From Pedobacter sp. BS3 (lineage in GTDB: Bacteria > Bacteroidota > Bacteroidia > Sphingobacteriales > Sphingobacteriaceae), in contig NZ_VTRT01000002.1 in the NCBI RefSeq assembly GCF_008274585.1, forward strand, positions 620,001-684,000: 64,000 nt of DNA, written 5' to 3'. The notes under the pieces are model-generated. The model was given only the letters and a program-made list of their open reading frames with translations. It had not been told where the DNA came from and made no database searches. Below, piece after piece: positions 1 to 64,000 of the stretch (within the stretch, counting starts at the first letter, position 1; each line of letters opens with the position of its first letter). The position numbers were made by a program, and so were the translations under genes.

Positions 1-168
1 ATCCAGCTTATCGCGATAGCTTTCTACAATGGCACGGGCATCGTTGGTTGAACCATCTTCAATAACCAGCACCTCAAACTGCATATAGGTTTGCCCGGTA
101 AGCGTATGCAGCAACTCATTGATTTCCTGCGGGCGGTTGTATAAGGGAATGATGATGGAGAAAAACAT
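1..168 (-). CDS. Family 2 glycosyltransferase, N-terminal part (runs off window)
   Basis: The first 56 codons are present and the gene continues past the left edge. The translation opens with the GT-A nucleotide-binding start FSIIIPLYNRP, a helix, then FEVLVIEDGSTND, which is the usual GT2 beta-strand plus acidic D-G-S motif. ATG at 166-168 is the only sensible start, because the sequence upstream is a repetitive intergenic array. It probably transfers a sugar from an NDP-sugar. Acceptor and sugar cannot be judged from this fragment. The next gene upstream on the same strand is another GT2, so both may serve envelope glycan assembly. Confidence 0.8.
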   Translation of the reverse strand, partial: MFFSIIIPLYNRPQEINELLHTLTGQTYMQFEVLVIEDGSTNDARAIVESYRDKLD

Positions 169-176
169 GGGGTTGA

Positions 177-284
177 GGTGGAAGGTAAAAGGTGGAAGGT
201 TTAAGGCTTACGGTAAAAGGTTTAAGGGGCCTTATGCCTTCAACCCCAAACCTTACGCCTTTATTTACCTACACCCTACTATAT
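177..284. repeat. Heptad-periodic intergenic array, two orientations head to head
   Basis: The left half repeats purine-rich 7-mers such as AAGGTGG, AAGGTTT and AAGGCTT. The right half repeats the complementary kind (GCCTTAT, ACCTTAC, GCCTTTA). The halves meet at GGCC near 228-231, so the single strand could fold into a long imperfect hairpin. The 7-bp period precludes a continuous codon repeat, and no gene is seen here. Confidence 0.75.
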
Positions 285-1229
285 TTCTTTTTCTATCTGG
301 TATTTATTTCGTTCATGTGAATTGCGGGATATCAGCTCGGCTACAAACCCGGTTAAAAATAACTGAAAACCTACAATAATGGCTACCAACGCTATGTAAA
401 ACAAAGGCTGGTCGGTTACATTGCGATATTTCACGTTATGCGCTATATCTATCAGCTTCTCAGCAATCAGCCAGATGGTGATAATGATACCGGCTAAAAA
501 GCTCAGCACGCCCATTGAGCCGAAAAAGTGCATGGGACGCTTAGCGAATTTACCAACGAAAAATATCGACAATAAATCTAAAAAGCCGTTAATAAACCTG
601 CTGAAGCCGAATTTGGTAGTGCCATACTTGCGGGCTCGATGCTCTACCACCTGCTCGCCAATGTGTTTAAATCCTGCCCATTTAGCAATAACCGGTATAT
701 AACGGTGCATTTCGCCGTACACCTCGATACTTTTAACCACATCTTTGCGATAGGCTTTCAGTCCGCAGTTAAAATCATGCAGATTATGTATGCCCGACAT
801 TTGCCGGGTTACCGCATTGAATAATTTAGTGGGAATGGTTTTGGTTAAGGGGTCGTAGCGTTTTTGCTTCCAGCCTGAAACCAGGTCAAACTTCTCGTCT
901 ACAATCCGATGGTATAAGGTCGGGATTTCATCCGGACTGTCCTGCAAATCGGCATCCATGGTAATGACCACATCGCCGCGACTGGCCTCAAACCCCACAT
1001 TCAGCGCTGCTGATTTTCCATAATTGCGCCGGAATTTGATTCCCCGCACAGCGGAATAACCGGCTTTTAAATCCTGTATCACTTCCCATGAATTATCGCT
1101 GCTGCCATCGTCAACCATAATTACTTCGTACGTGAAACCGTTTTCCTGCATCACACGGTCTATCCATTGTACCAGCTCCGGCAACGATTCGGCTTCATTT
1201 AATAAGGGAATAACTACGGATATTTGCAT
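279..1229 (-). CDS. Polyprenyl-phosphate-type family 2 glycosyltransferase, membrane-anchored
   Basis: This 316-aa protein has the dolichol-phosphate-mannose synthase-like GT2 fold: VVIPLLNE at 5-12, DDGSSD at 40-45 and the metal-binding DAD at 92-94 followed by LQD. A basic segment RKYGTTKFGF comes before two predicted C-terminal membrane helices (about 236-258 and 275-298). Family members (DPMS/GtrB/ArnC-like) move a sugar from NDP-sugar to a polyprenyl phosphate on the cytoplasmic face. The lipid-linked sugar then modifies lipid A, glycans or proteins. The sugar cannot be named. It lies downstream of the DUF4199 gene on the same strand with 225 bp of heptad arrays between, so it may have its own promoter. 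Confidence 0.85.
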   Translation of the reverse strand: MQISVVIPLLNEAESLPELVQWIDRVMQENGFTYEVIMVDDGSSDNSWEVIQDLKAGYSAVRGIKFRRNYGKSAALNVGFEASRGDVVITMDADLQDSPDEIPTLYHRIVDEKFDLVSGWKQKRYDPLTKTIPTKLFNAVTRQMSGIHNLHDFNCGLKAYRKDVVKSIEVYGEMHRYIPVIAKWAGFKHIGEQVVEHRARKYGTTKFGFSRFINGFLDLLSIFFVGKFAKRPMHFFGSMGVLSFLAGIIITIWLIAEKLIDIAHNVKYRNVTDQPLFYIALVAIIVGFQLFLTGFVAELISRNSHERNKYQIEKEI

Positions 1230-1230
1230 G

Positions 1231-1280
1231 TTAAGTCAAAAGTCAAAATTAAAAAGTCAAAACTAAAAACAGGTAATAGG
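1231..1280. repeat. Heptad-periodic array (AAGTCAA words)
   Basis: Seven-bp units AAGTCAA, AATTAAA and AACTAAA run in register immediately upstream of the GT2 start at 1229. Confidence 0.7.
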
Positions 1281-1415
1281 TTTAAAATCAATATAAAAAC
1301 GAATTAACATGACGGTTTATAATTGACTTGACATTGGCTGTTAATTATTTGTTTATGTTATGTATCTCCGGTAGAAAGTAATTGAACAATCTTAGCAATT
1401 TAACCATCGGTAATC

Positions 1416-1456
1416 ATAAATCGCAATACTCAATACGCTCTACACAATACCAATTC
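1416..1456. repeat. Heptad-periodic array (CAATACx words)
   Basis: About five units of the type ACTCAAT, ACGCTCT and ACACAAT run up to the stop codon of the DUF4199 gene. The same CAATAC words recur at 22840-22861. Confidence 0.65.
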
Positions 1457-2045
1457 ATAGTCCTTCCGCATCCTGTTCGCTGATTTCGTCTACACGCATG
1501 AACATGGGTTTATCTTTTTTAAAGATGGCGGCGAAAATCAGGCTCATTACAAACTCCACGATAATCATCATGCCCAGCGATTTCAGGAAATCACCAATGG
1601 AGGGATTAAATTGCGCTTTCATACCTTCTTTCACTTTTTCCAGCACTTCATCAATTTTATCCTGGTCCATTCCTATCCGCTCATACGTGCGGGTAAGGTT
1701 ATCCACCACGAAACCAATAACTTTATCGTAGGCGCCGGGCTCAATGTACTTGTAAAATATAAATTTAAGCAGCGCATCGGTTATACCGGCAACCAGAGCC
1801 ATTAAAAATATACCCCGCAATGCATCGCGAAACGACCAATAACCGCCAATCTTACGGCGCATATCGAGGATAAATACGATATAAAGTATAATTGATACTA
1901 CGATAACGCCCATCCCAAAAGCGGTTGATGCCATTAACGACGGCGACACATAATACACCAGGATATTGATAATAAAGGTTATGATACCTAATATCAATCC
2001 GTTATTCCTGGCCGTGGGATTAAGATTTTCTAACGTGGTTTCCAT
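1455..2045 (-). CDS. DUF4199 family membrane protein
   Basis: This 196-aa protein has four likely membrane helices (about 17-36, 43-62, 74-95 and 160-177) with an acidic, soluble loop between helices 3 and 4. The opening residues, the YWSFRDALRGIF-type segment and the length fit DUF4199, a family known mainly from Bacteroidetes and with no established biochemical role. The start lies 2 bp after the stop of the acidic 223-aa gene upstream, so the two are almost certainly co-transcribed and translationally coupled. In related genomes this family sits next to a GT2 gene, as here. Confidence 0.8.
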   Translation of the reverse strand: METTLENLNPTARNNGLILGIITFIINILVYYVSPSLMASTAFGMGVIVVSIILYIVFILDMRRKIGGYWSFRDALRGIFLMALVAGITDALLKFIFYKYIEPGAYDKVIGFVVDNLTRTYERIGMDQDKIDEVLEKVKEGMKAQFNPSIGDFLKSLGMMIIVEFVMSLIFAAIFKKDKPMFMRVDEISEQDAEGL

Positions 2046-2047
2046 AA

Positions 2048-2719
2048 CTATTTGTTTATGTAGCTGGTTAATAAGGTATACACAAAGATATCCAGTTCTG
2101 GTTCGGGAGCGTTAGCCAGAAAGAGCTCTTTCTGCTTTTCTGACGGATTGGCTTCGTTGAAGAAACACATCAGCGAATAGAACAGTTCCTTAATCTCCGA
2201 AGTTGCCGGTAGTTCGTTGGCTACCCTTGCAATCTCGGCAAAATTGCTTTCCACCAATATCTGGTTGGCGATAATATCTTCGTAAATGCGATGCTCATCC
2301 TGGAACTCGTCTTCATCAACTAACAGGAATTCTTTCAGAAAATCTCCCAGTTCGGGTTCGATACGCTCGTCCTCACATTCTTTTAAATATAGCAATACGT
2401 TGAGCAGTTCAGTTCCACGGTCAATGGTTTTATCTTCAATGGCTTCCCATTCGGGCGAATCAAGGTAATCCTCTTCCAGCTTGTTTACATCTTCTGAAAA
2501 GAAATTGATGAGCAACAGGTCAAAAAAGACTTCCCGCAAAGCTTCCAGTGTAGGTTCGTCATCAAAAACCTCATCCAGTTCCTCTACCTTCTGCATAAAA
2601 GGCTTATCGCTGTTGATAATGGTCAGCAATGTAACCTGAATATCGGTAACATCCCTCCCGCTTACCTTACCGAAAGCCGGCAATGCCGTTTGTATAGCCC
2701 GTTGTAATGTATTTTCCAT
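2048..2719 (-). CDS. Conserved acidic protein of unknown function
   Basis: This 223-aa soluble protein is very rich in Glu/Asp and Leu, with no signal peptide, no membrane helix and no recognised motif. It looks entirely alpha-helical. ATG at 2717-2719 follows a short heptad array. It is directly coupled (2-bp gap) to the DUF4199 membrane protein, so a partner role for that protein is the simplest guess. I do not recognise the family. Confidence 0.7.
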   Translation of the reverse strand: MENTLQRAIQTALPAFGKVSGRDVTDIQVTLLTIINSDKPFMQKVEELDEVFDDEPTLEALREVFFDLLLINFFSEDVNKLEEDYLDSPEWEAIEDKTIDRGTELLNVLLYLKECEDERIEPELGDFLKEFLLVDEDEFQDEHRIYEDIIANQILVESNFAEIARVANELPATSEIKELFYSLMCFFNEANPSEKQKELFLANAPEPELDIFVYTLLTSYINK

Positions 2720-2742
2720 AATAAAAGTTAAAAGTTAAGCCT
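2720..2742. repeat. Short heptad array (AAAAGTT words)
   Basis: Two to three copies of AAAGTTA-type 7-mers lie directly before the start of the 223-aa gene. The pattern matches the arrays at 24579 and 25709. Confidence 0.5.
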
Positions 2743-2808
2743 TCATATCGTGCCTCGTATTGGCGAGGGGCGGGATGTTGGCGGTTCGTTGTTGTTTCGT
2801 CTGTCTAT

Positions 2809-3627
2809 TTATTTTAGTTTCTTTATTGCATTGCTATCAAGTAGCGATTTCATTTGCGTTATGGCAGTTTTATTTAGTTGGATAAGTCGTTCGCTTTGTG
2901 ATAATCCTTGTTGGATAAGCAAAGCGTTTATACTTTCCATATTGCTCAATACTACCAACTGTTCCAATGTCGCATAATCCCTGATGTTGCCATTTTTGTC
3001 AGCGTTATTGTCCCGCCATTCTTTGGCTGTAATTCCGAATAGCGCAACGTTTAACAAATCCGCTTCGTTAGCATAAACAAAACTTGCTTGTTGTTTCGTA
3101 ATTTCTTGCGGTATCAGACTTTCTTTGATTGCATCTGTGTGAATGTGGTAGTTTACTTTTGCTAATGTCCGTTGTAAGTTCCATTCTAATTTCAGGCGAC
3201 TGTTTTCATCGTCTTTCAGGCGTTGAAACTCATTGATAAGATAAATTTGAAATTCGGGACTTAACCACATTGCAAAATGAAAAGCAATGTCTTTGTGAGC
3301 GTAAGTTCCACCATAACGACCTGCTTTCACAATCAGCCCGATTGCTTTTGTACGTTCAATCCATTGTCCTACGGACATTATGAACCTGTTTACACCTGCT
3401 TCCTGGTTAATTACCCCGAATTCGGGGTAATTAAAATCCGGGTTCTTGATGTTTTCCCAAACGCCCAAATACTCCAAAGTGTTTTTATTGGTTATCCATT
3501 TCCCGATTAAACCGCTTCCTTCGCTGAAACCTAAGGTCATATCAGTCAAACTGATAAAATCGGTTTCATTTTCAGTAATAACCGTAATTGTTGATTGCTT
3601 TACCTCTAAAATTCTCCCTTTTGCCAT
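2809..3627 (-). CDS. KilA-N domain protein
   Basis: This 272-aa protein has a KilA-N-type DNA-binding region over roughly residues 15-140: FISLTDMT near the start, then a W/G-rich core and GRYGGTYAHKDIAFHFAMWL, the diagnostic stretch. The C-terminal half is helical and may dimerise. KilA-N proteins are typical of phages and mobile islands, and some bacteria carry lone copies like this one. It sits alone between the 223-aa gene and the pyrC-like gene with a promoter of its own, which suggests a later insertion into an older gene order. No phage or defence gene adjoins it. Its function beyond probable DNA binding is unknown. Confidence 0.8.
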   Translation of the reverse strand: MAKGRILEVKQSTITVITENETDFISLTDMTLGFSEGSGLIGKWITNKNTLEYLGVWENIKNPDFNYPEFGVINQEAGVNRFIMSVGQWIERTKAIGLIVKAGRYGGTYAHKDIAFHFAMWLSPEFQIYLINEFQRLKDDENSRLKLEWNLQRTLAKVNYHIHTDAIKESLIPQEITKQQASFVYANEADLLNVALFGITAKEWRDNNADKNGNIRDYATLEQLVVLSNMESINALLIQQGLSQSERLIQLNKTAITQMKSLLDSNAIKKLK

Positions 3628-3641
3628 GCCCTAATAGGTAA

Positions 3642-3649
3642 CAAAGATA
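3642..3649 (-). promoter_or_regulatory. Predicted -7 element (TATCTTTG) of the KilA-N gene
   Basis: On the minus strand TATCTTTG matches the Bacteroidetes TAnnTTTG element and lies 14 bp before the ATG at 3627. No convincing -33 TTTG is seen. Confidence 0.5.
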
Positions 3650-3753
3650 GTAAAAAACAAATCTGGATTTATTGATTGAAATGACTGCCAACAGTAATAC
3701 TTACGAAGGTTTTAAAAACTTAGTAAGTCTGATATACTGTATTTTAAAATCCC

Positions 3754-5019
3754 CTAATACATTTTTACCTGGTTGTTATTGCAAACCAGCAACACCTTAC
3801 CGGTAAGCTTATTACCAAGATACGGCGAGTTTTGTGATTTTGAAAGATTTGTTTCTCCGGAATATTGCCATTGTGCTTTCGGGTCAACCAGCGCCAGATT
3901 TGCTGTAGCCCCAACAGCTATCTCCGGAACGGGCAGGTTAAGGATTCGACGCGGATTTACCGCTACTTTTTCTACTACCTGCTCTATGCTCAGTCCGGCT
4001 TGTAAAACTAATGGCAATAATGTTTGCAAGGCGATGATACCGTACGATGCAATCTCAAATTCAATGTTCTTGAATTCAACCTCATGGGGCGTATGCTGCG
4101 ATACTACCGCGTCAATAGTTCCGTCGTTTAGCCCCTTCAGCAAGGCTTTCACATCAGCTTTAGTGCGCAGGGGCGGCTTCACCTTATAATTGCTGTCGAA
4201 ATTGGTTACGGCATCTTCCGTAAGCACCAGGTGATGTGCTGCTACATCGCAGGTAACCCGCAATCCTTTCTTTTTCGCCTGACGGATAAGCTCCACACTT
4301 TTTGCCGTTGAAACCGTGCTGATGTGAATGCGGCAATCGTTGTATTCGGCCAGGTAAATATCCCGTGCAATCATCAGCTCTTCGGCTAAAGCCGGAATGC
4401 CTTTCATCCCCAGGTACGTGCTGGTTTCGCCTTCGTTCATTTTACCGCTTCCCGCGATAGACGGGTCTTCCGGATTCGAAAAAACAAGACCGTCAAAACC
4501 TTTGGCGTACAACATCGCCCTGCTCATTAAACCGGAATCGGCTACCGGGCGGTTGCCATCGGTAAAAGCCACAGCGCCTGCCAGGTGCATATCGTACAGC
4601 TCGGCCAAATCCTTACCTTCCCGCTTGTAGCTGATGGCTCCCAGCGGAAATACATCGGTTAAATACGGTGCGGCCTTATTGACCAGGTAAGCAACTTCGG
4701 CCTTTGAATAAACGGGCGGATTGGTGTTGGGCATCAGGGCGACACCGGTAAAACCACCGGCTGCCGCAGCCTCTGAACCACTTTCCAGGTCCTCCTTTGT
4801 TTCAAATCCGGGTTCACCGAAATTAGCGTTCAAATCGAAAAGACCGGGAATAAGGTACTTTCCTTTGGCCTCTACTTCCTGAACGGATTTATCAGCAACC
4901 GGTATATTTTTATCAATTGCCTGTATCAAGCCGCCTGCCAGCAGCACATCAACCGTTTTACCATTAAACGATGATTCGGGATGAATAACAGTTACGGATT
5001 TAAGCAGAATTTTCTTCAT
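3754..5019 (-). CDS. Dihydroorotase-like protein lacking catalytic residues (PyrC'-like)
   Basis: This 421-aa amidohydrolase-fold protein is clearly homologous to class I dihydroorotase over its whole length. The zinc-binding DxHxH...REPG motif reads FDLNANFGEPG (61-71), so both histidines are Asn (64, 66). The ligand His of HICHVST is Thr (HISTVST, about 235). The catalytic Asp of TDHAPH is Gln (SQHTPH, 308), and the usual HCE is VFSNPE. It is therefore unlikely to hydrolyse dihydroorotate. Known precedents are the inactive PyrC' chains that hold aspartate transcarbamoylase together. It overlaps the BatA-like gene by 4 bp (ATGA), so the two are translated together. An active pyrC would have to lie elsewhere. 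Confidence 0.8.
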   Translation of the reverse strand: MKKILLKSVTVIHPESSFNGKTVDVLLAGGLIQAIDKNIPVADKSVQEVEAKGKYLIPGLFDLNANFGEPGFETKEDLESGSEAAAAGGFTGVALMPNTNPPVYSKAEVAYLVNKAAPYLTDVFPLGAISYKREGKDLAELYDMHLAGAVAFTDGNRPVADSGLMSRAMLYAKGFDGLVFSNPEDPSIAGSGKMNEGETSTYLGMKGIPALAEELMIARDIYLAEYNDCRIHISTVSTAKSVELIRQAKKKGLRVTCDVAAHHLVLTEDAVTNFDSNYKVKPPLRTKADVKALLKGLNDGTIDAVVSQHTPHEVEFKNIEFEIASYGIIALQTLLPLVLQAGLSIEQVVEKVAVNPRRILNLPVPEIAVGATANLALVDPKAQWQYSGETNLSKSQNSPYLGNKLTGKVLLVCNNNQVKMY

Positions 5020-7079
5020 GGACTTTGCTCGATAGGTTTAGGGCCTGAAACCCGGAAAAATTTAATTAACAGTATTTCTATTGCCAGACAAATCAGCGCC
5101 AAAATTAGGCAAACTTTCCACAATTGTGTACCTATGGAGGCAGCTTTTATCTGATTTTTCAGTGATGTACTGGCCGGGTCTATCACTTCGGGCCGGGTTT
5201 GTATAAACTGACTCTTTAGTTCGGTATTACCGGCATAGCGCATATCCGATTCCAGCCGCGAGGTGTTAAAGGCAAATTTTGCCAATACGCTATCCTGTTT
5301 GGTCAGGCTGTAAATGCCGGGTTCTTTCACCTGGTCGGCAATGAATAGTTGTGTTCCGGCATCGGTTTGCCGTAAATCGGGAATAGCTTCAAAATCCTTT
5401 TTCACCAGGTGTAACGTCTGGTTGGCATCCAGTCTGACCTTTTCGGTTTCCAGTATTTCATCCACCCCAATGGTGTACGACAGTCGTTTTGCATGTACCG
5501 CGGTAAGCGCCGCACGAAGCATTACGGGCACAAACAGGGAATGACGCACGAAATTGCTGGCTTTATCGTCAAGCGGAACGGCCGCTAAATAAACGGAGCC
5601 GGATTTCCAGGTATAACGGCATAGAAATGGCTGGTGTCCCGCAAAGGTCATCAGTTCCTGCCGGTTGGTCTGGCTCCGGTTTGTATAGGTAAGATAAGAA
5701 GATGCGGCAGGTAAATCCAGGTTCTTCGGAACGGTCTCAAACACATCTTCAAACAGGGAATTTTTAACCGCGATAGCAGAAACTTTAGCAGGCTGATTCA
5801 CCACCTGCTGCGGAATATCGGCTCCCATACTTTGTAAAAGAGTTCTTAGTTCGTCCATATTCCCCGTAAGGGACGGAAAAACAAACAGGCTGCCACCCTC
5901 GGCTACGTAGTTTTGTAGTTGCTGCACCAGTCCCGAAGGAATACTTTGCAAGCCGTCTAAAATAATAAGCGGATAAGCCGGAAGCGAAGCGTAATCGATG
6001 TTACCGGCATTGACATCCGTAAGCTTAAAAAACGCATCCGAACGGTAAACGGCCTGCAAATACGGGCTGGGAATGGTGTTGTGTATGGCCAGCACGGATA
6101 AAAGCGGCCTAACATAAAAGCTGAAGTAAAAATGGTCGTCAAATGTAATGGGATAGTCTGTTAATGCCACTTCGCCATCCTGCCAGCCTTCACGCAAGCC
6201 ACTAAAAGTCAGGGTATCCTGCCTGATGCTTCGCGGGGCAATGGAAATGCTGGCAATCGCTTTTTGCACCTTATTGATAAGTACCTTAACCGGGACCTGC
6301 TCCGCCTCTTTATCCGAATTATTGTGCAGCCGGATTATCAATTGCTCTTTGTCGCCGGGTTTGTGCACAGCCGAAGCAAACCAAACCGAATCTACCGACA
6401 GATTGGGCAGGCTGTTGGCTTCTATTTTTACCAGGTTTACCTGTACGCTGCTGTCGGGTTTGAGCGGTTCGGGCGAAAGCATGTTGGTTTGAAAATCGGA
6501 CAACACATATAACGCTTTACGCGATTTTGTACCGGTTTTCAGGAAATCCTGCTGCCGCTGTACAATCTGTTTCAGCGTATGGGTCGCGGCGCTTACGCGG
6601 ATGTCATTTAATAATGCCAGAAACTCATCGCGGTTCACCAGGCGCTGATGCCGGCCCTCAAAATCATTGGTAAGCAGCTGAAAACGGTCGTTGAGGCCAT
6701 AGGCGGATACAATCTCCTTAGCCCGCCGTTTGGCTTCGTCAAGCAGGGTTCCGTTTTTATTAACGGCTTCCATGCTGTACGAGTTATCAATGAAAATACT
6801 TACCACCTGCGATACACCGGCAGCAGCATCGGCCTGCGGCGCCGGGATATAGGGTTTCGCGAAAGCCAGCACGAGAAACACAATAGCCAGGATACGGCTT
6901 AGCAAAATGAGTAACTCTTTGAGATTGCGTTTCGACGATGTTTTTTGCTCGACATCTTTCAGGAATTGCACATTACTGAAGTATACTTTTTTGTACTTCC
7001 TGAAATTAAATAAATGAATAAGAATCGGTATAGCGACAGCAAACAGGGCGAACAGAAAGCCGGGATACACGAAATTCAT
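5016..7079 (-). CDS. BatA-type membrane protein with von Willebrand A domain
   Basis: This 687-aa protein has the typical N-terminal BatA/aerotolerance region: membrane helix at 6-24, motif FRKYKKVYFSNVQFL, and a second helix at about 57-75. It continues with a periplasmic VWA domain whose MIDAS begins IDNSYSM (D98, S100, S102), a long glutamine-amidotransferase-like/beta region, and one C-terminal membrane helix near 650-672. In Bacteroidetes this architecture is common, usually near MoxR/Bat genes, and the role is envelope-related but not biochemically defined. It is the first gene of a two-gene operon with the dihydroorotase-like gene. A strong promoter lies only 7 bp before its ATG. Confidence 0.85.
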   Translation of the reverse strand: MNFVYPGFLFALFAVAIPILIHLFNFRKYKKVYFSNVQFLKDVEQKTSSKRNLKELLILLSRILAIVFLVLAFAKPYIPAPQADAAAGVSQVVSIFIDNSYSMEAVNKNGTLLDEAKRRAKEIVSAYGLNDRFQLLTNDFEGRHQRLVNRDEFLALLNDIRVSAATHTLKQIVQRQQDFLKTGTKSRKALYVLSDFQTNMLSPEPLKPDSSVQVNLVKIEANSLPNLSVDSVWFASAVHKPGDKEQLIIRLHNNSDKEAEQVPVKVLINKVQKAIASISIAPRSIRQDTLTFSGLREGWQDGEVALTDYPITFDDHFYFSFYVRPLLSVLAIHNTIPSPYLQAVYRSDAFFKLTDVNAGNIDYASLPAYPLIILDGLQSIPSGLVQQLQNYVAEGGSLFVFPSLTGNMDELRTLLQSMGADIPQQVVNQPAKVSAIAVKNSLFEDVFETVPKNLDLPAASSYLTYTNRSQTNRQELMTFAGHQPFLCRYTWKSGSVYLAAVPLDDKASNFVRHSLFVPVMLRAALTAVHAKRLSYTIGVDEILETEKVRLDANQTLHLVKKDFEAIPDLRQTDAGTQLFIADQVKEPGIYSLTKQDSVLAKFAFNTSRLESDMRYAGNTELKSQFIQTRPEVIDPASTSLKNQIKAASIGTQLWKVCLILALICLAIEILLIKFFRVSGPKPIEQSP

Positions 7080-7086
7080 TAAGATA

Positions 7087-7117
7087 CAAAGCTACGTTTT
7101 TTGATGGCTAATTCAAA
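7087..7117 (-). promoter_or_regulatory. Promoter of the BatA-like / pyrC-like operon, leaderless geometry
   Basis: On the minus strand TTTG (7117-7114), a 19-bp spacer and TAGCTTTG (7094-7087) match the Bacteroidetes consensus exactly. Only 7 bp separate the -7 element from the ATG, so the mRNA should have almost no 5' leader. Confidence 0.75.
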
Positions 7118-7180
7118 TTGAGGCTAAGATTGAGGCTGAGGTTAAGGTTAAGAAGCTTATAGGGTTATGAGTTTATGGGG
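7117..7180. repeat. Heptad-periodic array (GAGGTTA/TTATGGG words)
   Basis: Seven-bp units such as TGAGGCT, GAGGTTA and AGGTTAA pass in register into ATAGGGT and TTATGGG. The array abuts the -33 box of the promoter at 7087-7117. Confidence 0.65.
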
Positions 7181-7186
7181 ATAAAA

Positions 7187-7412
7187 GTAATTCGATTGAG
7201 TGAAGCTCCGGTTTCGTTTCGTGTCTCCATAAACCGGTATCAGAGAAGTTTCGTGAAGACACGAAACTTGGCCGGAGACGTCAAATTAAGAGCTTTCCCC
7301 GGCCTGTCCCCCGACAGGCCGGAACGAATAATGTTGGTCTGTCGGGGACAAGGGGTGGAGCCGGAGGCTTAAGGTAAAACGGACGAAGCTGGAGCTTCGC
7401 CCGATCGCTAAT
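7187..7412. repeat. Composite REP-like hairpin element, copy 1
   Basis: This fills most of the 478-bp gap between genes. It holds several hairpins: GTTTCGTG-AAGA-CACGAAAC (7249-7268), GGCCTGTC-CCCC-GACAGGCC (7301-7320) and GAAGCTGGAGCTTC (7385-7398). Positions 7280-7358 match the reverse complement of 29260-29345 almost base for base. The right end (GCCGGAGGCTT plus the AGCTGGAGCT palindrome) matches the inverse of 50175-50225. No gene is supported inside it. Confidence 0.75.
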
Positions 7413-7557
7413 TGAATGTTTTAGAGGGGAATATTTAAACTTGACACCCATACGAAGTCCCGGGACAATGACGCCACATTTTTTTAGATGCGTTTGCCTT
7501 GATCAGCCCAGAGCCTGGTCAGGCCGGCTGATCATATCCCGCTATGTATGCCCGGTG

Positions 7558-9471
7558 CTACAGGTGCTCAATGCCCTGTGCGTACATTTCGTCGATCTGC
7601 TCGGCATATTTCTTCTCGATCACTTTTCGCTTGGCTTTTAAGGTAGGAGTGATCTCACCGGCCTCGATGGTGAACAGGGTACGCTTGATCTTGAAGTGCT
7701 TGATACGTTCAAACTTGGCAAGCTCGGTGGACAGGCGTTTAATATCTTCGGCGATCCAGCTAACAATTTCCTTATCTTCAATAAACAAGTCCGGTTGTTG
7801 AAAAAAGTCTTCGGTTACGCCAAATTTTTCCTGCAATGCTTCCTTTGAGGGAATGATAATAGCCGTTACATATTCGCGTTTATCGCCAATCAAGAACAAT
7901 TGCTCTATGCGCTGGCTTTTCAGGTACGTATTTTCAACGGGAGTAGGATAGATATTTTTGCCAAAGGCGTTAACCAGCATGTTTTTGATCCGGTCGGTGA
8001 TTTGCAGGTTGCCTTTGAAGAAACGGCCGATATCGCCGGTATGGAACCAGCCATCGGCGTCAATTACCTGTTCGGTTTCTTCCGGCTTGTTCCAGTAGCC
8101 CTTCATTACGCAGTGACCACGTACAACAATTTCGCCTTCGGCGCATTCAAAATCGGGTTTGAACGAGTTATGCGTTTGTACCGTTATAAAATTCTTCGTG
8201 TCAACATCCTGTATGCCTACCTCAATGCCCGGGATAACACGGCCAACCGTACCGTATACCTGCCGGTGAAATTCGGTAACCGACATCACCGGTGAGGTTT
8301 CAGTTAAGCCGAAGCCTTCCAGTATTTTAATGCCCAGGTTGCCAAAAAACTCGCCTACATTTTTAGGTAACGCGGCTCCGCCCGAGATCATAAACTTTAA
8401 GCGTCCGCCGGTTTTTTCCTTGATCTTGCTGAATACGAGCTTATCTGCCATTCGCTGCTTCAGTTTCAGCGCAACGCCAGCTTCCCTGCCCGACTCCTTA
8501 AGCTTACGGTAGCCTTCGCCGGTTTTCATGGCCCAGTTGAAAATACTTGCTTTAATACCGCCGGCACTGGTGGCACTTTTTACCGCTTTGTCATGTATCC
8601 GTTCAAGCAAACGGGGTACCACGTTCATTACGGTTGGTCTTACCTCGGCCATATTTCGGGCTAACAATTCCAGGCTTTGCGCAAAAGCGATTTTGCAGCC
8701 TTTAGCACAACAAACATGGTACGTTGCTGTTCGCTCAAACACGTGCGAAAGGGGCAGGAACGATAGGAAAGTCTCATCGTTATCCAGTACGGGTATCTGT
8801 TCGAGGCAAACCTTTACATTCTCAACAAAGTTGGAGTGGGTCAGCATAACGCCTTTCGGGATACCGGTAGTGCCGGAAGTATAGATCAAGGAAGAGATAT
8901 CCGAAGGCATAATCGCTTCCCGTAAGGCGGTAATCTGGTCTTTGTATTTGCTCAGGCACTTGTGACCCTCGTCAATCAGTGTTTTTAAGCCGATAATACC
9001 GGCGTTAACAGCATGTCCCTGCACGTGGTTGGCATAGTCGTCAAATACAGGAACAATACGTTGCAGATCGGGGCAGTTGTTGGCTATTCGTATTATTTTT
9101 TTAAACAGGAATACGCTTCCTACCAATATCACCCGGGCGCCTGAATCTACCAGGATATATTCCATTTCCGATTCGGACAGGGTAGGATATATCGATACGT
9201 TAACGGCGCCTATCTGTTGCAGCGCCTGGTCATAGAATACATATTCGGGTGAGTTCTCTATCAGCAGGGACAGCCTGTCGCCTTTGGTAATACCCATTTC
9301 CAGGAACCAGGCCGATATGGCATCGGCAGTGCTCAATACATCGCGATAGCTTATTTCCTGCCAGCTTTCTCCCGATTTATGCAGCAGGAAAGGATGGGTG
9401 TCCGGATGGATATATTTAACTACGTTTCGCAACAGATTAGGAACGGTACTATAGTCAATTGGCTGGCTCAT
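7558..9471 (-). CDS. Long-chain acyl-CoA synthetase (AMP-forming)
   Basis: This 637-aa ANL-superfamily enzyme activates a fatty acid with ATP to acyl-AMP and passes it to CoA. The P-loop-like motif YTSGTTGIPKG begins at 197. GFGLTETSP (A5 motif), GWFHTGDIG (A7) and RIKNMLVNAFGKNIYP (A8/A10 region) follow in order. The length (about 600-650) and the large N-terminal and lid regions fit the FAA1/FadD15-type long-chain group. It is soluble or peripheral at the inner membrane, feeding beta-oxidation or phospholipid synthesis. It is transcribed alone: the isc terminator lies just upstream. Chain-length specificity cannot be read from sequence. Confidence 0.9.
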   Translation of the reverse strand: MSQPIDYSTVPNLLRNVVKYIHPDTHPFLLHKSGESWQEISYRDVLSTADAISAWFLEMGITKGDRLSLLIENSPEYVFYDQALQQIGAVNVSIYPTLSESEMEYILVDSGARVILVGSVFLFKKIIRIANNCPDLQRIVPVFDDYANHVQGHAVNAGIIGLKTLIDEGHKCLSKYKDQITALREAIMPSDISSLIYTSGTTGIPKGVMLTHSNFVENVKVCLEQIPVLDNDETFLSFLPLSHVFERTATYHVCCAKGCKIAFAQSLELLARNMAEVRPTVMNVVPRLLERIHDKAVKSATSAGGIKASIFNWAMKTGEGYRKLKESGREAGVALKLKQRMADKLVFSKIKEKTGGRLKFMISGGAALPKNVGEFFGNLGIKILEGFGLTETSPVMSVTEFHRQVYGTVGRVIPGIEVGIQDVDTKNFITVQTHNSFKPDFECAEGEIVVRGHCVMKGYWNKPEETEQVIDADGWFHTGDIGRFFKGNLQITDRIKNMLVNAFGKNIYPTPVENTYLKSQRIEQLFLIGDKREYVTAIIIPSKEALQEKFGVTEDFFQQPDLFIEDKEIVSWIAEDIKRLSTELAKFERIKHFKIKRTLFTIEAGEITPTLKAKRKVIEKKYAEQIDEMYAQGIEHL

Positions 9472-9511
9472 TTGTCAACAGGTTAGTTTTGGCAATATTA
9501 CAGAATAGTCT

Positions 9512-9545
9512 AAAAAAACAAAAGAGGCTAAATTTAGCCTCTTTT
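9512..9545 (-). terminator. Rho-independent terminator after the IscA-type gene
   Basis: A perfect inverted repeat with arms AAAAGAGGCTAAA (9520-9532) and its complement is followed on the minus strand by a T-rich run. It closes the isc genes before the acyl-CoA synthetase start. Confidence 0.85.
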
Positions 9546-9566
9546 ATCATAAAATTAATAGATTTT

Positions 9567-9893
9567 TTATACTGAAAAGCTTTCTCCGCAACCGCAGGTA
9601 CGGGACGCATTAGGGTTTTGAAAATTAAACCCTTTGCCATTCAATCCGTCGCTGAAATCAAGCTCTGTACCGGCCAGGTATAAAAAGGATTTCATATCTA
9701 ATGCTATGCGGATGCCTTTATCTTCAAAAAACTGGTCGCCGGGCTTTTCTTCATTATCAAAATCGAGATTATAAGATAACCCGGAACATCCACCTCCTTT
9801 TACAGATACCCTTAAAAAATAAGAGTTATCCAATCCGGAGCTACTCATCAGTTCTTCTATCTTGCCTTTTGCTTTATCTGTTATGGTTACCAT
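9567..9893 (-). CDS. A-type iron-sulfur cluster carrier (IscA/ErpA-like)
   Basis: This 108-aa HesB-family protein has the three conserved cysteines: one in VKGGGCSGLSY (about 36) and two in the C-terminal TCGCGESF. A-type carriers take Fe-S clusters from the IscU scaffold and hand them to apo-proteins in the cytoplasm. It is the last gene of the iscS-iscU-iscA series and is followed by a strong terminator. Whether it is functionally IscA or ErpA cannot be told from sequence alone. Confidence 0.9.
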   Translation of the reverse strand: MVTITDKAKGKIEELMSSSGLDNSYFLRVSVKGGGCSGLSYNLDFDNEEKPGDQFFEDKGIRIALDMKSFLYLAGTELDFSDGLNGKGFNFQNPNASRTCGCGESFSV

Positions 9894-9924
9894 ATCTTGT
9901 TCGTATTGCGTAATGAAGCCTCAC

Positions 9925-9988
9925 CAGGTATTGAGTAGTGGGTATTGAGCCTTACGCCCTAAACCTTCTACCTTTTGCCTTTCTATTA
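9925..9988. repeat. Heptad-periodic array (GTATTGA then GCCTTAC/ACCTTCT words)
   Basis: GTATTGA-type units change in register to GCCTTAC, GCCCTAA, ACCTTCT, ACCTTTT and GCCTTTC. The order of words is nearly the same as at 32150-32198, though the two sites have unrelated flanking genes. Confidence 0.75.
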
Positions 9989-10399
9989 ATGGTGCGATTT
10001 TTCAGCTTCCAATGGTTCTAAACCATTTTTAACCCTGTAATCATTAATGGCGGCTTTAATAGCGTCTTCGGCTAAAACAGAGCAATGGATCTTTACCGGC
10101 GGAAGTGCCAGCTCTTCAACAATATCCATATTATCTATTTTAACTGCTTCGTCAATGGTTTTGCCTTTTAACCATTCTGTAGCCAGCGAAGAGGATGCAA
10201 TAGCCGAACCGCAGCCAAATGTTTTGAATTTAGCGTCGGTAATGGTATTATTTGCATCAACTTCAATCTGCAAGCGCATAACGTCGCCACATTCAGGCGC
10301 ACCTACCAACCCTGTGCCTACGTTGTTCTTGTTTTTATCAAGCGTACCCACATTCCGTGGATTGGTGTAATGATCAATAACTTTATCTGAATATGCCAT
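9986..10399 (-). CDS. iscU: Iron-sulfur cluster scaffold IscU
   Basis: This 137-aa protein matches IscU along its length. The scaffold cysteines are in APECGDVM (about 36), FGCGSAIASS (about 63) and KIHCSVLAED (about 105), and the conserved Asp follows the first Cys by two. It assembles 2Fe-2S and 4Fe-4S clusters on sulfur delivered by IscS. The HscA-recognition LPPVK motif (here ALPPVKIHCS) is present, which points to the ISC rather than the SUF type. It ends in a His pair. It lies between iscS and the A-type carrier on the same strand. Confidence 0.93.
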   Translation of the reverse strand: MAYSDKVIDHYTNPRNVGTLDKNKNNVGTGLVGAPECGDVMRLQIEVDANNTITDAKFKTFGCGSAIASSSLATEWLKGKTIDEAVKIDNMDIVEELALPPVKIHCSVLAEDAIKAAINDYRVKNGLEPLEAEKSHH

Positions 10400-10403
10400 C
10401 TTT

Positions 10404-10515
10404 ATTTACAATTTGCGATTTTAGATTGGTGATTTCCTTTCTAAAATCAGTTTTACTTTTATTCAATTTATAAGATCTACAAAATCGTATTTCGTAAATC
10501 TGAAATCTGTAATTC
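10404..10515. repeat. Degenerate heptad array between iscS and iscU
   Basis: Words like AGATTGG/TGATTTC and AAATCTG/AAATCTG repeat at 7-bp spacing in two blocks. The pattern is weaker than at other sites and no gene is seen. Confidence 0.45.
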
Positions 10516-10517
10516 TC

Positions 10518-11729
10518 TTAATGTTCTGCCCACTCTATCTTATCAAGATCTATGCCTTCTTTAAACATTTCCCACAAAGGCGACAGATCACGCAGGTGAT
10601 TAACCGCTTTTTTGGTCTGTTCAATGGCATAGTCAATTTCTTCCTCGGTAGTAAATCGTCCAAGTCCAAAACGGATGGACGAATGTGCCAAATCGTCAGA
10701 CAAGCCTAGGCTTTTTAGTACGTATGATGGTTCTAATGAAGCCGATGTACAGGCCGAACCGGAAGAAACGGCTAAATCTTTCATGGCCATCATCAGGCCT
10801 TCGCCTTCTACATACTTAAAGGATATGTTGGCTACGTGAGGCAGACGATGTTCTATATTTCCGTTTACGTAACTTTCTTCGAGTTCCAGCAGCGAATTTT
10901 GCAGCTTATCGCGTAAAGCGGAAAGACGTTTGGCTTCATCGGCCATTTCTAAACGGCAAAGCTCGCAGGCTTTACCGAAGCCAACAATGCCCGGCACATT
11001 CAACGTTCCTGAACGCATGCCCCGTTCATGACCACCGCCATCCATTTGTGCCGTAACTTTAACCCGTGGATTTTTACGGCGTACATACAGTGCGCCAACC
11101 CCTTTAGGGCCATACATTTTATGGGCGCTGAAAGCCATCAGGTCAATGCCGTCTTCAATAACATTTACCGGTATCTTACCAACAGCTTGTGTGGCATCTG
11201 TGAAGAATAATGCACCGTGCTTATGTGCAATGGCAGAAATTTCCTTGACAGGCTGAATAACGCCGATCTCATTGTTGCCGTACATAATAGCAACCAGGAT
11301 GGTCTGATCGGTAATGGCATCTTCAAGCTGCTGCAAATCAATTAAACCATCGGTTTTTACCGGCAGGTAAGTTACCCTGGCGCCCAGTTTTTCAAGATGC
11401 TTGCAGGCGTCAAGTACGGCCTTATGCTCGGTAACACAGGTAATAATATGATTACCTTTATCTTTATACATTTCAAACACACCTTTAAGGGCCAGGTTAT
11501 CTGATTCGGTAGCACCGGATGTAAAGATAATTTCCTTTTCGTTGGCTCCAACCAGCTTAGCTACCTGCTCGCGACTGTAGTCAACAGCTTCTTCGGCAAC
11601 CCATCCGAAAGCATGGTTACGGCTGGCCGCATTACCAAATTTCTGGTTGAAATAAGGTAACATGGCATCCAGTACTCTGGGGTCCATCGGTGTGGTCGCA
11701 TTATTGTCTAAATATATGGGAAGATTCAT
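10518..11729 (-). CDS. iscS: Cysteine desulfurase IscS
   Basis: This 403-aa class V aminotransferase-fold enzyme takes sulfur from L-cysteine and passes it as persulfide to IscU. The PLP lysine is in [10 protein letters not shown] (K204). The active-site cysteine loop is [17 protein letters not shown] (C327), which has the long loop of group I (IscS/NifS) enzymes. The N-terminal YLDNNATTP and the TSGATESDN cofactor segment are intact. It is the promoter-proximal gene of iscS-iscU-iscA. No IscR-type repressor is encoded in the window, so regulation is not visible. Confidence 0.95.
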
Positions 11730-11764
11730 TTTATTAGTGTGTTAGATTGAGTCTAAATTCAGTA

Positions 11765-11772
11765 CAAATATA
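11765..11772 (-). promoter_or_regulatory. Predicted -7 element (TATATTTG) of iscS
   Basis: TATATTTG on the minus strand lies 35 bp before the iscS ATG. A TTG 23 bp further upstream could be the -33 box, at the long end of the allowed spacing. Confidence 0.55.
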
Positions 11773-11854
11773 CGAATTATATTTTCAGTAGTTATCAACA
11801 ATATCTATGCTGGTATAGATAAACACGTCATTTTTATGACATTTTTACAGCTGT

Positions 11855-13060
11855 TTAACGTTCAAAACCGAACAAAGTTTCATTGCCATTTGTGCGGCCG
11901 GTGTACATTCCCGAGATCAGTTCCGCAGCCATCACGCTAAAGGTGATGCCGTTGCCTCCGTAACCCAATGCAAAGTAGGTATGGGGTACATCTTTATGCG
12001 TACCGATGTAAGGCAGACTGTCTTTGGTTTCGGCAAATGTACCGCACCAATAGTAATCTGCTTTGGTTTGGATATGCGGAAATACTTCGTTTAGGCGTTT
12101 CATTAACCGGTTTGTTTTACGCTCTAACAGGCTATCGCGTAAACGCGGATCTTTAAACTTCTCATCGCCGCCGCCAATAATTATACGGTTGTCTGGCGTG
12201 GTGCGCAGGTAATGATACGGGCGGGCAGTTTCCCATATCAGGCACTGTTCAGGCCAGAGCATTTGCGTTGTTACCGGTTCTGTAATCAGGGCATAGGTGG
12301 AGTTTAGCTGAATGTTTTTCTCCGTCAGGAAAAATGACGATTCATACCCCGGAGCGCAAACCATTTTAGCCGCTTTAACAGTCAGTCCATCAGCTGTATG
12401 CAAGATAACGCCATCAGGCTCGTAAGCTATTTTAACAACCTCAGTACGTTCAAAAACCTTTAATCCCGAATGGATAATATGATGCTGTAAGAGTGCGTGA
12501 CTTAGTTTATAGGCGTCTGTATCGGCAGATACCTGGTTGTACAATGCTCCCGGAGCCTTGATGTTAAAGCCCTGCTGCAATTCGTCTTTGGTCATAAATT
12601 CTACAGGCAGTCCATATTGTTGTCTTACCTGGTATTCTTTTTCAATATCGCGTAAGCCTTTTTTATCTGATGCCAGGTACAGGCTTGAGCGTTGCCTGAA
12701 ATCGCAGTCGATATGCAGGCTGCTGATAATATTTTCCAGGTTGCGGATGCTTTGCAGCGATAGCTGGTAACTTTTCACGGCTTTCTCGATGCCGAGTATT
12801 TCGATGAGCCGGAAGAGCGGCATATCTGTTTCGTATTGCAATAAGCAGGTGCTTGCACAGGTGCTTCCGGTGCAGGCAGTGCGTTTATCTACAATAAGGC
12901 ATTTCACACCGGCTTCGCACAGGAAATGTGCTGTTAAAGCACCGGATATACCCGAGCCGACAATAACGACTTCTGTTTCGGCAGATGTTTCTAATTTCGG
13001 ATAATTAAACGGCAGGCCGTTTTTCACCATCCACCACGGATAGCCGGATTTAAGGTTCAT
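11855..13060 (-). CDS. FAD-dependent oxidoreductase (DAO/DadA family)
   Basis: This 401-aa protein has the Rossmann dinucleotide-binding motif VVIVGSGISGALTAHFL near residue 31 followed by the acidic strand end CLIVDKR. The C-terminal GGNGITFSVMAAELI segment is typical of the D-amino-acid oxidase/glycine-oxidase-like fold. A cysteine-rich stretch TGSTCASTCLLQYETD follows the FAD motif and is common in Bacteroidetes members. The substrate (amine or amino acid) is unknown. It is monocistronic, divergent from rpmE2 with 80 bp between the two starts. Confidence 0.85.
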   Translation of the reverse strand: MNLKSGYPWWMVKNGLPFNYPKLETSAETEVVIVGSGISGALTAHFLCEAGVKCLIVDKRTACTGSTCASTCLLQYETDMPLFRLIEILGIEKAVKSYQLSLQSIRNLENIISSLHIDCDFRQRSSLYLASDKKGLRDIEKEYQVRQQYGLPVEFMTKDELQQGFNIKAPGALYNQVSADTDAYKLSHALLQHHIIHSGLKVFERTEVVKIAYEPDGVILHTADGLTVKAAKMVCAPGYESSFFLTEKNIQLNSTYALITEPVTTQMLWPEQCLIWETARPYHYLRTTPDNRIIIGGGDEKFKDPRLRDSLLERKTNRLMKRLNEVFPHIQTKADYYWCGTFAETKDSLPYIGTHKDVPHTYFALGYGGNGITFSVMAAELISGMYTGRTNGNETLFGFER

Positions 13061-13106
13061 AGCACATTAAACTTTACAATTAATTTTTAGTTTTATTTTT
13101 AATTGC

Positions 13107-13114
13107 TATATTTG
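13107..13114 (+). promoter_or_regulatory. Predicted -7 element (TATATTTG) of rpmE2
   Basis: TATATTTG ends 26 bp before the rpmE2 ATG. The region upstream is T-rich with only a weak -33 match. Confidence 0.6.
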
Positions 13115-13140
13115 CGCCTCTTAAAAAGTTTTGAATCATC

Positions 13141-13389
13141 ATGAAGGCTGACTTACATCCGAAAAATTATAGATTAGTAGTATTTAAAGATATGTCTAAT
13201 GACTATGCTTTTTTAACAAAATCATGCATAGATACCAAAGAGACTATCACATGGGAAGATGGCAATGAGTATCCTCTGGTAAAGCTGGAAATTTCGCATA
13301 CCTCGCATCCTTTCTATACCGGTAAGATGAAACTGGTAGACACTGCCGGACGTATTGACAAATTCCGCAGCCGTTACGCTAAAAAGTAA
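13141..13389 (+). CDS. rpmE2: Ribosomal protein bL31, type B (zinc-free)
   Basis: This 82-aa protein begins [17 protein letters not shown] and has the [27 protein letters not shown] core of type B L31. The CxxC zinc motif of type A L31 is missing, as expected for this paralogue. It bridges the ribosomal subunits. A predicted promoter precedes it and an intrinsic terminator follows 24 bp after the stop, so it is a single-gene unit. Confidence 0.95.
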
Positions 13390-13412
13390 GAAGAAATTTT
13401 TTCTAACATATT

Positions 13413-13443
13413 AAATCCCGTTGCTACCAACGGGATTTTTTTA
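13413..13443 (+). terminator. Rho-independent terminator of rpmE2
   Basis: Arms AATCCCGTT and AACGGGATT with a 4-6 nt loop are followed by a T run. The element ends about 10 bp before the next ATG at 13454, which rules out the longer upstream start for the next gene. Confidence 0.85.
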
Positions 13444-13453
13444 TTTTTGCCCA

Positions 13454-14629
13454 ATGAATGTAATCCTGTTTGACGATTCTGCTCACGAATCCTTACTGCC
13501 GCTTACTTTTACACGTCCCGTGGCCCAGGTTCGGGTGGGCATATTGACCATTGCCGAAAAATGGGCTAAATGGTTAAACAGCGAAGTTTCTTACCAGACA
13601 GCCGATTACCTGTCGCAAAAGTTCCCGGTAAAAACAGTCCAGGTTAATATATTTATTAATGGCTCGGTTTGCCCGGATGAATTTCTGGCTGAGGCGATAG
13701 AAAAGCTTGCCGTGGGCGAGGCTTTGCTGGCCAATGATGTTATAGTGGCTGTAAAAACTACCGCCGGTAATTTGGATATTACGGAATTATCACCATACAA
13801 ACCGGTTTCATTCAGTCAAACGATATCGCGGGTTATTTATCCCGAAGATATTTTCAGGATGAACGATGCCGAGCTTAAAAAAGATTTTGCCCTGTTAACA
13901 AAAGGTCGCAGCAGCGCTAATCTAAGTAGTACCAATATCCTTATTGGCGATGAAATTTTTGTGGAAGAAGGTGCAGAGGCCGATTGCTCCACGTTTAATA
14001 CGAGAATGGGGCCGGTTTACTTAGGCAAAAATTCGCAGGTGTGGGAAGGCTGTCATATTCGTGGTTCATTTGCGTTATGCAATGATTCGCAGGTGAAGAT
14101 GGGAGCGAAAATCTATAGCGGAACTACCATTGGGCCTTACTGCCGGGTTGGTGGCGAAATCAATAATGCCGTTATTTTCGGTTATTCGTCCAAAGGTCAC
14201 GAGGGTTATTTAGGTAATTCGGTTTTAGGCGAATGGTGCAACATCGGCGCAGACAGCAATAATTCTAACCTGAAGAATAATTATGCCGAAGTACGTTTAT
14301 GGGATTATAAAAAAGGTGTTTTCCGTAAAACCGGCTTACAGTTTTGCGGGTTGATTATGGCCGACCACTCCAAGTGCGCTATTAATACCATGTTTAATAC
14401 CGGAACGGTAGTAGGAGTAAGCGCCAATATATTTGGAGCAGGATTTCCGAGGAATTTTATCCCCGATTTTTCCTGGGGCGGTGCGCACGGTTTTGAAGTA
14501 TATGGCCTTAATAAGATGTTTGATACCACTACCCGTGTTTTTGAGCGGAGAAACAAAGTATTAGACGAAACAGAAAAACAACTATTGACCAAAGTTTTTG
14601 AATTAACAGAATCATACAGGAGATTTTAA
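13454..14629 (+). CDS. GlmU-like putative sugar nucleotidyltransferase
   Basis: This 391-aa protein has an N-terminal nucleotidyltransferase-like region (VILFDDSAHESLLPLTFTRPVAQVRVG) and a C-terminal left-handed beta-helix of hexapeptide repeats (about 160-370, with GPVYLGKNSQVWEGCHIRG and later turns). It belongs to the Bacteroidetes 'GlmU family protein' group, which lacks the canonical GxGTRM signature, so true uridylyltransferase activity is doubtful. The ATG at 13454 is chosen because a start at 13421 would lie inside the rpmE2 terminator. It precedes tpiA by 13 bp and is probably co-transcribed. The sugar substrate is unknown. Confidence 0.8.
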   Translation: MNVILFDDSAHESLLPLTFTRPVAQVRVGILTIAEKWAKWLNSEVSYQTADYLSQKFPVKTVQVNIFINGSVCPDEFLAEAIEKLAVGEALLANDVIVAVKTTAGNLDITELSPYKPVSFSQTISRVIYPEDIFRMNDAELKKDFALLTKGRSSANLSSTNILIGDEIFVEEGAEADCSTFNTRMGPVYLGKNSQVWEGCHIRGSFALCNDSQVKMGAKIYSGTTIGPYCRVGGEINNAVIFGYSSKGHEGYLGNSVLGEWCNIGADSNNSNLKNNYAEVRLWDYKKGVFRKTGLQFCGLIMADHSKCAINTMFNTGTVVGVSANIFGAGFPRNFIPDFSWGGAHGFEVYGLNKMFDTTTRVFERRNKVLDETEKQLLTKVFELTESYRRF

Positions 14630-14642
14630 AACAGATTATATT

Positions 14643-15407
14643 ATGAGAAAAAAAATTGTTGCCGGTAACTGGAAAATGAATATGGACTATACTTCAGGCC
14701 TGAGCCTTTTTTCTGAAGTATTGAATATGGTGAAAGATGAAGTAACCGGAACTCAGGAAGTGGTTGTTTGTGCGCCATTTATCCATTTACAAAGTTTATC
14801 GCAGCTGGCTGCACAGCAAAGCCGTGTAACCATTGGAGCTCAGAATTGCCACCAGGCAGAGTCTGGTGCTTATACGGGTGAAATTTCGGCTGCCATGTTG
14901 CGTTCAGTAGGCGTTAGCTATGTAATTTTAGGCCATTCAGAGCGCCGGCAGTATTTTGGTGAAACCGATGCTTTACTGGCAGAAAAGGTAAATGTAGCGC
15001 TGAAAAATAACCTGAAACCTATTTTCTGTATCGGTGAAACGTTAGATGAACGTAACAGCGGAAAATATTTTGATGTAATTAAAAGGCAGTTGGGAGATGG
15101 TATCTTTCATCTTTCAGATGCCGATTTTAGCAAACTGGTTATCGCTTACGAACCCGTTTGGGCCATAGGAACCGGTTTGACCGCTACACCGGAACAGGCA
15201 CAGGAAGTACATGCCTTTATCCGGAAAGAATTAGCTGCCAAATATGGTGAAGCTATCGCTAACGATACTACAATTTTATACGGCGGAAGCTGTAATCCTA
15301 AAAATGCCGCGGATTTATTCTCACAGGCTGATATTGATGGCGGTCTTATCGGAGGCGCATCCTTAAAGTCGCGTGACTTTACCGATATTATCAAAGCCTT
15401 TAACTAA
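14643..15407 (+). CDS. tpiA: Triosephosphate isomerase
   Basis: This 254-aa TIM barrel interconverts dihydroxyacetone phosphate and glyceraldehyde 3-phosphate. The catalytic residues are present: K11 in AGNWKMN, H98 in LGHSERR and E170 in AYEPVWAIGTG. The phosphate-binding YGGSCNPKNA and GLIGGASL segments close the barrel. Length is standard. It follows the GlmU-like gene closely and is followed by an interspersed repeat before prmA. Confidence 0.96.
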   Translation: MRKKIVAGNWKMNMDYTSGLSLFSEVLNMVKDEVTGTQEVVVCAPFIHLQSLSQLAAQQSRVTIGAQNCHQAESGAYTGEISAAMLRSVGVSYVILGHSERRQYFGETDALLAEKVNVALKNNLKPIFCIGETLDERNSGKYFDVIKRQLGDGIFHLSDADFSKLVIAYEPVWAIGTGLTATPEQAQEVHAFIRKELAAKYGEAIANDTTILYGGSCNPKNAADLFSQADIDGGLIGGASLKSRDFTDIIKAFN

Positions 15408-15437
15408 TTCAAAAGTTAAAATTCAAAAGTAAAAAGG
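15408..15437. repeat. Short heptad array (TTCAAAA/GTTAAAA words)
   Basis: Four 7-bp units of the AAAAGTT type start right at the tpiA stop codon. Confidence 0.55.
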
Positions 15438-15490
15438 CTAATGCACACAAGCCGGCCTGTATAATTCTATTAAGATGAGTCTAATAATAA

Positions 15491-15582
15491 TAGATTGCTT
15501 CGCTGCACTCGCAATGACGAACATAGGAGCGTCTTTGCGAACTGAAGGGGCGGATGTGTGTATTAGGGTGAAGCAATCTTAT
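15491..15582. repeat. Interspersed inverted repeat (AGATTGCTTC ... GAAGCAATCTT)
   Basis: The left end reads AGATTGCTTCGCTGCACTCG followed by CAATGACG. The right end carries GAAGCAATCTT, the inverse of the left, and an internal GCGTCTTTGCGA echoes CGCAATGACG in reverse. The core, CGTCATTGCGAG...GAAGCAATC, is a mosaic repeat widely scattered in bacterial genomes. It lies between tpiA and prmA and has no coding capacity. Confidence 0.75.
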
Positions 15583-15629
15583 GTAAGATGTGGTAATCAA
15601 AAAATTGCAGTCGGATTTAGATTATATTA

Positions 15630-16472
15630 ATGAATTATTTAGAGCTTGTTTTTACGATCCGGGCAGCAGAAAGCTTTTACCAGGATTTGATTATTGATGC
15701 TTTGGCCGGTATCGGTTTCGATACGTTCCAGGAAACAGATACCGGTTTTAGCGCATACATTCCCCAACCCGATTTTAATCCCGAAAAATTGGCCGAAGTG
15801 CTGGCCGGGTTTCCTTCTGCCATAACAATATCATACCAGGTTAACCAGATAGCGCAGCAAAACTGGAACGAAGTATGGGAAAGCAATTTCGAGCCTATCA
15901 TCATTGGCAATATCTGCTACGTCCGGGCAACATTTCATACCCCGCATCCGGAATATCCTTACGAAATTGTCATAGACCCTAAAATGGCGTTCGGCACCGG
16001 ACATCATCAAACAACCACGTTAATGATGCGGTACATGTTAAAAACTGATTTTAAGGATAAAACAGTGCTGGATATGGGCTGCGGAACCGGTATTCTGGCT
16101 ATTCTGGCCGAAAAATTAGGCGCCCGGCAAATTACAGCTATTGATTACGACCCCGTATGTTATGAAAGTACGCTCGAAAATAGTACGCTCAACTCCTGTG
16201 CAAATATCAGCGCTTTATGCGGTTCTAAAGAAGCAATCCCCTTGCAAACCAGCTTCGACATTATTTTGGCAAATATAAACCGCAATATTTTACTGGATCA
16301 GATTGAGCAGTATGCCCGTGTGTCAAAACCGGGAACATTATTGTTTCTGAGTGGATTTTACGAGAAACCCGACCTTGAAATAATTAAAGACCATTCAGAG
16401 CGTTACGGATATATATTAAGTGATTTTCAGCAGTTAAATAACTGGGTAGCAGCGAAATTTACAAAATTGTAA
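15630..16472 (+). CDS. prmA: Ribosomal protein L11 methyltransferase
   Basis: This 280-aa SAM-dependent methyltransferase of the PrmA family trimethylates ribosomal protein L11. The N-terminal alpha/beta domain that recognises L11 is present. Then DPKMAFGTGHHQTT (catalytic-domain entry) and the SAM motif DMGCGTGILA (148-157) follow, and ILANINRNIL supplies the post-I motif. Length is slightly short but complete. It is probably transcribed separately from tpiA, because a 220-bp repeat-bearing gap lies between them. Confidence 0.92.
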   Translation: MNYLELVFTIRAAESFYQDLIIDALAGIGFDTFQETDTGFSAYIPQPDFNPEKLAEVLAGFPSAITISYQVNQIAQQNWNEVWESNFEPIIIGNICYVRATFHTPHPEYPYEIVIDPKMAFGTGHHQTTTLMMRYMLKTDFKDKTVLDMGCGTGILAILAEKLGARQITAIDYDPVCYESTLENSTLNSCANISALCGSKEAIPLQTSFDIILANINRNILLDQIEQYARVSKPGTLLFLSGFYEKPDLEIIKDHSERYGYILSDFQQLNNWVAAKFTKL

Positions 16473-16520
16473 ATTTATGTACCTGGTATGCATTCTTAAC
16501 TTTTCGGTATAGAAAATAGT

Positions 16521-16528
16521 TATCTTTG
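16521..16528 (+). promoter_or_regulatory. Predicted -7 element (TATCTTTG) of mpl, leaderless geometry
   Basis: TATCTTTG ends 5 bp before the mpl ATG. If used, transcription would begin at or next to the start codon. Confidence 0.6.
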
Positions 16529-16533
16529 TACTT

Positions 16534-17892
16534 ATGTTTTTACATTTTATCGCCATTGGCGGAAGCGCCATGCATAACCTCGCCATCGCTCTTAAGAAAA
16601 AAGGTTATACAATAACAGGCTCTGACGATGAAATTGTTGAACCTTCAGCATCGCGTTTAGCGAAATACGGCCTATTGCCTGATAAAATGGGCTGGGATGT
16701 AAATCGTATTCATCGGGGCCTGGATGGCGTTATTTTGGGTATGCATGCCAGGGTGGATAACCCGGAATTGTTAAAAGCGTTAGAGCTGGGTGTTAAAGTG
16801 TATTCGTACCCTGAATACATTTATGAACAGTCCAGGCAGAAAAAACGGGTGGTAATAGGCGGAAGCCACGGTAAAACTACCATTACGTCGATGGTTATGC
16901 ACGTGCTGCAGGCTAATGATCAGGATTTTGATTATCTGGTGGGAGCGCAGCTTGCCGGATTTGATACCATGGTGAAAATTACCGAACAGGCACCGGTAAT
17001 GATCATAGAAGGCGACGAATATCTGGCTTCGGCCATAGACAGGCGTCCGAAATTTCATTTATATCATGCAGATATTGGCGTGATCAGCGGTATTGCCTGG
17101 GATCATATCAACGTATTTCCAACGTTTGAAGATTATGAAAAACAGTTCAGCATCTTTATCGATACTATAACCGAAAATGGTACGCTGATCTATTGTAAAG
17201 AAGATGAGGAACTGGTTAAAGTTGTTGAAGAAAGCAAGAACAAGATAAGCAAAGTAGGTTATGGCGTGCCCGATTTTATAATAGATAATGGAAAAACTTA
17301 CCTGTTAAATGGTAGTGAACAGGTAAAGCTACAGGTATTCGGTAAACATAATTTGCTGAACATTAATGCTGCAAAACAGGTATGTGCCGGGCTGGGAATT
17401 ACCGGTAAACAATTTTACCAGGCCATACAATCTTTTAAGGGAGCGGCAAGGAGGCTGGAATTACTGGGCGAAAATCAGGACACTGCTGTCTATAAGGATT
17501 TTGCACATTCGCCATCTAAGCTCAAAGCTACGCTGACGGCCGTAAAAGAGCAATATCCCGGCAGGGAGTTAGTAGCTGTAATAGAATTACATACGTTTAG
17601 CAGCCTGAACGAAACATTTTTAAAAGAATATGCACACAGTATGGATAGCGCTGATGTTGCTATTGTGTACATAGATGACCACACTTTTGAACACAAAAAG
17701 CTTAAGCCGTATGATGAAAACACCGTAAAACAAGCGTTTGCTAACGATAGATTAAATTTTTTTAACAATATCAAAATATTGGAGCGGTTTTTGACAACTA
17801 TTAATCATAAAGGTAAAAACTTGCTTTTGATGAGTTCGGGAAGTTTTAGTGGTATGGACTTGAATAACTTAACTAAGGAAGTTTTAAATTAA
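16534..17892 (+). CDS. mpl: UDP-N-acetylmuramate--peptide ligase (Mpl-type Mur ligase)
   Basis: This 452-aa Mur ligase has the Mpl order: Rossmann-like N-terminus FIAIGGSAMHNLA, P-loop GGSHGKTT (109-116), IEGDEYLASAID, and ASKPS-like C-terminal DFAHSPSKLKAT. Mpl joins UDP-MurNAc to the recovered tripeptide L-Ala-gamma-D-Glu-meso-DAP and so recycles wall peptide. The N-terminal homology starts within three residues of the chosen ATG, which supports it even though the -7 element lies only 5 bp upstream. It is followed 35 bp later by the XRE regulator, probably in one transcript. MurC is the alternative, but the N-terminal motif fits Mpl better. Confidence 0.85.
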   Translation: MFLHFIAIGGSAMHNLAIALKKKGYTITGSDDEIVEPSASRLAKYGLLPDKMGWDVNRIHRGLDGVILGMHARVDNPELLKALELGVKVYSYPEYIYEQSRQKKRVVIGGSHGKTTITSMVMHVLQANDQDFDYLVGAQLAGFDTMVKITEQAPVMIIEGDEYLASAIDRRPKFHLYHADIGVISGIAWDHINVFPTFEDYEKQFSIFIDTITENGTLIYCKEDEELVKVVEESKNKISKVGYGVPDFIIDNGKTYLLNGSEQVKLQVFGKHNLLNINAAKQVCAGLGITGKQFYQAIQSFKGAARRLELLGENQDTAVYKDFAHSPSKLKATLTAVKEQYPGRELVAVIELHTFSSLNETFLKEYAHSMDSADVAIVYIDDHTFEHKKLKPYDENTVKQAFANDRLNFFNNIKILERFLTTINHKGKNLLLMSSGSFSGMDLNNLTKEVLN

Positions 17893-17927
17893 AATAATAT
17901 ACACTAAAAATAGAATAATAATTAATA

Positions 17928-18272
17928 ATGAAAACGTTAGGAAAAAAGATTCGTTTGCTGAGACATCAGAACGGTTGGAGCCAGGAAGACGTGGCAAAGA
18001 GATTGGAAATATCTATTCCCGCATTTTCTAAAATAGAAACAGGTATAACAGATGTGAACCTATCGCGTCTGGAGCAGATTGCTGCGTTATTCGAAATGAG
18101 CGTAGTACAACTGCTTACTTTTAATGATACCCAGGAGCAGGAAAAGTACATGTCAGAATTAGAAGAAATGACCAAGAAATTGCAGGAAAGAGAAGCCGAA
18201 GTTATTGATCTCCAGAAAAAGATCATCGAGCTGTTTGAAGAGATCAGAAGCAGCAAAAAATCTTCCACGTAA
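17928..18272 (+). CDS. XRE-family regulator with C-terminal coiled coil
   Basis: This 114-aa protein has a Cro/C1-type helix-turn-helix over about residues 5-60 (IRLLRHQNGWSQEDVAKRLEIS as two helices, then SKIETGITDVNLSRLEQIA). A charged helix from about 68 to 110 is predicted to be a coiled coil and should dimerise it. Small regulators of this form are common in Sphingobacteriaceae. Targets are unknown. It lies 35 bp after mpl and is followed by a short inverted-repeat element. Confidence 0.85.
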   Translation: MKTLGKKIRLLRHQNGWSQEDVAKRLEISIPAFSKIETGITDVNLSRLEQIAALFEMSVVQLLTFNDTQEQEKYMSELEEMTKKLQEREAEVIDLQKKIIELFEEIRSSKKSST

Positions 18273-18296
18273 TAAGTTCAACCGCATTCTAAGGAA

Positions 18297-18469
18297 GGTG
18301 TCTAAAAAGCTCCCGTCATCCCGATCCCGGGGTTTCGGAGTGGGATCTCCAACCAGAAGGGTTTGGCCGGAGATTTTGCTTCGCAGCTACTTCGTGGTCT
18401 CCTCTTCCCGATCCCGTACGTACAGAAGGGATCGTCGAAATGACAATGCCTTTTGACTTTTTAGACACC
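18297..18469. mobile_element. MITE-like element with 13-bp terminal inverted repeats
   Basis: Perfect terminal inverted repeats GGTGTCTAAAAAG (18297-18309) and its complement (18457-18469) bound a 173-bp non-coding segment. The interior has further inverted pieces (CGTCATCCCGATCCC against GGGATCGTCGAAATGAC; GGGATCTCC against GGAGAT). No transposase and no clear target duplication is seen. It fills the gap between the convergent XRE and GNAT-like genes. Its right end lies 2 bp from the stop codon of the latter. Confidence 0.75.
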
Positions 18470-18471
18470 CT

Positions 18472-19593
18472 TTAAAAGATCTTGCGCATGGTAACATGCT
18501 TTTTACCAAAAGTTGCGCCGGTGGCCTCATGAATAGCCAGCATTTTTTCATTAAAATCGCCAACCCACGATAGCTCAAGCTCATCGTAACGGTTTAATGG
18601 CAGTACGTACTCCTTGAGCTTAATAAACATTGCCGACTCCAACCCGTGGCGTTGATAAGCCTGTTTGGTACCCATTACAATAGCCCGCATCCGCGATATT
18701 TTCTTATAGCGCCGGTAGTATAAAAACTTCAGCTTTTCAATAAATCCTAACTTGCCCTTTAACGGTTTAATGATCTGGTTGGCATCAGGCAGGATCAGGA
18801 TGAAAGAAGCCGGCTCACCATTCACGTATGCAAACCAGATCAGGTTTTCATCCATAATGATCTTCATTTTATTGAAGCTCTCCAGTATGGTGTTTTGATT
18901 GATAGGTACAAAATTGGGAAAATCTTTCCACGCATCGTTGTAGATTTCCATAAAGTCTGCAGCAAACTTTTCAAACCGTTGGGTATCCAAATGCTCGAAA
19001 GTATAGCCCGGCTTTTTCATTACCCATTCTGCAATCCTGGTAAACCGTTCCGGAAAGGGCTTATGGACACTTAAATGATTGGTTATTTGCTCGTACAGTG
19101 TTTTAAAACCATAACAGGAAAAGAGCTGGTAATAATAAGGTGCATTATAATTCATGCCAAATGAAGGCGGAGTGAATCCGTCAACCAATAACCCCCAAAA
19201 AGTATCGTTCTCACCAAAATTAATAGGCCCATCCATGGCCTTCATACCTTTATTTTGCAGCCAGTTTTTAGCCGTATCAAATAGCAGGTTGGCTGCCTGC
19301 TGATCATCAATACATTCAAAAAAACCAATACCGCCGGTCGGCTGCTCAAATGTGTAAGCCTTTTCGTAGTTAATAAAAGCAGCTATACGACCGATGAGCT
19401 TGCCGCGGTTGTCGCGTAATATCCAGCGGGTTACCGTGCCATGCCTGTGAAAATTGTTTTTTTGAGGGTCAAACACCGCCTCGGTGTCGCTATCCAGCGG
19501 ACACACCCAAGCGTCATCATGCTTGTATAAGATCCTCGGCAGATTCAGAAAATCTTTCCGGTCTTTTTTTGTTATAACCTCGCTGATGATCAT
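18472..19593 (-). CDS. GNAT-fold acyltransferase-like protein
   Basis: This 373-aa protein belongs to the large Bacteroidetes group annotated as GNAT-like. The N-terminal part has GRIAAFINYE and GGIGFFEC, resembling the GNAT beta4/beta5 region. The C-terminal part has AIVMGTKQAYQRHGLESAMFIKL, the acyl-CoA pyrophosphate loop of a second GNAT lobe. The middle binds the unknown substrate. ATG at 19591-19593 is chosen because the longer start (19638) falls inside the terminator of the upstream gene. The acceptor is unknown. Confidence 0.7.
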   Translation of the reverse strand: MIISEVITKKDRKDFLNLPRILYKHDDAWVCPLDSDTEAVFDPQKNNFHRHGTVTRWILRDNRGKLIGRIAAFINYEKAYTFEQPTGGIGFFECIDDQQAANLLFDTAKNWLQNKGMKAMDGPINFGENDTFWGLLVDGFTPPSFGMNYNAPYYYQLFSCYGFKTLYEQITNHLSVHKPFPERFTRIAEWVMKKPGYTFEHLDTQRFEKFAADFMEIYNDAWKDFPNFVPINQNTILESFNKMKIIMDENLIWFAYVNGEPASFILILPDANQIIKPLKGKLGFIEKLKFLYYRRYKKISRMRAIVMGTKQAYQRHGLESAMFIKLKEYVLPLNRYDELELSWVGDFNEKMLAIHEATGATFGKKHVTMRKIF

Positions 19594-19612
19594 AGCTCTA
19601 AATTCCCGGCTA

Positions 19613-19648
19613 AAATAAAAAAAGCATCCGGTATACACTGAATGCTTT
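19613..19648 (-). terminator. Rho-independent terminator of the acidic 66-aa gene
   Basis: Arms AAAGCAT and ATGCTTT (19621-19648) with a 14-nt loop are followed on the minus strand by a T-rich stretch. Confidence 0.75.
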
Positions 19649-19669
19649 ACATTATGTTAAGATTTTCTA

Positions 19670-19870
19670 TTAAAAATCATCGTCGTCGTCAAAGTCGTCA
19701 CTAAAATCTTCGAATCCCATATCTTCCATGGGAACATCCAGATCGTCATCATCGTCATCATCCAGGAACCGGTTTTTAGCTTTTGGATCTGCTTTTCCCG
19801 GATTGGCTTTAGAGGCAGGTAATACCTTTTTACTTGAAGTCTTCTTGTCGGTCTTTTTGGGCGTTTTCAT
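19670..19870 (-). CDS. Small bipartite protein: basic head, poly-Asp tail
   Basis: The 66-aa product has a Lys/Thr/Ser-rich first half (MKTPKKTDKKTSSKK...) and a second half that is mostly Asp (a run of seven, then two more clusters to the C-terminus). It is likely disordered, and no fold or family is recognised. ATG at 19868-19870 is chosen over an upstream one because a near-consensus promoter sits just 5 bp before it and would lie inside the longer reading frame. It is a monocistronic unit with its own terminator. Acidic-tail proteins of this kind can act as metal or basic-protein binders, but nothing here shows that. Confidence 0.7.
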   Translation of the reverse strand: MKTPKKTDKKTSSKKVLPASKANPGKADPKAKNRFLDDDDDDDLDVPMEDMGFEDFSDDFDDDDDF

Positions 19871-19875
19871 GAAAT

Positions 19876-19906
19876 CAAATTTATTCAATATTCTTTCATA
19901 CTTCAA
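19876..19906 (-). promoter_or_regulatory. Promoter of the 66-aa gene, leaderless geometry
   Basis: On the minus strand TTG (19906-19904), a 20-bp spacer and TAAATTTG (19883-19876) are followed by the ATG after 5 bp. Confidence 0.7.
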
Positions 19907-20030
19907 TATAAAAATACACAAGTTTTTATATTCCGTAATGAATTACTTAAAATAATTTTAAACTGCTTTTAATAAAGCAGCCGCCAAAAATAGTATAAAA
20001 GCAGTTTTTACAAAACGGATAAAGAAAAAA

Positions 20031-20591
20031 TTATTCGGCCGATTGCCCTATTTCATTATCAACCTGCTCAATGTCTTTAAGCTGAGGTAATTGTGCCGTT
20101 GAGTTAATGCCAAAGTAATCCATAAATAGCGGACTTGTTCCGTACAAAATGGGTTTGCCGATGGTTTCGGCTTTACCGGTAATGATAATTAATTCCTTTT
20201 CAAGGAGCTTTTGAATAGAATAATCGCAGTTTACGCCACGTATCTGTTCAATTTCAAGCTTAGTTATGGGTTGCCTGTAGGCAATGATGGCCAGGGTTTC
20301 CAGCGCTGCCTGGCTCAGCTTCTTTTTAGTACGGTGCGCCTGTAGCTGGTTAATGGTTGCGTGATATTCGGGTTTAGACAAAAACTGGTAGCCGTTATTG
20401 ATTTTAACGAGGGCCATTACCTGGTCTGGGTTTTGGTATTTGGCTGTTATGGCTTCAATGCAGGTGTTTACCTCGTGCACCGAAATATCCCTTTCATAAA
20501 TGGCTGATAATATCTCGCAAAGTTCCAGCAGGCTGATACTTTGTTCTGAAGCAAATATAAGCGCTTCTATTTGCAGTGATAATTCCTCCAC
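20031..20591 (-). CDS. scpB: Segregation and condensation protein B
   Basis: This 186-aa protein matches ScpB, two winged-helix domains that bind ScpA and the SMC condensin to compact and segregate chromosomes. The N-terminal LQIEALIFASEQSISLLEL and central LSQAALETLAIIAYRQPITKLEIEQIRGVNCDY (read in two blocks) are the family hallmarks. The start is GTG (20589-20591), since no ATG occurs near the homologous N-terminus. The 217 bp upstream up to the divIC-like gene show no feature. scpA is not adjacent. Confidence 0.92.
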   Translation of the reverse strand: MEELSLQIEALIFASEQSISLLELCEILSAIYERDISVHEVNTCIEAITAKYQNPDQVMALVKINNGYQFLSKPEYHATINQLQAHRTKKKLSQAALETLAIIAYRQPITKLEIEQIRGVNCDYSIQKLLEKELIIITGKAETIGKPILYGTSPLFMDYFGINSTAQLPQLKDIEQVDNEIGQSAE

Positions 20592-20808
20592 GTGTCAGAG
20601 CATATTTAAATTTTGAAAATAGATATTGAACGAATGCAATAATTTCGAACATAGCCTGTATCCGCCGGCAATTTAAAAAGAAATTTTAAAAGAGAAGCGT
20701 GAATCTGTTTGGGTAATTCCATTCCCGTTTTCCGATAGCTTTCGGCACTCAACAGCTTACCGAAACCCATTTCAAAAAACTTTCACTTTTAATTAATAGT
20801 GCTCTACC

Positions 20809-21111
20809 CTATCGCTCCTTACTTTTCGCCGGGACAATGATATAAACATCTTCATTGTCTTTTTTCATGTGGTATTTTTCGCGGGCAAATTTTTCGAGCT
20901 GTTCGCGGTTAGTGGTCAGTTCGTCAAGGTCTTGCTTTACTTTCTCTATCTGCTGGGTATAAAACTCCTTTTCTTCTTCGAGCTTATTGAGTTGGGTTCT
21001 GTATTCGTACTGCGACATGAGGTCGTTACGGTCGAAAAACAGCATCCAAACCACAAAGGCTACAGCCGAGATCAGGTATTTATTACGAATAAGATGAACA
21101 AAGCGTGCCAT
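20809..21111 (-). CDS. Septum formation initiator family protein (DivIC/FtsB-like)
   Basis: This 100-aa protein has a short cytoplasmic N-terminus, one membrane helix (about residues 9-26, YLISAVAFVVWMLFF) and a periplasmic coiled coil to about residue 75 (LNKLEEEKEFYTQQIEKV). That is the FtsB/DivIC layout, a divisome protein that bridges FtsL and FtsQ. ATG at 21109-21111 is preferred, because an upstream start would lie in the eno terminator. It lies 105 bp after eno, the usual neighbour of ftsB in many bacteria. Confidence 0.85.
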   Translation of the reverse strand: MARFVHLIRNKYLISAVAFVVWMLFFDRNDLMSQYEYRTQLNKLEEEKEFYTQQIEKVKQDLDELTTNREQLEKFAREKYHMKKDNEDVYIIVPAKSKER

Positions 21112-21124
21112 TACATCAAAGGTA

Positions 21125-21166
21125 AATAAAAAACATCCGAAGATTTGAATACTCCGGATGTTTTGC
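21125..21166 (-). terminator. Rho-independent terminator of eno
   Basis: Arms AAAACATCCG and CGGATGTTTT flank a 14-nt loop, followed on the minus strand by TTTTTT-like bases. It separates eno from the divIC-like gene. Confidence 0.75.
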
Positions 21167-21215
21167 AAGTTTTTTTATCCACTTATTCACAGCATATCAT
21201 GCCGCAAATGCAGGA

Positions 21216-22580
<1,365 letters not shown>

Positions 22581-22597
22581 CTAAGTTTAAAATCGCC

Positions 22598-22627
22598 CAA
22601 AATTAATATTTTGCGCCGAATACCAAA
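22598..22627 (-). promoter_or_regulatory. Promoter of eno
   Basis: On the minus strand TTTG (22627-22624), 18 bp and TAATTTTG (22605-22598) form a full Bacteroidetes promoter. The leader is about 80 nt. Confidence 0.7.
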
Positions 22628-22669
22628 AAAATATTAGGCGAATAGTTCAAATAAAGAGGCGGAGGGCTT

Positions 22670-22861
22670 TGAGGGTAGAAGGTGGAAGGTAGAAGGTTAT
22701 ACGTTTTAGGTTTTAGAGGCTTATGGTTCATAGTTTATGGCATATAGTCCGGAAGTCGGGAAAGTCCGAGAGTCGGGAAGAGAGGAAAGAACAAAGAAAC
22801 AAAAAAGATGGAAGGCAGAAGGTTTAAGGCGGAAGGCTCAATACGCAATACACAATACCAG
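22670..22861. repeat. Long mosaic heptad array (about 27 units)
   Basis: This is the longest array. In one continuous 7-bp register it passes through AGGTAGA/AGGTGGA, TTATGGT/TCATAGT, AGTCGGG-like, GGAAAGA/ACAAAGA, AAGGCAG/AAGGTTT and AATACGC/AATACAC words. The words change but the phase largely does not. It fills the eno-DUF2490 gap. Confidence 0.8.
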
Positions 22862-22873
22862 CTTGAAAGGCTA

Positions 22874-23599
22874 TCAATCTACCGTTGCAGGCATGCGTTC
22901 CTGGTTGTCATCCCTGTCAAGGGTATAAATTAAAGTGACTACTAAATTATTTTTACTGCCCGACGATGCCGTTGTATAATTGTACTGGTTTACCCAACCG
23001 AGCTGTGCCCCGATGTTTTTTGTAAACTGGTAGCCCATACCGGCCATAAGCCTGTTGCGCTCAAAATGTGGTGCACGATTGTTTAAAAACACTTCGTCGT
23101 ATAATGAAATATAGGCTGTATTAGGCTCTACCTTAGGTTTATTTAGCGGGATAGCCATACTTAAACGGTAACGGAACCTGTTGCGATAACCGCTGCTTAA
23201 CCAGCGCTGTTCTGCCCGGTAGCGATGCTCAAACTTCAAACGATCCAGATATTGGTTAATGACCAGTTGCTCCCACAACCTTGTTTCTTTAGTCAGCGGA
23301 CCGGCACCCAGGTTATCGGCATCGTATGTTATATAACGGCCGGCTCCCAATAATCCTGTAAAATTTTTACTGATGCTATAACTTACACCTGCTTTGTACT
23401 CGTAATACTGGAACCGGCTGAATACAGCATCGGTGCGTAACTGCGCTTCGGCGTAGCCACCCCATTTATGTGCTGTTGTTGAGGGTAATTGAACGGTCAG
23501 TATGCTCCAACTGCCCCACTGGTGATCTGTTTGAGCTAAACCAAATTTACAGCTAACGGTGCAAAATAAAAGGAGTAGTAATGAACGGTAGTGATACAT
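22874..23599 (-). CDS. DUF2490 outer-membrane beta-barrel protein
   Basis: This 241-aa protein has a signal peptide (MYHYRSLLLLLFCTVSCKFGLAQ) and then repeated amphipathic strands with aromatic residues, as in DUF2490 barrels (GSWSILTVQLP, FQYYEYKAGVSYSI, YRYRLSMAIPL). The C-terminal strand NNLVVTLIYTLDR fits insertion by the BAM machinery. ATG at 23597-23599 is chosen for the signal peptide; a longer frame would overlap the radical SAM gene. The role is unknown, probably a small porin-like barrel. The start is 17 bp after the stop of the upstream gene, so co-transcription is likely. Confidence 0.8.
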   Translation of the reverse strand: MYHYRSLLLLLFCTVSCKFGLAQTDHQWGSWSILTVQLPSTTAHKWGGYAEAQLRTDAVFSRFQYYEYKAGVSYSISKNFTGLLGAGRYITYDADNLGAGPLTKETRLWEQLVINQYLDRLKFEHRYRAEQRWLSSGYRNRFRYRLSMAIPLNKPKVEPNTAYISLYDEVFLNNRAPHFERNRLMAGMGYQFTKNIGAQLGWVNQYNYTTASSGSKNNLVVTLIYTLDRDDNQERMPATVD

Positions 23600-23615
23600 C
23601 AAAAAGGTTTTACGG

Positions 23616-24569
23616 TTAAACAAGCGTAGTGTATGCAGCACCCTGACGTACGCCGCGGCGCTCCAGTTCTTTATCAATATAGGTTTGAATTTCGGCTTTT
23701 TTCATGCCCCAGTTGGGCGCTATCAGCAGATCATAATCAGCCAGTCCGAACAGTCGCTGGATAATAATATCAGGCCGAAGCAAAGGGATAAATTCGGCAA
23801 GAAAGTCGGTATATTCTTCAATTGAGAATACCTTAAAGGGTTGCTTTTTGTATTTCGCACCCATAATAGAGCCTTCCACAATATGCAGATGATGCAGCTT
23901 GACAAATTTTATTTGTTCAAAGCGGTTAATTTCATCGGCATACTTCAGCATCATTTCGCGTGTTTCCCAGGGGAAACCGAAGATGGTATGTACGCAAATA
24001 TCGAGCCTGGAATTTTTAACGAGGCTCAGCGCTGTTTCAAGCTCTTCGTGCGTGCAACCGCGATTGATCTGCTGTAAGGTTTCATTATAGATGGATTCCA
24101 TACCCATTTCCAGGTCTACGTCAAAACGACCGGCATAGCTTTCAAGTAAAGCGATCTTTTCCGCATCGATACAATCGGGACGGGTTCCTACCGAAAGGCC
24201 TACGATATTTTCAGTATTGATGGTCAGGGCCTCGTCGTACATCATTTTAAGGTAATGCACGGGAGCATACGTGTTGGTATTGGGCTGGAAATAGATAATG
24301 AATTTTTCGGCGGCATAACCTTTTACAGCCCGCTCCATACCGCGTTCTATCTGCTCTTTGATGGATGGCGTGCTGCGGGATAATTCCGGCGTAAATGAAT
24401 CTACGTTACAATAGGTACATCCGCCATAGCCTTTACTTCCATCACGGTTCGGACAGGTGAAACCTCCGTCAACAATAATTTTGAACACGCGTTTACCATC
24501 GTATTTTTTACGCAGGTAAGCGCCGTAATAATTGTATGTTTTGTGTCCAAAATCTACAGGAGTTCCCAA
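23616..24569 (-). CDS. TIGR01212-type radical SAM protein (YhcC-like)
   Basis: This 317-aa protein opens with an extended cysteine motif: C39, C51 and C54 in TCPNRDGSKGYGGCTYC, the family variant of the CxxxCxxC 4Fe-4S site. Then come YFQPNTNTYAP, VGLSVGTRPDCI and DLEMGMESI, typical of YhcC/Elp3-like radical SAM enzymes. The reaction is not established. The family is widely conserved and thought to act on RNA or a small molecule. It is upstream of, and probably co-transcribed with, the DUF2490 gene, though no functional link is apparent. Confidence 0.88.
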   Translation of the reverse strand: MGTPVDFGHKTYNYYGAYLRKKYDGKRVFKIIVDGGFTCPNRDGSKGYGGCTYCNVDSFTPELSRSTPSIKEQIERGMERAVKGYAAEKFIIYFQPNTNTYAPVHYLKMMYDEALTINTENIVGLSVGTRPDCIDAEKIALLESYAGRFDVDLEMGMESIYNETLQQINRGCTHEELETALSLVKNSRLDICVHTIFGFPWETREMMLKYADEINRFEQIKFVKLHHLHIVEGSIMGAKYKKQPFKVFSIEEYTDFLAEFIPLLRPDIIIQRLFGLADYDLLIAPNWGMKKAEIQTYIDKELERRGVRQGAAYTTLV

Positions 24570-24578
24570 GTCTTATAC

Positions 24579-24619
24579 AAGTTGAAAGTCTAAAGTTGAG
24601 AGTTGAAAGTCAAAATACA
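24579..24619. repeat. Heptad array (GTTGAAA/GTCTAAA words)
   Basis: Five 7-bp units GTTGAAA, GTCTAAA, GTTGAGA, GTTGAAA and GTCAAAA lie just upstream of the YhcC-like start. Confidence 0.75.
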
Positions 24620-24663
24620 ATCAACCAATAAATAACTTTTATATACCGTCCGGGCAGTTAATC

Positions 24664-25653
24664 TTAACCGGCTATCCAACTGAATTTGTATTCGAGCGAC
24701 GGGTCTTTCATGCGCTCGGCTACACGAAGCAACCTTGCCGGTAACGACACCACATAGTCGCGGGCTTTCTCGCCGGCAGCATTCAGATCTTTTATGCTTT
24801 CTATCTGCCATTCCACGATCAGCTGTTTCAGAATATCCACATAATCAACTGCTGTATAAACACCCAAACGCTGGGCAGCATCGGTAAAATGACCAAAGGT
24901 TTGCCCGATATTGAGGCCAACCTCACGCAGAAAATGTGCCGGCATTACAATTTTTTTACGCATCATATCTTCAAACGCCAGCATGGCTTCGCTGGGATCA
25001 ACAGTAAAGATATTCCTAATAAAATCAATATATGCTTTAGCATGACGGGCTTCATCTGACGCAATGACACCGCACATTTTTGAAAGCAGCGAGTCGCCAT
25101 CTTTTTTAGCTAACGAGGCCACCCGGCGGTGTGAGATATTGGTGGCCAACTCCTGGAAAGAGGTGTAAATAAAATTGCGGTATGGATCGGCGCCTGTGCC
25201 GATATCAAAACCATCGGCAATAAGGTATTGGGTAGACATTTCCATCTGACGCATATTTACCCGTCCCGAAAGGTACAGGTATTTATTCAGCAGGTCACCG
25301 TGCCGGTTTTCTTCGGCAGTCCAGTTTCTAACCCACTTCATCCATCCGCCGGATTCCTCTTTAGAAACATCGTCTACCATGGTTAACCATGATTCATAAG
25401 TTGGCAAGGCTTCTTCGGTAATAGTATCACCGATCAACACAGCTACCAGATCATACGACAGTCCTTTGGATTTTTCCTGCAATTCTTTTACCTCACTGAA
25501 AAAATCTTCCCGTGTTGAATCTGGTAAGAAATCGGCAGGCTGCCAGATTGTAGCGATGGGCTTCAAATACTCGTCCATTTTTTCAAGCATATATTTCTCA
25601 ATATGCTTCATTACTTCTCGCCTTGATCCAAATCGAATGTCCATATTTTCCAT
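24664..25653 (-). CDS. Acyl-ACP desaturase (soluble di-iron)
   Basis: This 329-aa protein of the fatty-acid desaturase type 2 family introduces a double bond into acyl-ACP, using a di-iron centre and ferredoxin. The metal-ligand motifs are EENRHGD (114-120) and DEARHAK (200-206), spaced as in the plant stearoyl-ACP desaturase group. ATG at 25651-25653 is chosen because a -7 element lies 7 bp upstream of it and inside the longer frame. It should alter membrane fluidity. Chain position is unknown. It stands alone after the beta-galactosidase terminator. Confidence 0.88.
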   Translation of the reverse strand: MENMDIRFGSRREVMKHIEKYMLEKMDEYLKPIATIWQPADFLPDSTREDFFSEVKELQEKSKGLSYDLVAVLIGDTITEEALPTYESWLTMVDDVSKEESGGWMKWVRNWTAEENRHGDLLNKYLYLSGRVNMRQMEMSTQYLIADGFDIGTGADPYRNFIYTSFQELATNISHRRVASLAKKDGDSLLSKMCGVIASDEARHAKAYIDFIRNIFTVDPSEAMLAFEDMMRKKIVMPAHFLREVGLNIGQTFGHFTDAAQRLGVYTAVDYVDILKQLIVEWQIESIKDLNAAGEKARDYVVSLPARLLRVAERMKDPSLEYKFSWIAG

Positions 25654-25660
25654 TAAACTG

Positions 25661-25668
25661 CAAATATA
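25661..25668 (-). promoter_or_regulatory. Predicted -7 element (TATATTTG) of the desaturase, leaderless geometry
   Basis: TATATTTG ends 7 bp before the ATG at 25653, so the transcript would have hardly any leader. A weak TTAG sits near the -33 position. Confidence 0.55.
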
Positions 25669-25708
25669 CACAATTCAATGTGTACTAAGTTTTTAAAAAT
25701 AAAATGCT

Positions 25709-25748
25709 GTTTAAGTTAAGAGTCTAAAGTTAAAAGTGGGAAGTTAAG
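25709..25748. repeat. Heptad array (GTTAAGA/GTCTAAA words)
   Basis: Units GTTAAGA, GTCTAAA, GTTAAAA, GTGGGAA and GTTAAGC share words with 24579-24619, 1 kb away across the desaturase gene. Confidence 0.7.
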
Positions 25749-25865
25749 CAATGCAAAATCCCCCCGGGGAATTCGGGGTTCGGAATTAAAAATCAAAAAT
25801 TGAAACGGGCAATGGCTTAGCATTAGCAAAATCATTCTGTTGCGCCTTTTACCGGTAACTTATAA

Positions 25866-25901
25866 CAAAATATCCGAAGGTCTTTGCTAAGGGCCTTCGG
25901 A
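25866..25901 (-). terminator. Terminator of the beta-galactosidase gene
   Basis: Arms TCCGAAGG and CCTTCGGA (25873-25901) around a 13-nt loop are followed on the minus strand by a short T-rich tract. Confidence 0.65.
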
Positions 25902-25933
25902 CATGAAACTATTTAAAACTTTACCTGGTTTTA

Positions 25934-29071
<3,138 letters not shown>

Positions 29072-29173
29072 TTAAATTTAGGTTGCATTATAGTTCCCGA
29101 CAAGTTTACTATTTCTTTTGCAATTTTCCGATATGTTTTGTAATGTTATTTTTAACGTGAGTTCGGGTTAAGG

Positions 29174-29400
29174 TGCAGGCTCGTCCCGATTTGCAATCGG
29201 GATACCAGAAAACGGCGTTTGCAATGCCGCAATGTTGCTTAAAACAATAAAAGGCTGCCCACCCCTTGGTCTGTCCCCCCGACAGACCAACATTATTCGT
29301 TCCGGCCTGCCGGGGGACAGGCCGGGGAAAGCTCTTATCTTGACGCCTATGCGAAGCCTTGGGACGAGGGGCCCGAGACTTCGGGAAAGCAATCTACCTG
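29174..29400. repeat. Composite REP-like hairpin element, copy 2 (inverse of 7187-7412)
   Basis: It fills the 400-bp gap before btuB's 3' end. Hairpins are TCCCGATT-TGC-AATCGGGA (29184-29202), GGTCTGTC-CCCCC-GACAGACC (about 29269-29289) and GGCCTGCC/GACAGGCC (about 29305-29324). The segment from about 29260 to 29345 is the near-identical reverse complement of 7280-7358. Copy 1 has lost one arm of the second hairpin, so copy 2 looks more complete. Confidence 0.75.
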
Positions 29401-29456
29401 TTTTGAGCAGAATTATTAATCGAACTCAGGTTCATAATTTATTACTAAATAGGGCA

Positions 29457-31382
29457 TTACTTTATGTCGTACCGGATACCGGCATTAAAATTACGTCCTT
29501 TAGTGGTGTAACCGGATATTTCCACATAATCCATGTCGAACAGGTTCTTCACATCAGCAAACACGGTTAAATTCTTTAATGGTTTAACCTGAACATAGGC
29601 ATCAAATACGGAGTAGGTTTTTAGGTTAACATCAACAGGTCCTTTTACATTATCATAATAAGCATCGTTTCTGGATCCAACGTATTTATATATCAAATTG
29701 ATATATAATGTTTTACCAATCTGATAACCTGCGTTTGCGCCAAAGGTATGTTTCGGGCGGCGGGATAAATAATCTACAAATACTCCGCTCGAATTAGGCC
29801 CTTCTCCTTCTACGTAAGCATACCAGGCACTCAAATCCAGATTTTGTATCGGTTTAGTTGTCAATTCAACTTCTAAACCTTTATCCTTTTGCTTAATACC
29901 ATTGTCATATTTACCCATAATATAGCAAATCACATCTTTAATATCACGCTTAAACACCGATGCACTCAGGTTTAATTTTGAGGGCACCATATCAAAATCG
30001 ATACCGCCTTCGTAGGTTGTTGAAGCCTCGGGTTTCAGATCCAGGTTACCGTATTGGCTGTATAACTGATACAGGCTGGGCACTTTGTACCCGGATGCCA
30101 TGCTGGCAAACAGCTTGAATTTTCCGGCAATAGTGTATGATGGATTGATGGTATAGGTATAATTATTTCCATATTCTGAATGATGATTGTACCGTCCGCC
30201 TAAATCAAAATGAAAACCTCCGGCCTTCAGGAAGAGATCAGCGTAACCGCTGAAAATATGATTATGCGCATTAGGAATGTAAGTATTAAATACACCCCAG
30301 GTACTGGCTGATTCACCTGCCTGCGTTGATTTAGCATAGCGATAGTTAACTCCTGCCGTGAGATCAAAATTATCCGACAACTTTTGGTTCCAGATGGCTT
30401 CGGTATAGGTTATTTTACCGGTATTATCCTGGCTTGAGGTGCTTCCATCGCCGGCAGGCCCGTTTACAAAGCGGTTATTTACGTTATTTTGATTCAGAAT
30501 AATATTTAACGCTCCTGTTTCCCAGGCATACTTTCCGGTTAATCCACCGAATAAGGTAGTGTTTTTAACGATATGGTCCGGATCATCATTAAAAGCACTG
30601 GCATCTGCGCCTAACCTGTTCTGGGTAGCCTGTATATTACCCGACAGCGAAAATTTATCAGTAATTTGTTGAGTTAAGTGTATATTAAATGCCTGTTGAT
30701 GAAAATCATCTTTATCAAATCCCGGGTTTCCGGATGGGTCTGCCGAAGAAAACCCTTTAGAATCTGTATTGGAAAAATTTACGGCAATACCGGTTTTACC
30801 TACTGAGCCATTAAGTCCATACGCTTCCTTAAAGGTATTGTAACTTCCGCCGGTAGCCTGTACACTGGCGTTCAGCTTATCTGCCGAAGGTTTTTTAGTA
30901 ATGATATTAATTACGCCAGCAACAGCATCAGAACCGTATAAAGTTGAATTAACACCCCGTAATATCTCAATACGCTCGATCTGGTCGATGGAAAAAGCGT
31001 TGATATCGTAATCATTAGAGATGTACGATGCATTATTGGCCGGGATGCCGTCTATCAGGATCAGCGTATTACCGGCAGATGCACCACGGGTAAAAACGGA
31101 AATAACAGAACCTGCTGCATTGTTTGTGCCCGACAAGGTCAGCCCGGCAACATTGTTCAATACTTCGGGCAGAGTACGTCCCTGACTTTTGCTAAGCTGA
31201 TCGGCAGTTATTACCCGCACTACACGGCCAACATCGGCCTGCTTACGCGATGTGCGGCTTGCGGTAACTACAACTTCGTCTAACTTGGCTGGTTCCTTTT
31301 CCTGTGCCTGTAACACCGCAGGCAGCAGCGCCAGTTGTGCAAGCCCCAGGCCTGCAGCAACTACAAATTTCTTTTTGTTCAT
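29457..31382 (-). CDS. btuB: TonB-dependent cobalamin receptor (BtuB)
   Basis: This 641-aa outer-membrane receptor has a signal peptide (MNKKKFVVAAGLGLAQLALL...LQAQ), a plug domain starting DEVVVTASRTSRKQADVGRVV (about 33-150, ending ...GVINIITKKPS) and a 22-strand-type barrel. Assignment to vitamin B12 uptake rests on the cobalamin riboswitch directly upstream, together with BtuB-like length and plug. It takes up cobalamin with energy from TonB-ExbBD, which are not in the window. No other B12 gene adjoins it, so the organism probably salvages corrinoids with genes elsewhere. Confidence 0.9.
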   Translation of the reverse strand: MNKKKFVVAAGLGLAQLALLPAVLQAQEKEPAKLDEVVVTASRTSRKQADVGRVVRVITADQLSKSQGRTLPEVLNNVAGLTLSGTNNAAGSVISVFTRGASAGNTLILIDGIPANNASYISNDYDINAFSIDQIERIEILRGVNSTLYGSDAVAGVINIITKKPSADKLNASVQATGGSYNTFKEAYGLNGSVGKTGIAVNFSNTDSKGFSSADPSGNPGFDKDDFHQQAFNIHLTQQITDKFSLSGNIQATQNRLGADASAFNDDPDHIVKNTTLFGGLTGKYAWETGALNIILNQNNVNNRFVNGPAGDGSTSSQDNTGKITYTEAIWNQKLSDNFDLTAGVNYRYAKSTQAGESASTWGVFNTYIPNAHNHIFSGYADLFLKAGGFHFDLGGRYNHHSEYGNNYTYTINPSYTIAGKFKLFASMASGYKVPSLYQLYSQYGNLDLKPEASTTYEGGIDFDMVPSKLNLSASVFKRDIKDVICYIMGKYDNGIKQKDKGLEVELTTKPIQNLDLSAWYAYVEGEGPNSSGVFVDYLSRRPKHTFGANAGYQIGKTLYINLIYKYVGSRNDAYYDNVKGPVDVNLKTYSVFDAYVQVKPLKNLTVFADVKNLFDMDYVEISGYTTKGRNFNAGIRYDIK

Positions 31383-31496
31383 TTTTTGTATGAAAAAGAT
31401 CTCGCAGCAAACAGGTGTGGAGAGAAATGGAAATACAGAGCTTTTGTATTTGTCATTCCAAGCTTCAATCCCCGAAAGCTGTGAATAGTTAATGCT

Positions 31497-31665
31497 TGAG
31501 GCAGGTCTTCTGACTTACTCCCGGCTTATCCGGCCTTCCCATCCGCCGGTTGGCGAACAGTGGCATTGAGAATTGGATAGCCGTTGTGGAGAACACAGCA
31601 GCGGGTCTGTCCGGGATTCGCACCCGGTTCCCTTTTAACTCCGAATTAACGGAGACCAAAAGCAG
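31497..31665 (-). promoter_or_regulatory. Cobalamin (AdoCbl/B12-box) riboswitch
   Basis: Read on the minus strand, the region holds the class hallmarks in order: AAAAGGGAA then CCGGGTGCGAATCCCGG, AGACCCGCTGCTGTG, GCCACTG, a GGGAAGGCC stem, and the 3' B12 box GTCAGAAGACCTGCC (31501-31515). The 3' end is about 115 nt from the btuB ATG. Binding of adenosylcobalamin should lower btuB expression. Whether control is at transcription or translation cannot be read from the sequence, as no clean terminator hairpin follows. Confidence 0.92.
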
Positions 31666-31667
31666 CG

Positions 31668-31698
31668 CAAAGATAGGATATGTAATTGATTACGGCAA
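31668..31698 (-). promoter_or_regulatory. Promoter of the riboswitch-btuB transcript
   Basis: On the minus strand TTG (31698-31696), 20 bp and TATCTTTG (31675-31668) lie just before the riboswitch, so the aptamer starts almost at the transcript 5' end. Confidence 0.75.
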
Positions 31699-31699
31699 G

Positions 31700-32149
31700 A
31701 GGAAAAGCCCACCCCAACCCTCCCAAAGGGCTACGGTGTACCCACAAAATTATTACTTGTATTGGTTTTGTTTTGTAGCAATACCGTTGTAGCATAGTGT
31801 CCCTCCGCCAGTTGGCGGAAGGGAGTAGGAGGAGGTTTCTTCTTACTTATCCGATTTTCAAATATCTATGAAATCAACAAATAATTTCTCATGTCATATG
31901 GTACTTCATCATCAAGGCATAAACCCCAAAGCCCACCGCCTGTAAATCTTTTTGTGAGGTATTCCCAATTATTACAAATCTCTTCCTCCCCCTGCCCCCT
32001 CGAAATGAGGGGGATAGTGATTAACAAAGTCAATGCCTGGGCAGCGTATAGTGCAGATCAAGGCTGTAAGGGTTAATAACCTATTGTTAAAGATGTGGGT
32101 ACACCATAGCCCTAAGAAAGGGAGTAAAACCAGGCTATTATTTGTTGTT
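31700..32149. other. Intergenic stretch with C-rich hairpins, no gene
   Basis: About 450 bp between btuB's control region and the OmpA gene. It carries AGCCCACCCCAACCCTCCC (31708), a hairpin CCCTCCGCCA/TGGCGGAAGGG (about 31801-31823) and CCCCCTCGAAATGAGGGGG (about 31996-32014). The same cytosine-rich blocks recur at 57290-57315, 57415-57450 and 60761-60790. Short open frames here are not convincing. Confidence 0.6.
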
Positions 32150-32198
32150 CGTTATTCGCCTTACGCCTTAAACCCTCTGCCTTCCACCTTTGCCTTAC
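32150..32198. repeat. Heptad array (GCCTTAC/ACCTTTG words)
   Basis: GTTATTC, GCCTTAC, GCCTTAA, ACCCTCT, GCCTTCC and ACCTTTG run in register into the stop codon of the OmpA gene. The word order is near-identical to 9950-9980. Confidence 0.75.
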
Positions 32199-34297
32199 TT
32201 ACATTCAATCTGCGAGAGATTTACATCATTCATCAGGATATCGAACTCGGTACGGCGGTTCAGCTGCTGGTCGGCTTCAGAGCAGGGTACACCATCGTAA
32301 CAACGGTTTACCAGTCGTGATTTACCGTAATACTCAACGGTTATCCGGTATTCGGCAATACCTTTTTCCACCAGGTAGCGCTTTGCAGATTCGCCACGAC
32401 GCATAGACAAATCTTTATTATATTCTGCCGATGCACGGCTATCGCAGTGGCTTGAGGTTATCACTGTGAGTTCGGGGTGCGCTTTCATCAGCTGCACCAA
32501 CCGGTCTAACACGGGTTTGGCATCATCGCGTATAAAATCCTTATCCAGGTCGTAATAAATATTAGGAATCCAGAACTGGCGTTTCAGCGAATCGCAATTA
32601 TTCATTACCCATTGCTGCGATGCCTCCATCTTCCTGAGCTTCAGCGTTACCTTAATGGTTGAATCTACCTTAATGCCGTTGGTTGTGATGAAGGTGCGGG
32701 CCTGCATATACGAAGGCCGGTCGGCAATAATTTCATAATCGGTTGCTTTAGCCAGCGTAGCCGTAAACATGCCGCGGCTGTTGGCTTTTAACGTGTCAAC
32801 TTCGCCGTTGTGCCGTAAATAGACCGTACTGCTTAACGGAAGATTGGTTTTTGCATCAACTACCAGACCTTCCAGGTTTACCCGGTAACCGATACGCTTA
32901 TACGAAAATATATCGTCGCTGCCGTTGCGGTTCGAGCTGAAATACCCACTGCGCCCATCGGCACTTTTAATAAATCCGAAATCATCTTTTGATGAGTTGA
33001 ACGGTACGCCCAGGTTACGGGGAGTGTACTGGGGCTTCAGGTCGTTAAGCGCCACTTCGAACAGATCCAGCCCGCCTAAACCGGCATAACCGGTAGAGGC
33101 AAAGAACAGCAGGCCATCCTTATCTAAATAAGGGAACATTTCATCGCCTTCGGTATTGATCCTGTTGCCCATGTTCACCGGACGCCCCCATTGTCCGCCC
33201 GCACCATTTCTTACAGAATAGTACAGGTCGGTTCCGCCAAAGCCGCCCGGCATATCAGAAGTAAATATCAGGATATTACCGTCTTTACTGATGGCCGGAT
33301 GCCCGATGGAATACTCGTTGCTGTTATACGGGAACTCCGTGATATGATCCCAGTTTGAGCCGTCGGTAAAATAGAGCTTCAATTTTACCGTACCATCTCC
33401 GCTCCGGACAACGCCTTTACTGTAATTATTACGTGTAAAGATCAGTGTACCATCAGGCGCTATAACGGCAGGCCCTTCATGATACCGTGTGTTTACTTTT
33501 CCTGATAAAAGATGCGCACCACCAGCTCCTGCGGTCCCAGAAACCCCTTTAATGTACTCTGAACCATACTGGATGAACGTATTGTTATCGTTACTGGTGG
33601 GCGCAGTATCATCATCATTGTAAACCAGCTTCCCCGCTTTCTTATTGTCTTTTGAGGATGTATTGCCCGCTCCCCCGTTCATATTATCTACTACGTACAG
33701 ATCTGAAAAAGCTGTCAGATCCCAAAGAAACACGTTTTTTGTAGGGCCCTTGGTTGTCCGGTTGCTCACAAACAGCAAGCCGTCTTTGTAGTAAATCGGC
33801 GAATATTCTGAAACTCCTGTGTTAAATGATACCGGGTCGACCGTCCACTCACCCTTATCTTTTGAAAATACTGAGGGGTCAGTTTTTACAAACGATGACG
33901 CCCGTTTATCGGCAGGAACCATAGCCAGGTATTTACGATACCATTGCTCTGATTCTTCGTATCGTTCATTATTGGCCAGCGCCTCGGCATAACGTAAGGC
34001 CCACACCGGCTTTAAAGGCTGCTTTTTAGAAAGAGCCTCGTAACTTGCCAATGCCTCGTTGTACATTCTTATTTTCCGGTAGCTGTCTGCAAGCATCTCA
34101 AGCGCCAGGGTGTTAGCGGTATCTTTCTGTACAATAGGGTTTAATAGTTGTATGACCGCTAAATACTGAAACGACTGGTAGGCTGCCGCCGCTTTTTTCA
34201 TTCGCGGATCGTCTGCTCCAAAACTTTTTTGCTGCTGCAGGCATAACACGCAAAACTGTAATAAGAATATCTTAAAGATCAATTTCATAATGCTCAA
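32195..34297 (-). CDS. OmpA-family protein with TPR and WD40-like repeats
   Basis: This 700-aa protein has a signal peptide (about 1-27), tetratricopeptide-like helices (about 30-130), a PD40-type beta-propeller (about 150-460 with motifs like GHPAISKDGNILIFTSDMPGG), a carboxypeptidase-regulatory-like domain (about 460-550) and a C-terminal OmpA peptidoglycan-binding domain (YYDLDKDFIRDDA...RRGESAKRYL...NRRTEFDI). In Bacteroidetes this domain set is found with PorP/SprF and large surface proteins, where it may anchor the export complex to peptidoglycan. ATG at 34288 is a possible alternative start. It follows the PorP/SprF gene by 2 bp. Confidence 0.88.
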   Translation of the reverse strand: MSIMKLIFKIFLLQFCVLCLQQQKSFGADDPRMKKAAAAYQSFQYLAVIQLLNPIVQKDTANTLALEMLADSYRKIRMYNEALASYEALSKKQPLKPVWALRYAEALANNERYEESEQWYRKYLAMVPADKRASSFVKTDPSVFSKDKGEWTVDPVSFNTGVSEYSPIYYKDGLLFVSNRTTKGPTKNVFLWDLTAFSDLYVVDNMNGGAGNTSSKDNKKAGKLVYNDDDTAPTSNDNNTFIQYGSEYIKGVSGTAGAGGAHLLSGKVNTRYHEGPAVIAPDGTLIFTRNNYSKGVVRSGDGTVKLKLYFTDGSNWDHITEFPYNSNEYSIGHPAISKDGNILIFTSDMPGGFGGTDLYYSVRNGAGGQWGRPVNMGNRINTEGDEMFPYLDKDGLLFFASTGYAGLGGLDLFEVALNDLKPQYTPRNLGVPFNSSKDDFGFIKSADGRSGYFSSNRNGSDDIFSYKRIGYRVNLEGLVVDAKTNLPLSSTVYLRHNGEVDTLKANSRGMFTATLAKATDYEIIADRPSYMQARTFITTNGIKVDSTIKVTLKLRKMEASQQWVMNNCDSLKRQFWIPNIYYDLDKDFIRDDAKPVLDRLVQLMKAHPELTVITSSHCDSRASAEYNKDLSMRRGESAKRYLVEKGIAEYRITVEYYGKSRLVNRCYDGVPCSEADQQLNRRTEFDILMNDVNLSQIECK

Positions 34298-34299
34298 TA

Positions 34300-35226
34300 T
34301 CAGAAATACCGGGGTGTTAATATTCTATCGCGATTACGGCCAAATTCATAGCGCAGCATAATTTCATGGCTTCCCGAATTGTAGTTCTGCAGCTTTGTTG
34401 TGCTGTAATCGTACTGATAGCCAATGCGTATCTGCGGACTAACCTGTAATTGCACAGTTGCCCCAACATCGGCATTGGTACGATAGGTAGCTCCCACTGC
34501 AATAACATCCTTGATCCAGAGCGCCAGATCGCCATCGGCCTGTACAGGGGCTCCTTTTACGCCTTTTACCAATACAGATGGCTTCAGGTTGAAATCGTCG
34601 TTAAGCTTAAACACATAACCCGCTGCCAGAAACAGGTGTACGGCCGGGTTATACGGCGTACCGGTAGTGTTATAATATTCGTTACTTAACAGCTCCATGG
34701 CAGATAATCCCACGTAAAAACGGTCTGAGTTATAATATGCTCCAAAGCCGGCATTAAAGTTTACCTGGTTTACATTATCGCGAAAAGCGGCATCATTCGA
34801 TGTTCCGTAAGGATCTAACGCTACCGAGGTAAAATCGGCACGGTACTGGGCAGCAGTTCCCTGGATACCCAAGGCCAGCGTTCCCTGGTCGCTCATGCGG
34901 ATACGATAAGCATAGCTGGCCGAAACTCCCGTGTTACGGGTAATGCCTAATTTATCGTTGAACAGCTGTAAGCCCAGGCCGATCTTTTTATCGCTAACAG
35001 GTGCATCAATGGTAAATGTAAAGGTTTTAGGCGCCCCGGCTATGCCTGTCCACTGGCTGCGGTATAACGCGGTTGCCGAAACCACATTCCTGCTGCCGGC
35101 ATAAGCCGGATTGATAGCCATGGTATTGAACATATACTGCGAATACATGGCGTCCTGCTGTGCCAGGGCAGCAGAGCAGGATAAAACCTGTATAATGAAT
35201 GTAATATATATATAGGTGCGTTTCAT
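34300..35226 (-). CDS. PorP/SprF-family outer-membrane protein
   Basis: This 308-aa protein has a signal peptide ending ...SAALAQ and the PorP/SprF start QDAMYSQYMFNTMAINPAYAGSR, followed by alternating beta-strands of an outer-membrane barrel. SprF-like proteins act with the type IX secretion system and are needed to export or attach particular surface proteins with type B C-terminal signals. The middle position between the adhesin (upstream, 2-bp gap) and the OmpA protein (downstream, 2-bp gap) fits a dedicated partner for that adhesin. Confidence 0.9.
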   Translation of the reverse strand: MKRTYIYITFIIQVLSCSAALAQQDAMYSQYMFNTMAINPAYAGSRNVVSATALYRSQWTGIAGAPKTFTFTIDAPVSDKKIGLGLQLFNDKLGITRNTGVSASYAYRIRMSDQGTLALGIQGTAAQYRADFTSVALDPYGTSNDAAFRDNVNQVNFNAGFGAYYNSDRFYVGLSAMELLSNEYYNTTGTPYNPAVHLFLAAGYVFKLNDDFNLKPSVLVKGVKGAPVQADGDLALWIKDVIAVGATYRTNADVGATVQLQVSPQIRIGYQYDYSTTKLQNYNSGSHEIMLRYEFGRNRDRILTPRYF

Positions 35227-35228
35227 TT

Positions 35229-38207
35229 CTATCGTTTAATTGTCAGGTAGCCGGTGTATTTATCTTTACCATTAATGATAATAATGTAATAGTAGGTTCC
35301 GTCGGGGGCATCATCGCCTACATAGATACCTTCGGTACATTTACCTTCCCATGAGTTATCGTAATCGGCAGAGCGATAGATACGGTTACCCCAGCGGTTG
35401 TATATTTCTACCGAAGCCTTATTTCCGCCCAGGTTCCAGATCACAAACTTATCGTTAACGCCATCCCTGTTAGGCGAAAAACCTTGCGGGATGAACAGGT
35501 TGGTACCCACCAGCGTAACCGGAGTGGGTTCTGCCGGCGAAACATCGCCTGCCGTATCCGGGTCGGGTTTTAAACCATTGGTAGACTGGTCATTTACCTT
35601 AGTGCCGTTCACCGGGGTTGTTCCTTCTGCGTAAGCGCTGTTTTTAAACACCCCGCTGCCGGCTGTTAGCTGCACATTTACGCTGAGCTGAATTTGCTGC
35701 TGTGTACCGGTAGCCAGCGTATTACCGCTTTGCAACAGTTCGGTATTGGATGAGCCATTGTACAGGTTATTGACCAGGAGGCTGCCCGGAGAGCTGATCG
35801 ACGTCACGGTAAAAACATTACCGGCAAAGGTTGCCGACAGATCATCGGTAATGCTGATATTGGTCAGATCATCGTCGCCGTAGTTGCGTACGGTGAACAG
35901 GTAAACCACATTGTACGAATTATTGATCCCCTTGGTAGCAGATACCAGCTCTTTGGCCAACCCGATCATTGCCCGGCGAATACTGATATTGACCGTGGCC
36001 ACATTAGAAATGTTTCCATCGTTGTCTTTCACGGTATAGGTAAAGCTATCAGGCCCGAAATAGTTATTTGCCGGCGTGTAGGTTACCTGGCCGTTTGCCG
36101 GGTTTACCGTTACGGCGCCATGTGCCGGCTGGGCAACAACCGTTACCGTTGTTTTATTAATGGTACCATCAGGGTCGGTATCATTAGCTGTAACGTCAAT
36201 AACAACCGGCGTGTTTACCAGCGTGGTCTTGCTATCGTTTACCGCCTGCGGGGGCCCGGATACAGCAACCGTTACCGTAATGGGGTCTGATTCTGTTCCG
36301 CCGGGAGCTACTAATGTGTATGTAAAGGTATCGTTGCCCGAATAATTCGGATCGGGCGTATATTTTACTGTTCCGTCGGGCTGCGGCACGGCAGTACCAT
36401 GTGCAGGCGGCGTTTTCAATGTTACAGTTGTTCCGGTAGCGCCGGCATCATTATTTTTTACCGGGATAACAACCGGTGTATTGATCAGGGTGGTAGCGTT
36501 ATCATTGGTTCCGGTTGGTTTAACAGTAATATTTACCGTTGCCACATTAGATACATTACCATCGTTATCTTTTACGGTGTAAGTAAAACTATCCGGCCCG
36601 GAATAACCGTTTACCGGCGTATACGTTACTTCGCCCGTTACCGGGTTAACGGCTGCCGTGCCATGAGCCGGCTGGGTAACCACGGTTACCGTTGTTTTAT
36701 CAGGTGTACCATCGGTATCGGTATCATTAGCCGTAACATCAATAACAACCGGCGTGTTCACCAGCGTGGTCTTGCTATCATTTACTGCCTGCGGGGGCGA
36801 CTGGATCACGATAGTAACGGTTATAGGATCTGACTCTGTTCCGTCGGGAGCTACTAAGGTATAGGTAAAGGTATCGTTGCCCGAATAATTCGGATCGGGC
36901 GTATATTTAAACGTTCCGTCGGGCTGTAGTGTGGCTATTCCGTGCGGCGGCGCTGTTTTTAAGGTAATGGTTGTGCCGGTAGCGCCGGGATCATTATTCT
37001 TTACCGGGATAACAACGGGCGTATTCACTTTAGTGTTTGCATTATCATTAACACCAACCGGTTTAATTACGATGCTTACCGTTGCCGGATTGGAGACCAG
37101 CCCTTTATTATTTTCTATGGTATAGGTAAACTGGTCTTTACCTGAATAGCCTGTTACAGGGGTATAAACGCCGGTAACCGGGTCAAATGTACCGTGTGCC
37201 GGCCCTGTAATCACTTTGGTTTTGGCCGGTACAATGGTATTATTCAAACCTCCGTTATCGTTATCCAGAATATTCAGCGTTAAGGGTGTGTTTTGTACAA
37301 CGGCATAGCTGTCGTCTACGGCGGTTGGATAGGCAACTGCCTCATCAAACGGGTTGATACGTACGTTACGTATCTCGTGAAAGTTGGTGAGGCTACCGGT
37401 AGAAGATGCTAATCCGTAGTGCAATTGTGTCGGTGCCGCAACATGATATGGATAGTTATCAATCAATGTATAGGTTTGCCCGGTGGGCGTTCCGTTACCG
37501 ACAAGTATTTTTACTGTAATATCAAAACCAACGGTAGCCGGTTTCAGCTCAATAATAGCCCGGCGGTAGCCCATATCTGTAATTAATGGTTTACGGTCAG
37601 GGCCATAAGTTTCTAATGTAAACCCAAGCGGATCGGTTTGCGCCGTTGTTAAGAACTGGTAACCATTGGCAGCATCGCCCCGTAAAGTTACCGAACGCGG
37701 CAAAAAGCCGGGGCCTCCGTGGCGTCCTTCGATGGGGTTTGAGAAATTGCCATATTCATCCAGTCCGATGCCAAGGTAAGCCCCCGATAAGCCGGGTGAT
37801 GTTTCGGCAGCAGCATAGTTGGCATATCCCAGCGATCCGCCAAACCCGCCGATACTGAAGGTGCTTACACCGGCATCAAACAGGAAAAAGGTGATGCCAT
37901 CTGCGCCTGTGCCGCCATAAGTAAAGTATTCAAACTCTACCCGCATACCATATTCTGATGGAAAGTTGGTAGTGCTGTATATATAACCTTTCTGGTTTTG
38001 ATCATTATTGGTTAGCCGGAGGTACCCGTTTCCCTCACCTTCGTTTGTGGGTGTACCGGCTGTAAGAAATGCGGCTGGTGCTCCGCCATAAACAATACCC
38101 GAAGCGGTGGAATTTTTAAAACTTTCAAAATAGGGGAACTGTGCATACGTATCATACACACTTGCACTTATTAAAAAGGCAATTAAGGAAAGTAGTTTTT
38201 TCATCAT
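35229..38207 (-). CDS. Large secreted adhesin with tandem Ig-like domains and type IX C-terminal signal
   Basis: The 992-aa protein has a signal peptide (to about 22), an L-type lectin-like domain (about 24-290; GADGITFFLFDAG and AYLGIGLDEYGNF), five Ig/cadherin-like Big_9 repeats (about 295-745), a DUF11-like domain (about 750-870) and a gliding-motility-associated C-terminal domain (about 905-992; FIPQGFSPNRDGVNDKF, YNRWGNRIY, DGTYYYII). The last is a type B sorting signal of the type IX system. Repeats 2-5 alternate two forms, A-B-A-B. It likely acts in surface attachment. It heads the operon with the PorP/SprF and OmpA genes. Confidence 0.9.
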   Translation of the reverse strand: MMKKLLSLIAFLISASVYDTYAQFPYFESFKNSTASGIVYGGAPAAFLTAGTPTNEGEGNGYLRLTNNDQNQKGYIYSTTNFPSEYGMRVEFEYFTYGGTGADGITFFLFDAGVSTFSIGGFGGSLGYANYAAAETSPGLSGAYLGIGLDEYGNFSNPIEGRHGGPGFLPRSVTLRGDAANGYQFLTTAQTDPLGFTLETYGPDRKPLITDMGYRRAIIELKPATVGFDITVKILVGNGTPTGQTYTLIDNYPYHVAAPTQLHYGLASSTGSLTNFHEIRNVRINPFDEAVAYPTAVDDSYAVVQNTPLTLNILDNDNGGLNNTIVPAKTKVITGPAHGTFDPVTGVYTPVTGYSGKDQFTYTIENNKGLVSNPATVSIVIKPVGVNDNANTKVNTPVVIPVKNNDPGATGTTITLKTAPPHGIATLQPDGTFKYTPDPNYSGNDTFTYTLVAPDGTESDPITVTIVIQSPPQAVNDSKTTLVNTPVVIDVTANDTDTDGTPDKTTVTVVTQPAHGTAAVNPVTGEVTYTPVNGYSGPDSFTYTVKDNDGNVSNVATVNITVKPTGTNDNATTLINTPVVIPVKNNDAGATGTTVTLKTPPAHGTAVPQPDGTVKYTPDPNYSGNDTFTYTLVAPGGTESDPITVTVAVSGPPQAVNDSKTTLVNTPVVIDVTANDTDPDGTINKTTVTVVAQPAHGAVTVNPANGQVTYTPANNYFGPDSFTYTVKDNDGNISNVATVNISIRRAMIGLAKELVSATKGINNSYNVVYLFTVRNYGDDDLTNISITDDLSATFAGNVFTVTSISSPGSLLVNNLYNGSSNTELLQSGNTLATGTQQQIQLSVNVQLTAGSGVFKNSAYAEGTTPVNGTKVNDQSTNGLKPDPDTAGDVSPAEPTPVTLVGTNLFIPQGFSPNRDGVNDKFVIWNLGGNKASVEIYNRWGNRIYRSADYDNSWEGKCTEGIYVGDDAPDGTYYYIIIINGKDKYTGYLTIKR
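35990..37090. repeat. In-gene tandem duplication, 543-bp period (two Ig-like domains)
   Basis: Identical long blocks recur at an offset of 543 bp (for example TCGTTGCCCGAATAATTCGG at 36331 and 36874). The period is 181 codons, one A plus B pair of Ig-like domains, so the reading frame is kept. The units could be lost or gained by homologous recombination. Confidence 0.85.
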
Positions 38208-38652
38208 ACCGGTAGATCAATTATCAATTTACTTACCAAAACTGTGTCATTAAGCCGTTAACTGGCTGGGCTACTGCTTAAATTCTGCCATAACCTGAAT
38301 TATTCGCCCTATCAACAAACTATATCATATCCTGAAACAAAATTCATTAATGGATAGCTGGTTATTGCTTTCTCCGGAGTGTCCCGGGCTTCAGCACCGC
38401 ACATTTTCCCCACATGGGTAATATATTCCCCAATGCAATGATTAACTGTAACGAATACGATCATTAACCATAACGCTCTCCGGACGATTATGTTAACCCG
38501 CTAAGTCATGGAAACACATTTATACAGGTAAGAAAACTAAAGTAGCTGTTTAATATTTTAATATTTGGCACAATAATCTATATTTAGACAGTTAATTAAA
38601 AGCATATTTTACGTAGGTTAAACCCATATAGTTTGCCTGTTTTAACATATAT
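38208..38652. other. Divergent intergenic region between the adhesin and polysaccharide operons
   Basis: This 445-bp gap has no gene. It should hold both promoters, but I find no clean TTTG-TAnnTTTG match on either strand. Near matches are TATATTTA at about 38580 and TATAGTTTG at about 38628. No heptad array or hairpin element is present, unlike most other long gaps here. Confidence 0.5.
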
Positions 38653-39336
38653 ATGAACAAAAAAAGTGTTTTTTACCTGTTACTTACTATAGGCTTATGT
38701 ACCGGGATGGCCCGCACCTACGCCCAGGAAAGCATGATCCCGGATGTATCATACGTATACCTTGAAAAATTAATTGCTACGGCAAAACAGAATTACCCGC
38801 GATCTAAATCGTATGCCATGCGCACCGAGATTGCCAAAAATAATGTTTCGCGGCAAAAAATGTCATGGCTTGAGCCCTTTTCGTTCTCGTATATTTACCA
38901 GCCCCGCACCATTATTAATACGGTAGAGCCTAATTTTCTGACCGGCTACCAGGTAGGCATCAATGTAAACATTGGCGAGATACTGAAAAAGCCTTACGAT
39001 ATTAAAGAAGCTAAACAGCAATATAGCGTTGCCAGGGAAGATCAGCAGGAAAATGACCTGAGTATAGAAGTCGAGGTTAAGCGCCGGTATTTTACGTATA
39101 TCCAGCAGCTTAATACCGTACGTTTATATTCAAACACGTTGCTGGATGTAGATGCCATGCTAAAATCGATCAAGCTGAAATATGAAAAAGGCGAGGCATC
39201 TTTTGACCAGTACAGCCAGGCGCTTATTACCTTTTCTAACACTACACGTACAAAAATAGAGGCCGAGGCCAATTTATTAACGGCCAAGGCTGCGCTGGAA
39301 GAATTACTTACCATTAAATTAGAAGAAGTTAAATAA
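38653..39336 (+). CDS. Short TolC-family outer-membrane protein
   Basis: This 227-aa protein has a signal peptide (to about AQE at 24) and long coiled-coil-forming helices (KLIATAKQNYPRSKSYAMRTEI; LSIEVEVKRRYFTYIQQL; KLKYEKGEASFDQY), like half of a TolC protomer. TolC proteins usually exceed 400 aa with two such hairpins. Here only one is present, so it may form a larger oligomer, or replace the Wza export channel. It ends 2 bp before the wzc-like gene, so it likely serves polysaccharide export. Confidence 0.75.
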   Translation: MNKKSVFYLLLTIGLCTGMARTYAQESMIPDVSYVYLEKLIATAKQNYPRSKSYAMRTEIAKNNVSRQKMSWLEPFSFSYIYQPRTIINTVEPNFLTGYQVGINVNIGEILKKPYDIKEAKQQYSVAREDQQENDLSIEVEVKRRYFTYIQQLNTVRLYSNTLLDVDAMLKSIKLKYEKGEASFDQYSQALITFSNTTRTKIEAEANLLTAKAALEELLTIKLEEVK

Positions 39337-39338
39337 TT

Positions 39339-41498
39339 ATGGGCGAAGTCAAGAAATTTCTATACCTGCTGTTCAGATATCGCTATCTGCTACTCATTGT
39401 CCCGGTTGTAACCGTTATCATCGCTTTTTTCCTGGTACGTAATTTACCCGATGTGTATGTGTCTCAAGCCCAGATCGCTACCGGTATTGTTGACGAGACG
39501 CAGCAATTCATGGCTACCGAAAGCAACCAGCAGGAGTCGAGCATAAACCGTGAATTCAGCAACCTGATCGAAATGATGCGGATGAAAAAGATCATTGACC
39601 AGGTTTCTTATCAACTGATACTGCACGATCTAAGCGCTGAAAAACCTTTCAGGAGCCCCAGCAAACTGTTAAAGGAGCTTAACGAAGATGCCCGCACACA
39701 CGCCGTTGAGGTATATACTAAAAAATATAACCTGAAAGAGGGCCTGAATCTTTGGGATAAAGACCAGAACGGTTTGTACCAGGTGATCCGCTCTATGGGA
39801 TACGATGAAGAAGCGATAAAAAGCAAGCTGACCATTTACCGGGCAGATGTGAGTGATTTCATCAACGTGGAATTTTCGTCGGAAAACCCGGAATTATCCG
39901 CTTTTGTATCTAATACACTGTGTAAAGAATTCATCACTTACTATACTTCTATCGTTAAAGAGAACCAGCACAAATCGGTTACCTTCCTGGGTAACCTGCT
40001 GCAACAAAAAACAGATACGCTTAACCAGCGGGTAGACCAGCTCAGGGATTATAAGATCCACAACCGCATTCTTAACCTCGACGAGCAATCGCGGCAAATG
40101 TATGCCCAGGTTACTGAATTTGAGTTGCGCAAGCAACAAACCGAAAAGGATATTGCCGCCTATAAAGGCGCCATTGAAAATATCGACGCCAAGTTCAATC
40201 CCCGCGACCGCAGGTATTTTGAATCGACCTTAACCCGCATTAATCAGGACATTCTTGAAACCAAAAGGGAATTACAGGCCCAGTCTGACAATTATATTAA
40301 AAATGATTTTGACGAAAAATACAAACCTTCTATCGATTCGTTAAAGGATGTGCTTAATTCGCAGATCTCGGTACTTTCGGATAAATACATCTACAACCCG
40401 ATGAATACCAAGCAGGATCTGATCCAGCAGAAATTAAACCTGCAGATACAATACGACCTGGCCCTGTATAGCCTGAGCACTATTAACAAAGAGCTTAACC
40501 GGTTAAACCAGCGTTTTGATCAGCTGGTACCGCACGAGGCTGTGATACAATCGTTTGAACGCCGTATTGATATTGCCAGCAAAGAGTACCTGGATATACT
40601 TGACCAGTATAACAAAAGCAGCATGCAATCGGGTTTTTCTATCAAGCTGCGCCAGGTGCAGCAGGCTATGCCCGGCATGGCCCAGGCCTCTAAAAAAATG
40701 CTGCTCATTATATTGAGTGGTGTCATCAGCCTGGTTTTCTGCGTGGTAGTGCTGTTCATTATCTTCTTCTTTGACGATAGCATTATTAATGCGAAAGATC
40801 TTGCCGAAAAAACCAATATTCCCGTATTGGGAAGTATTAACCTCATAAACGCCGAAGTACTCAGCCTGAGCGATATATGGCGAACATTGCAGGATACCGA
40901 AGCGCTGCAGGCGGTACGAAACGAGCTGCGCTCCATACGTTTTGAGGTGAACCGCGAGCTGTTCAATACTTCCACACACTCAAAAACTCTGGCCATAACC
41001 AGCATCCGCGAAGGAGAAGGCAAAACCTTTTTTGCGGCCAGCTTAGCGTATACGCATATTGTGGTTAATAAAAAAGTATTGCTTATTGACGGAAATTTTG
41101 ACCGCCCGGTGATCACCCAAACATCAGACCCGCAGTATTTTATTGAAGATTACCTGATGGATAACCGGTTTTACAATTTCCCGGCCGGCATAACCATTAT
41201 GGGTAACCGCGGCGGCGACAAATCACTGTTTGAGATCGGGCATGAGGATCTTATCCGTACCAAGCTTGATCAGCTAAAATCGCAATTCCACCTGGTTTTG
41301 ATTGAAATTCCGCCGTTAGAGGCGCTTAACAAAGCTAAAGAGTGGATCATGTACTCTGATAAAGTAACGGCCGTTTTCCAGGCGAATCAATCGCTTAACG
41401 AAGCTAAGAAACAGCATATCAATTATTTAAAAAGCTTATCAGACAAGTTTATCGGCTGGGTGATCAATAAGGTGATTCCAGACCGGACAATGGGGTGA
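39339..41498 (+). CDS. Wzc-like polysaccharide co-polymerase with C-terminal ATPase domain
   Basis: This 719-aa protein has a Wzz/chain-length domain between two membrane helices (about 17-35 and 448-473) with long periplasmic coiled coils, plus a cytoplasmic P-loop domain. The Walker A is EGEGKTF (about 558-564) and the A' motif LLIDGNFDRP. The usual Walker B DxPP Asp is Glu (IEIPP, 655-659) and there is no C-terminal tyrosine cluster. It may regulate chain length without tyrosine autophosphorylation. It is the second gene of the operon. Confidence 0.85.
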   Translation: MGEVKKFLYLLFRYRYLLLIVPVVTVIIAFFLVRNLPDVYVSQAQIATGIVDETQQFMATESNQQESSINREFSNLIEMMRMKKIIDQVSYQLILHDLSAEKPFRSPSKLLKELNEDARTHAVEVYTKKYNLKEGLNLWDKDQNGLYQVIRSMGYDEEAIKSKLTIYRADVSDFINVEFSSENPELSAFVSNTLCKEFITYYTSIVKENQHKSVTFLGNLLQQKTDTLNQRVDQLRDYKIHNRILNLDEQSRQMYAQVTEFELRKQQTEKDIAAYKGAIENIDAKFNPRDRRYFESTLTRINQDILETKRELQAQSDNYIKNDFDEKYKPSIDSLKDVLNSQISVLSDKYIYNPMNTKQDLIQQKLNLQIQYDLALYSLSTINKELNRLNQRFDQLVPHEAVIQSFERRIDIASKEYLDILDQYNKSSMQSGFSIKLRQVQQAMPGMAQASKKMLLIILSGVISLVFCVVVLFIIFFFDDSIINAKDLAEKTNIPVLGSINLINAEVLSLSDIWRTLQDTEALQAVRNELRSIRFEVNRELFNTSTHSKTLAITSIREGEGKTFFAASLAYTHIVVNKKVLLIDGNFDRPVITQTSDPQYFIEDYLMDNRFYNFPAGITIMGNRGGDKSLFEIGHEDLIRTKLDQLKSQFHLVLIEIPPLEALNKAKEWIMYSDKVTAVFQANQSLNEAKKQHINYLKSLSDKFIGWVINKVIPDRTMG

Positions 41499-41525
41499 AG
41501 AAGGGAGAAGGTGGAAGATGCTAAC
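41497..41525. repeat. Short heptad array (GGAGAAG/GTGGAAG words)
   Basis: Three to four AAG-ending 7-mers follow the wzc-like stop codon directly. A C/G-rich block TTAGGGAGGTTGAAAGGGG follows. Confidence 0.5.
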
Positions 41526-41584
41526 TACTTCTCCGCTTAGGGAGGTTGAAAGGGGCTTAATAACGCACAACGAAACACACTAAC

Positions 41585-42772
41585 TTGAAACTAATAGTAA
41601 CATATCTGTGGATCGGTATCCAAATTATCATTGCGTTTAATTTGGTGTTCCCGCTATTGCTTCTGCTGTTTCATGCGTTCAAAACCTGGAAAAAACAGGT
41701 CAGGAAGCCGTTGATCAGCACCCAACCGGATTATGCCGTGATCGTGACCGCTTATGAAGAAACGGCCAATCTTCCTGCTGTGGTCTCGTCCATTCTTCAT
41801 TCAACTTATCCTGATTTCATATTATACGTAGTAGCCGATAAGTGTGATATCTCCGGATTGCATTTTGACGATCCACGGGTTGTGCTGCTTCGCCCTGAAG
41901 ATACCTTATCAGGCAATACGCGATCGCATTTTTATGCTATTGCGCATTTTAAACGTCCTCACTCCCATTTAACCATTATTGACAGCGATAACCTGGTAGC
42001 CCCCACCTATTTACAGGAGCTTACCGCTTACTTTAACCAGGGATACCAGGCTGTTCAGGGTATCAGGAAGGCTAAAAATTTAGACAGCACATACGCCTGC
42101 TTAGATGCTGCCCGCGATATTTATTACCATTTTTACGATGGCAAACTGCTGTTCGAGGCAGGCTCATCAGCAACATTGGCAGGCTCGGGCATGGCTTTTA
42201 CAACTGCTTTATATAAAAATTGCCTGGAAAAACTCGACGTTCAGGGTGCAGGATTTGATAAAGTACTACAGGCACAGATATTAAACCGGGATCTGCGTAT
42301 CGCCTTTGCCGAACATGCCATTGTGTTCGACGAAAAAACATCACGATCAGAACAACTGGTCAAACAGCGTTCCCGCTGGATAAATACCTGGTTCAAATAT
42401 TTTTCATACGGCTTTACGCTGATCGGCAAAGGCATACGCCATTTCAGCCTGAACCAGCTTTTATTTGGCGTGGTACTGCTACGGCCGCCATTATTTATCT
42501 TTTTGCTGCTATCGGTATTATTTATGCTTACAAACTTATGGATCAGCCTGATAAGCAGTGTGGCATGGTTTTTGGCCCTGGCATGTTTTGTGGGAAGCTT
42601 TTATATCGCCCTGACATATTCAGATACCGATAAACGGATTTACGCTTCGCTAAGCGGTATTCCTAAATTTATGCTATACCAGGTAATATCACTTTTTAAA
42701 GTGAGGCGGGCTAACCAGCATTCGGTGGCAACCAGGCATTATCATCATACGGAATTGGAAAGCAGAGAGTAA
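41585..42772 (+). CDS. Membrane-bound processive family 2 glycosyltransferase
   Basis: This 395-aa protein has an N-terminal membrane helix, a GT2 domain (VIVTAYEETANLP, VVADKCD, IIDSDNLV as the DxD, and QRSRW at about 260) and two to three C-terminal helices. QxxRW is the mark of processive or chain-extending synthases. The start codon is TTG (41585-41587), as no ATG occurs before the first helix and the homology begins there. It lies in the polysaccharide operon and probably adds repeat-unit sugars. The sugar is unknown. Confidence 0.82.
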   Translation: MKLIVTYLWIGIQIIIAFNLVFPLLLLLFHAFKTWKKQVRKPLISTQPDYAVIVTAYEETANLPAVVSSILHSTYPDFILYVVADKCDISGLHFDDPRVVLLRPEDTLSGNTRSHFYAIAHFKRPHSHLTIIDSDNLVAPTYLQELTAYFNQGYQAVQGIRKAKNLDSTYACLDAARDIYYHFYDGKLLFEAGSSATLAGSGMAFTTALYKNCLEKLDVQGAGFDKVLQAQILNRDLRIAFAEHAIVFDEKTSRSEQLVKQRSRWINTWFKYFSYGFTLIGKGIRHFSLNQLLFGVVLLRPPLFIFLLLSVLFMLTNLWISLISSVAWFLALACFVGSFYIALTYSDTDKRIYASLSGIPKFMLYQVISLFKVRRANQHSVATRHYHHTELESRE

Positions 42773-42773
42773 G

Positions 42774-42845
42774 GATGAGACGAGAGAGGTGAAATGTGAG
42801 ATGTGAGACGAGAGATGTGAGATGTGAGATGTGAGATATGAAACA
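42774..42845. repeat. Near-perfect heptad array (GTGAGAT words)
   Basis: Eight to nine 7-bp units, mostly GTGAGAT with GTGAGAC and GAGAGAT variants, form one of the two least degenerate arrays. Confidence 0.85.
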
Positions 42846-42878
42846 ATTATAACTATAGAAACTAACAAAGAGCAGTAA

Positions 42879-43008
42879 GAACATGTTTAATTTTCATAGA
42901 TGTGGTGATTGTGGATGGACGGTGAAGACACCGTCCATGGCTTCAGCTGCTGCTGGTGTCACCACCAGCAGCAATAAAACCATTGTTTCATGAAATTTAA
43001 ACAGGTTC
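42879..43008. mobile_element. MITE-like element with 19-bp ends and TAA target duplication
   Basis: Inverted ends GAACATGTTTAATTTTCAT (42879-42897) and GAACCTGTTTAAATTTCAT (complement of 42990-43008) bound 130 bp. TAA lies directly outside both ends, as a 3-bp target duplication would. Inside are two hairpins, GGACGGTG-AAGA-CACCGTCC (about 42917-42936) and GCTGCTGGTG/CACCAGCAGC (about 42949-42972). The ends resemble those of IS5-group elements, but no transposase is present. Confidence 0.7.
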
Positions 43009-43056
43009 TAACCCCTTGCAGGTTTTTGAGTTTTTAAATTTTTATTTTTAACAGGT

Positions 43057-43185
43057 ATGAGAACAGAGCCGGCAAAACACTTTAATCTCTACGCAAAAAA
43101 AGAGCAGAACCTGAACAAAATTCTGGCAATTGTTGTGGCTGCTATTTTTGTATTTGCTTTTGTGTTTAAAATTATATTCTTTTAA
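43057..43185 (+). CDS. 42-aa single-helix membrane protein in the polysaccharide operon
   Basis: This short gene has ATG at 43057-43059 and stops 2 bp before the Wzy-like start, so the two are translationally coupled. The product has a polar head (MRTEPAKHFNLYAKKEQNLNK) and then one hydrophobic helix of about 20 residues ending KIIFF. I know no family match. Small proteins of this form can act as partners of membrane glycan enzymes. The coding pattern (Lys/Asn head, Ile/Val/Phe helix) and the spacing support a real gene. Confidence 0.6.
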   Translation: MRTEPAKHFNLYAKKEQNLNKILAIVVAAIFVFAFVFKIIFF

Positions 43186-43187
43186 GC

Positions 43188-44660
43188 ATGGGCAGCTTTT
43201 CAAACCGGGTAATCCATAGTGATAAACGTGTGTACCTTGTACTCGGCATCATTGGTATTATCGTATCGTTATGCTTTGCCTTCCTGATCAAAGAGCTGGG
43301 ATTAGCTGGCGGAGCTATACCGCTGGCGCTGATGATAGGTATTCCCGTGCTGTACGGCGTAATCGCTTATCCCCGGTTTGGCATCATCATACTAATTATT
43401 TCGGCCTTCCTGCTCATGTGGGTATATAAGTTCGGCTGGGTCGAATTCCCGTTAGGAACCTTAATGGACGGCCTGCAGGCCTTACTTATCATCGGCTTCC
43501 TGATCAAACAAAAATATCATAGCAACTGGCGCATATTCCGTAACCCCATCAGTTACATGATCCTGATATGGATAAGCTATAACCTGCTTGAATTTTTCAA
43601 TCCCTGGGCCGAATCCCGGCTGGCATGGGTGTATACCATCCGGTCTGTAGCAGCCATTATGCTCATGTATTTTATTTTTACCTATAGCATTACATCGGTT
43701 AAATTTATACGTACCATTATTATTGTATGGCTTAGCTTATGCGTTTTTGCAGCCTTGTATGCCATCCGACAGGAATACTGGGGCTTATTCCCTTTTGAAC
43801 AACGGATTGTAGATGCCGACCCTCTTTTGCAAAGCCTGCTGTTTATTGACGGTCACCTGCGTAAGTTTTCCATTTTTGCCGACCCGGTATCGTTCTCTTA
43901 TAATATGGTGGTGGCCAGCGCCTTGTGCCTTGCCCTGGTTTGGGGGCCTACATCGGTTTTCAAAAAAATTGTACTCCTGCTTATGGCAGCGCTGTTTTTA
44001 ACCACCATGTTTTACGCCGGTACCCGTGCCGCATACGTGCTGCTTCCATCGGCGTTAATATTTTTTGCCATCCTCAATCTCAACCGGAAGATCCTTATTT
44101 ACGCCGGTATAGCAGCTGTGGTCATCACATTCTTTGTATTTGTGCCCACCAGCAACCCTACCCTGTACCGGTTTCAGTCGGCATTCAGGCCTTCGGCCGA
44201 TGCATCGTATAATGTGCGCCAGATCAACCAGAAACGGATGCAGCCTTATATACGGTCGCACCCGTTTGGTGGCGGTTTAGGCGCTACAGGAGCATGGGGC
44301 GTTCGTTTTGCACCTTACTCATTCCTGGCACAGTTTCCACCCGATAGCGGTTATATGCGTGTGGCAGCCGAATTAGGCTGGATAGGCTTAATATTGCTTT
44401 GTACCCTGATATTTATTGTATTGAAAACGGGAATAGAGAACTTTTTCGAGATAAAAGATCCGGAGCTTAAAGCCTATTGCCTGGCTATGCTGCTTATTGT
44501 GTTCATCTTCCATTTTGGTAATTTTCCGCAGGAAGCATTTGTGCAATACCCGTCTAACGTATTGTTTTATCTCTCGATAGCGCTTATTAATGTTACCCGG
44601 AGGCTGGATATTGAGAAACAGAAAAAGCTTGCTCCTCCTCCTATTATAACCGTACCTTAA
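43188..44660 (+). CDS. O-antigen ligase / Wzy-type polymerase
   Basis: This 490-aa integral membrane protein has about eleven predicted helices and one large periplasmic loop (about 330-400) that contains FRPSADASYNVRQINQKRM and RSHPFGGGLGATG, typical of the Wzy_C family. Such proteins join polyprenyl-linked repeat units into a chain, or ligate the chain to a lipid. Ligase and polymerase cannot be separated by sequence. Its place beside a Wzc-like gene argues for polymerase. It is coupled to the 42-aa protein upstream (2-bp gap) and overlaps the acyltransferase by 1 bp. Confidence 0.88.
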   Translation: MGSFSNRVIHSDKRVYLVLGIIGIIVSLCFAFLIKELGLAGGAIPLALMIGIPVLYGVIAYPRFGIIILIISAFLLMWVYKFGWVEFPLGTLMDGLQALLIIGFLIKQKYHSNWRIFRNPISYMILIWISYNLLEFFNPWAESRLAWVYTIRSVAAIMLMYFIFTYSITSVKFIRTIIIVWLSLCVFAALYAIRQEYWGLFPFEQRIVDADPLLQSLLFIDGHLRKFSIFADPVSFSYNMVVASALCLALVWGPTSVFKKIVLLLMAALFLTTMFYAGTRAAYVLLPSALIFFAILNLNRKILIYAGIAAVVITFFVFVPTSNPTLYRFQSAFRPSADASYNVRQINQKRMQPYIRSHPFGGGLGATGAWGVRFAPYSFLAQFPPDSGYMRVAAELGWIGLILLCTLIFIVLKTGIENFFEIKDPELKAYCLAMLLIVFIFHFGNFPQEAFVQYPSNVLFYLSIALINVTRRLDIEKQKKLAPPPIITVP

Positions 44661-45280
44661 TGACATTATCAGACGTTATCAGATCTAACCCGGCTATAAA
44701 AAAGTTTGTGCATCGGCTGCTCATTCCTAAAAACGGTTATTCGCCGAGGTTATGGGTAAAGCTGCTGGTAAATCCGTTGAAGCATCATAAAGGCAAAGGC
44801 TCCCGGATAAGCTGGAAAGCACGTACTGATGTTTTTCCGTTCAACCGGTTCAGCTTAGGCAACCGGTCGGTTATCGAAGCTTTTTCTGTGATTAACAACG
44901 GCGTAGGCGATGTCATTATCGGCGATCATTCCATTATTGGCATTGGCGATGTCATTATTGGCCCCGTAAAGATCGGCAATAACGTGATGCTGGCCCAGCA
45001 TGTAGTGTTATCAGGATTAAACCATGAATACCGGGATATAAACATGCCGCCTAAGGATCAGGGAGTGACTACCCGCCAGATTACCATTGATGATAATGTA
45101 TGGATTGGCGCCAACAGTATTGTTACGGCCGGAGTGCATATCGGCAAACATGCCGTTATTGGCGGCGGAAGCGTGGTAACCAAAGATATTCCCGATCATT
45201 GTGTGGCGGCAGGAAATCCTGCCAAAGTGGTAAAGCGCTATAATTTCGACACTCAAAGCTGGGAAAAAGTATGCGTTTAG
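44660..45280 (+). CDS. Hexapeptide-repeat acyltransferase
   Basis: This 206-aa protein has a left-handed beta-helix of [LIV]-G-x4 turns (about 70-185; VIIGDHSIIGIGDVIIGPV, IGNNVMLAQHVVLSGLNHEY with the likely catalytic His, WIGANSIVTAGVHIGKHAVIGGGS). This fold moves acetyl from acetyl-CoA to a sugar hydroxyl or amine. It starts at the last base of the Wzy-like gene and probably decorates a nucleotide sugar or the repeat unit. It differs from the MBOAT pair downstream, which would acetylate outside the cytoplasm. Confidence 0.85.
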   Translation: MTLSDVIRSNPAIKKFVHRLLIPKNGYSPRLWVKLLVNPLKHHKGKGSRISWKARTDVFPFNRFSLGNRSVIEAFSVINNGVGDVIIGDHSIIGIGDVIIGPVKIGNNVMLAQHVVLSGLNHEYRDINMPPKDQGVTTRQITIDDNVWIGANSIVTAGVHIGKHAVIGGGSVVTKDIPDHCVAAGNPAKVVKRYNFDTQSWEKVCV

Positions 45281-45313
45281 TTAATTCTGAACTATTATTT
45301 TAGAGCGACTTTC

Positions 45314-45353
45314 GGTTTTGACTTTTAACTTTTAACTTTTGACTTTTGACTTA
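45314..45353. repeat. Heptad array (CTTTTGA/CTTTTAA words)
   Basis: GACTTTT and AACTTTT units alternate five times, ending 5 bp before the ATG of the next glycosyltransferase. In reverse they are the AAAAGTC/AAAAGTT words at 1231-1280 and 24579-24619. Confidence 0.8.
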
Positions 45354-45358
45354 GCATC

Positions 45359-46573
45359 ATGGCTCTTGAGAACCGCGATATTTTCATACTGGGTGCAACA
45401 AAATTCGATGGCCCTTACGAATCTACCAGCTATACGGTTGCCCGGTATCTTGCCCGCAATAACCGCGTTTACTATATCGATTACCCGTTTACCTGGAAAG
45501 ATTATATCCGCCAGAAAGGCACTCCCGAATATACTGTTCGCAAACCCTATCTCAAGCCAGGTTCAAACGGTGTGCTGGATACCGATCTGCCAGGATTAAA
45601 AATTATCTTCATCCCCCTGCTCTATTCTATCAATTTTTTGCCCGAAGGCTGGCTTTACCGTTTATTGTTACGGTTAAACGAGCGTATCATCACCAAGCGA
45701 CTCAAACGGGTAATCAGGCGACTGAATATTAAAGATTATATCTATATCAACTCATTTAATTTTCACTATCCTGATATCGCGAAAAGCTTGTCGCCCGTTT
45801 TAACCGTGTATCATTGCGTTGATCCGTTAATTATTGAATACGACAAACGGCACGGCATAGTGTCTGAGCGTAAGCTGGTAACGCAAAGCGATATGGTCAT
45901 CTGTACCAGCAAGCAATTAGCCGACGAGAAAAGGGCATTAAATCCACACACTTATTTTGTTCCTAATGCTGCTGACATTTCGCACAGTGGCAAAGCATTG
46001 GACGAAAGCCTGGAGATCCACGAAAGCATCAGGGACCTGCCTAAGCCGGTTATCGGGTATTTTGGCACTATTGAGCGCCGCATGGATTTTGAGCTGCTTA
46101 ACAAGGTAATAGAAAGTAACCCGGATAAGAGCTTCGCTTTTGTAGGCCCATTGTCGCCCGAATTTGTGCCCGAATGGTTTAGTAATATGCCCAATGTTTA
46201 CCTCCCCGGAAGGCAAGATTATAAAGATATGCCTGCCATTATTAAGGGCTTTGACGTGGCTATTATTCCCTTTAAGAAAGACGACGTGAGTAAAACGATA
46301 TTCCCACTTAAATTATTTGAATACCTTGGAGCCGGCAAACCGGTAGTAATCACCGATTTCAACCCTGATTTAAAGGAGTTTACCCAAGGGACGGTTGCTT
46401 TTTGCAATAATGCCAAAGAATTTAACCAGGCCATGAATGAGTCGTTAAAAAATAATACATTTAGCATGCAGCAACAACGCATACAGGTAGCGCAACAAAA
46501 TACCTGGTATAAACGGGTTGAGGAAATAAGCAATATTATAAGCGATGCAATTCAGTCCGATCGCCCGTTTTGA
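45359..46573 (+). CDS. Glycosyltransferase family 1 (GT-B fold)
   Basis: This 404-aa protein has the GT-B two-Rossmann layout. The C-terminal donor-binding part has VIGYFGTIERRMDFELL, then a typical EX7E-like stretch IIPFKKDDVSKTIFPLKLFEYLGAGKPVV. The N-terminal part FILGATKFDGPYESTSY is that of a cytoplasmic sugar transferase. It belongs with WcaI/TuaH-type enzymes and probably adds one sugar of the repeat unit. The ATG is set by the homology and the heptad array that precedes it. It lies 34 bp before the next transferase. Confidence 0.85.
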   Translation: MALENRDIFILGATKFDGPYESTSYTVARYLARNNRVYYIDYPFTWKDYIRQKGTPEYTVRKPYLKPGSNGVLDTDLPGLKIIFIPLLYSINFLPEGWLYRLLLRLNERIITKRLKRVIRRLNIKDYIYINSFNFHYPDIAKSLSPVLTVYHCVDPLIIEYDKRHGIVSERKLVTQSDMVICTSKQLADEKRALNPHTYFVPNAADISHSGKALDESLEIHESIRDLPKPVIGYFGTIERRMDFELLNKVIESNPDKSFAFVGPLSPEFVPEWFSNMPNVYLPGRQDYKDMPAIIKGFDVAIIPFKKDDVSKTIFPLKLFEYLGAGKPVVITDFNPDLKEFTQGTVAFCNNAKEFNQAMNESLKNNTFSMQQQRIQVAQQNTWYKRVEEISNIISDAIQSDRPF

Positions 46574-46607
46574 TTTGATTTAACAGTAGTAATACGCATA
46601 CCATTTA

Positions 46608-47693
46608 ATGACGAGGATTCTTTTCGACCATCAGAAATTCAGCACGCAGCGCTACGGCGGTATCAGCCGTTATTTTGCCAACATCATTGAATATATTAAG
46701 CCTTTGCCTGATTTTAGCTATAAACTCGGCGTTCTATCCTCTAAAAATCAATACATTAAACCACACATTCCCTTTCCGACACAGGATCTGGGAATGATGA
46801 ACGATTGGGTTTACACGATCAACAAGTTATATTGCGATTACCTGCTGAACCAGGATCAATTTGACATTTTTCATCCCACTTATTACGATACTTACTTTTT
46901 TAACCGCCTGAAAAAGCCGCTGGTTATCACGGTTCATGATATGACCCATGAACGTTTACCGGAATATTTCTGGGCGAAAGACCCGCTCTCACATAATAAA
47001 CGCCTGAATATTGAACGTGCTGATAAGATCATCGCCATATCCGAAACTACAAAACATGATCTGCTAAAACACACCGATGTTGATGAGCGCAAAATTGAGG
47101 TGATATACCACGGTATTGACATTAATAATCTGCCACAGGCAAAGAAAATAAACGGTTTGCCGGCGCAATATATTCTTTTTGTAGGCGACCGTGGCGGGTA
47201 TAAAAATTTCTACCTGTTCCTGGAGGCCTTTAAACAGATATCGGCAAAATACCCCGACATCCATATTGTATTAACCGGCGGCGGAAATCTTGAGATTGCC
47301 GAGCATGAGTATATTAACTATCTCAAATTAGCCGGTAAAATATCGCATGTTCATGCCAGCGACGAGGAATTATTTTACCTGTATCAGAACGCGTTGTTTT
47401 TTGTATATCCTTCGCTTTACGAAGGTTTTGGTTTGCCCATACTGGAGGCTTACCGTGCCGGCTGTCCGGTGATATTAAGCGATACCGTATGCTTTAAGGA
47501 AGTAGCAGCTAACGCAGCTTTATTCTTTTCTGCTCTAAGTGCCGAAAGCCTGGCCGAAGCGCTCGAAAAAGCAATCACCGACACAGTATTACGGGAAAAT
47601 CTGATTAAACAAGGAAAAGAACGTTTATTACTGTTCCCGCTCGAAAAATCGATGGATCAAACACTGGAAGTATATCACTCCTTAGGAAAGTGA
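46608..47693 (+). CDS. Glycosyltransferase family 4 (GT-B fold)
   Basis: This 361-aa protein belongs to the GT4 group. FDHQKFSTQRYGGISRYFANI at the N-terminus is the acceptor-side signature, ILFVGDRGGYKNFYLFLEAF opens the donor-side domain, and the EX7E motif is PSLYEGFGLPILEAYRAG. It probably adds mannose, galactose or a related sugar to the growing repeat unit in the cytoplasm. It is in the same transcription direction as the preceding transferase and ends at a long heptad array. Confidence 0.9.
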   Translation: MTRILFDHQKFSTQRYGGISRYFANIIEYIKPLPDFSYKLGVLSSKNQYIKPHIPFPTQDLGMMNDWVYTINKLYCDYLLNQDQFDIFHPTYYDTYFFNRLKKPLVITVHDMTHERLPEYFWAKDPLSHNKRLNIERADKIIAISETTKHDLLKHTDVDERKIEVIYHGIDINNLPQAKKINGLPAQYILFVGDRGGYKNFYLFLEAFKQISAKYPDIHIVLTGGGNLEIAEHEYINYLKLAGKISHVHASDEELFYLYQNALFFVYPSLYEGFGLPILEAYRAGCPVILSDTVCFKEVAANAALFFSALSAESLAEALEKAITDTVLRENLIKQGKERLLLFPLEKSMDQTLEVYHSLGK

Positions 47694-47767
47694 AAAGTGA
47701 AAAGTAAAAAGTGAAAAGTAAAAAGTAAAAAGTAAAAAGTAAAAAGTGAAAAGTAAAAAGTAAAACA
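47690..47767. repeat. Long near-perfect heptad array (GTAAAAA/GTGAAAA)
   Basis: About eleven 7-bp units differ only at the third base (A or G). This is the most regular array in the window. It lies between the GT4 stop codon and the MBOAT start at 47787. Confidence 0.92.
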
Positions 47768-47786
47768 AGAAATAGCTCTCTCAATC

Positions 47787-49214
47787 ATGTTATTTAACTC
47801 CGTCGATTTTGCTTTCTTCTACATTACAGTTACCCTGCTATATTTCCTGCTGCCATTTAAAGGCCGTTGGGTTTTATTGCTTGCTGCCAGTTGTTATTTC
47901 TACATGGCATTTGTGCCTGTTTATATCCTGATACTGGGCTTCACCATTGTAGTTGATTACTTTGCAGGAATATACATTGAAAAATCTGCCGGGCGAAAGC
48001 GAAAATGGCTGTTAGTGTGCAGCCTGGTGGCTAATATCGGTGTACTGGCCTTCTTTAAATATTTCAATTTTATTAACGAAAACATTACGGCTGCCGCCAA
48101 TAGCATGGGCTGGCATAACCACATTCCATTCCTGACCATATTGCTCCCCATCGGCTTATCGTTCCATACGTTTCAGGCAATGAGCTACACCATCGAGGTG
48201 TACCGTGGCAACCAGAAAGCCGAAAAACATTTCGGCATTTATAGCCTGTATGTCATGTTTTACCCGCAACTGGTGGCCGGCCCCATAGAACGGCCGCAGA
48301 ATATCCTTCACCAGATGCATGTAAAGCATAATTTCAGCTATGCCAATATGGTGGCCGGATTACGGCAAATGGCCTGGGGATTCTTTAAAAAGCTGGTGGT
48401 AGCTGATCGTTTGTCTATTTATGTAGATTCGGTTTACAGTAACCCCGAACTGCATAACGGCTCATCTGTGGTTGTAAGCTCTATCTTTTTCGCCATCCAG
48501 ATCTACTGTGATTTTTCAGGTTATTCCGACATAGCCATCGGCTCGGCCCGCACTATGGGATTTGAGCTGATGACCAATTTTAAACGTCCCTATTTTTCAA
48601 AATCCATTCCCGAATTCTGGAGCAAATGGCATATATCCCTGTCCACATGGTTCAGAGACTATCTATATATTCCTCTGGGCGGAAACCGGGTATCGCAAGG
48701 CCGTCGCTTTCTTAACCTGTTTATTGTTTTTATGGTAAGCGGCCTCTGGCATGGTGCAAATTATACCTTTATTATTTGGGGAGCGCTGCACGGCACCTAT
48801 CAGATTGCCGGCCTGCTTGCCAAACCTTACGTAAGCCGGATGGAAAGCTTCTTACAGTTATCGCAAAGCAAATTCTGGGGCTTGTTACGGGGCCTGTTCA
48901 CTTTCGCCCTGGTAACATTTGCCTGGATATTTTTCAGGGCAAATACCGTTCACGATGCCTTTACCATGATCACCAACCTCAAAACCATTGGTCAGCAGCC
49001 GTTTTTAGGCAATGGCATTAACCAGTTCGGGCATTGCATTTTAGCCATATTGCTGTTATTCACCATAGAATATTTTATGGAGTTCAAACCGGAGATATCG
49101 TTATTTAATAATCGTTATGAAGTTGTGCGATGGGCTTCTGTTATCGGGCTGGTATTTATCATCCTGGTTTTTGGCGTATTTAACGGCGGACAGTTTATTT
49201 ATTTTCAGTTTTAA
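47787..49214 (+). CDS. MBOAT O-acyltransferase (AlgI-like)
   Basis: This 475-aa polytopic protein is of the MBOAT family. It has about eleven helices, the segment VAGPIERPQNIL, the conserved RDYLYIPLGGNR, and the active-site His in SGLWHGANYTFIIWGALHG. AlgI-like proteins take acetyl from cytoplasmic acetyl-CoA and pass it across the membrane to a polysaccharide-modifying partner. The SGNH protein encoded 2 bp downstream is the likely partner. Together they would O-acetylate the polymer made by this cluster in the periplasm. Confidence 0.92.
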   Translation: MLFNSVDFAFFYITVTLLYFLLPFKGRWVLLLAASCYFYMAFVPVYILILGFTIVVDYFAGIYIEKSAGRKRKWLLVCSLVANIGVLAFFKYFNFINENITAAANSMGWHNHIPFLTILLPIGLSFHTFQAMSYTIEVYRGNQKAEKHFGIYSLYVMFYPQLVAGPIERPQNILHQMHVKHNFSYANMVAGLRQMAWGFFKKLVVADRLSIYVDSVYSNPELHNGSSVVVSSIFFAIQIYCDFSGYSDIAIGSARTMGFELMTNFKRPYFSKSIPEFWSKWHISLSTWFRDYLYIPLGGNRVSQGRRFLNLFIVFMVSGLWHGANYTFIIWGALHGTYQIAGLLAKPYVSRMESFLQLSQSKFWGLLRGLFTFALVTFAWIFFRANTVHDAFTMITNLKTIGQQPFLGNGINQFGHCILAILLLFTIEYFMEFKPEISLFNNRYEVVRWASVIGLVFIILVFGVFNGGQFIYFQF

Positions 49215-49216
49215 CC

Positions 49217-50167
49217 ATGCAACAATCCGACAGCATTAAGTTTATCCGCAAATTTCTGATATTTATTATCATATTATTTGTTTGTGATCGTATTATCGGC
49301 TACGGCCTGCAAACCCTGTATTTCAGCTTAAAAAAGGGGCAATATGCACAAACAAGCTATGCTATCGAGACAGCAAGCCCCGATCTGGTGGTCTTTGGCA
49401 GCTCAAGAGCGTTGCACCATTACGCGTCGCCGGAATTGGCAGAGCAGCTCCACTGCTCCGTTTACAATGCCGGTCGCGATGGTCAGTTTATTCCCTATTA
49501 CTGTGCGCTTGAGGATGTCATGCTGAACCGCCGTAAACCTAAAGCTATCATCCTGGATGTGAATGTATGGGAACTGGCCCCAAATAATGAGAAATATGAA
49601 AAGTTAGCCATGCTGCTGCCATACATTCCCCGGCATCCCGAATTAAAAAAATACACCAACGAAATCAGCAAATGGGAATACCTGAAATTGTATTGCAAAA
49701 CTTATCCGTATAATTCAACCCTGCTGGTATCGGTTCACGATTACCTGTTTGCCAACAAGCTTCCGCAGGATGAAAACGGTTACTTTCCGCTTGAACGAAC
49801 CATGAGCCGGCAGGATTTTGAATCGTACCGGGAGAAAAAACGGGTATATGATGAAAAACGGGCTAAGCAGCATATCCCGGTAGATCAAAAGGCCGTAAAA
49901 TATTACGAGTATTTCTTGAACAAGACGGCTTCTCTTCATATTAAAACTTATGTGATCATATCGCCTACCCTGCTTAAAGAACCCAATACCCCTGAAAAAC
50001 AGTTACTAGAACAAATAGCAAAAAAATATACCAACGTTACTTTCCTGGATTTTACTGCTAATTCAGATTATAATAACCAGTACACCAAATTTGCCGATGA
50101 GTTTCACCTGAACAAGCAGGGCGCTACGGAGTTTTCACATCAACTGGCCGCATATTTATCGCGATAA
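49217..50167 (+). CDS. SGNH-hydrolase-like acetylation partner (DltD/AlgJ-like)
   Basis: This 316-aa protein has an N-terminal membrane anchor (about 9-27) and a periplasmic SGNH fold. The Ser is in VFGSSRALHHYA (block I), Asn/Gly appear in NAGRDGQ, and the catalytic Asp-His pair is DEFHLNKQGA near the C-terminus. Such proteins complete O-acetyl transfer from an MBOAT partner to a glycan (AlgJ/X, PatB) or D-alanine transfer (DltD). The 2-bp spacing to the MBOAT gene and the end-of-cluster position support polysaccharide acetylation. Confidence 0.85.
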   Translation: MQQSDSIKFIRKFLIFIIILFVCDRIIGYGLQTLYFSLKKGQYAQTSYAIETASPDLVVFGSSRALHHYASPELAEQLHCSVYNAGRDGQFIPYYCALEDVMLNRRKPKAIILDVNVWELAPNNEKYEKLAMLLPYIPRHPELKKYTNEISKWEYLKLYCKTYPYNSTLLVSVHDYLFANKLPQDENGYFPLERTMSRQDFESYREKKRVYDEKRAKQHIPVDQKAVKYYEYFLNKTASLHIKTYVIISPTLLKEPNTPEKQLLEQIAKKYTNVTFLDFTANSDYNNQYTKFADEFHLNKQGATEFSHQLAAYLSR

Positions 50168-50174
50168 TTTTAGT

Positions 50175-50296
50175 TTGATTGAGCGAAGCTCCAGCTTCGT
50201 TCAATTACTTTAAAGCCTCCGGCTTTAGCACATTCCCGCTCTGTTGTTGTATCTGCCCTTTACCGTAAACCTCGCAGCCTATACTTTCCCCTCCTT
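50175..50296. repeat. REP-like hairpins with degenerate heptads (copy of the 7350-7412 module)
   Basis: Between convergent genes. GAGCGAAGCTCCAGCTTCG and GCCTCCGGCTTTA are the inverse of the right end of the element at 7187-7412. A weak run of ACC/CCT-type 7-mers follows to 50290. It may help end both transcripts. Confidence 0.6.
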
Positions 50297-51056
50297 ACAT
50301 CTCAATCACCAGCCCATCGTAAGCCAAGGCTATACCGGGCGGTAATTCTAAGCTGATATCCCTGTGACGGCCCAGCTTATGGCTGATATGAGTGAAATAT
50401 GTTTTGGGAGCGCCAATATCCTGTGCAAAGGCAATAGCCTCATCGAGGGTAAAGTGCGAAATGTGTTTTTCTTTTTGCAGGGCGTTAACTACCAAAACCT
50501 TCGAGCCCCTGATCTTTTCCCGCTCAACTTCCGAAACGGTTTTGGCATCAGTGATATAGGTAAAATCACCTATACGAAAGCCGAAAACAGGCAGCATGTA
50601 ATGTAAGGTCTCTATAGGTGTAATAGAAATTCCCGCTGCCGTGAACGGGTTATTGGTAATTTCATGAAGGTTGATTAACGGAACACCGGGATATCTCGTA
50701 TCCGCGAAAGCGTAATAAAATTCACGCCGCAGCGCATCCTGCACACGACTGGTGGCATATACATCCATGGCGGCCTTCTGCCTGTAGTTGAATGCCCGAA
50801 CATCATCAAGGCCGGCAATATGATCTTTATGTTCGTGAGTAAGGATTATGCCATCCAGCTGTTTTACGCCCGCACGCAGCATCTGGTACCTGAAATCAGG
50901 CCCGGAATCGATCACTAAAACTTTATCATTGACCTCAACCAGCACCGATACCCGCAAACGCTTATCCCGCTTATCTGCAGAGGTACAAACCGCACATTCG
51001 CAGCCAATTACCGGTATACCCTGTGACGTTCCTGTGCCTAAAAGCGTAATTTTCAA
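50295..51056 (-). CDS. MBL-fold metallo-hydrolase (PhnP-like)
   Basis: This 253-aa beta-lactamase-fold protein has the metal motif THEHKDHIAGLDD (HxHxDH, about 76-83), then PIETLHYM, FRIGDFTYITDAK and a C-terminal FTHISHKLG. It carries the PhnP-type extra cysteine-containing loop VIGCECAVCTSADKRDKR near the N-terminus, which binds a structural zinc in PhnP. PhnP acts on cyclic phosphodiesters. Many relatives are annotated simply as MBL-fold hydrolases, so the exact substrate is open. Its start overlaps the stop of the 93-aa gene by 4 bp. Confidence 0.88.
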   Translation of the reverse strand: MKITLLGTGTSQGIPVIGCECAVCTSADKRDKRLRVSVLVEVNDKVLVIDSGPDFRYQMLRAGVKQLDGIILTHEHKDHIAGLDDVRAFNYRQKAAMDVYATSRVQDALRREFYYAFADTRYPGVPLINLHEITNNPFTAAGISITPIETLHYMLPVFGFRIGDFTYITDAKTVSEVEREKIRGSKVLVVNALQKEKHISHFTLDEAIAFAQDIGAPKTYFTHISHKLGRHRDISLELPPGIALAYDGLVIEM

Positions 51057-51334
51057 AGCTGAAGCGTAGTTTGTTTAAGATGATATAAAAATTGTTTCTG
51101 CTTTTCGTCTAAACCGGCGTCATTAATATTAAGCTGCCGTATCAGCTCAACAAGCGCTATGATACGGCTCTCCAAGTTAGAGAATTTATTCACCACAATG
51201 ATTCGGCTGTTTTCCAGCATGCAGGCGCCGGTTTTAAAATTCCCTTTCTCATAGCGCACTTTATATTGAAGCGCCCCGAGAAGGTTCTCCAGTTTATCTA
51301 ATGTATGCGTGGTATACGTAATATTCATAACCAA
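51053..51334 (-). CDS. Conserved small protein of unknown function
   Basis: This 93-aa soluble protein has no recognised domain. It starts MVMNITYTTHTLDKLENLL, has a basic loop (YKVRYEKGNFKTG) and then helices. The ATG at 51326-51328 (third residue) may be the true start. It overlaps the MBL hydrolase by 4 bp, so the pair is co-translated. Proteins of this size next to PhnP-like genes are common in Bacteroidetes, but the role is unknown. Confidence 0.65.
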   Translation of the reverse strand: MVMNITYTTHTLDKLENLLGALQYKVRYEKGNFKTGACMLENSRIIVVNKFSNLESRIIALVELIRQLNINDAGLDEKQKQFLYHLKQTTLQL

Positions 51335-51368
51335 GGTTAAAGGTTGAAGGCTAAGAGGTTGAGGGTTG
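51334..51368. repeat. Heptad array (AAGGTTA/AAGGTTG words)
   Basis: Five AAGGTTx-type units lie between the LolA-like stop and the 93-aa gene start. Confidence 0.65.
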
Positions 51369-51405
51369 ACTCCTGCATGATTTAATGTATGATAGCATAA
51401 TCAGA

Positions 51406-52056
51406 TTACCTCAAATCCACCAGCTCCACCCCCGGATGCTGCTTCGGATCAAATGTAAATATGGCATCCGAAAGTTTGACATTGGGAGTGAACGATGTAA
51501 TGACATAATTATACCGGCTGCCGTCTTTATTAAATACAACGGCCTTTGCAATACGTTTTGCCGTTTTGTCAATGCTCAAACGAACCTTAAAATAAGGTTT
51601 ATTAATGTCTGTTGGCGACAGGTCGATGGTATAACATAGTTTTCCGTTTACCTTGCTATCGCCCGTATAAACATACTTGAACCCGTTCTCATACAGCGTA
51701 AAAATATCTGCCGGATTAATGCTGTTGGCTTTTTTGTCTACCTCCGAAAGCTGCACTTCTTTATCTGCTTTTAAATATGTCCACTGGTTTTTACCATCGC
51801 TGATGACCTCCTGGTTTTGAAACACCAGCTTATATTTATCCGTATTCGATTTAATGTAAATAGTGCCGGTTTGTGTTTGCTTATCCTTGCTGTCAGGGTC
51901 ATCTACCGAATAGGTAAAATCAGCTTTACTGGTAGCATACGAGCGGTAATTTTTGCTCACTTGCCCCAATATGGCTTTAGCCCGGGCATCTGTTTGGGCA
52001 AAAGCAGTCGTCGTGAGACTACAAATAAAGATGGAAACAGCTATGATCTTATTCAT
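51406..52056 (-). CDS. LolA-like outer-membrane lipoprotein carrier
   Basis: This 216-aa protein has a signal peptide (MNKIIAVSIFICSLTTTAFAQ) and the LolA/LolB half-barrel sheet: KAILGQVSKNYRSYATSKADFTYSV, TGTIYIKSNTDKYKL, and a C-terminal segment ending FTFDPKQHPGVELVDLR. LolA moves lipoproteins across the periplasm. The ATG at 52054-52056 is chosen for the signal peptide. A longer frame would run back into ftsK. It starts 10 bp after the ftsK stop, so the two are probably co-transcribed, a pairing seen widely. Confidence 0.85.
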   Translation of the reverse strand: MNKIIAVSIFICSLTTTAFAQTDARAKAILGQVSKNYRSYATSKADFTYSVDDPDSKDKQTQTGTIYIKSNTDKYKLVFQNQEVISDGKNQWTYLKADKEVQLSEVDKKANSINPADIFTLYENGFKYVYTGDSKVNGKLCYTIDLSPTDINKPYFKVRLSIDKTAKRIAKAVVFNKDGSRYNYVITSFTPNVKLSDAIFTFDPKQHPGVELVDLR

Positions 52057-52066
52057 CTTGAAAATC

Positions 52067-54652
52067 TTATTTATCCAGTTCGTCCAAAAACTGTTCCAAT
52101 GCGTATTCATCAGGAATAAGTACATCACGGGCTTTACTACCCTCAAACGGGCCAACTACTCCTGCGGCTTCCAGTTGATCTATGATCCGGCCGGCACGGT
52201 TGTAACCCAGCTTCAGCTTACGCTGGATCAACGAGGTTGAGCCCTGCTGGTGCATAACGATCAGGCGGGCCGCATCTTCAAATAATGGATCGCGGTCTGC
52301 CGGATCAAAATCCTTAATGCTACCTCCTTCTCCGTCTTCATCCACATATTCAGGCAACAGGTATGCATCAGCGTATCCCCGCTGACTACCAATGTATTCC
52401 GAAATACGATCAACCTCTGGTGTATCCACAAAGGCGCATTGCAGGCGAATCAGATCACTTCCGGTAGCAAGCAGCATATCTCCGCGACCGATCAGCTGGT
52501 CTGCCCCGCCGCTGTCCAGGATTGTCCGGGAATCTATCTTAGACAACACCCTGAACGCCAACCGGGCCGGGAAGTTAGCCTTAATAGTACCCGTAATAAT
52601 ATTTACCGAAGGACGCTGCGTAGCCAGCACCAGGTGGATGCCAATGGCCCGTGCCAGTTGCGCCAGACGGGCAATAGGCGATTCTACTTCCTTCCCTGCT
52701 GTCATCATCAGATCGGCAAATTCATCAATTATCAGCACAATAAACGGCAAGAAGCGGTGTCCGTTATTCGGGTTCAGCTTTCGCTTGATGAATTTAGCGT
52801 TATACTCTTTCAGGTTACGCACCTGCGCATCCTTAAGCAGATCGTACCGCTGATCCATCTCAATGCACAGCGAATTAAGCGTATGGATAACCTTTTTGGT
52901 ATCGGTTATAATAGCATCCGCTTCGCCGGGCAGCTTCGCCAGGAAATGCCGCTCGATCTTGTTAAACAGCGTAAGCTCAACCTTTTTCGGGTCAACCAGT
53001 ACAAATTTCAGCTGCGCCGGGTGCAGCTTGTACAGCAGCGATACCAGAATAGAATTGATACCCACCGATTTACCCTGCCCGGTTGCCCCCGCCACAAGCA
53101 GGTGCGGCATTTTAGCCAGATCAGCAATGTACACTTCGTTCGAAATGGTTCTACCCAATGCAATCGGCAGATCCATGGTGGTATTCTGGAATTTTTCTGT
53201 TGCCAGCACCGTACGCATGGCCACCATTTCGGGATGCTTGTTGGGCACTTCTATACCAATGGTACCTTTTCCGGGCATAGGCGCAATAATGCGGATGCCT
53301 AAGGCAGCCAGGCTAAGGGCAATATCGTCTTCCAGGTTTTTTATTTTGGAGATACGCACACCCGGCGCCGGGATGATCTCATACAAGGTTACGGTTGGCC
53401 CAATGGTTGCCTTGATCTTGTCAATCTCGATATTGTAGTTATTCAGCGTTTCTACAATTTTGTTTTTATTGGCTTCAAGCTCCTCCGCATCGACGGTAAT
53501 TTTTTTGGCGCCATAGTTTTCCAGCAGATCCAGGGGCGGCATTTTATAGTCTGACAGATCCAGCTTCGGATCGTATTCGCCGAACTGCTCTACCAGGGTT
53601 TCGGCAGTTTTTTCCTCCTCGTTCTTTTCAACCGTTAATTGAGGTTCGGCCTTTTCTTCAATCTCATCCTCAACGGGATGCTCTATTTCCAATACCTGCG
53701 GAACTCCTACCGGTTCGGCAGGTTTGATCACATTTTCGGCTATAGTTTCTGTTTCCAGCAAAACGCTCCGGGATGGCAATACAGACTCAACCTCGTCATT
53801 TGCTAACGACACCGGCGGAGCAATACGCTCCTGCTGTAGCTGGTTTGCTGCATCGCGGGTTACGCCCCGGTTGGGTAAAGGAAACTCAACAGGCTCTGAG
53901 CGATGCTCTGCTTCCATCTCCATATTTTCAGGCTCCTCTGGCAAATCCGGCAAAGCGATTTTCTTTTTCCTTTCAGGAAGCTTAAAATCAATGTTATAGG
54001 CAATGATCAGCGCCGTTAATCCGGCAAACACAATTAATCCGGCAACACCGGCATTACCTATCTGCGCCTGTAGCAGCTCGTTATTCCAGTAACCGAACTC
54101 CCCTTCCAGGTAATGCGGATATCCGCTAAAAAACGAATGAAAATAAGCCAGGGAAACAGAAATATAAATAAGCAGGAAGAACGAATAGCCCAGGGTCTTC
54201 ACGGTTGAAAATAGCCGCACCTTAAACAGCATGCGGTAACCGATAATGAAGAATACGCCTACAAATATAAAGGAGGCAATGCCAAACCACTCAAAAATGA
54301 ACTGATGCGACAACAGGGCCCCGAATTTGCCAAGCCAGTTTTGCACTACCGGATTCTTAATACCTTTGTCAAGCAGCTCTTCGCGGGTTTTAAACAAGTT
54401 GCTCCAGCCGCCGTTGCTATCCAGCACATAACTCTGGTCATCCTGCCAGGTAAACAGGTACGAGGTAAAAGCCACCAAAAAATACAAGGAAACAATAAGG
54501 AAAAACAAACCGATTACCTTGACCAGACGGCCGTCGTTAAAATTAAACCGGGGCATAATTTCCGCTTTTTCCTTCTCCCGCTCCCTGGTTTTCCTAACCT
54601 GAGGCTCCTCGCGAAAAGAGTTTGATCTGAATTTATTTTCTCTTACAGGCAT
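52067..54652 (-). CDS. ftsK: DNA translocase FtsK
   Basis: This 861-aa protein has four N-terminal membrane helices (about 30-200), a linker rich in Glu/Pro, the FtsK alpha/beta motor (Walker A GATGQGKSVG; VLIIDEFADLM as Walker B; LATQRPSVNIITG) and a C-terminal gamma winged helix (QGSTSLIQRKLKLGYNRAGRI) that reads KOPS-like sites. It pumps chromosome termini through the septum and activates XerCD. ATG at 54650-54652 is preferred to a GTG at 54679, because a -7 element overlaps the latter. The linker is short for the family. Confidence 0.95.
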   Translation of the reverse strand: MPVRENKFRSNSFREEPQVRKTREREKEKAEIMPRFNFNDGRLVKVIGLFFLIVSLYFLVAFTSYLFTWQDDQSYVLDSNGGWSNLFKTREELLDKGIKNPVVQNWLGKFGALLSHQFIFEWFGIASFIFVGVFFIIGYRMLFKVRLFSTVKTLGYSFFLLIYISVSLAYFHSFFSGYPHYLEGEFGYWNNELLQAQIGNAGVAGLIVFAGLTALIIAYNIDFKLPERKKKIALPDLPEEPENMEMEAEHRSEPVEFPLPNRGVTRDAANQLQQERIAPPVSLANDEVESVLPSRSVLLETETIAENVIKPAEPVGVPQVLEIEHPVEDEIEEKAEPQLTVEKNEEEKTAETLVEQFGEYDPKLDLSDYKMPPLDLLENYGAKKITVDAEELEANKNKIVETLNNYNIEIDKIKATIGPTVTLYEIIPAPGVRISKIKNLEDDIALSLAALGIRIIAPMPGKGTIGIEVPNKHPEMVAMRTVLATEKFQNTTMDLPIALGRTISNEVYIADLAKMPHLLVAGATGQGKSVGINSILVSLLYKLHPAQLKFVLVDPKKVELTLFNKIERHFLAKLPGEADAIITDTKKVIHTLNSLCIEMDQRYDLLKDAQVRNLKEYNAKFIKRKLNPNNGHRFLPFIVLIIDEFADLMMTAGKEVESPIARLAQLARAIGIHLVLATQRPSVNIITGTIKANFPARLAFRVLSKIDSRTILDSGGADQLIGRGDMLLATGSDLIRLQCAFVDTPEVDRISEYIGSQRGYADAYLLPEYVDEDGEGGSIKDFDPADRDPLFEDAARLIVMHQQGSTSLIQRKLKLGYNRAGRIIDQLEAAGVVGPFEGSKARDVLIPDEYALEQFLDELDK

Positions 54653-54676
54653 CGTATAAACAACGGCTTTATCCCA

Positions 54677-54684
54677 CAAATATA
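54677..54684 (-). promoter_or_regulatory. Predicted -7 element (TATATTTG) of ftsK
   Basis: TATATTTG on the minus strand lies 24 bp before the ATG at 54652 and rules out the longer GTG start. Confidence 0.55.
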
Positions 54685-54728
54685 AACGTTGTGTGCAATT
54701 TGGAATGACACTATCACAAGTATTTTAG

Positions 54729-54736
54729 TAAATTTG
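54729..54736 (+). promoter_or_regulatory. Predicted -7 element (TAAATTTG) of the A+T-rich island operon
   Basis: TAAATTTG ends 18 bp before the ATG at 54755. It is divergent from the ftsK promoter, 45 bp away. Confidence 0.5.
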
Positions 54737-54754
54737 AGAAGAATCTGTTTAAGA

Positions 54755-55229
54755 ATGACGGAAAAAAAGCTAAGATATAAACAATACTTAGAGAAATTTC
54801 CGAACTGCCCATCTGATAACTTTAAAGCAATTGAAAGAAGCATTCCGGTGGACTCATAGCCCCATGATACCAAACGACTTTAAGCCTATCAATCTTATAA
54901 ATGAGCCTCCAGCAAGAATGTTGGAAGACACTGACAAAATATGTATGGGTTATGGTTTATCAATGTTTGACACGCTTAATAATTCTGTAAAAAAATATAG
55001 GAAATTATATAATAATTTAAGATCTTATCAAAAGGAGCAGTTTAAACAAGATAAAGGGAGCTATGTCACCTGCTTGAACTTATTGGCAACTGATGGCGTT
55101 GCCGATAGCCCAAATGAATCTAATTTCGGCCATTTTACATTTCATGAATATTCAGAAACTAACTTAGAAAGTAAGGTATTAAAATTATTTAGTATTTTCA
55201 ATGAAAATGGAGAATTTAATCTACAATAG
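54755..55229 (+). pseudogene. Unknown protein, frame broken near 54820-54840
   Basis: From ATG 54755 a frame reads MTEKKLRYKQYLEKFPNC...AIERS and stops at 54859. From about 54831 the +1 frame continues as AFRWTHSPMIPNDFKPINL and runs to 55229. Joined by one base change, they give one protein of about 157 aa with a consistent composition, which suggests a single-base indel in an older gene. A sequencing error or a deliberate frameshift is possible. I recognise no family. It overlaps the next gene by 29 bp. Confidence 0.55.
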
Positions 55230-55902
55230 CAACGACAAATTACATACCCACAACTTAGTTAAAGTTGGTGATCTGTCATTTTATGAAGGTCCTCTTTTGA
55301 GTTTATTTGAGGAATTAAATACAGGTCATTTCTATCTTTTCGATTGGGTTGACCGTGACATGAAGTCAAATAGATGGATGATTTATAGAGTTGCGCCCAG
55401 ACAATTATTAGAGTATATAAACGGTAACATATCACACCTGGAACTTTTCAACAACAGGCCGAATAATAGTACGTATTTTACTGATATAGACCATCAAAAC
55501 AAACCATTCTTTCAATATAATGCTTGTGCATTAAAAATAATCCCCGACAACTACCTTCCGAACGATGAGAATTTTTTTGATCTATCAAACTGTGGTTCAT
55601 TAGAGAAGATCAAATCAGTAATTATCACGTCTCTATCAAGACAAAAATCAGAAAATGAATATTCTAAACTTTTCAAAATTCAAATACACAAACCACACTA
55701 TGATCAAATAACCTGCTGTAATAGAATAGACCGAAGCACATGGATTACAAGAAAAATATACAGCAATCAAAGTGTGAATGTAAAAAATCAGAATAATTTA
55801 AGTTATTTGAATAATAATATAGAATATTCAGGGATCAGAACTTTAAGCAGTAAAAGATTGAAGATAAAAAAAGGAATAGAGTATGCAAATCAATATAGTT
55901 AA
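55201..55902 (+). CDS. Unknown protein of the A+T-rich island (DUF6575-like)
   Basis: This 233-aa soluble protein starts MKMENLIYNSN and has YEGPLLSLFEELNTGHFYLFDWVDRDMKSNRWMIYRVAPRQLLEYI (described here in parts), a layout like DUF6575, a poorly characterised bacterial family. The second half is helical, with DITCCN-like and WITRKIYSN segments. No catalytic motif is evident. It overlaps both neighbours (29 and 20 bp), so all three are one operon. This is the only one of the three that is intact. Confidence 0.6.
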   Translation: MKMENLIYNSNDKLHTHNLVKVGDLSFYEGPLLSLFEELNTGHFYLFDWVDRDMKSNRWMIYRVAPRQLLEYINGNISHLELFNNRPNNSTYFTDIDHQNKPFFQYNACALKIIPDNYLPNDENFFDLSNCGSLEKIKSVIITSLSRQKSENEYSKLFKIQIHKPHYDQITCCNRIDRSTWITRKIYSNQSVNVKNQNNLSYLNNNIEYSGIRTLSSKRLKIKKGIEYANQYS

Positions 55903-56334
55903 AGAATTTCTAAAAAGTCAGAACTGGCAGTTCACCCAAGTTGAAAAGAAAATATTTTTCTTTTTGGCATAGCGGGTACAAATGGTAGTTTTCAATGTTT
56001 TGCAGATCTAAATGAAGATGAGAGCCAATTTATATTCTCATCTATTTGTGGCGCTAATACACCGGCAGAAAAGAAAAGAAAAATGCTTGAACTTTTAAAC
56101 GCTATTAACTACAAGCTGTTTTTCGGAAATTTTGAAATGAATTGGGAAGACGGTGAAATCAGGTTCAGGACAAGTATCTCCTATAAGAATCTGAATATTA
56201 ATATAAACTTTATTGAGGAGTTAATAATGACGAACATTATAACAATGGACAAAAGTTTGCCATCTATCATGGAACGTATGTTCGGTGATATAAGTATAGA
56301 AAAAGCTATTGAGCATGCTACTAAAGAAGAATAA
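55883..56334 (+). pseudogene. YbjN-like (type III chaperone-fold) protein, frame broken near 55955
   Basis: ATG 55883 reads MQINIVKEFLKSQNWQFTQVEKKIFFF, then reaches a stop at 55970. The -1 frame continues as GIAGTNGSFQCFADLNEDE... and NINFIEELIMTNIITMDKSLPSIMERM to 56334. Together they match the YbjN domain, a fold related to type III secretion chaperones. The break lies in a T-rich tract (about 55949-55961), a typical indel site. The last part could also start at ATG 56083. The fold suggests a binding or chaperone role for the partners. Confidence 0.6.
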
Positions 56335-56461
56335 GCTCTCTGAAAATGAAAATAAGCAATAAAGGCAAAGAGATAAAAAATTTATTTACCCCATTAAACC
56401 TTTTATCCATACTTGCATCAAATAAGCAAGTTTATTAAAATTAGTTTAGTTTATTTTGGTT

Positions 56462-56492
56462 AAACTCCCATTCTCCCCGGATGGGAGTTTTT
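56462..56492 (+). terminator. Rho-independent terminator after the island operon
   Basis: Arms AAACTCCCAT and ATGGGAGTTT with a loop of 9 nt are followed by a T run. A weaker hairpin (ACTTGC/GCAAGT) lies at 56413-56433. Confidence 0.85.
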
Positions 56493-56541
56493 TATTATGC
56501 ACATTTATTGTACTTTCACGTTGTATTTTTTTAACTCAAAA

Positions 56542-57192
56542 ATGGACAGCGATTTATTGGAAGAATATATACAAAACGGCGATACCGTTGCAGTATCAGA
56601 CCTTCTGAACAAAAACCCGGAACTGGCTACATGCAAAACCAGCCTGAATGTTTCTCCGCTGATGCTGGCTTGCTACTACAAAAAACCGGCAATTATTAAG
56701 CTCATACTCGATTATGTTAAAGATCCCGACCTCTACGAAGCCTGCGCCTCGGGAAAATTCGACGTGGTAGCCAACGTAATTTACCAGCAGCCTGAGCTTA
56801 TTAATACGCATTCTGCCGATGGTTTTACTCCGCTGGGGCTTGCCGCTTATTTTGAGCATGAGGAGATTGCCCGATACCTGCTGCTAAAAGGCGCCGAAGT
56901 TAACCTTCCTTCAGATAATGGCTTTAACGTTTTCCCGATCCATTCTGCCGTTGCGGCCAATAATGCCGACATTACCAAAATACTGATAGAAGCCGGTGCA
57001 GAAGTAAATGTGATGCAGAAATCGGGCATTACACCGCTCCACTCGGCGGCTGCAAATGGCAATATTGATATCCTGGTATTGCTGCTGGAAGCCGGCGCAC
57101 AGGTAAATACCCGCATGGAAGGCGGAAAAACACCCGCAGATATGGCCGCAGAAAAAGGGTTCAACGATATTGCACAAATTCTGGCCGATTGA
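56542..57192 (+). CDS. Ankyrin-repeat protein
   Basis: This 216-aa protein is made of about five ankyrin repeats. LNVSPLMLACYYKKPAIIKLIL, GFTPLGLAAYFEHEEIARYLLLKGA, NVFPIHSAVAANNADITKILIEAGA and GITPLHSAAANGNIDILVLLLEAGA follow the G-x-TPLHxAAxxGxxxxVxxLLxxGA pattern. ATG at 56542 is chosen because a longer start would sit in the terminator. Bacterial ankyrin proteins act as binding modules, often periplasmic, but no signal peptide is seen, so it is likely cytoplasmic. The partner is unknown. Confidence 0.88.
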   Translation: MDSDLLEEYIQNGDTVAVSDLLNKNPELATCKTSLNVSPLMLACYYKKPAIIKLILDYVKDPDLYEACASGKFDVVANVIYQQPELINTHSADGFTPLGLAAYFEHEEIARYLLLKGAEVNLPSDNGFNVFPIHSAVAANNADITKILIEAGAEVNVMQKSGITPLHSAAANGNIDILVLLLEAGAQVNTRMEGGKTPADMAAEKGFNDIAQILAD

Positions 57193-57547
57193 GGCCTCTC
57201 TCCAGCCCCTCATCTGGTATTGAATAGTGCGCATTGAGTATAGCGAGAGGTCTGTGCTGTTTGTCCTGTTTCTTGTTTCTGCATTCTTGCTTAGCCCACC
57301 CTGACCCTCCCAACCGCGTGCCGCCTTAGCTTTAGCGCAAGAGAGGGAGTAATTTTTCGGACTTTCCCGACTTTCGGACAATAAACGATGAACCATCAGC
57401 GCCAGACTACGGCCTCTCCTCCAGCCCCTCTCCGAAGGAAAGAGGAGACGGGCAGTGCACCTGTCTTGTTTCTTGCATCTATGTTCATAACTATCTTCCG
57501 GACTTTCGGACTATCAACTATGAACCATACGCCATTAGGCTGTAAGG
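57193..57547. repeat. Intergenic mosaic of C-rich hairpins and heptad arrays
   Basis: A 355-bp gap between convergent genes holding CTGTTTC/TTGTTTC-type 7-mers (57255-57290, 57455-57480), AGTCGGA/ACTTTCG and ACTATGA/ACCATAC words (57358-57395, 57490-57535), and C-rich pieces CCAGCCCCTC (57201 and 57424) with a hairpin CCTCTCC/GGAAAGAGG. The CTTGTTTCTTG block is shared with 60790-60840. No gene. Confidence 0.65.
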
Positions 57548-58000
57548 CTATTTCCCCCTGAATTTATCCAGCAAAAAATTAAGCCGGGTGGCATCTTCAA
57601 TGGTCAGGTTATTGCCAATAATGTCAGTTCCGGTCATCTCCTCGTCGAGGGTTTCCAGTATTTTCAGTCCCTTTTCGGTGATGATAATATCAACAGCCCG
57701 CCTGTCGAATTTATTAGTGCACCGCGTTACCAGGTCTTTCTGAATCATGCGGTCAACAATACGTGATGCATCCGACATTTTATCCAGCATACGCTCTTTC
57801 AGTAGATTGATAGTTGCCGGTTTGGGATATTGTCCGCGTAAAATACGTAAAATGTTAAATTGCTGTAAGGTAACGTGGTATTTAGCAAGGCGCTTTTTCA
57901 ACTGCTGTGTAATCCAGTTATTGGTGTACAGCACATTGACAATAGCTTTATGATACTGATTTTTAAACTTATCGGTAATAATTTCCTTCTCAAGTTCCAT
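57548..58000 (-). CDS. MarR-family transcriptional regulator
   Basis: This 150-aa winged-helix protein has the MarR arrangement: helices 1-2 for dimerisation, a recognition region YHVTLQQFNILRILRG...INLLKERMLDKMSDASRIVDRM, the wing with RCTNKFDRRAVDIIITEKG, and C-terminal helices. MarR proteins respond to small aromatic or lipid ligands. The gene lies next to an exopolysaccharide-free region, so targets cannot be deduced. It is 28 bp downstream of the DUF5522 gene on the same strand. Confidence 0.9.
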   Translation of the reverse strand: MELEKEIITDKFKNQYHKAIVNVLYTNNWITQQLKKRLAKYHVTLQQFNILRILRGQYPKPATINLLKERMLDKMSDASRIVDRMIQKDLVTRCTNKFDRRAVDIIITEKGLKILETLDEEMTGTDIIGNNLTIEDATRLNFLLDKFRGK

Positions 58001-58028
58001 AATACATCATTAAACAAACTATTCGGGC

Positions 58029-58187
58029 TTATTTGTTTTTATTGCATCTCTTTTTATCTTCTTTAACTTTCCATGGGCAATGCCTGCAATTATTTTTACA
58101 GCAATAACCACGCTTCAGGTGATAGGCAGAGGTAAATACGAAATTACCATTTTTATCCACATAATAATCATCGCCTTCAATTAGCAT
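58029..58187 (-). CDS. DUF5522 cysteine-rich small protein
   Basis: This 52-aa gene has ATG at 58185-58187. The product reads MLIEGDDYYVDKNGNFVFT, then HLKRGYCCKNNCRHCPW, the DUF5522 signature with four cysteines and one His that probably bind a metal ion. It ends in a lysine-rich tail. The family occurs in Bacteroidetes and other bacteria. Its role is unknown. It precedes the MarR regulator by 28 bp, so they may share a transcript. Confidence 0.82.
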   Translation of the reverse strand: MLIEGDDYYVDKNGNFVFTSAYHLKRGYCCKNNCRHCPWKVKEDKKRCNKNK

Positions 58188-58202
58188 CCGCTGGTTAAGT
58201 TA

Positions 58203-58227
58203 AATGTCAAAAGTTAAAAGTAAAAAA
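58203..58227. repeat. Short heptad array (GTCAAAA/GTTAAAA/GTAAAAA)
   Basis: Three 7-bp units lie upstream of the DUF5522 start, using the words of the arrays at 1231 and 47690. Confidence 0.6.
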
Positions 58228-58272
58228 TCTCCCCAGCGTTTTTGGATATTTAGATAAGACATTGTTGTGCCA

Positions 58273-59211
58273 CTACAGGATTTTTATGGTTAAACGCGAA
58301 TTAAAATGTTGCTGTAAAAATCTTCCGTCGCCGTGTAAGGTCCATACTTCCTTCGGCGAAACCTCGGTTATAGCCTTCAAAATATCGTTCCAGTCGGCAT
58401 GGTCAGACAGGTAAAGCGCCATATCATTCTGTTTTTGCAGGTGTTCCCATCCCGACGCAAATATCCGCATAACGCTTTTTGCCTTAAAATAACTGTTAAA
58501 GGTTACGGGCGGTACAAGGTAAACATAACCACGCCCCGGTTCTTTCATCAGCTTGCGGTTATAGGGTTGGTACTGTCCGGGGGGATAGCCCAGTGATTCA
58601 TAAAGCTTATGAAGTGGTAATATACTGTGATGCACCAGCACTTGCCGTTGCGGACAATGGGTATTGAGCAGGCTAACCAGTCGCTGGCTTTTCCCCAGGG
58701 AATAAGCGCCCAATAAGATGTTATGGCTGTGCTGATTTAATTTCTGCATTTCCTGCGCAACGTCCGGATGACTGGTTTGCGGATCGGCAAAGGTTGTTTC
58801 GGTAATCAGCACGTCGGCTGGTTCAAACGCTGCTGGTTCGCAGGTATCGTCTGGCTGAAGCTTGAAATCGCCGGTATATAAATAACGGATGCCGTTATGT
58901 TGCAGCATAATTTGTGCTGACCCCAGTATATGTCCCGCGGGTAAAAAATAAATGATTACGCCATTGATGGTAAACTGTTCCCGGTATGATTTTATATGAA
59001 ATGTGGATGCCGCATTTTTTTTATAGCGGTGTTCCATAAATGCCGCTGTTGGGCGGGTGCACCAAACCTGCTGATTGCCGCTTACCGCATGGTCGGCATG
59101 AGCATGCGAAATGACCGCACGTTGCACCGGTTGCTGTGGGTCGAGATAAAAATCGCCGGCACGGCAGTACAGGCCATTGGTGTTAAAAACTAAGAAATCC
59201 GGAGCAATCAT
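58273..59211 (-). CDS. MBL-fold exonuclease (ligase-associated type)
   Basis: This 312-aa protein matches the bacterial MBL/beta-CASP group annotated as ligase-associated DNA exonuclease. NTNGLYCRAGDFYLDPQQPVQRA leads into HAHADHA (the HxHxDH metal site). PAGHILGSAQI, YTGDFKL and LSDHADW supply the later motifs. The family usually sits with an ATP-dependent DNA ligase and an Lhr helicase. Here it instead overlaps coaE by 4 bp and no ligase is in the window. A repair function is therefore inferred from the family only. Confidence 0.85.
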   Translation of the reverse strand: MIAPDFLVFNTNGLYCRAGDFYLDPQQPVQRAVISHAHADHAVSGNQQVWCTRPTAAFMEHRYKKNAASTFHIKSYREQFTINGVIIYFLPAGHILGSAQIMLQHNGIRYLYTGDFKLQPDDTCEPAAFEPADVLITETTFADPQTSHPDVAQEMQKLNQHSHNILLGAYSLGKSQRLVSLLNTHCPQRQVLVHHSILPLHKLYESLGYPPGQYQPYNRKLMKEPGRGYVYLVPPVTFNSYFKAKSVMRIFASGWEHLQKQNDMALYLSDHADWNDILKAITEVSPKEVWTLHGDGRFLQQHFNSRLTIKIL

Positions 59212-59801
59212 TGGGCCGCAAGCGTTAAAAAGGTCTGGTGCAGCTTTAATACCTGTGGAATCAGCAGTTCGGTTTCATTATTCTGTATTACGTAATCGGC
59301 CAGCTTTTCTTTCCCGGCATCGCTTAATTGCTTATTCATGCGCTGTTCCACTTCCTGCTGTGTAATGCCATCCCGTTGCATGACGCGGCTTATTCTGAGT
59401 GATAACGGCGCCTTTACCAGGATGGTTTTATCAGACATTTTGTATGAGCCGCTTTCGAATAACAGGGCTGCTTCTTTCAACACATACGGAGCTTGTTTTT
59501 GTTGCAGTACCCAGGTATCAAATGCCCTGAAAACCGCCGGATGAACCAGTGCATTCAGCTTTAACAGTTGCTGCTCATCATTGAAAACGATGTTCGCCAG
59601 GTATTTGCGGTTTAGTTGTCCGTTTGTATAAGCAGCCTCACCAAAAGTAGTTTTAATGGCGTCAACCAATATACTGTCTGTTTGCATTACCGTTTTTGCG
59701 GCAGTATCGGCATAAAATACTGGAATACCCAGCAATTCAAATAGTTTACTTACTGTGCTTTTTCCGCTGCCTATGCCGCCCGTTATGCCAATCTTTAACA
59801 T
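59208..59801 (-). CDS. coaE: Dephospho-CoA kinase
   Basis: This 197-aa P-loop kinase performs the last step of coenzyme A synthesis, adding phosphate to the ribose of dephospho-CoA. GITGGIGSGKST (5-16) is the P-loop, FYADTAAK follows, and ALLFESG and RISRVMQRDGIT (lid and base contact) are in place. It is complete. The start overlaps the stop of the YbbR gene by one base, and the stop overlaps the exonuclease start, so the three genes are one operon. Confidence 0.95.
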   Translation of the reverse strand: MLKIGITGGIGSGKSTVSKLFELLGIPVFYADTAAKTVMQTDSILVDAIKTTFGEAAYTNGQLNRKYLANIVFNDEQQLLKLNALVHPAVFRAFDTWVLQQKQAPYVLKEAALLFESGSYKMSDKTILVKAPLSLRISRVMQRDGITQQEVEQRMNKQLSDAGKEKLADYVIQNNETELLIPQVLKLHQTFLTLAAQ

Positions 59802-60745
59802 TAATGCTCAATAATAAAATCTACGGTTTGCGGCTCGGCGCTGATCAGCTTTGAATACGATGGAATGGTGACCAACCGTACCGGTAATGTGCGATAACCT
59901 TTTTGCTGCCAGTCGTTCATATCTACAACTGCATCGAATGATTCGCCGGTAATTTTGCTGTAATTACTAAGCGCTGTCAGCAATACGACTTTTATCTTAT
60001 TCGGGATAATTTTAATATCATAATTTTTACCATTGATAATGCGTACCGGTACATCAATAACCTTTTCGGTAAACTGGTCAATAGGTATTCTGGCGTCAAC
60101 CAGGTTCGGATAGATGTCAATATTCGCTTTATCACTGGGTTTTAGAAACACTTTTGCCGTAATATCGGCACTGACATTTTTTGCTTTAATGCTATCTGTT
60201 GGCCAGTAATCCATTTTCTTGAGTTCATCAAACGGGCCGGTAACTACAACATATCCCGGCTCGGTTACCGGTTTGGCCGAAACGCCGTACTGTTTCTTAA
60301 ATTTTAGCTCATATACCAGCTTAACGGGCACTTTCTTTACGCTACGTGTAGAAAAATCAAAATACAACGTATCCGGATTGACAGAAACAACCCGCTGGTT
60401 ACTTTCCAATTGAGCGTTAATCTCGTTCAATTGCTCGGTAAAGGTGACATAGCTGCGTTTGGCCAGGTTTTTCAGGCTGACGTCAATAGTATGCGGATTG
60501 ACACGCAGGCGTGCAAACAGCAACTGCCAGCCGGTTCCCTGTATTTCGAGGCTTACCGTATCTGATTGCAGCGAATGAAATGCCCTGTTTTGGGGCGGAT
60601 TGGTAAAATGCACCTTAGTGTCAACACGATAAACGTATTTTCCCGACAACGCAAAAAACAGCCATGCCGTAATGGCAATCAGCAGGCACACTAAAAAAAG
60701 TGTGAGCTTACGTTGTTGCGATTTTTTCAGGTTAAACAAGGGCAT
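59801..60745 (-). CDS. YbbR-domain membrane protein
   Basis: This 314-aa protein has one N-terminal membrane helix (about 13-34, LTLFLVCLLIAITAWLFFALSG) and three to four periplasmic YbbR-like beta domains (repeats ending in VSVNPDTLYFDF, GPFDELKKMDYW and PVRLVTIPSYSK). In Gram-positive bacteria such proteins regulate cyclic-di-AMP synthase (CdaR). Here the adjacent gene is coaE, the usual Bacteroidetes pairing, and the role is unknown. It is the first gene of the ybbR-coaE-exonuclease operon. Confidence 0.85.
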   Translation of the reverse strand: MPLFNLKKSQQRKLTLFLVCLLIAITAWLFFALSGKYVYRVDTKVHFTNPPQNRAFHSLQSDTVSLEIQGTGWQLLFARLRVNPHTIDVSLKNLAKRSYVTFTEQLNEINAQLESNQRVVSVNPDTLYFDFSTRSVKKVPVKLVYELKFKKQYGVSAKPVTEPGYVVVTGPFDELKKMDYWPTDSIKAKNVSADITAKVFLKPSDKANIDIYPNLVDARIPIDQFTEKVIDVPVRIINGKNYDIKIIPNKIKVVLLTALSNYSKITGESFDAVVDMNDWQQKGYRTLPVRLVTIPSYSKLISAEPQTVDFIIEH

Positions 60746-60756
60746 TTATTCGTTGT

Positions 60757-60885
60757 TGGGCCCCCCCAACCCTCCCTTAGGGAGGGGGTAAGACTGTGCT
60801 ATTTATCTTGTTTCTTGTCTCTATATTCTTGCTTCTAATATAGTCATAAACCTTCTGCCTTCTACCTTTAAGCTTTCCACCTAAG
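60757..60885. repeat. C-rich hairpin followed by heptad array
   Basis: CCCAACCCTCCCTTAGGGAGGGG forms a hairpin (60767-60788). It is followed by CTTGTTT, CTTGTCT and CTATATT, and then ACCTTCT, GCCTTCT and ACCTTTA units in 7-bp register. Confidence 0.7.
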
Positions 60886-60886
60886 A

Positions 60887-61681
60887 TCACACCGCAACCG
60901 GTGCTTTGATATGCGGATGCGGGTCATAACTTTCAAGGGTGAAGTCTTCAAATTTAAAATCAAAAATATTTTTAATATCCGGGTTCAGCTTCATTACCGG
61001 CAGCGGACGCGGGTTACGGCTTAACTGAAGTTTGGCCTGTTCGATGTGATTGTTGTATAAATGCGCATCGCCCAGCGTATGGATAAAATCACCAGGCTGC
61101 AAGTCGCAAACCTGCGCCATCATCAGCGTAAGCAACGCATACGAGGCAATATTGAACGGTACGCCCAGGAAAATATCTGCGCTGCGTTGGTACAGCTGAC
61201 AGCTCAGCTTGCCGTCGGCTACGTAAAACTGAAAAAAGCTATGACAGGGCGGAAGCGCCATTTTATCAATATCGGCTACGTTCCATGCTGAAACTATGAT
61301 GCGCCGCGAATCGGGATTATGTTTAAGCTGGTGTATCACCTGTTCAATCTGGTCGATATGCCGTCCGTCGGGTGCAGGCCACGAGCGCCATTGATAACCG
61401 TAAACCGGACCTAAATTTCCCTGTTCATCGGCCCACTCGTCCCAGATGCTTACACCGTTATCCTTCAGGTATTGGATATTGGTGTCGCCTTTTAAAAACC
61501 AGATAAGCTCATGAATAATGGAGCGCAAATGAAGCTTTTTGGTAGTGACTACCGGGAAGCCGTCGGCCAGGTTAAAGCGCATCTGGTAGCCAAATACGCT
61601 GATGGTTCCTGTTCCGGTGCGGTCGTGTTTTTGTATGCCATGGTCAAGCACGTGCTGCATTAGGTCCAAATATTGTTTCAT
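60887..61681 (-). CDS. thyA: Thymidylate synthase (ThyA type)
   Basis: This 264-aa enzyme makes dTMP from dUMP with methylene-tetrahydrofolate. The catalytic cysteine is C146 in [18 protein letters not shown] (phosphate-binding Arg), [25 protein letters not shown] and DAHLYNNH are all present. It is complete and full length. A predicted -7 element lies 23 bp before the ATG. Confidence 0.97.
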
Positions 61682-61704
61682 CCTTATATCTTGTTACGCT
61701 GATA

Positions 61705-61712
61705 CAAAACTA
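61705..61712 (-). promoter_or_regulatory. Predicted -7 element (TAGTTTTG) of thyA
   Basis: TAGTTTTG on the minus strand lies 23 bp before the thyA ATG. No good -33 match is seen. Confidence 0.45.
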
Positions 61713-61782
61713 TTGTTTTTTAACAGGAAGATGGATTGGCTGTGGTAAATTTTATACACAATGTAAACAGGCTCTTACTATT

Positions 61783-61804
61783 TTACCAAAAATTGGTAAC
61801 TTTA
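61783..61804 (+). promoter_or_regulatory. Palindromic operator over the predicted parDE promoter
   Basis: TTACCAAAAATTGGTAA (61783-61799), with 7-bp perfect arms, overlaps the -7-like TAACTTTA (61797-61804) just upstream of the antitoxin gene. Binding by the ParD dimer would block transcription, the usual autoregulation of such pairs. Confidence 0.65.
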
Positions 61805-61820
61805 TTGAAAAATTGAAGTC

Positions 61821-62072
61821 ATGGGAAAAAATACTTCTGTTTCGCTTGGGGATTATTTTGAGGGTTTTGTTGAAAATAGGATTTCTCAGGGCCGTTATAA
61901 AAACGCAAGTGAAGTAATCCGGGCTGGTTTACGTCTTTTAGAAGATGAAGAGTACCGTGTTGATGCTTTAAAAAATGCGATTGCTGAAGGTTTGAATAGC
62001 GGAATAGCTGCCAACTTTGACCCGGAGAAACATCTTAAAACATTAAAGGCTGCTAAAGGGCTCAATGGCTAA
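61821..62072 (+). CDS. parD: ParD-family antitoxin
   Basis: This 83-aa protein has the ribbon-helix-helix N-terminus of ParD: SVSLGDYFEGFVENRISQGRYKNASEVIRAGLRLLEDEE. The C-terminal part is disordered and wraps the toxin. It binds DNA upstream of its own gene and neutralises ParE. The toxin gene starts 8 bp before its stop codon, so translation is coupled. Confidence 0.92.
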   Translation: MGKNTSVSLGDYFEGFVENRISQGRYKNASEVIRAGLRLLEDEEYRVDALKNAIAEGLNSGIAANFDPEKHLKTLKAAKGLNG

Positions 62073-62364
62073 GTATCGCTTTACCAACAAAGCTGTTGAA
62101 GATTTATCTGATATCTGGAACTATACTTTTGAAACCTGGTCTGAAACTCAGGCGGATAGGTATTATAACGTCCTGATAAGTTTCTGTAAAGCAATAGCCG
62201 GAAATCCGTCGTTAGGAAAAAACTACGAAGAAATTACGCCAAGCCTTTTCGGGTTCAGGGCTAATAAACATATTATCTTTTACAGAATTATAGCTGAAGA
62301 CGAAGTTGAGATTGTAAGAATTTTACACGAAAGAATGGATTTGAAGAACAGAATCCGCGAATAA
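62065..62364 (+). CDS. parE: ParE-family toxin
   Basis: This 99-aa RelE/ParE-fold protein reads YRFTNKAVEDLSDIWNYTFETWSETQADRYY, then FRANKHIIFYRI and VRILHERMDL, the ParE/RelE sheet and C-terminal His-Glu-Arg end. ParE usually inhibits DNA gyrase. RelE-like ribosome cleavage is less likely given the ParD partner. It overlaps parD and is 12 bp before ispE, so read-through into ispE is possible. Confidence 0.92.
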   Translation: MAKYRFTNKAVEDLSDIWNYTFETWSETQADRYYNVLISFCKAIAGNPSLGKNYEEITPSLFGFRANKHIIFYRIIAEDEVEIVRILHERMDLKNRIRE

Positions 62365-62376
62365 TACATATTATTT

Positions 62377-63180
62377 ATGCTAACATTTCCTAACGCAAAG
62401 ATCAACATCGGGTTAAACGTGGTTAATCGCCGTGCGGACGGATACCATAACCTGCAAACGGTTTTTTACCCGGTTAACATACAGGATGCGCTGGAAATTG
62501 TTGAATCGGCCAGGTTTGAGTTTACCTCGTCGGGAATAGCCATTCCCGGCCGGATAGCGGATAATCTGTGTGTGAAGGCTTATCACATGATAGCTGCTGA
62601 TTTCCCGTTGCCACCTGTGCATATTCATTTGCACAAACATATACCTATTGGTGCGGGATTGGGTGGAGGCTCGGCCGATGCGGGCTTTTTTATCCGGCTG
62701 CTTAATGATAAGTTTCAGCTGAATCTAAGCCTTGCACAGATGGAGGTTTATGCCCGCCGGCTTGGTGCCGATTGCGCCTTTTTTCTGCATAATAAACCGG
62801 TATACGCTTTCGGTAAAGGCGATGAATTTGAACCGTTAGCGCTTAATCTCGCCGAATACTTTACTGTTCTGGTGATGCCTGACGTGCATGTGTCGACTGC
62901 TGAGGCGTATCGTGGAGTTAAGCCTGCCGAGCCGGCTTATTCGCTTCGAGATGCTGTGAGATTGCCGGTTGAAGAATGGAAAAGTATCATTAAAAACGAT
63001 TTTGAACTATCGGTTTTTACCAACCATCCGGAAGTACGGGGCGTTAAGGCTGCCTTATATGAAGCAGGGGCACTGTATGCAGCTATGAGTGGTAGCGGCG
63101 CTTCGGTATTTGGAATATTTAAACAGGAAATCGCTTTGCCTGATTTAGAAGCCGAAAATGTGGTTTTTTATGGAGTGTAA
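62377..63180 (+). CDS. ispE: 4-diphosphocytidyl-2-C-methyl-D-erythritol kinase
   Basis: This 267-aa GHMP kinase phosphorylates CDP-methylerythritol in the MEP pathway of isoprenoid synthesis. NAKINIGLNVVNRRADGYH is the N-terminal motif, PIGAGLGGGSADAG (90-103) the ATP loop, and MSGSGASVFGIF the third GHMP motif. It is full length. It follows parE by 12 bp, so the toxin-antitoxin promoter may also drive it. Confidence 0.95.
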   Translation: MLTFPNAKINIGLNVVNRRADGYHNLQTVFYPVNIQDALEIVESARFEFTSSGIAIPGRIADNLCVKAYHMIAADFPLPPVHIHLHKHIPIGAGLGGGSADAGFFIRLLNDKFQLNLSLAQMEVYARRLGADCAFFLHNKPVYAFGKGDEFEPLALNLAEYFTVLVMPDVHVSTAEAYRGVKPAEPAYSLRDAVRLPVEEWKSIIKNDFELSVFTNHPEVRGVKAALYEAGALYAAMSGSGASVFGIFKQEIALPDLEAENVVFYGV

Positions 63181-63250
63181 GGGTTAGTTGAAAGTTGAGC
63201 GAAGCGAAATCCCGACCATTCGGGATTGAAAGTTTAAAGTCATGGTATTT
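63181..63250. repeat. Hairpin plus short heptad arrays
   Basis: GTTGAAA/GTTGAGC units come first. Then AATCCCGA-CCAT-TCGGGATT (63209-63228) forms a hairpin like that at 29184. TTGAAAG/TTTAAAG units follow. Confidence 0.6.
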
Positions 63251-63276
63251 CGGGTTAAAGAGAAAAGTAAGAATCG

Positions 63277-63284
63277 TATCTTTG
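63277..63284 (+). promoter_or_regulatory. Predicted -7 element (TATCTTTG) of the second toxin-antitoxin pair
   Basis: TATCTTTG ends 16 bp before ATG 63301 and favours that ATG over a TTG at 63295. Confidence 0.5.
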
Positions 63285-63300
63285 AATAAATATTTTGGAT

Positions 63301-63507
63301 ATGCTGGTTGAACGCACAAATAATGACAAGATTGTAATTACATTATCTTCTGCTGTTGACAGCTTTAGTCTTCAACGGCTGATTGATTATGTGAAGTACC
63401 TTGAAGCCACTTCTAAAAGTAAAGCGAAGCAATCTGAGGTTGATAAATTAGCCGACGACGTTAATACTTCATGGTGGAGTAAAAATCGCAAACGCTTTAT
63501 CAAGTGA
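63301..63507 (+). CDS. Putative antitoxin of a PIN toxin
   Basis: This 68-aa protein begins MLVERTNNDKIVITLSSAVD and is followed by a helical, Lys-rich C-terminal half that could wrap a partner. Its stop overlaps the GTG start of the PIN protein (GTGA, 63504-63507), a typical antitoxin-toxin junction. Bacteroidetes antitoxins of this size and place precede PIN toxins. No clear DNA-binding fold is recognised. Confidence 0.7.
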   Translation: MLVERTNNDKIVITLSSAVDSFSLQRLIDYVKYLEATSKSKAKQSEVDKLADDVNTSWWSKNRKRFIK

Positions 63508-63964
63508 GGCTTATTGTTGATGCCAACATAGTGTTTAGTGGTATTTTAAACACAAACAGTAAAATCGGCGACTTACTTATTAACTCAAAACCATATTTTA
63601 CGTTTATAGCTCCGGGATTTTTGAGAACGGAGATACGTAATCATTATCCAAGACTTGTTAAAATTCAGGGATGACCATTGAGGAAATCCAGGAAGCCGAA
63701 TTCTATCTTTACAAAGCCATTGTTTTCATTTCAGAGGAACAAATAAAAGTTTCAAACTGGATTGCGGCAGATGCAATTGTAGCCGACGTTGCCCCTAAAG
63801 ACACACACTATATTGCTTATTCAAAACACTTTCGTTGTAAGATTTGGTCGGGTGACAAGAAATTAATCAAGGGGTTGGCTGCAAAAGGATTTACAAATTT
63901 TATCACTACAGATGAGCTCTATAAATTAAGAGAAGAACAAAAGACAAAGCAAAGCGTAAAATAA
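63504..63964 (+). pseudogene. PIN-domain toxin, split at an ATGA junction
   Basis: From GTG 63504, MRLIVDANIVFSGIL...RTEIRNHYPRL ends at a stop at 63672-63674. A second frame begins MTIEEIQEAEF at ATG 63671 and runs to 63964 with VADVAPKDTHY and IWSGDKKLIKGL. Joined, they form one PIN domain with all four acidic residues (D6, E43, D39/D44 and D62 of the halves), as in VapC-like RNases. The halves overlap as ATGA, which fits either a one-base deletion or a coupled two-chain toxin. Its partner is the 68-aa antitoxin upstream. Confidence 0.7.
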
Positions 63965-64000
63965 GTGAAGCGTCTGCCATCCTCGAACCACAAGCGTTTC

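Follow-up and report, generated by a model that had tools for sequence, protein, structure and literature searches.

Three overlapping genes of Pedobacter sp. BS3, here called A, B and Y, form an A+T-rich island that we regard, with slightly better than even confidence, as a decayed copy of a three-gene variant of the PD-T4-10 system in which Y encodes a predicted chaperone. Profile matches strongly indicate that A and B belong to the PD-T4-10 family. That Y would serve as a dedicated chaperone is tentative and somewhat short of an even chance; it is suggested by the fold and the gene position, with the CmdT-type locus L082 as the main support. The three-gene variant is new, and its YbjN-family third gene is undescribed. 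PD-T4-10 was found in Escherichia coli by functional selection and consists there of two genes, of which B is toxic and A neutralises B; A proved impossible to delete, and together the two genes abort infection by T-even phages (PMC9519451). No trigger or biochemical mechanism of PD-T4-10 is described in the papers searched.

The window, that is the whole 64-kb stretch of DNA analysed, carries the three genes on the plus strand at positions 54755-56334, flanked by ftsK and an ankyrin gene (Table 1). This layout and the deviant base composition, both proposed in the initial annotation, are borne out by the reading frames and by a GC content of 0.316 in the island against 0.435 in the window; the lowest value elsewhere in the window, for stretches of 1,580 nt, is 0.382. 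The island is missing from a genome of the same genus (G001) and from one other member of the family (G006), where ftsK adjoins the ankyrin gene, and alignment of the joined flanks to these empty sites gave the approximate extent of the insertion. No transposon terminal repeats were found at the ends of the island. A search of 99 other genomes related to the strain detected no relative of the window B, which fits horizontal gain, and horizontal acquisition is the best explanation of the A+T-rich island. The terminator that had been attributed to the island itself belongs to the host locus, since G001, at its empty site, has an equivalent of the stem-loop just 3' of the island. Scans of the island for sigma-70 and Bacteroidota-type promoters gave matches at chance level.

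Table 1. Features of the island, its neighbours and related short-B loci.
Feature	Position	Strand	Remarks
ftsK	52067-54679	-	Neighbour of the island
Inserted stretch	54690-56385	none	Approximate boundaries
Gene A, PD-T4-10_A (antitoxin family) homologue	54755-55229	+	PADLOC PDLC04023; frame broken
Gene B, short PD-T4-10_B / DUF6575	55207-55902	+	ATG 55201 or 55207; frame open
Gene Y, YbjN family	55883-56334	+	Pfam PF10722; frame broken around 55945-55968
Terminator-like stem-loop with T-run	56462-56490	+	Just 3' of the island; host locus
Ankyrin gene	56542-57192		Other neighbour of the island
A+B, Y absent	L062, L063		
A+B then small gene, Y absent	L064		
A then two tandem short B copies, Y absent	L066:5211-6524	+	
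B, no A visible	L067, L068		
A + short B + 544-aa ParA/AAA_31 + TPR protein	L017:6119-8723	-	L017 and L023 are the same contig

Gene A, left unrecognised by the initial annotation, is a homologue of PD-T4-10_A: the part following its frame break matches the PADLOC profile with an E-value of 7.1e-18, and the A proteins of intact relatives match it with 4e-22 and 2e-24. B matches the PD-T4-10_B profile PDLC04024 (E 2.8e-21) through residues 13-131, which correspond to profile positions 11-125 of 353. Its frame overlaps A at one end and Y at the other. An A-family protein is encoded first and a B-family protein second, in overlap with A, as in PD-T4-10. The match is confined to the first third of the known toxin: the N-terminal domain is kept, and the C-terminal two thirds of a full-length B are missing from the window. 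The earlier description of B as DUF6575-like holds (E 1.3e-5), though with 25.2 bits the protein falls just below the Pfam cut-off of 26.6 for PF20215; its relative in L017, at 33.8 bits, exceeds this threshold, and the link to DUF6575 thus runs through a chain of homologues. We rejected the possibility that B is a truncated gene because intact short-B homologues have a similar length. The short form comprises about 231 aa in the window and 174-233 aa in the other triads, with intact examples of 182 aa (L023), 231 aa (L024) and about 230 aa (L060) and several other short ones, whereas long B proteins of 372-437 aa are encoded in L004-L007 and L010. The tail of B shows little conservation and is modelled poorly. 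As for the last gene, its assignment to YbjN was correct: the second part of Y scores 33.8 bits (E 4.7e-8) against a Pfam cut-off of 22, and the intact Y of L024 reaches 44.0 bits.

Homologues of these genes, rather than being scattered singly, do occur elsewhere as the same triad. Intact copies are present in L024, from a metagenome genome labelled Haliscomenobacter, where the order and overlaps of A, B and YbjN are as in the window, and in L060, from a different genome; L085 is a divergent triad. The window B used as a lone query of genome contigs gave no match, and an alignment of two sequences used as query led to L024. The window proteins are 58% (A), 48% (B) and 64% (Y) identical to those of L024. 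The surroundings of the intact triads differ from those of the island, yet the frame overlap is the same in the window, L024 and L060, the conserved YANQY at the end of B being an out-of-frame reading of the MQINI with which the YbjN protein begins. In L085 the YbjN gene also overlaps the end of B. A and B of this locus match those of L006 (E 4e-19 and 2e-13); its A has no match to the main A profile and is linked to the others only through L006. Phylogenetic analysis of the B domain separates the window, L024 and L060 from all other sequences (100%) and groups L085, away from these three, with the long B of L006 (99%). These positions suggest either two origins of the association of B with YbjN or an old association with frequent losses.

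Differences between the window and L024 are concentrated at third codon positions. After the breaks, these differ at 0.65 in A and 0.51 in Y, as compared with 0.22 and 0.15-0.22 at first and second positions; for the N-terminal part of B the values are 0.63 and 0.24-0.30, and its tail shows hardly any constraint. This indicates purifying selection on A, B and Y. Close YbjN relatives are confined to the triads among 150 genomes of the family of L024, other YbjN genes being far weaker matches.

The short B itself has varied partners (Table 1). Its profile matched in 8 of the 150 genomes of the L024 family and in three of 178 genomes of the class to which the window belongs, the genome of the window included; the search of these 178 revealed no further triad, and most short-B loci were found without a YbjN gene. 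The 544-aa ParA/AAA_31-TPR protein of L017 matches the PADLOC candidate PDC-M28B and has a start/stop overlap with the preceding gene. In L061 (4757-6933, minus strand), a short B is followed by a 520-aa AAA ATPase matching IetA, and no A was seen. Among viral contigs, phages and plasmids, relatives of A and B were limited to one weak match in a Bacteroides plasmid, and no close relative of Y was found. A Bacteroides finegoldii plasmid (L016:3565-8665, plus strand) carries weak A and B relatives, the identities of which are backed by profile comparison, together with a 146-aa protein matching PDC-M64C (2e-6), directly 5' of drt3a and drt3b. The third gene of this locus has a by-eye likeness to SecB-like proteins for which profile comparison was not significant, and we do not claim it as such.

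A possible function of Y is suggested by loci of the CmdTAC type. In L082 (3366-4689, plus strand), a CmdT homologue (PD-T4-9_A, 2e-25) and a CmdA-like gene are followed by a YbjN gene, in the place where L092, L094 and L095 encode the SecB-like PD-T4-9_C. This arrangement was seen once, and L082 is possibly a CmdTAC variant with YbjN instead of the SecB-like chaperone. The YbjN and SecB-like sets have no profile similarity, so this would be replacement rather than descent. Two other arrangements were observed. L093 (3467-4006, minus strand) has a CmdT homologue and then a short CmdA-like gene of 72 aa, with no adjoining chaperone gene seen, and in L080, L081, L083 and L084, from the L024 family, a YbjN gene, perhaps a housekeeping one, lies just 3' of a similar gene of about 310-350 aa. 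YbjN together with a toxin-antitoxin-chaperone system appeared in no paper of our literature search, which covered a minority of subscription papers. AlphaFold2 models, each computed from only three sequences, had a mean pLDDT of 43 for A and 47 for B, and a fold search with the low-confidence L024 B model gave no significant match; the chains listed were almost exclusively protein kinases, a uniform set in which every E-value was at least 1.

In CmdTAC, the antitoxin is protected by the chaperone until a phage capsid protein competes the chaperone away (PMC11618068). By analogy, the three-gene variant could work as follows. A would neutralise B, as in the E. coli PD-T4-10. Y, as a small peptide-binding chaperone, would hold its likely client, either A itself or the weakly conserved B tail, in a safe complex. 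A phage protein competing for Y would then release the toxic activity and abort the infection, as with the SecB-like chaperone of CmdTAC. Several observations temper this reading. Relative to the known toxin, the short B lacks the C-terminal two thirds, and its toxicity is putative. It also occurs where A (L067, L068) or Y (L062-L064, L066) is missing, which makes a requirement for Y putative as well. The A of L085 is connected to the family by way of L006, and the chaperone role of Y is deduced from fold and position, with a single CmdT-YbjN case. More broadly, toxin-antitoxin phage defence might use a second kind of chaperone, YbjN, that is independent of SecB. It would have joined PD-T4-10-type pairs at least twice (window/L024/L060; L085) and a CmdT-type pair once (L082), which would make the phage-sensing chaperone an exchangeable module shared by unrelated toxins. 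We hold this generalisation to be rather less likely than its opposite.

Other roles of Y have to be considered. A and B might make up the system, with Y acting as an effector, a second antitoxin or a regulator and not as a chaperone. We judge this unlikely though worth serious attention: among the three proteins, Y shows the highest conservation between the window and L024, and with most of the known toxin lacking from the short B, the activity might reside in Y. However, YbjN proteins are thought to be non-enzymatic and to act by protein-protein contacts (PMC5398634), and in L082 a YbjN gene occupies the chaperone position of a CmdT-type locus. That Y is an unrelated neighbour, placed beside a PD-T4-10 pair by chance, would agree with the majority of short-B loci having no YbjN gene and with the three closest triads forming one clade; it is improbable given that the frame overlap is identical in three copies with different surroundings, that a second lineage (L085) exists and that close YbjN relatives were found nowhere outside triads. 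Even less credible is the derivation of Y from a split-off C-terminal half of the long toxin. The long B proteins are without Y and the triads have short ones, but the YbjN set shows no profile similarity to the long B, and several short-B loci are without Y.

Whether the copy in the window is functional is a separate question. The predicted frame breaks in the first and last genes are real features of the assembled sequence: A starts at 54755 and is broken within 54815-54845, with a premature stop at 54857-54859, and Y is broken once, near its start. With A and Y broken and B open, this copy is most likely non-working. Either B is harmless alone, or the operon is not expressed, or a truncated A is enough; re-initiation at an ATG at 54864, which lies just past the premature stop and in frame with the second part of A, could produce such a protein. 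The breaks could instead be sequencing or assembly errors, the system being intact and working in Pedobacter sp. BS3. This would accord with purifying selection on all three genes up to the present and with the breaks being only two and small, the second adjoining two runs of five T. We nevertheless find it unlikely, as the two breaks fall within 1.6 kb, ftsK, the ankyrin gene and two other neighbours align unbroken to relatives, long frames occupy the rest of the window and no base run longer than five is present at the breaks. A switch by indels, an idea put forward in the initial annotation, would accord with two genes being broken by small indels with the flanking frames preserved. It was not upheld, and phase variation is the least plausible of the explanations considered: neither break has a repeat tract (the longest base runs are three at the first and five at the second) and both sites have an open frame in the intact L024. 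The accompanying proposal of a decaying mobile defence or toxin-immunity cassette is, on the other hand, well supported by the PD-T4-10 homology, the empty sites and the intact triads elsewhere.

If correct, the predicted chaperone role of Y would extend the toxin-antitoxin-chaperone idea beyond SecB. It would also give a concrete function to YbjN, the role of which is poorly known. A chaperone-like third gene that is conserved among natural variants suggests that phages are sensed through competition for the chaperone, and L024 and L060 offer small intact operons suited to testing this.

Comparison with known systems places the island closest to PD-T4-10, with homologous A and B, identical gene order and overlapping frames (PMC9519451); it differs in that B is short, an N-terminal DUF6575 domain with a short tail, in the YbjN third gene and in being a broken copy. 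CmdTAC/PD-T4-9 and other toxin-antitoxin-chaperone (TAC) systems share with it a three-gene operon in which a chaperone-fold protein comes last (PMC11618068). Their toxin and antitoxin families are, however, unrelated to those of the window, and where they encode a SecB-like chaperone with the pair, the window has a YbjN protein unlike SecB-like proteins in sequence and an A that does not end in the C-terminal AA degron motif. Chaperone exchange that includes the YbjN superfamily has been noted in operons of ADP-ribosylation conflicts (PMC9503650). These TY-chaperones (type III secretion/YbjN superfamily) resemble Y in being YbjN-superfamily proteins exchangeable in predicted immune operons, but the operons concerned are centred on ADP-ribosylglycohydrolases rather than on a toxin-antitoxin pair (PMC9503650).
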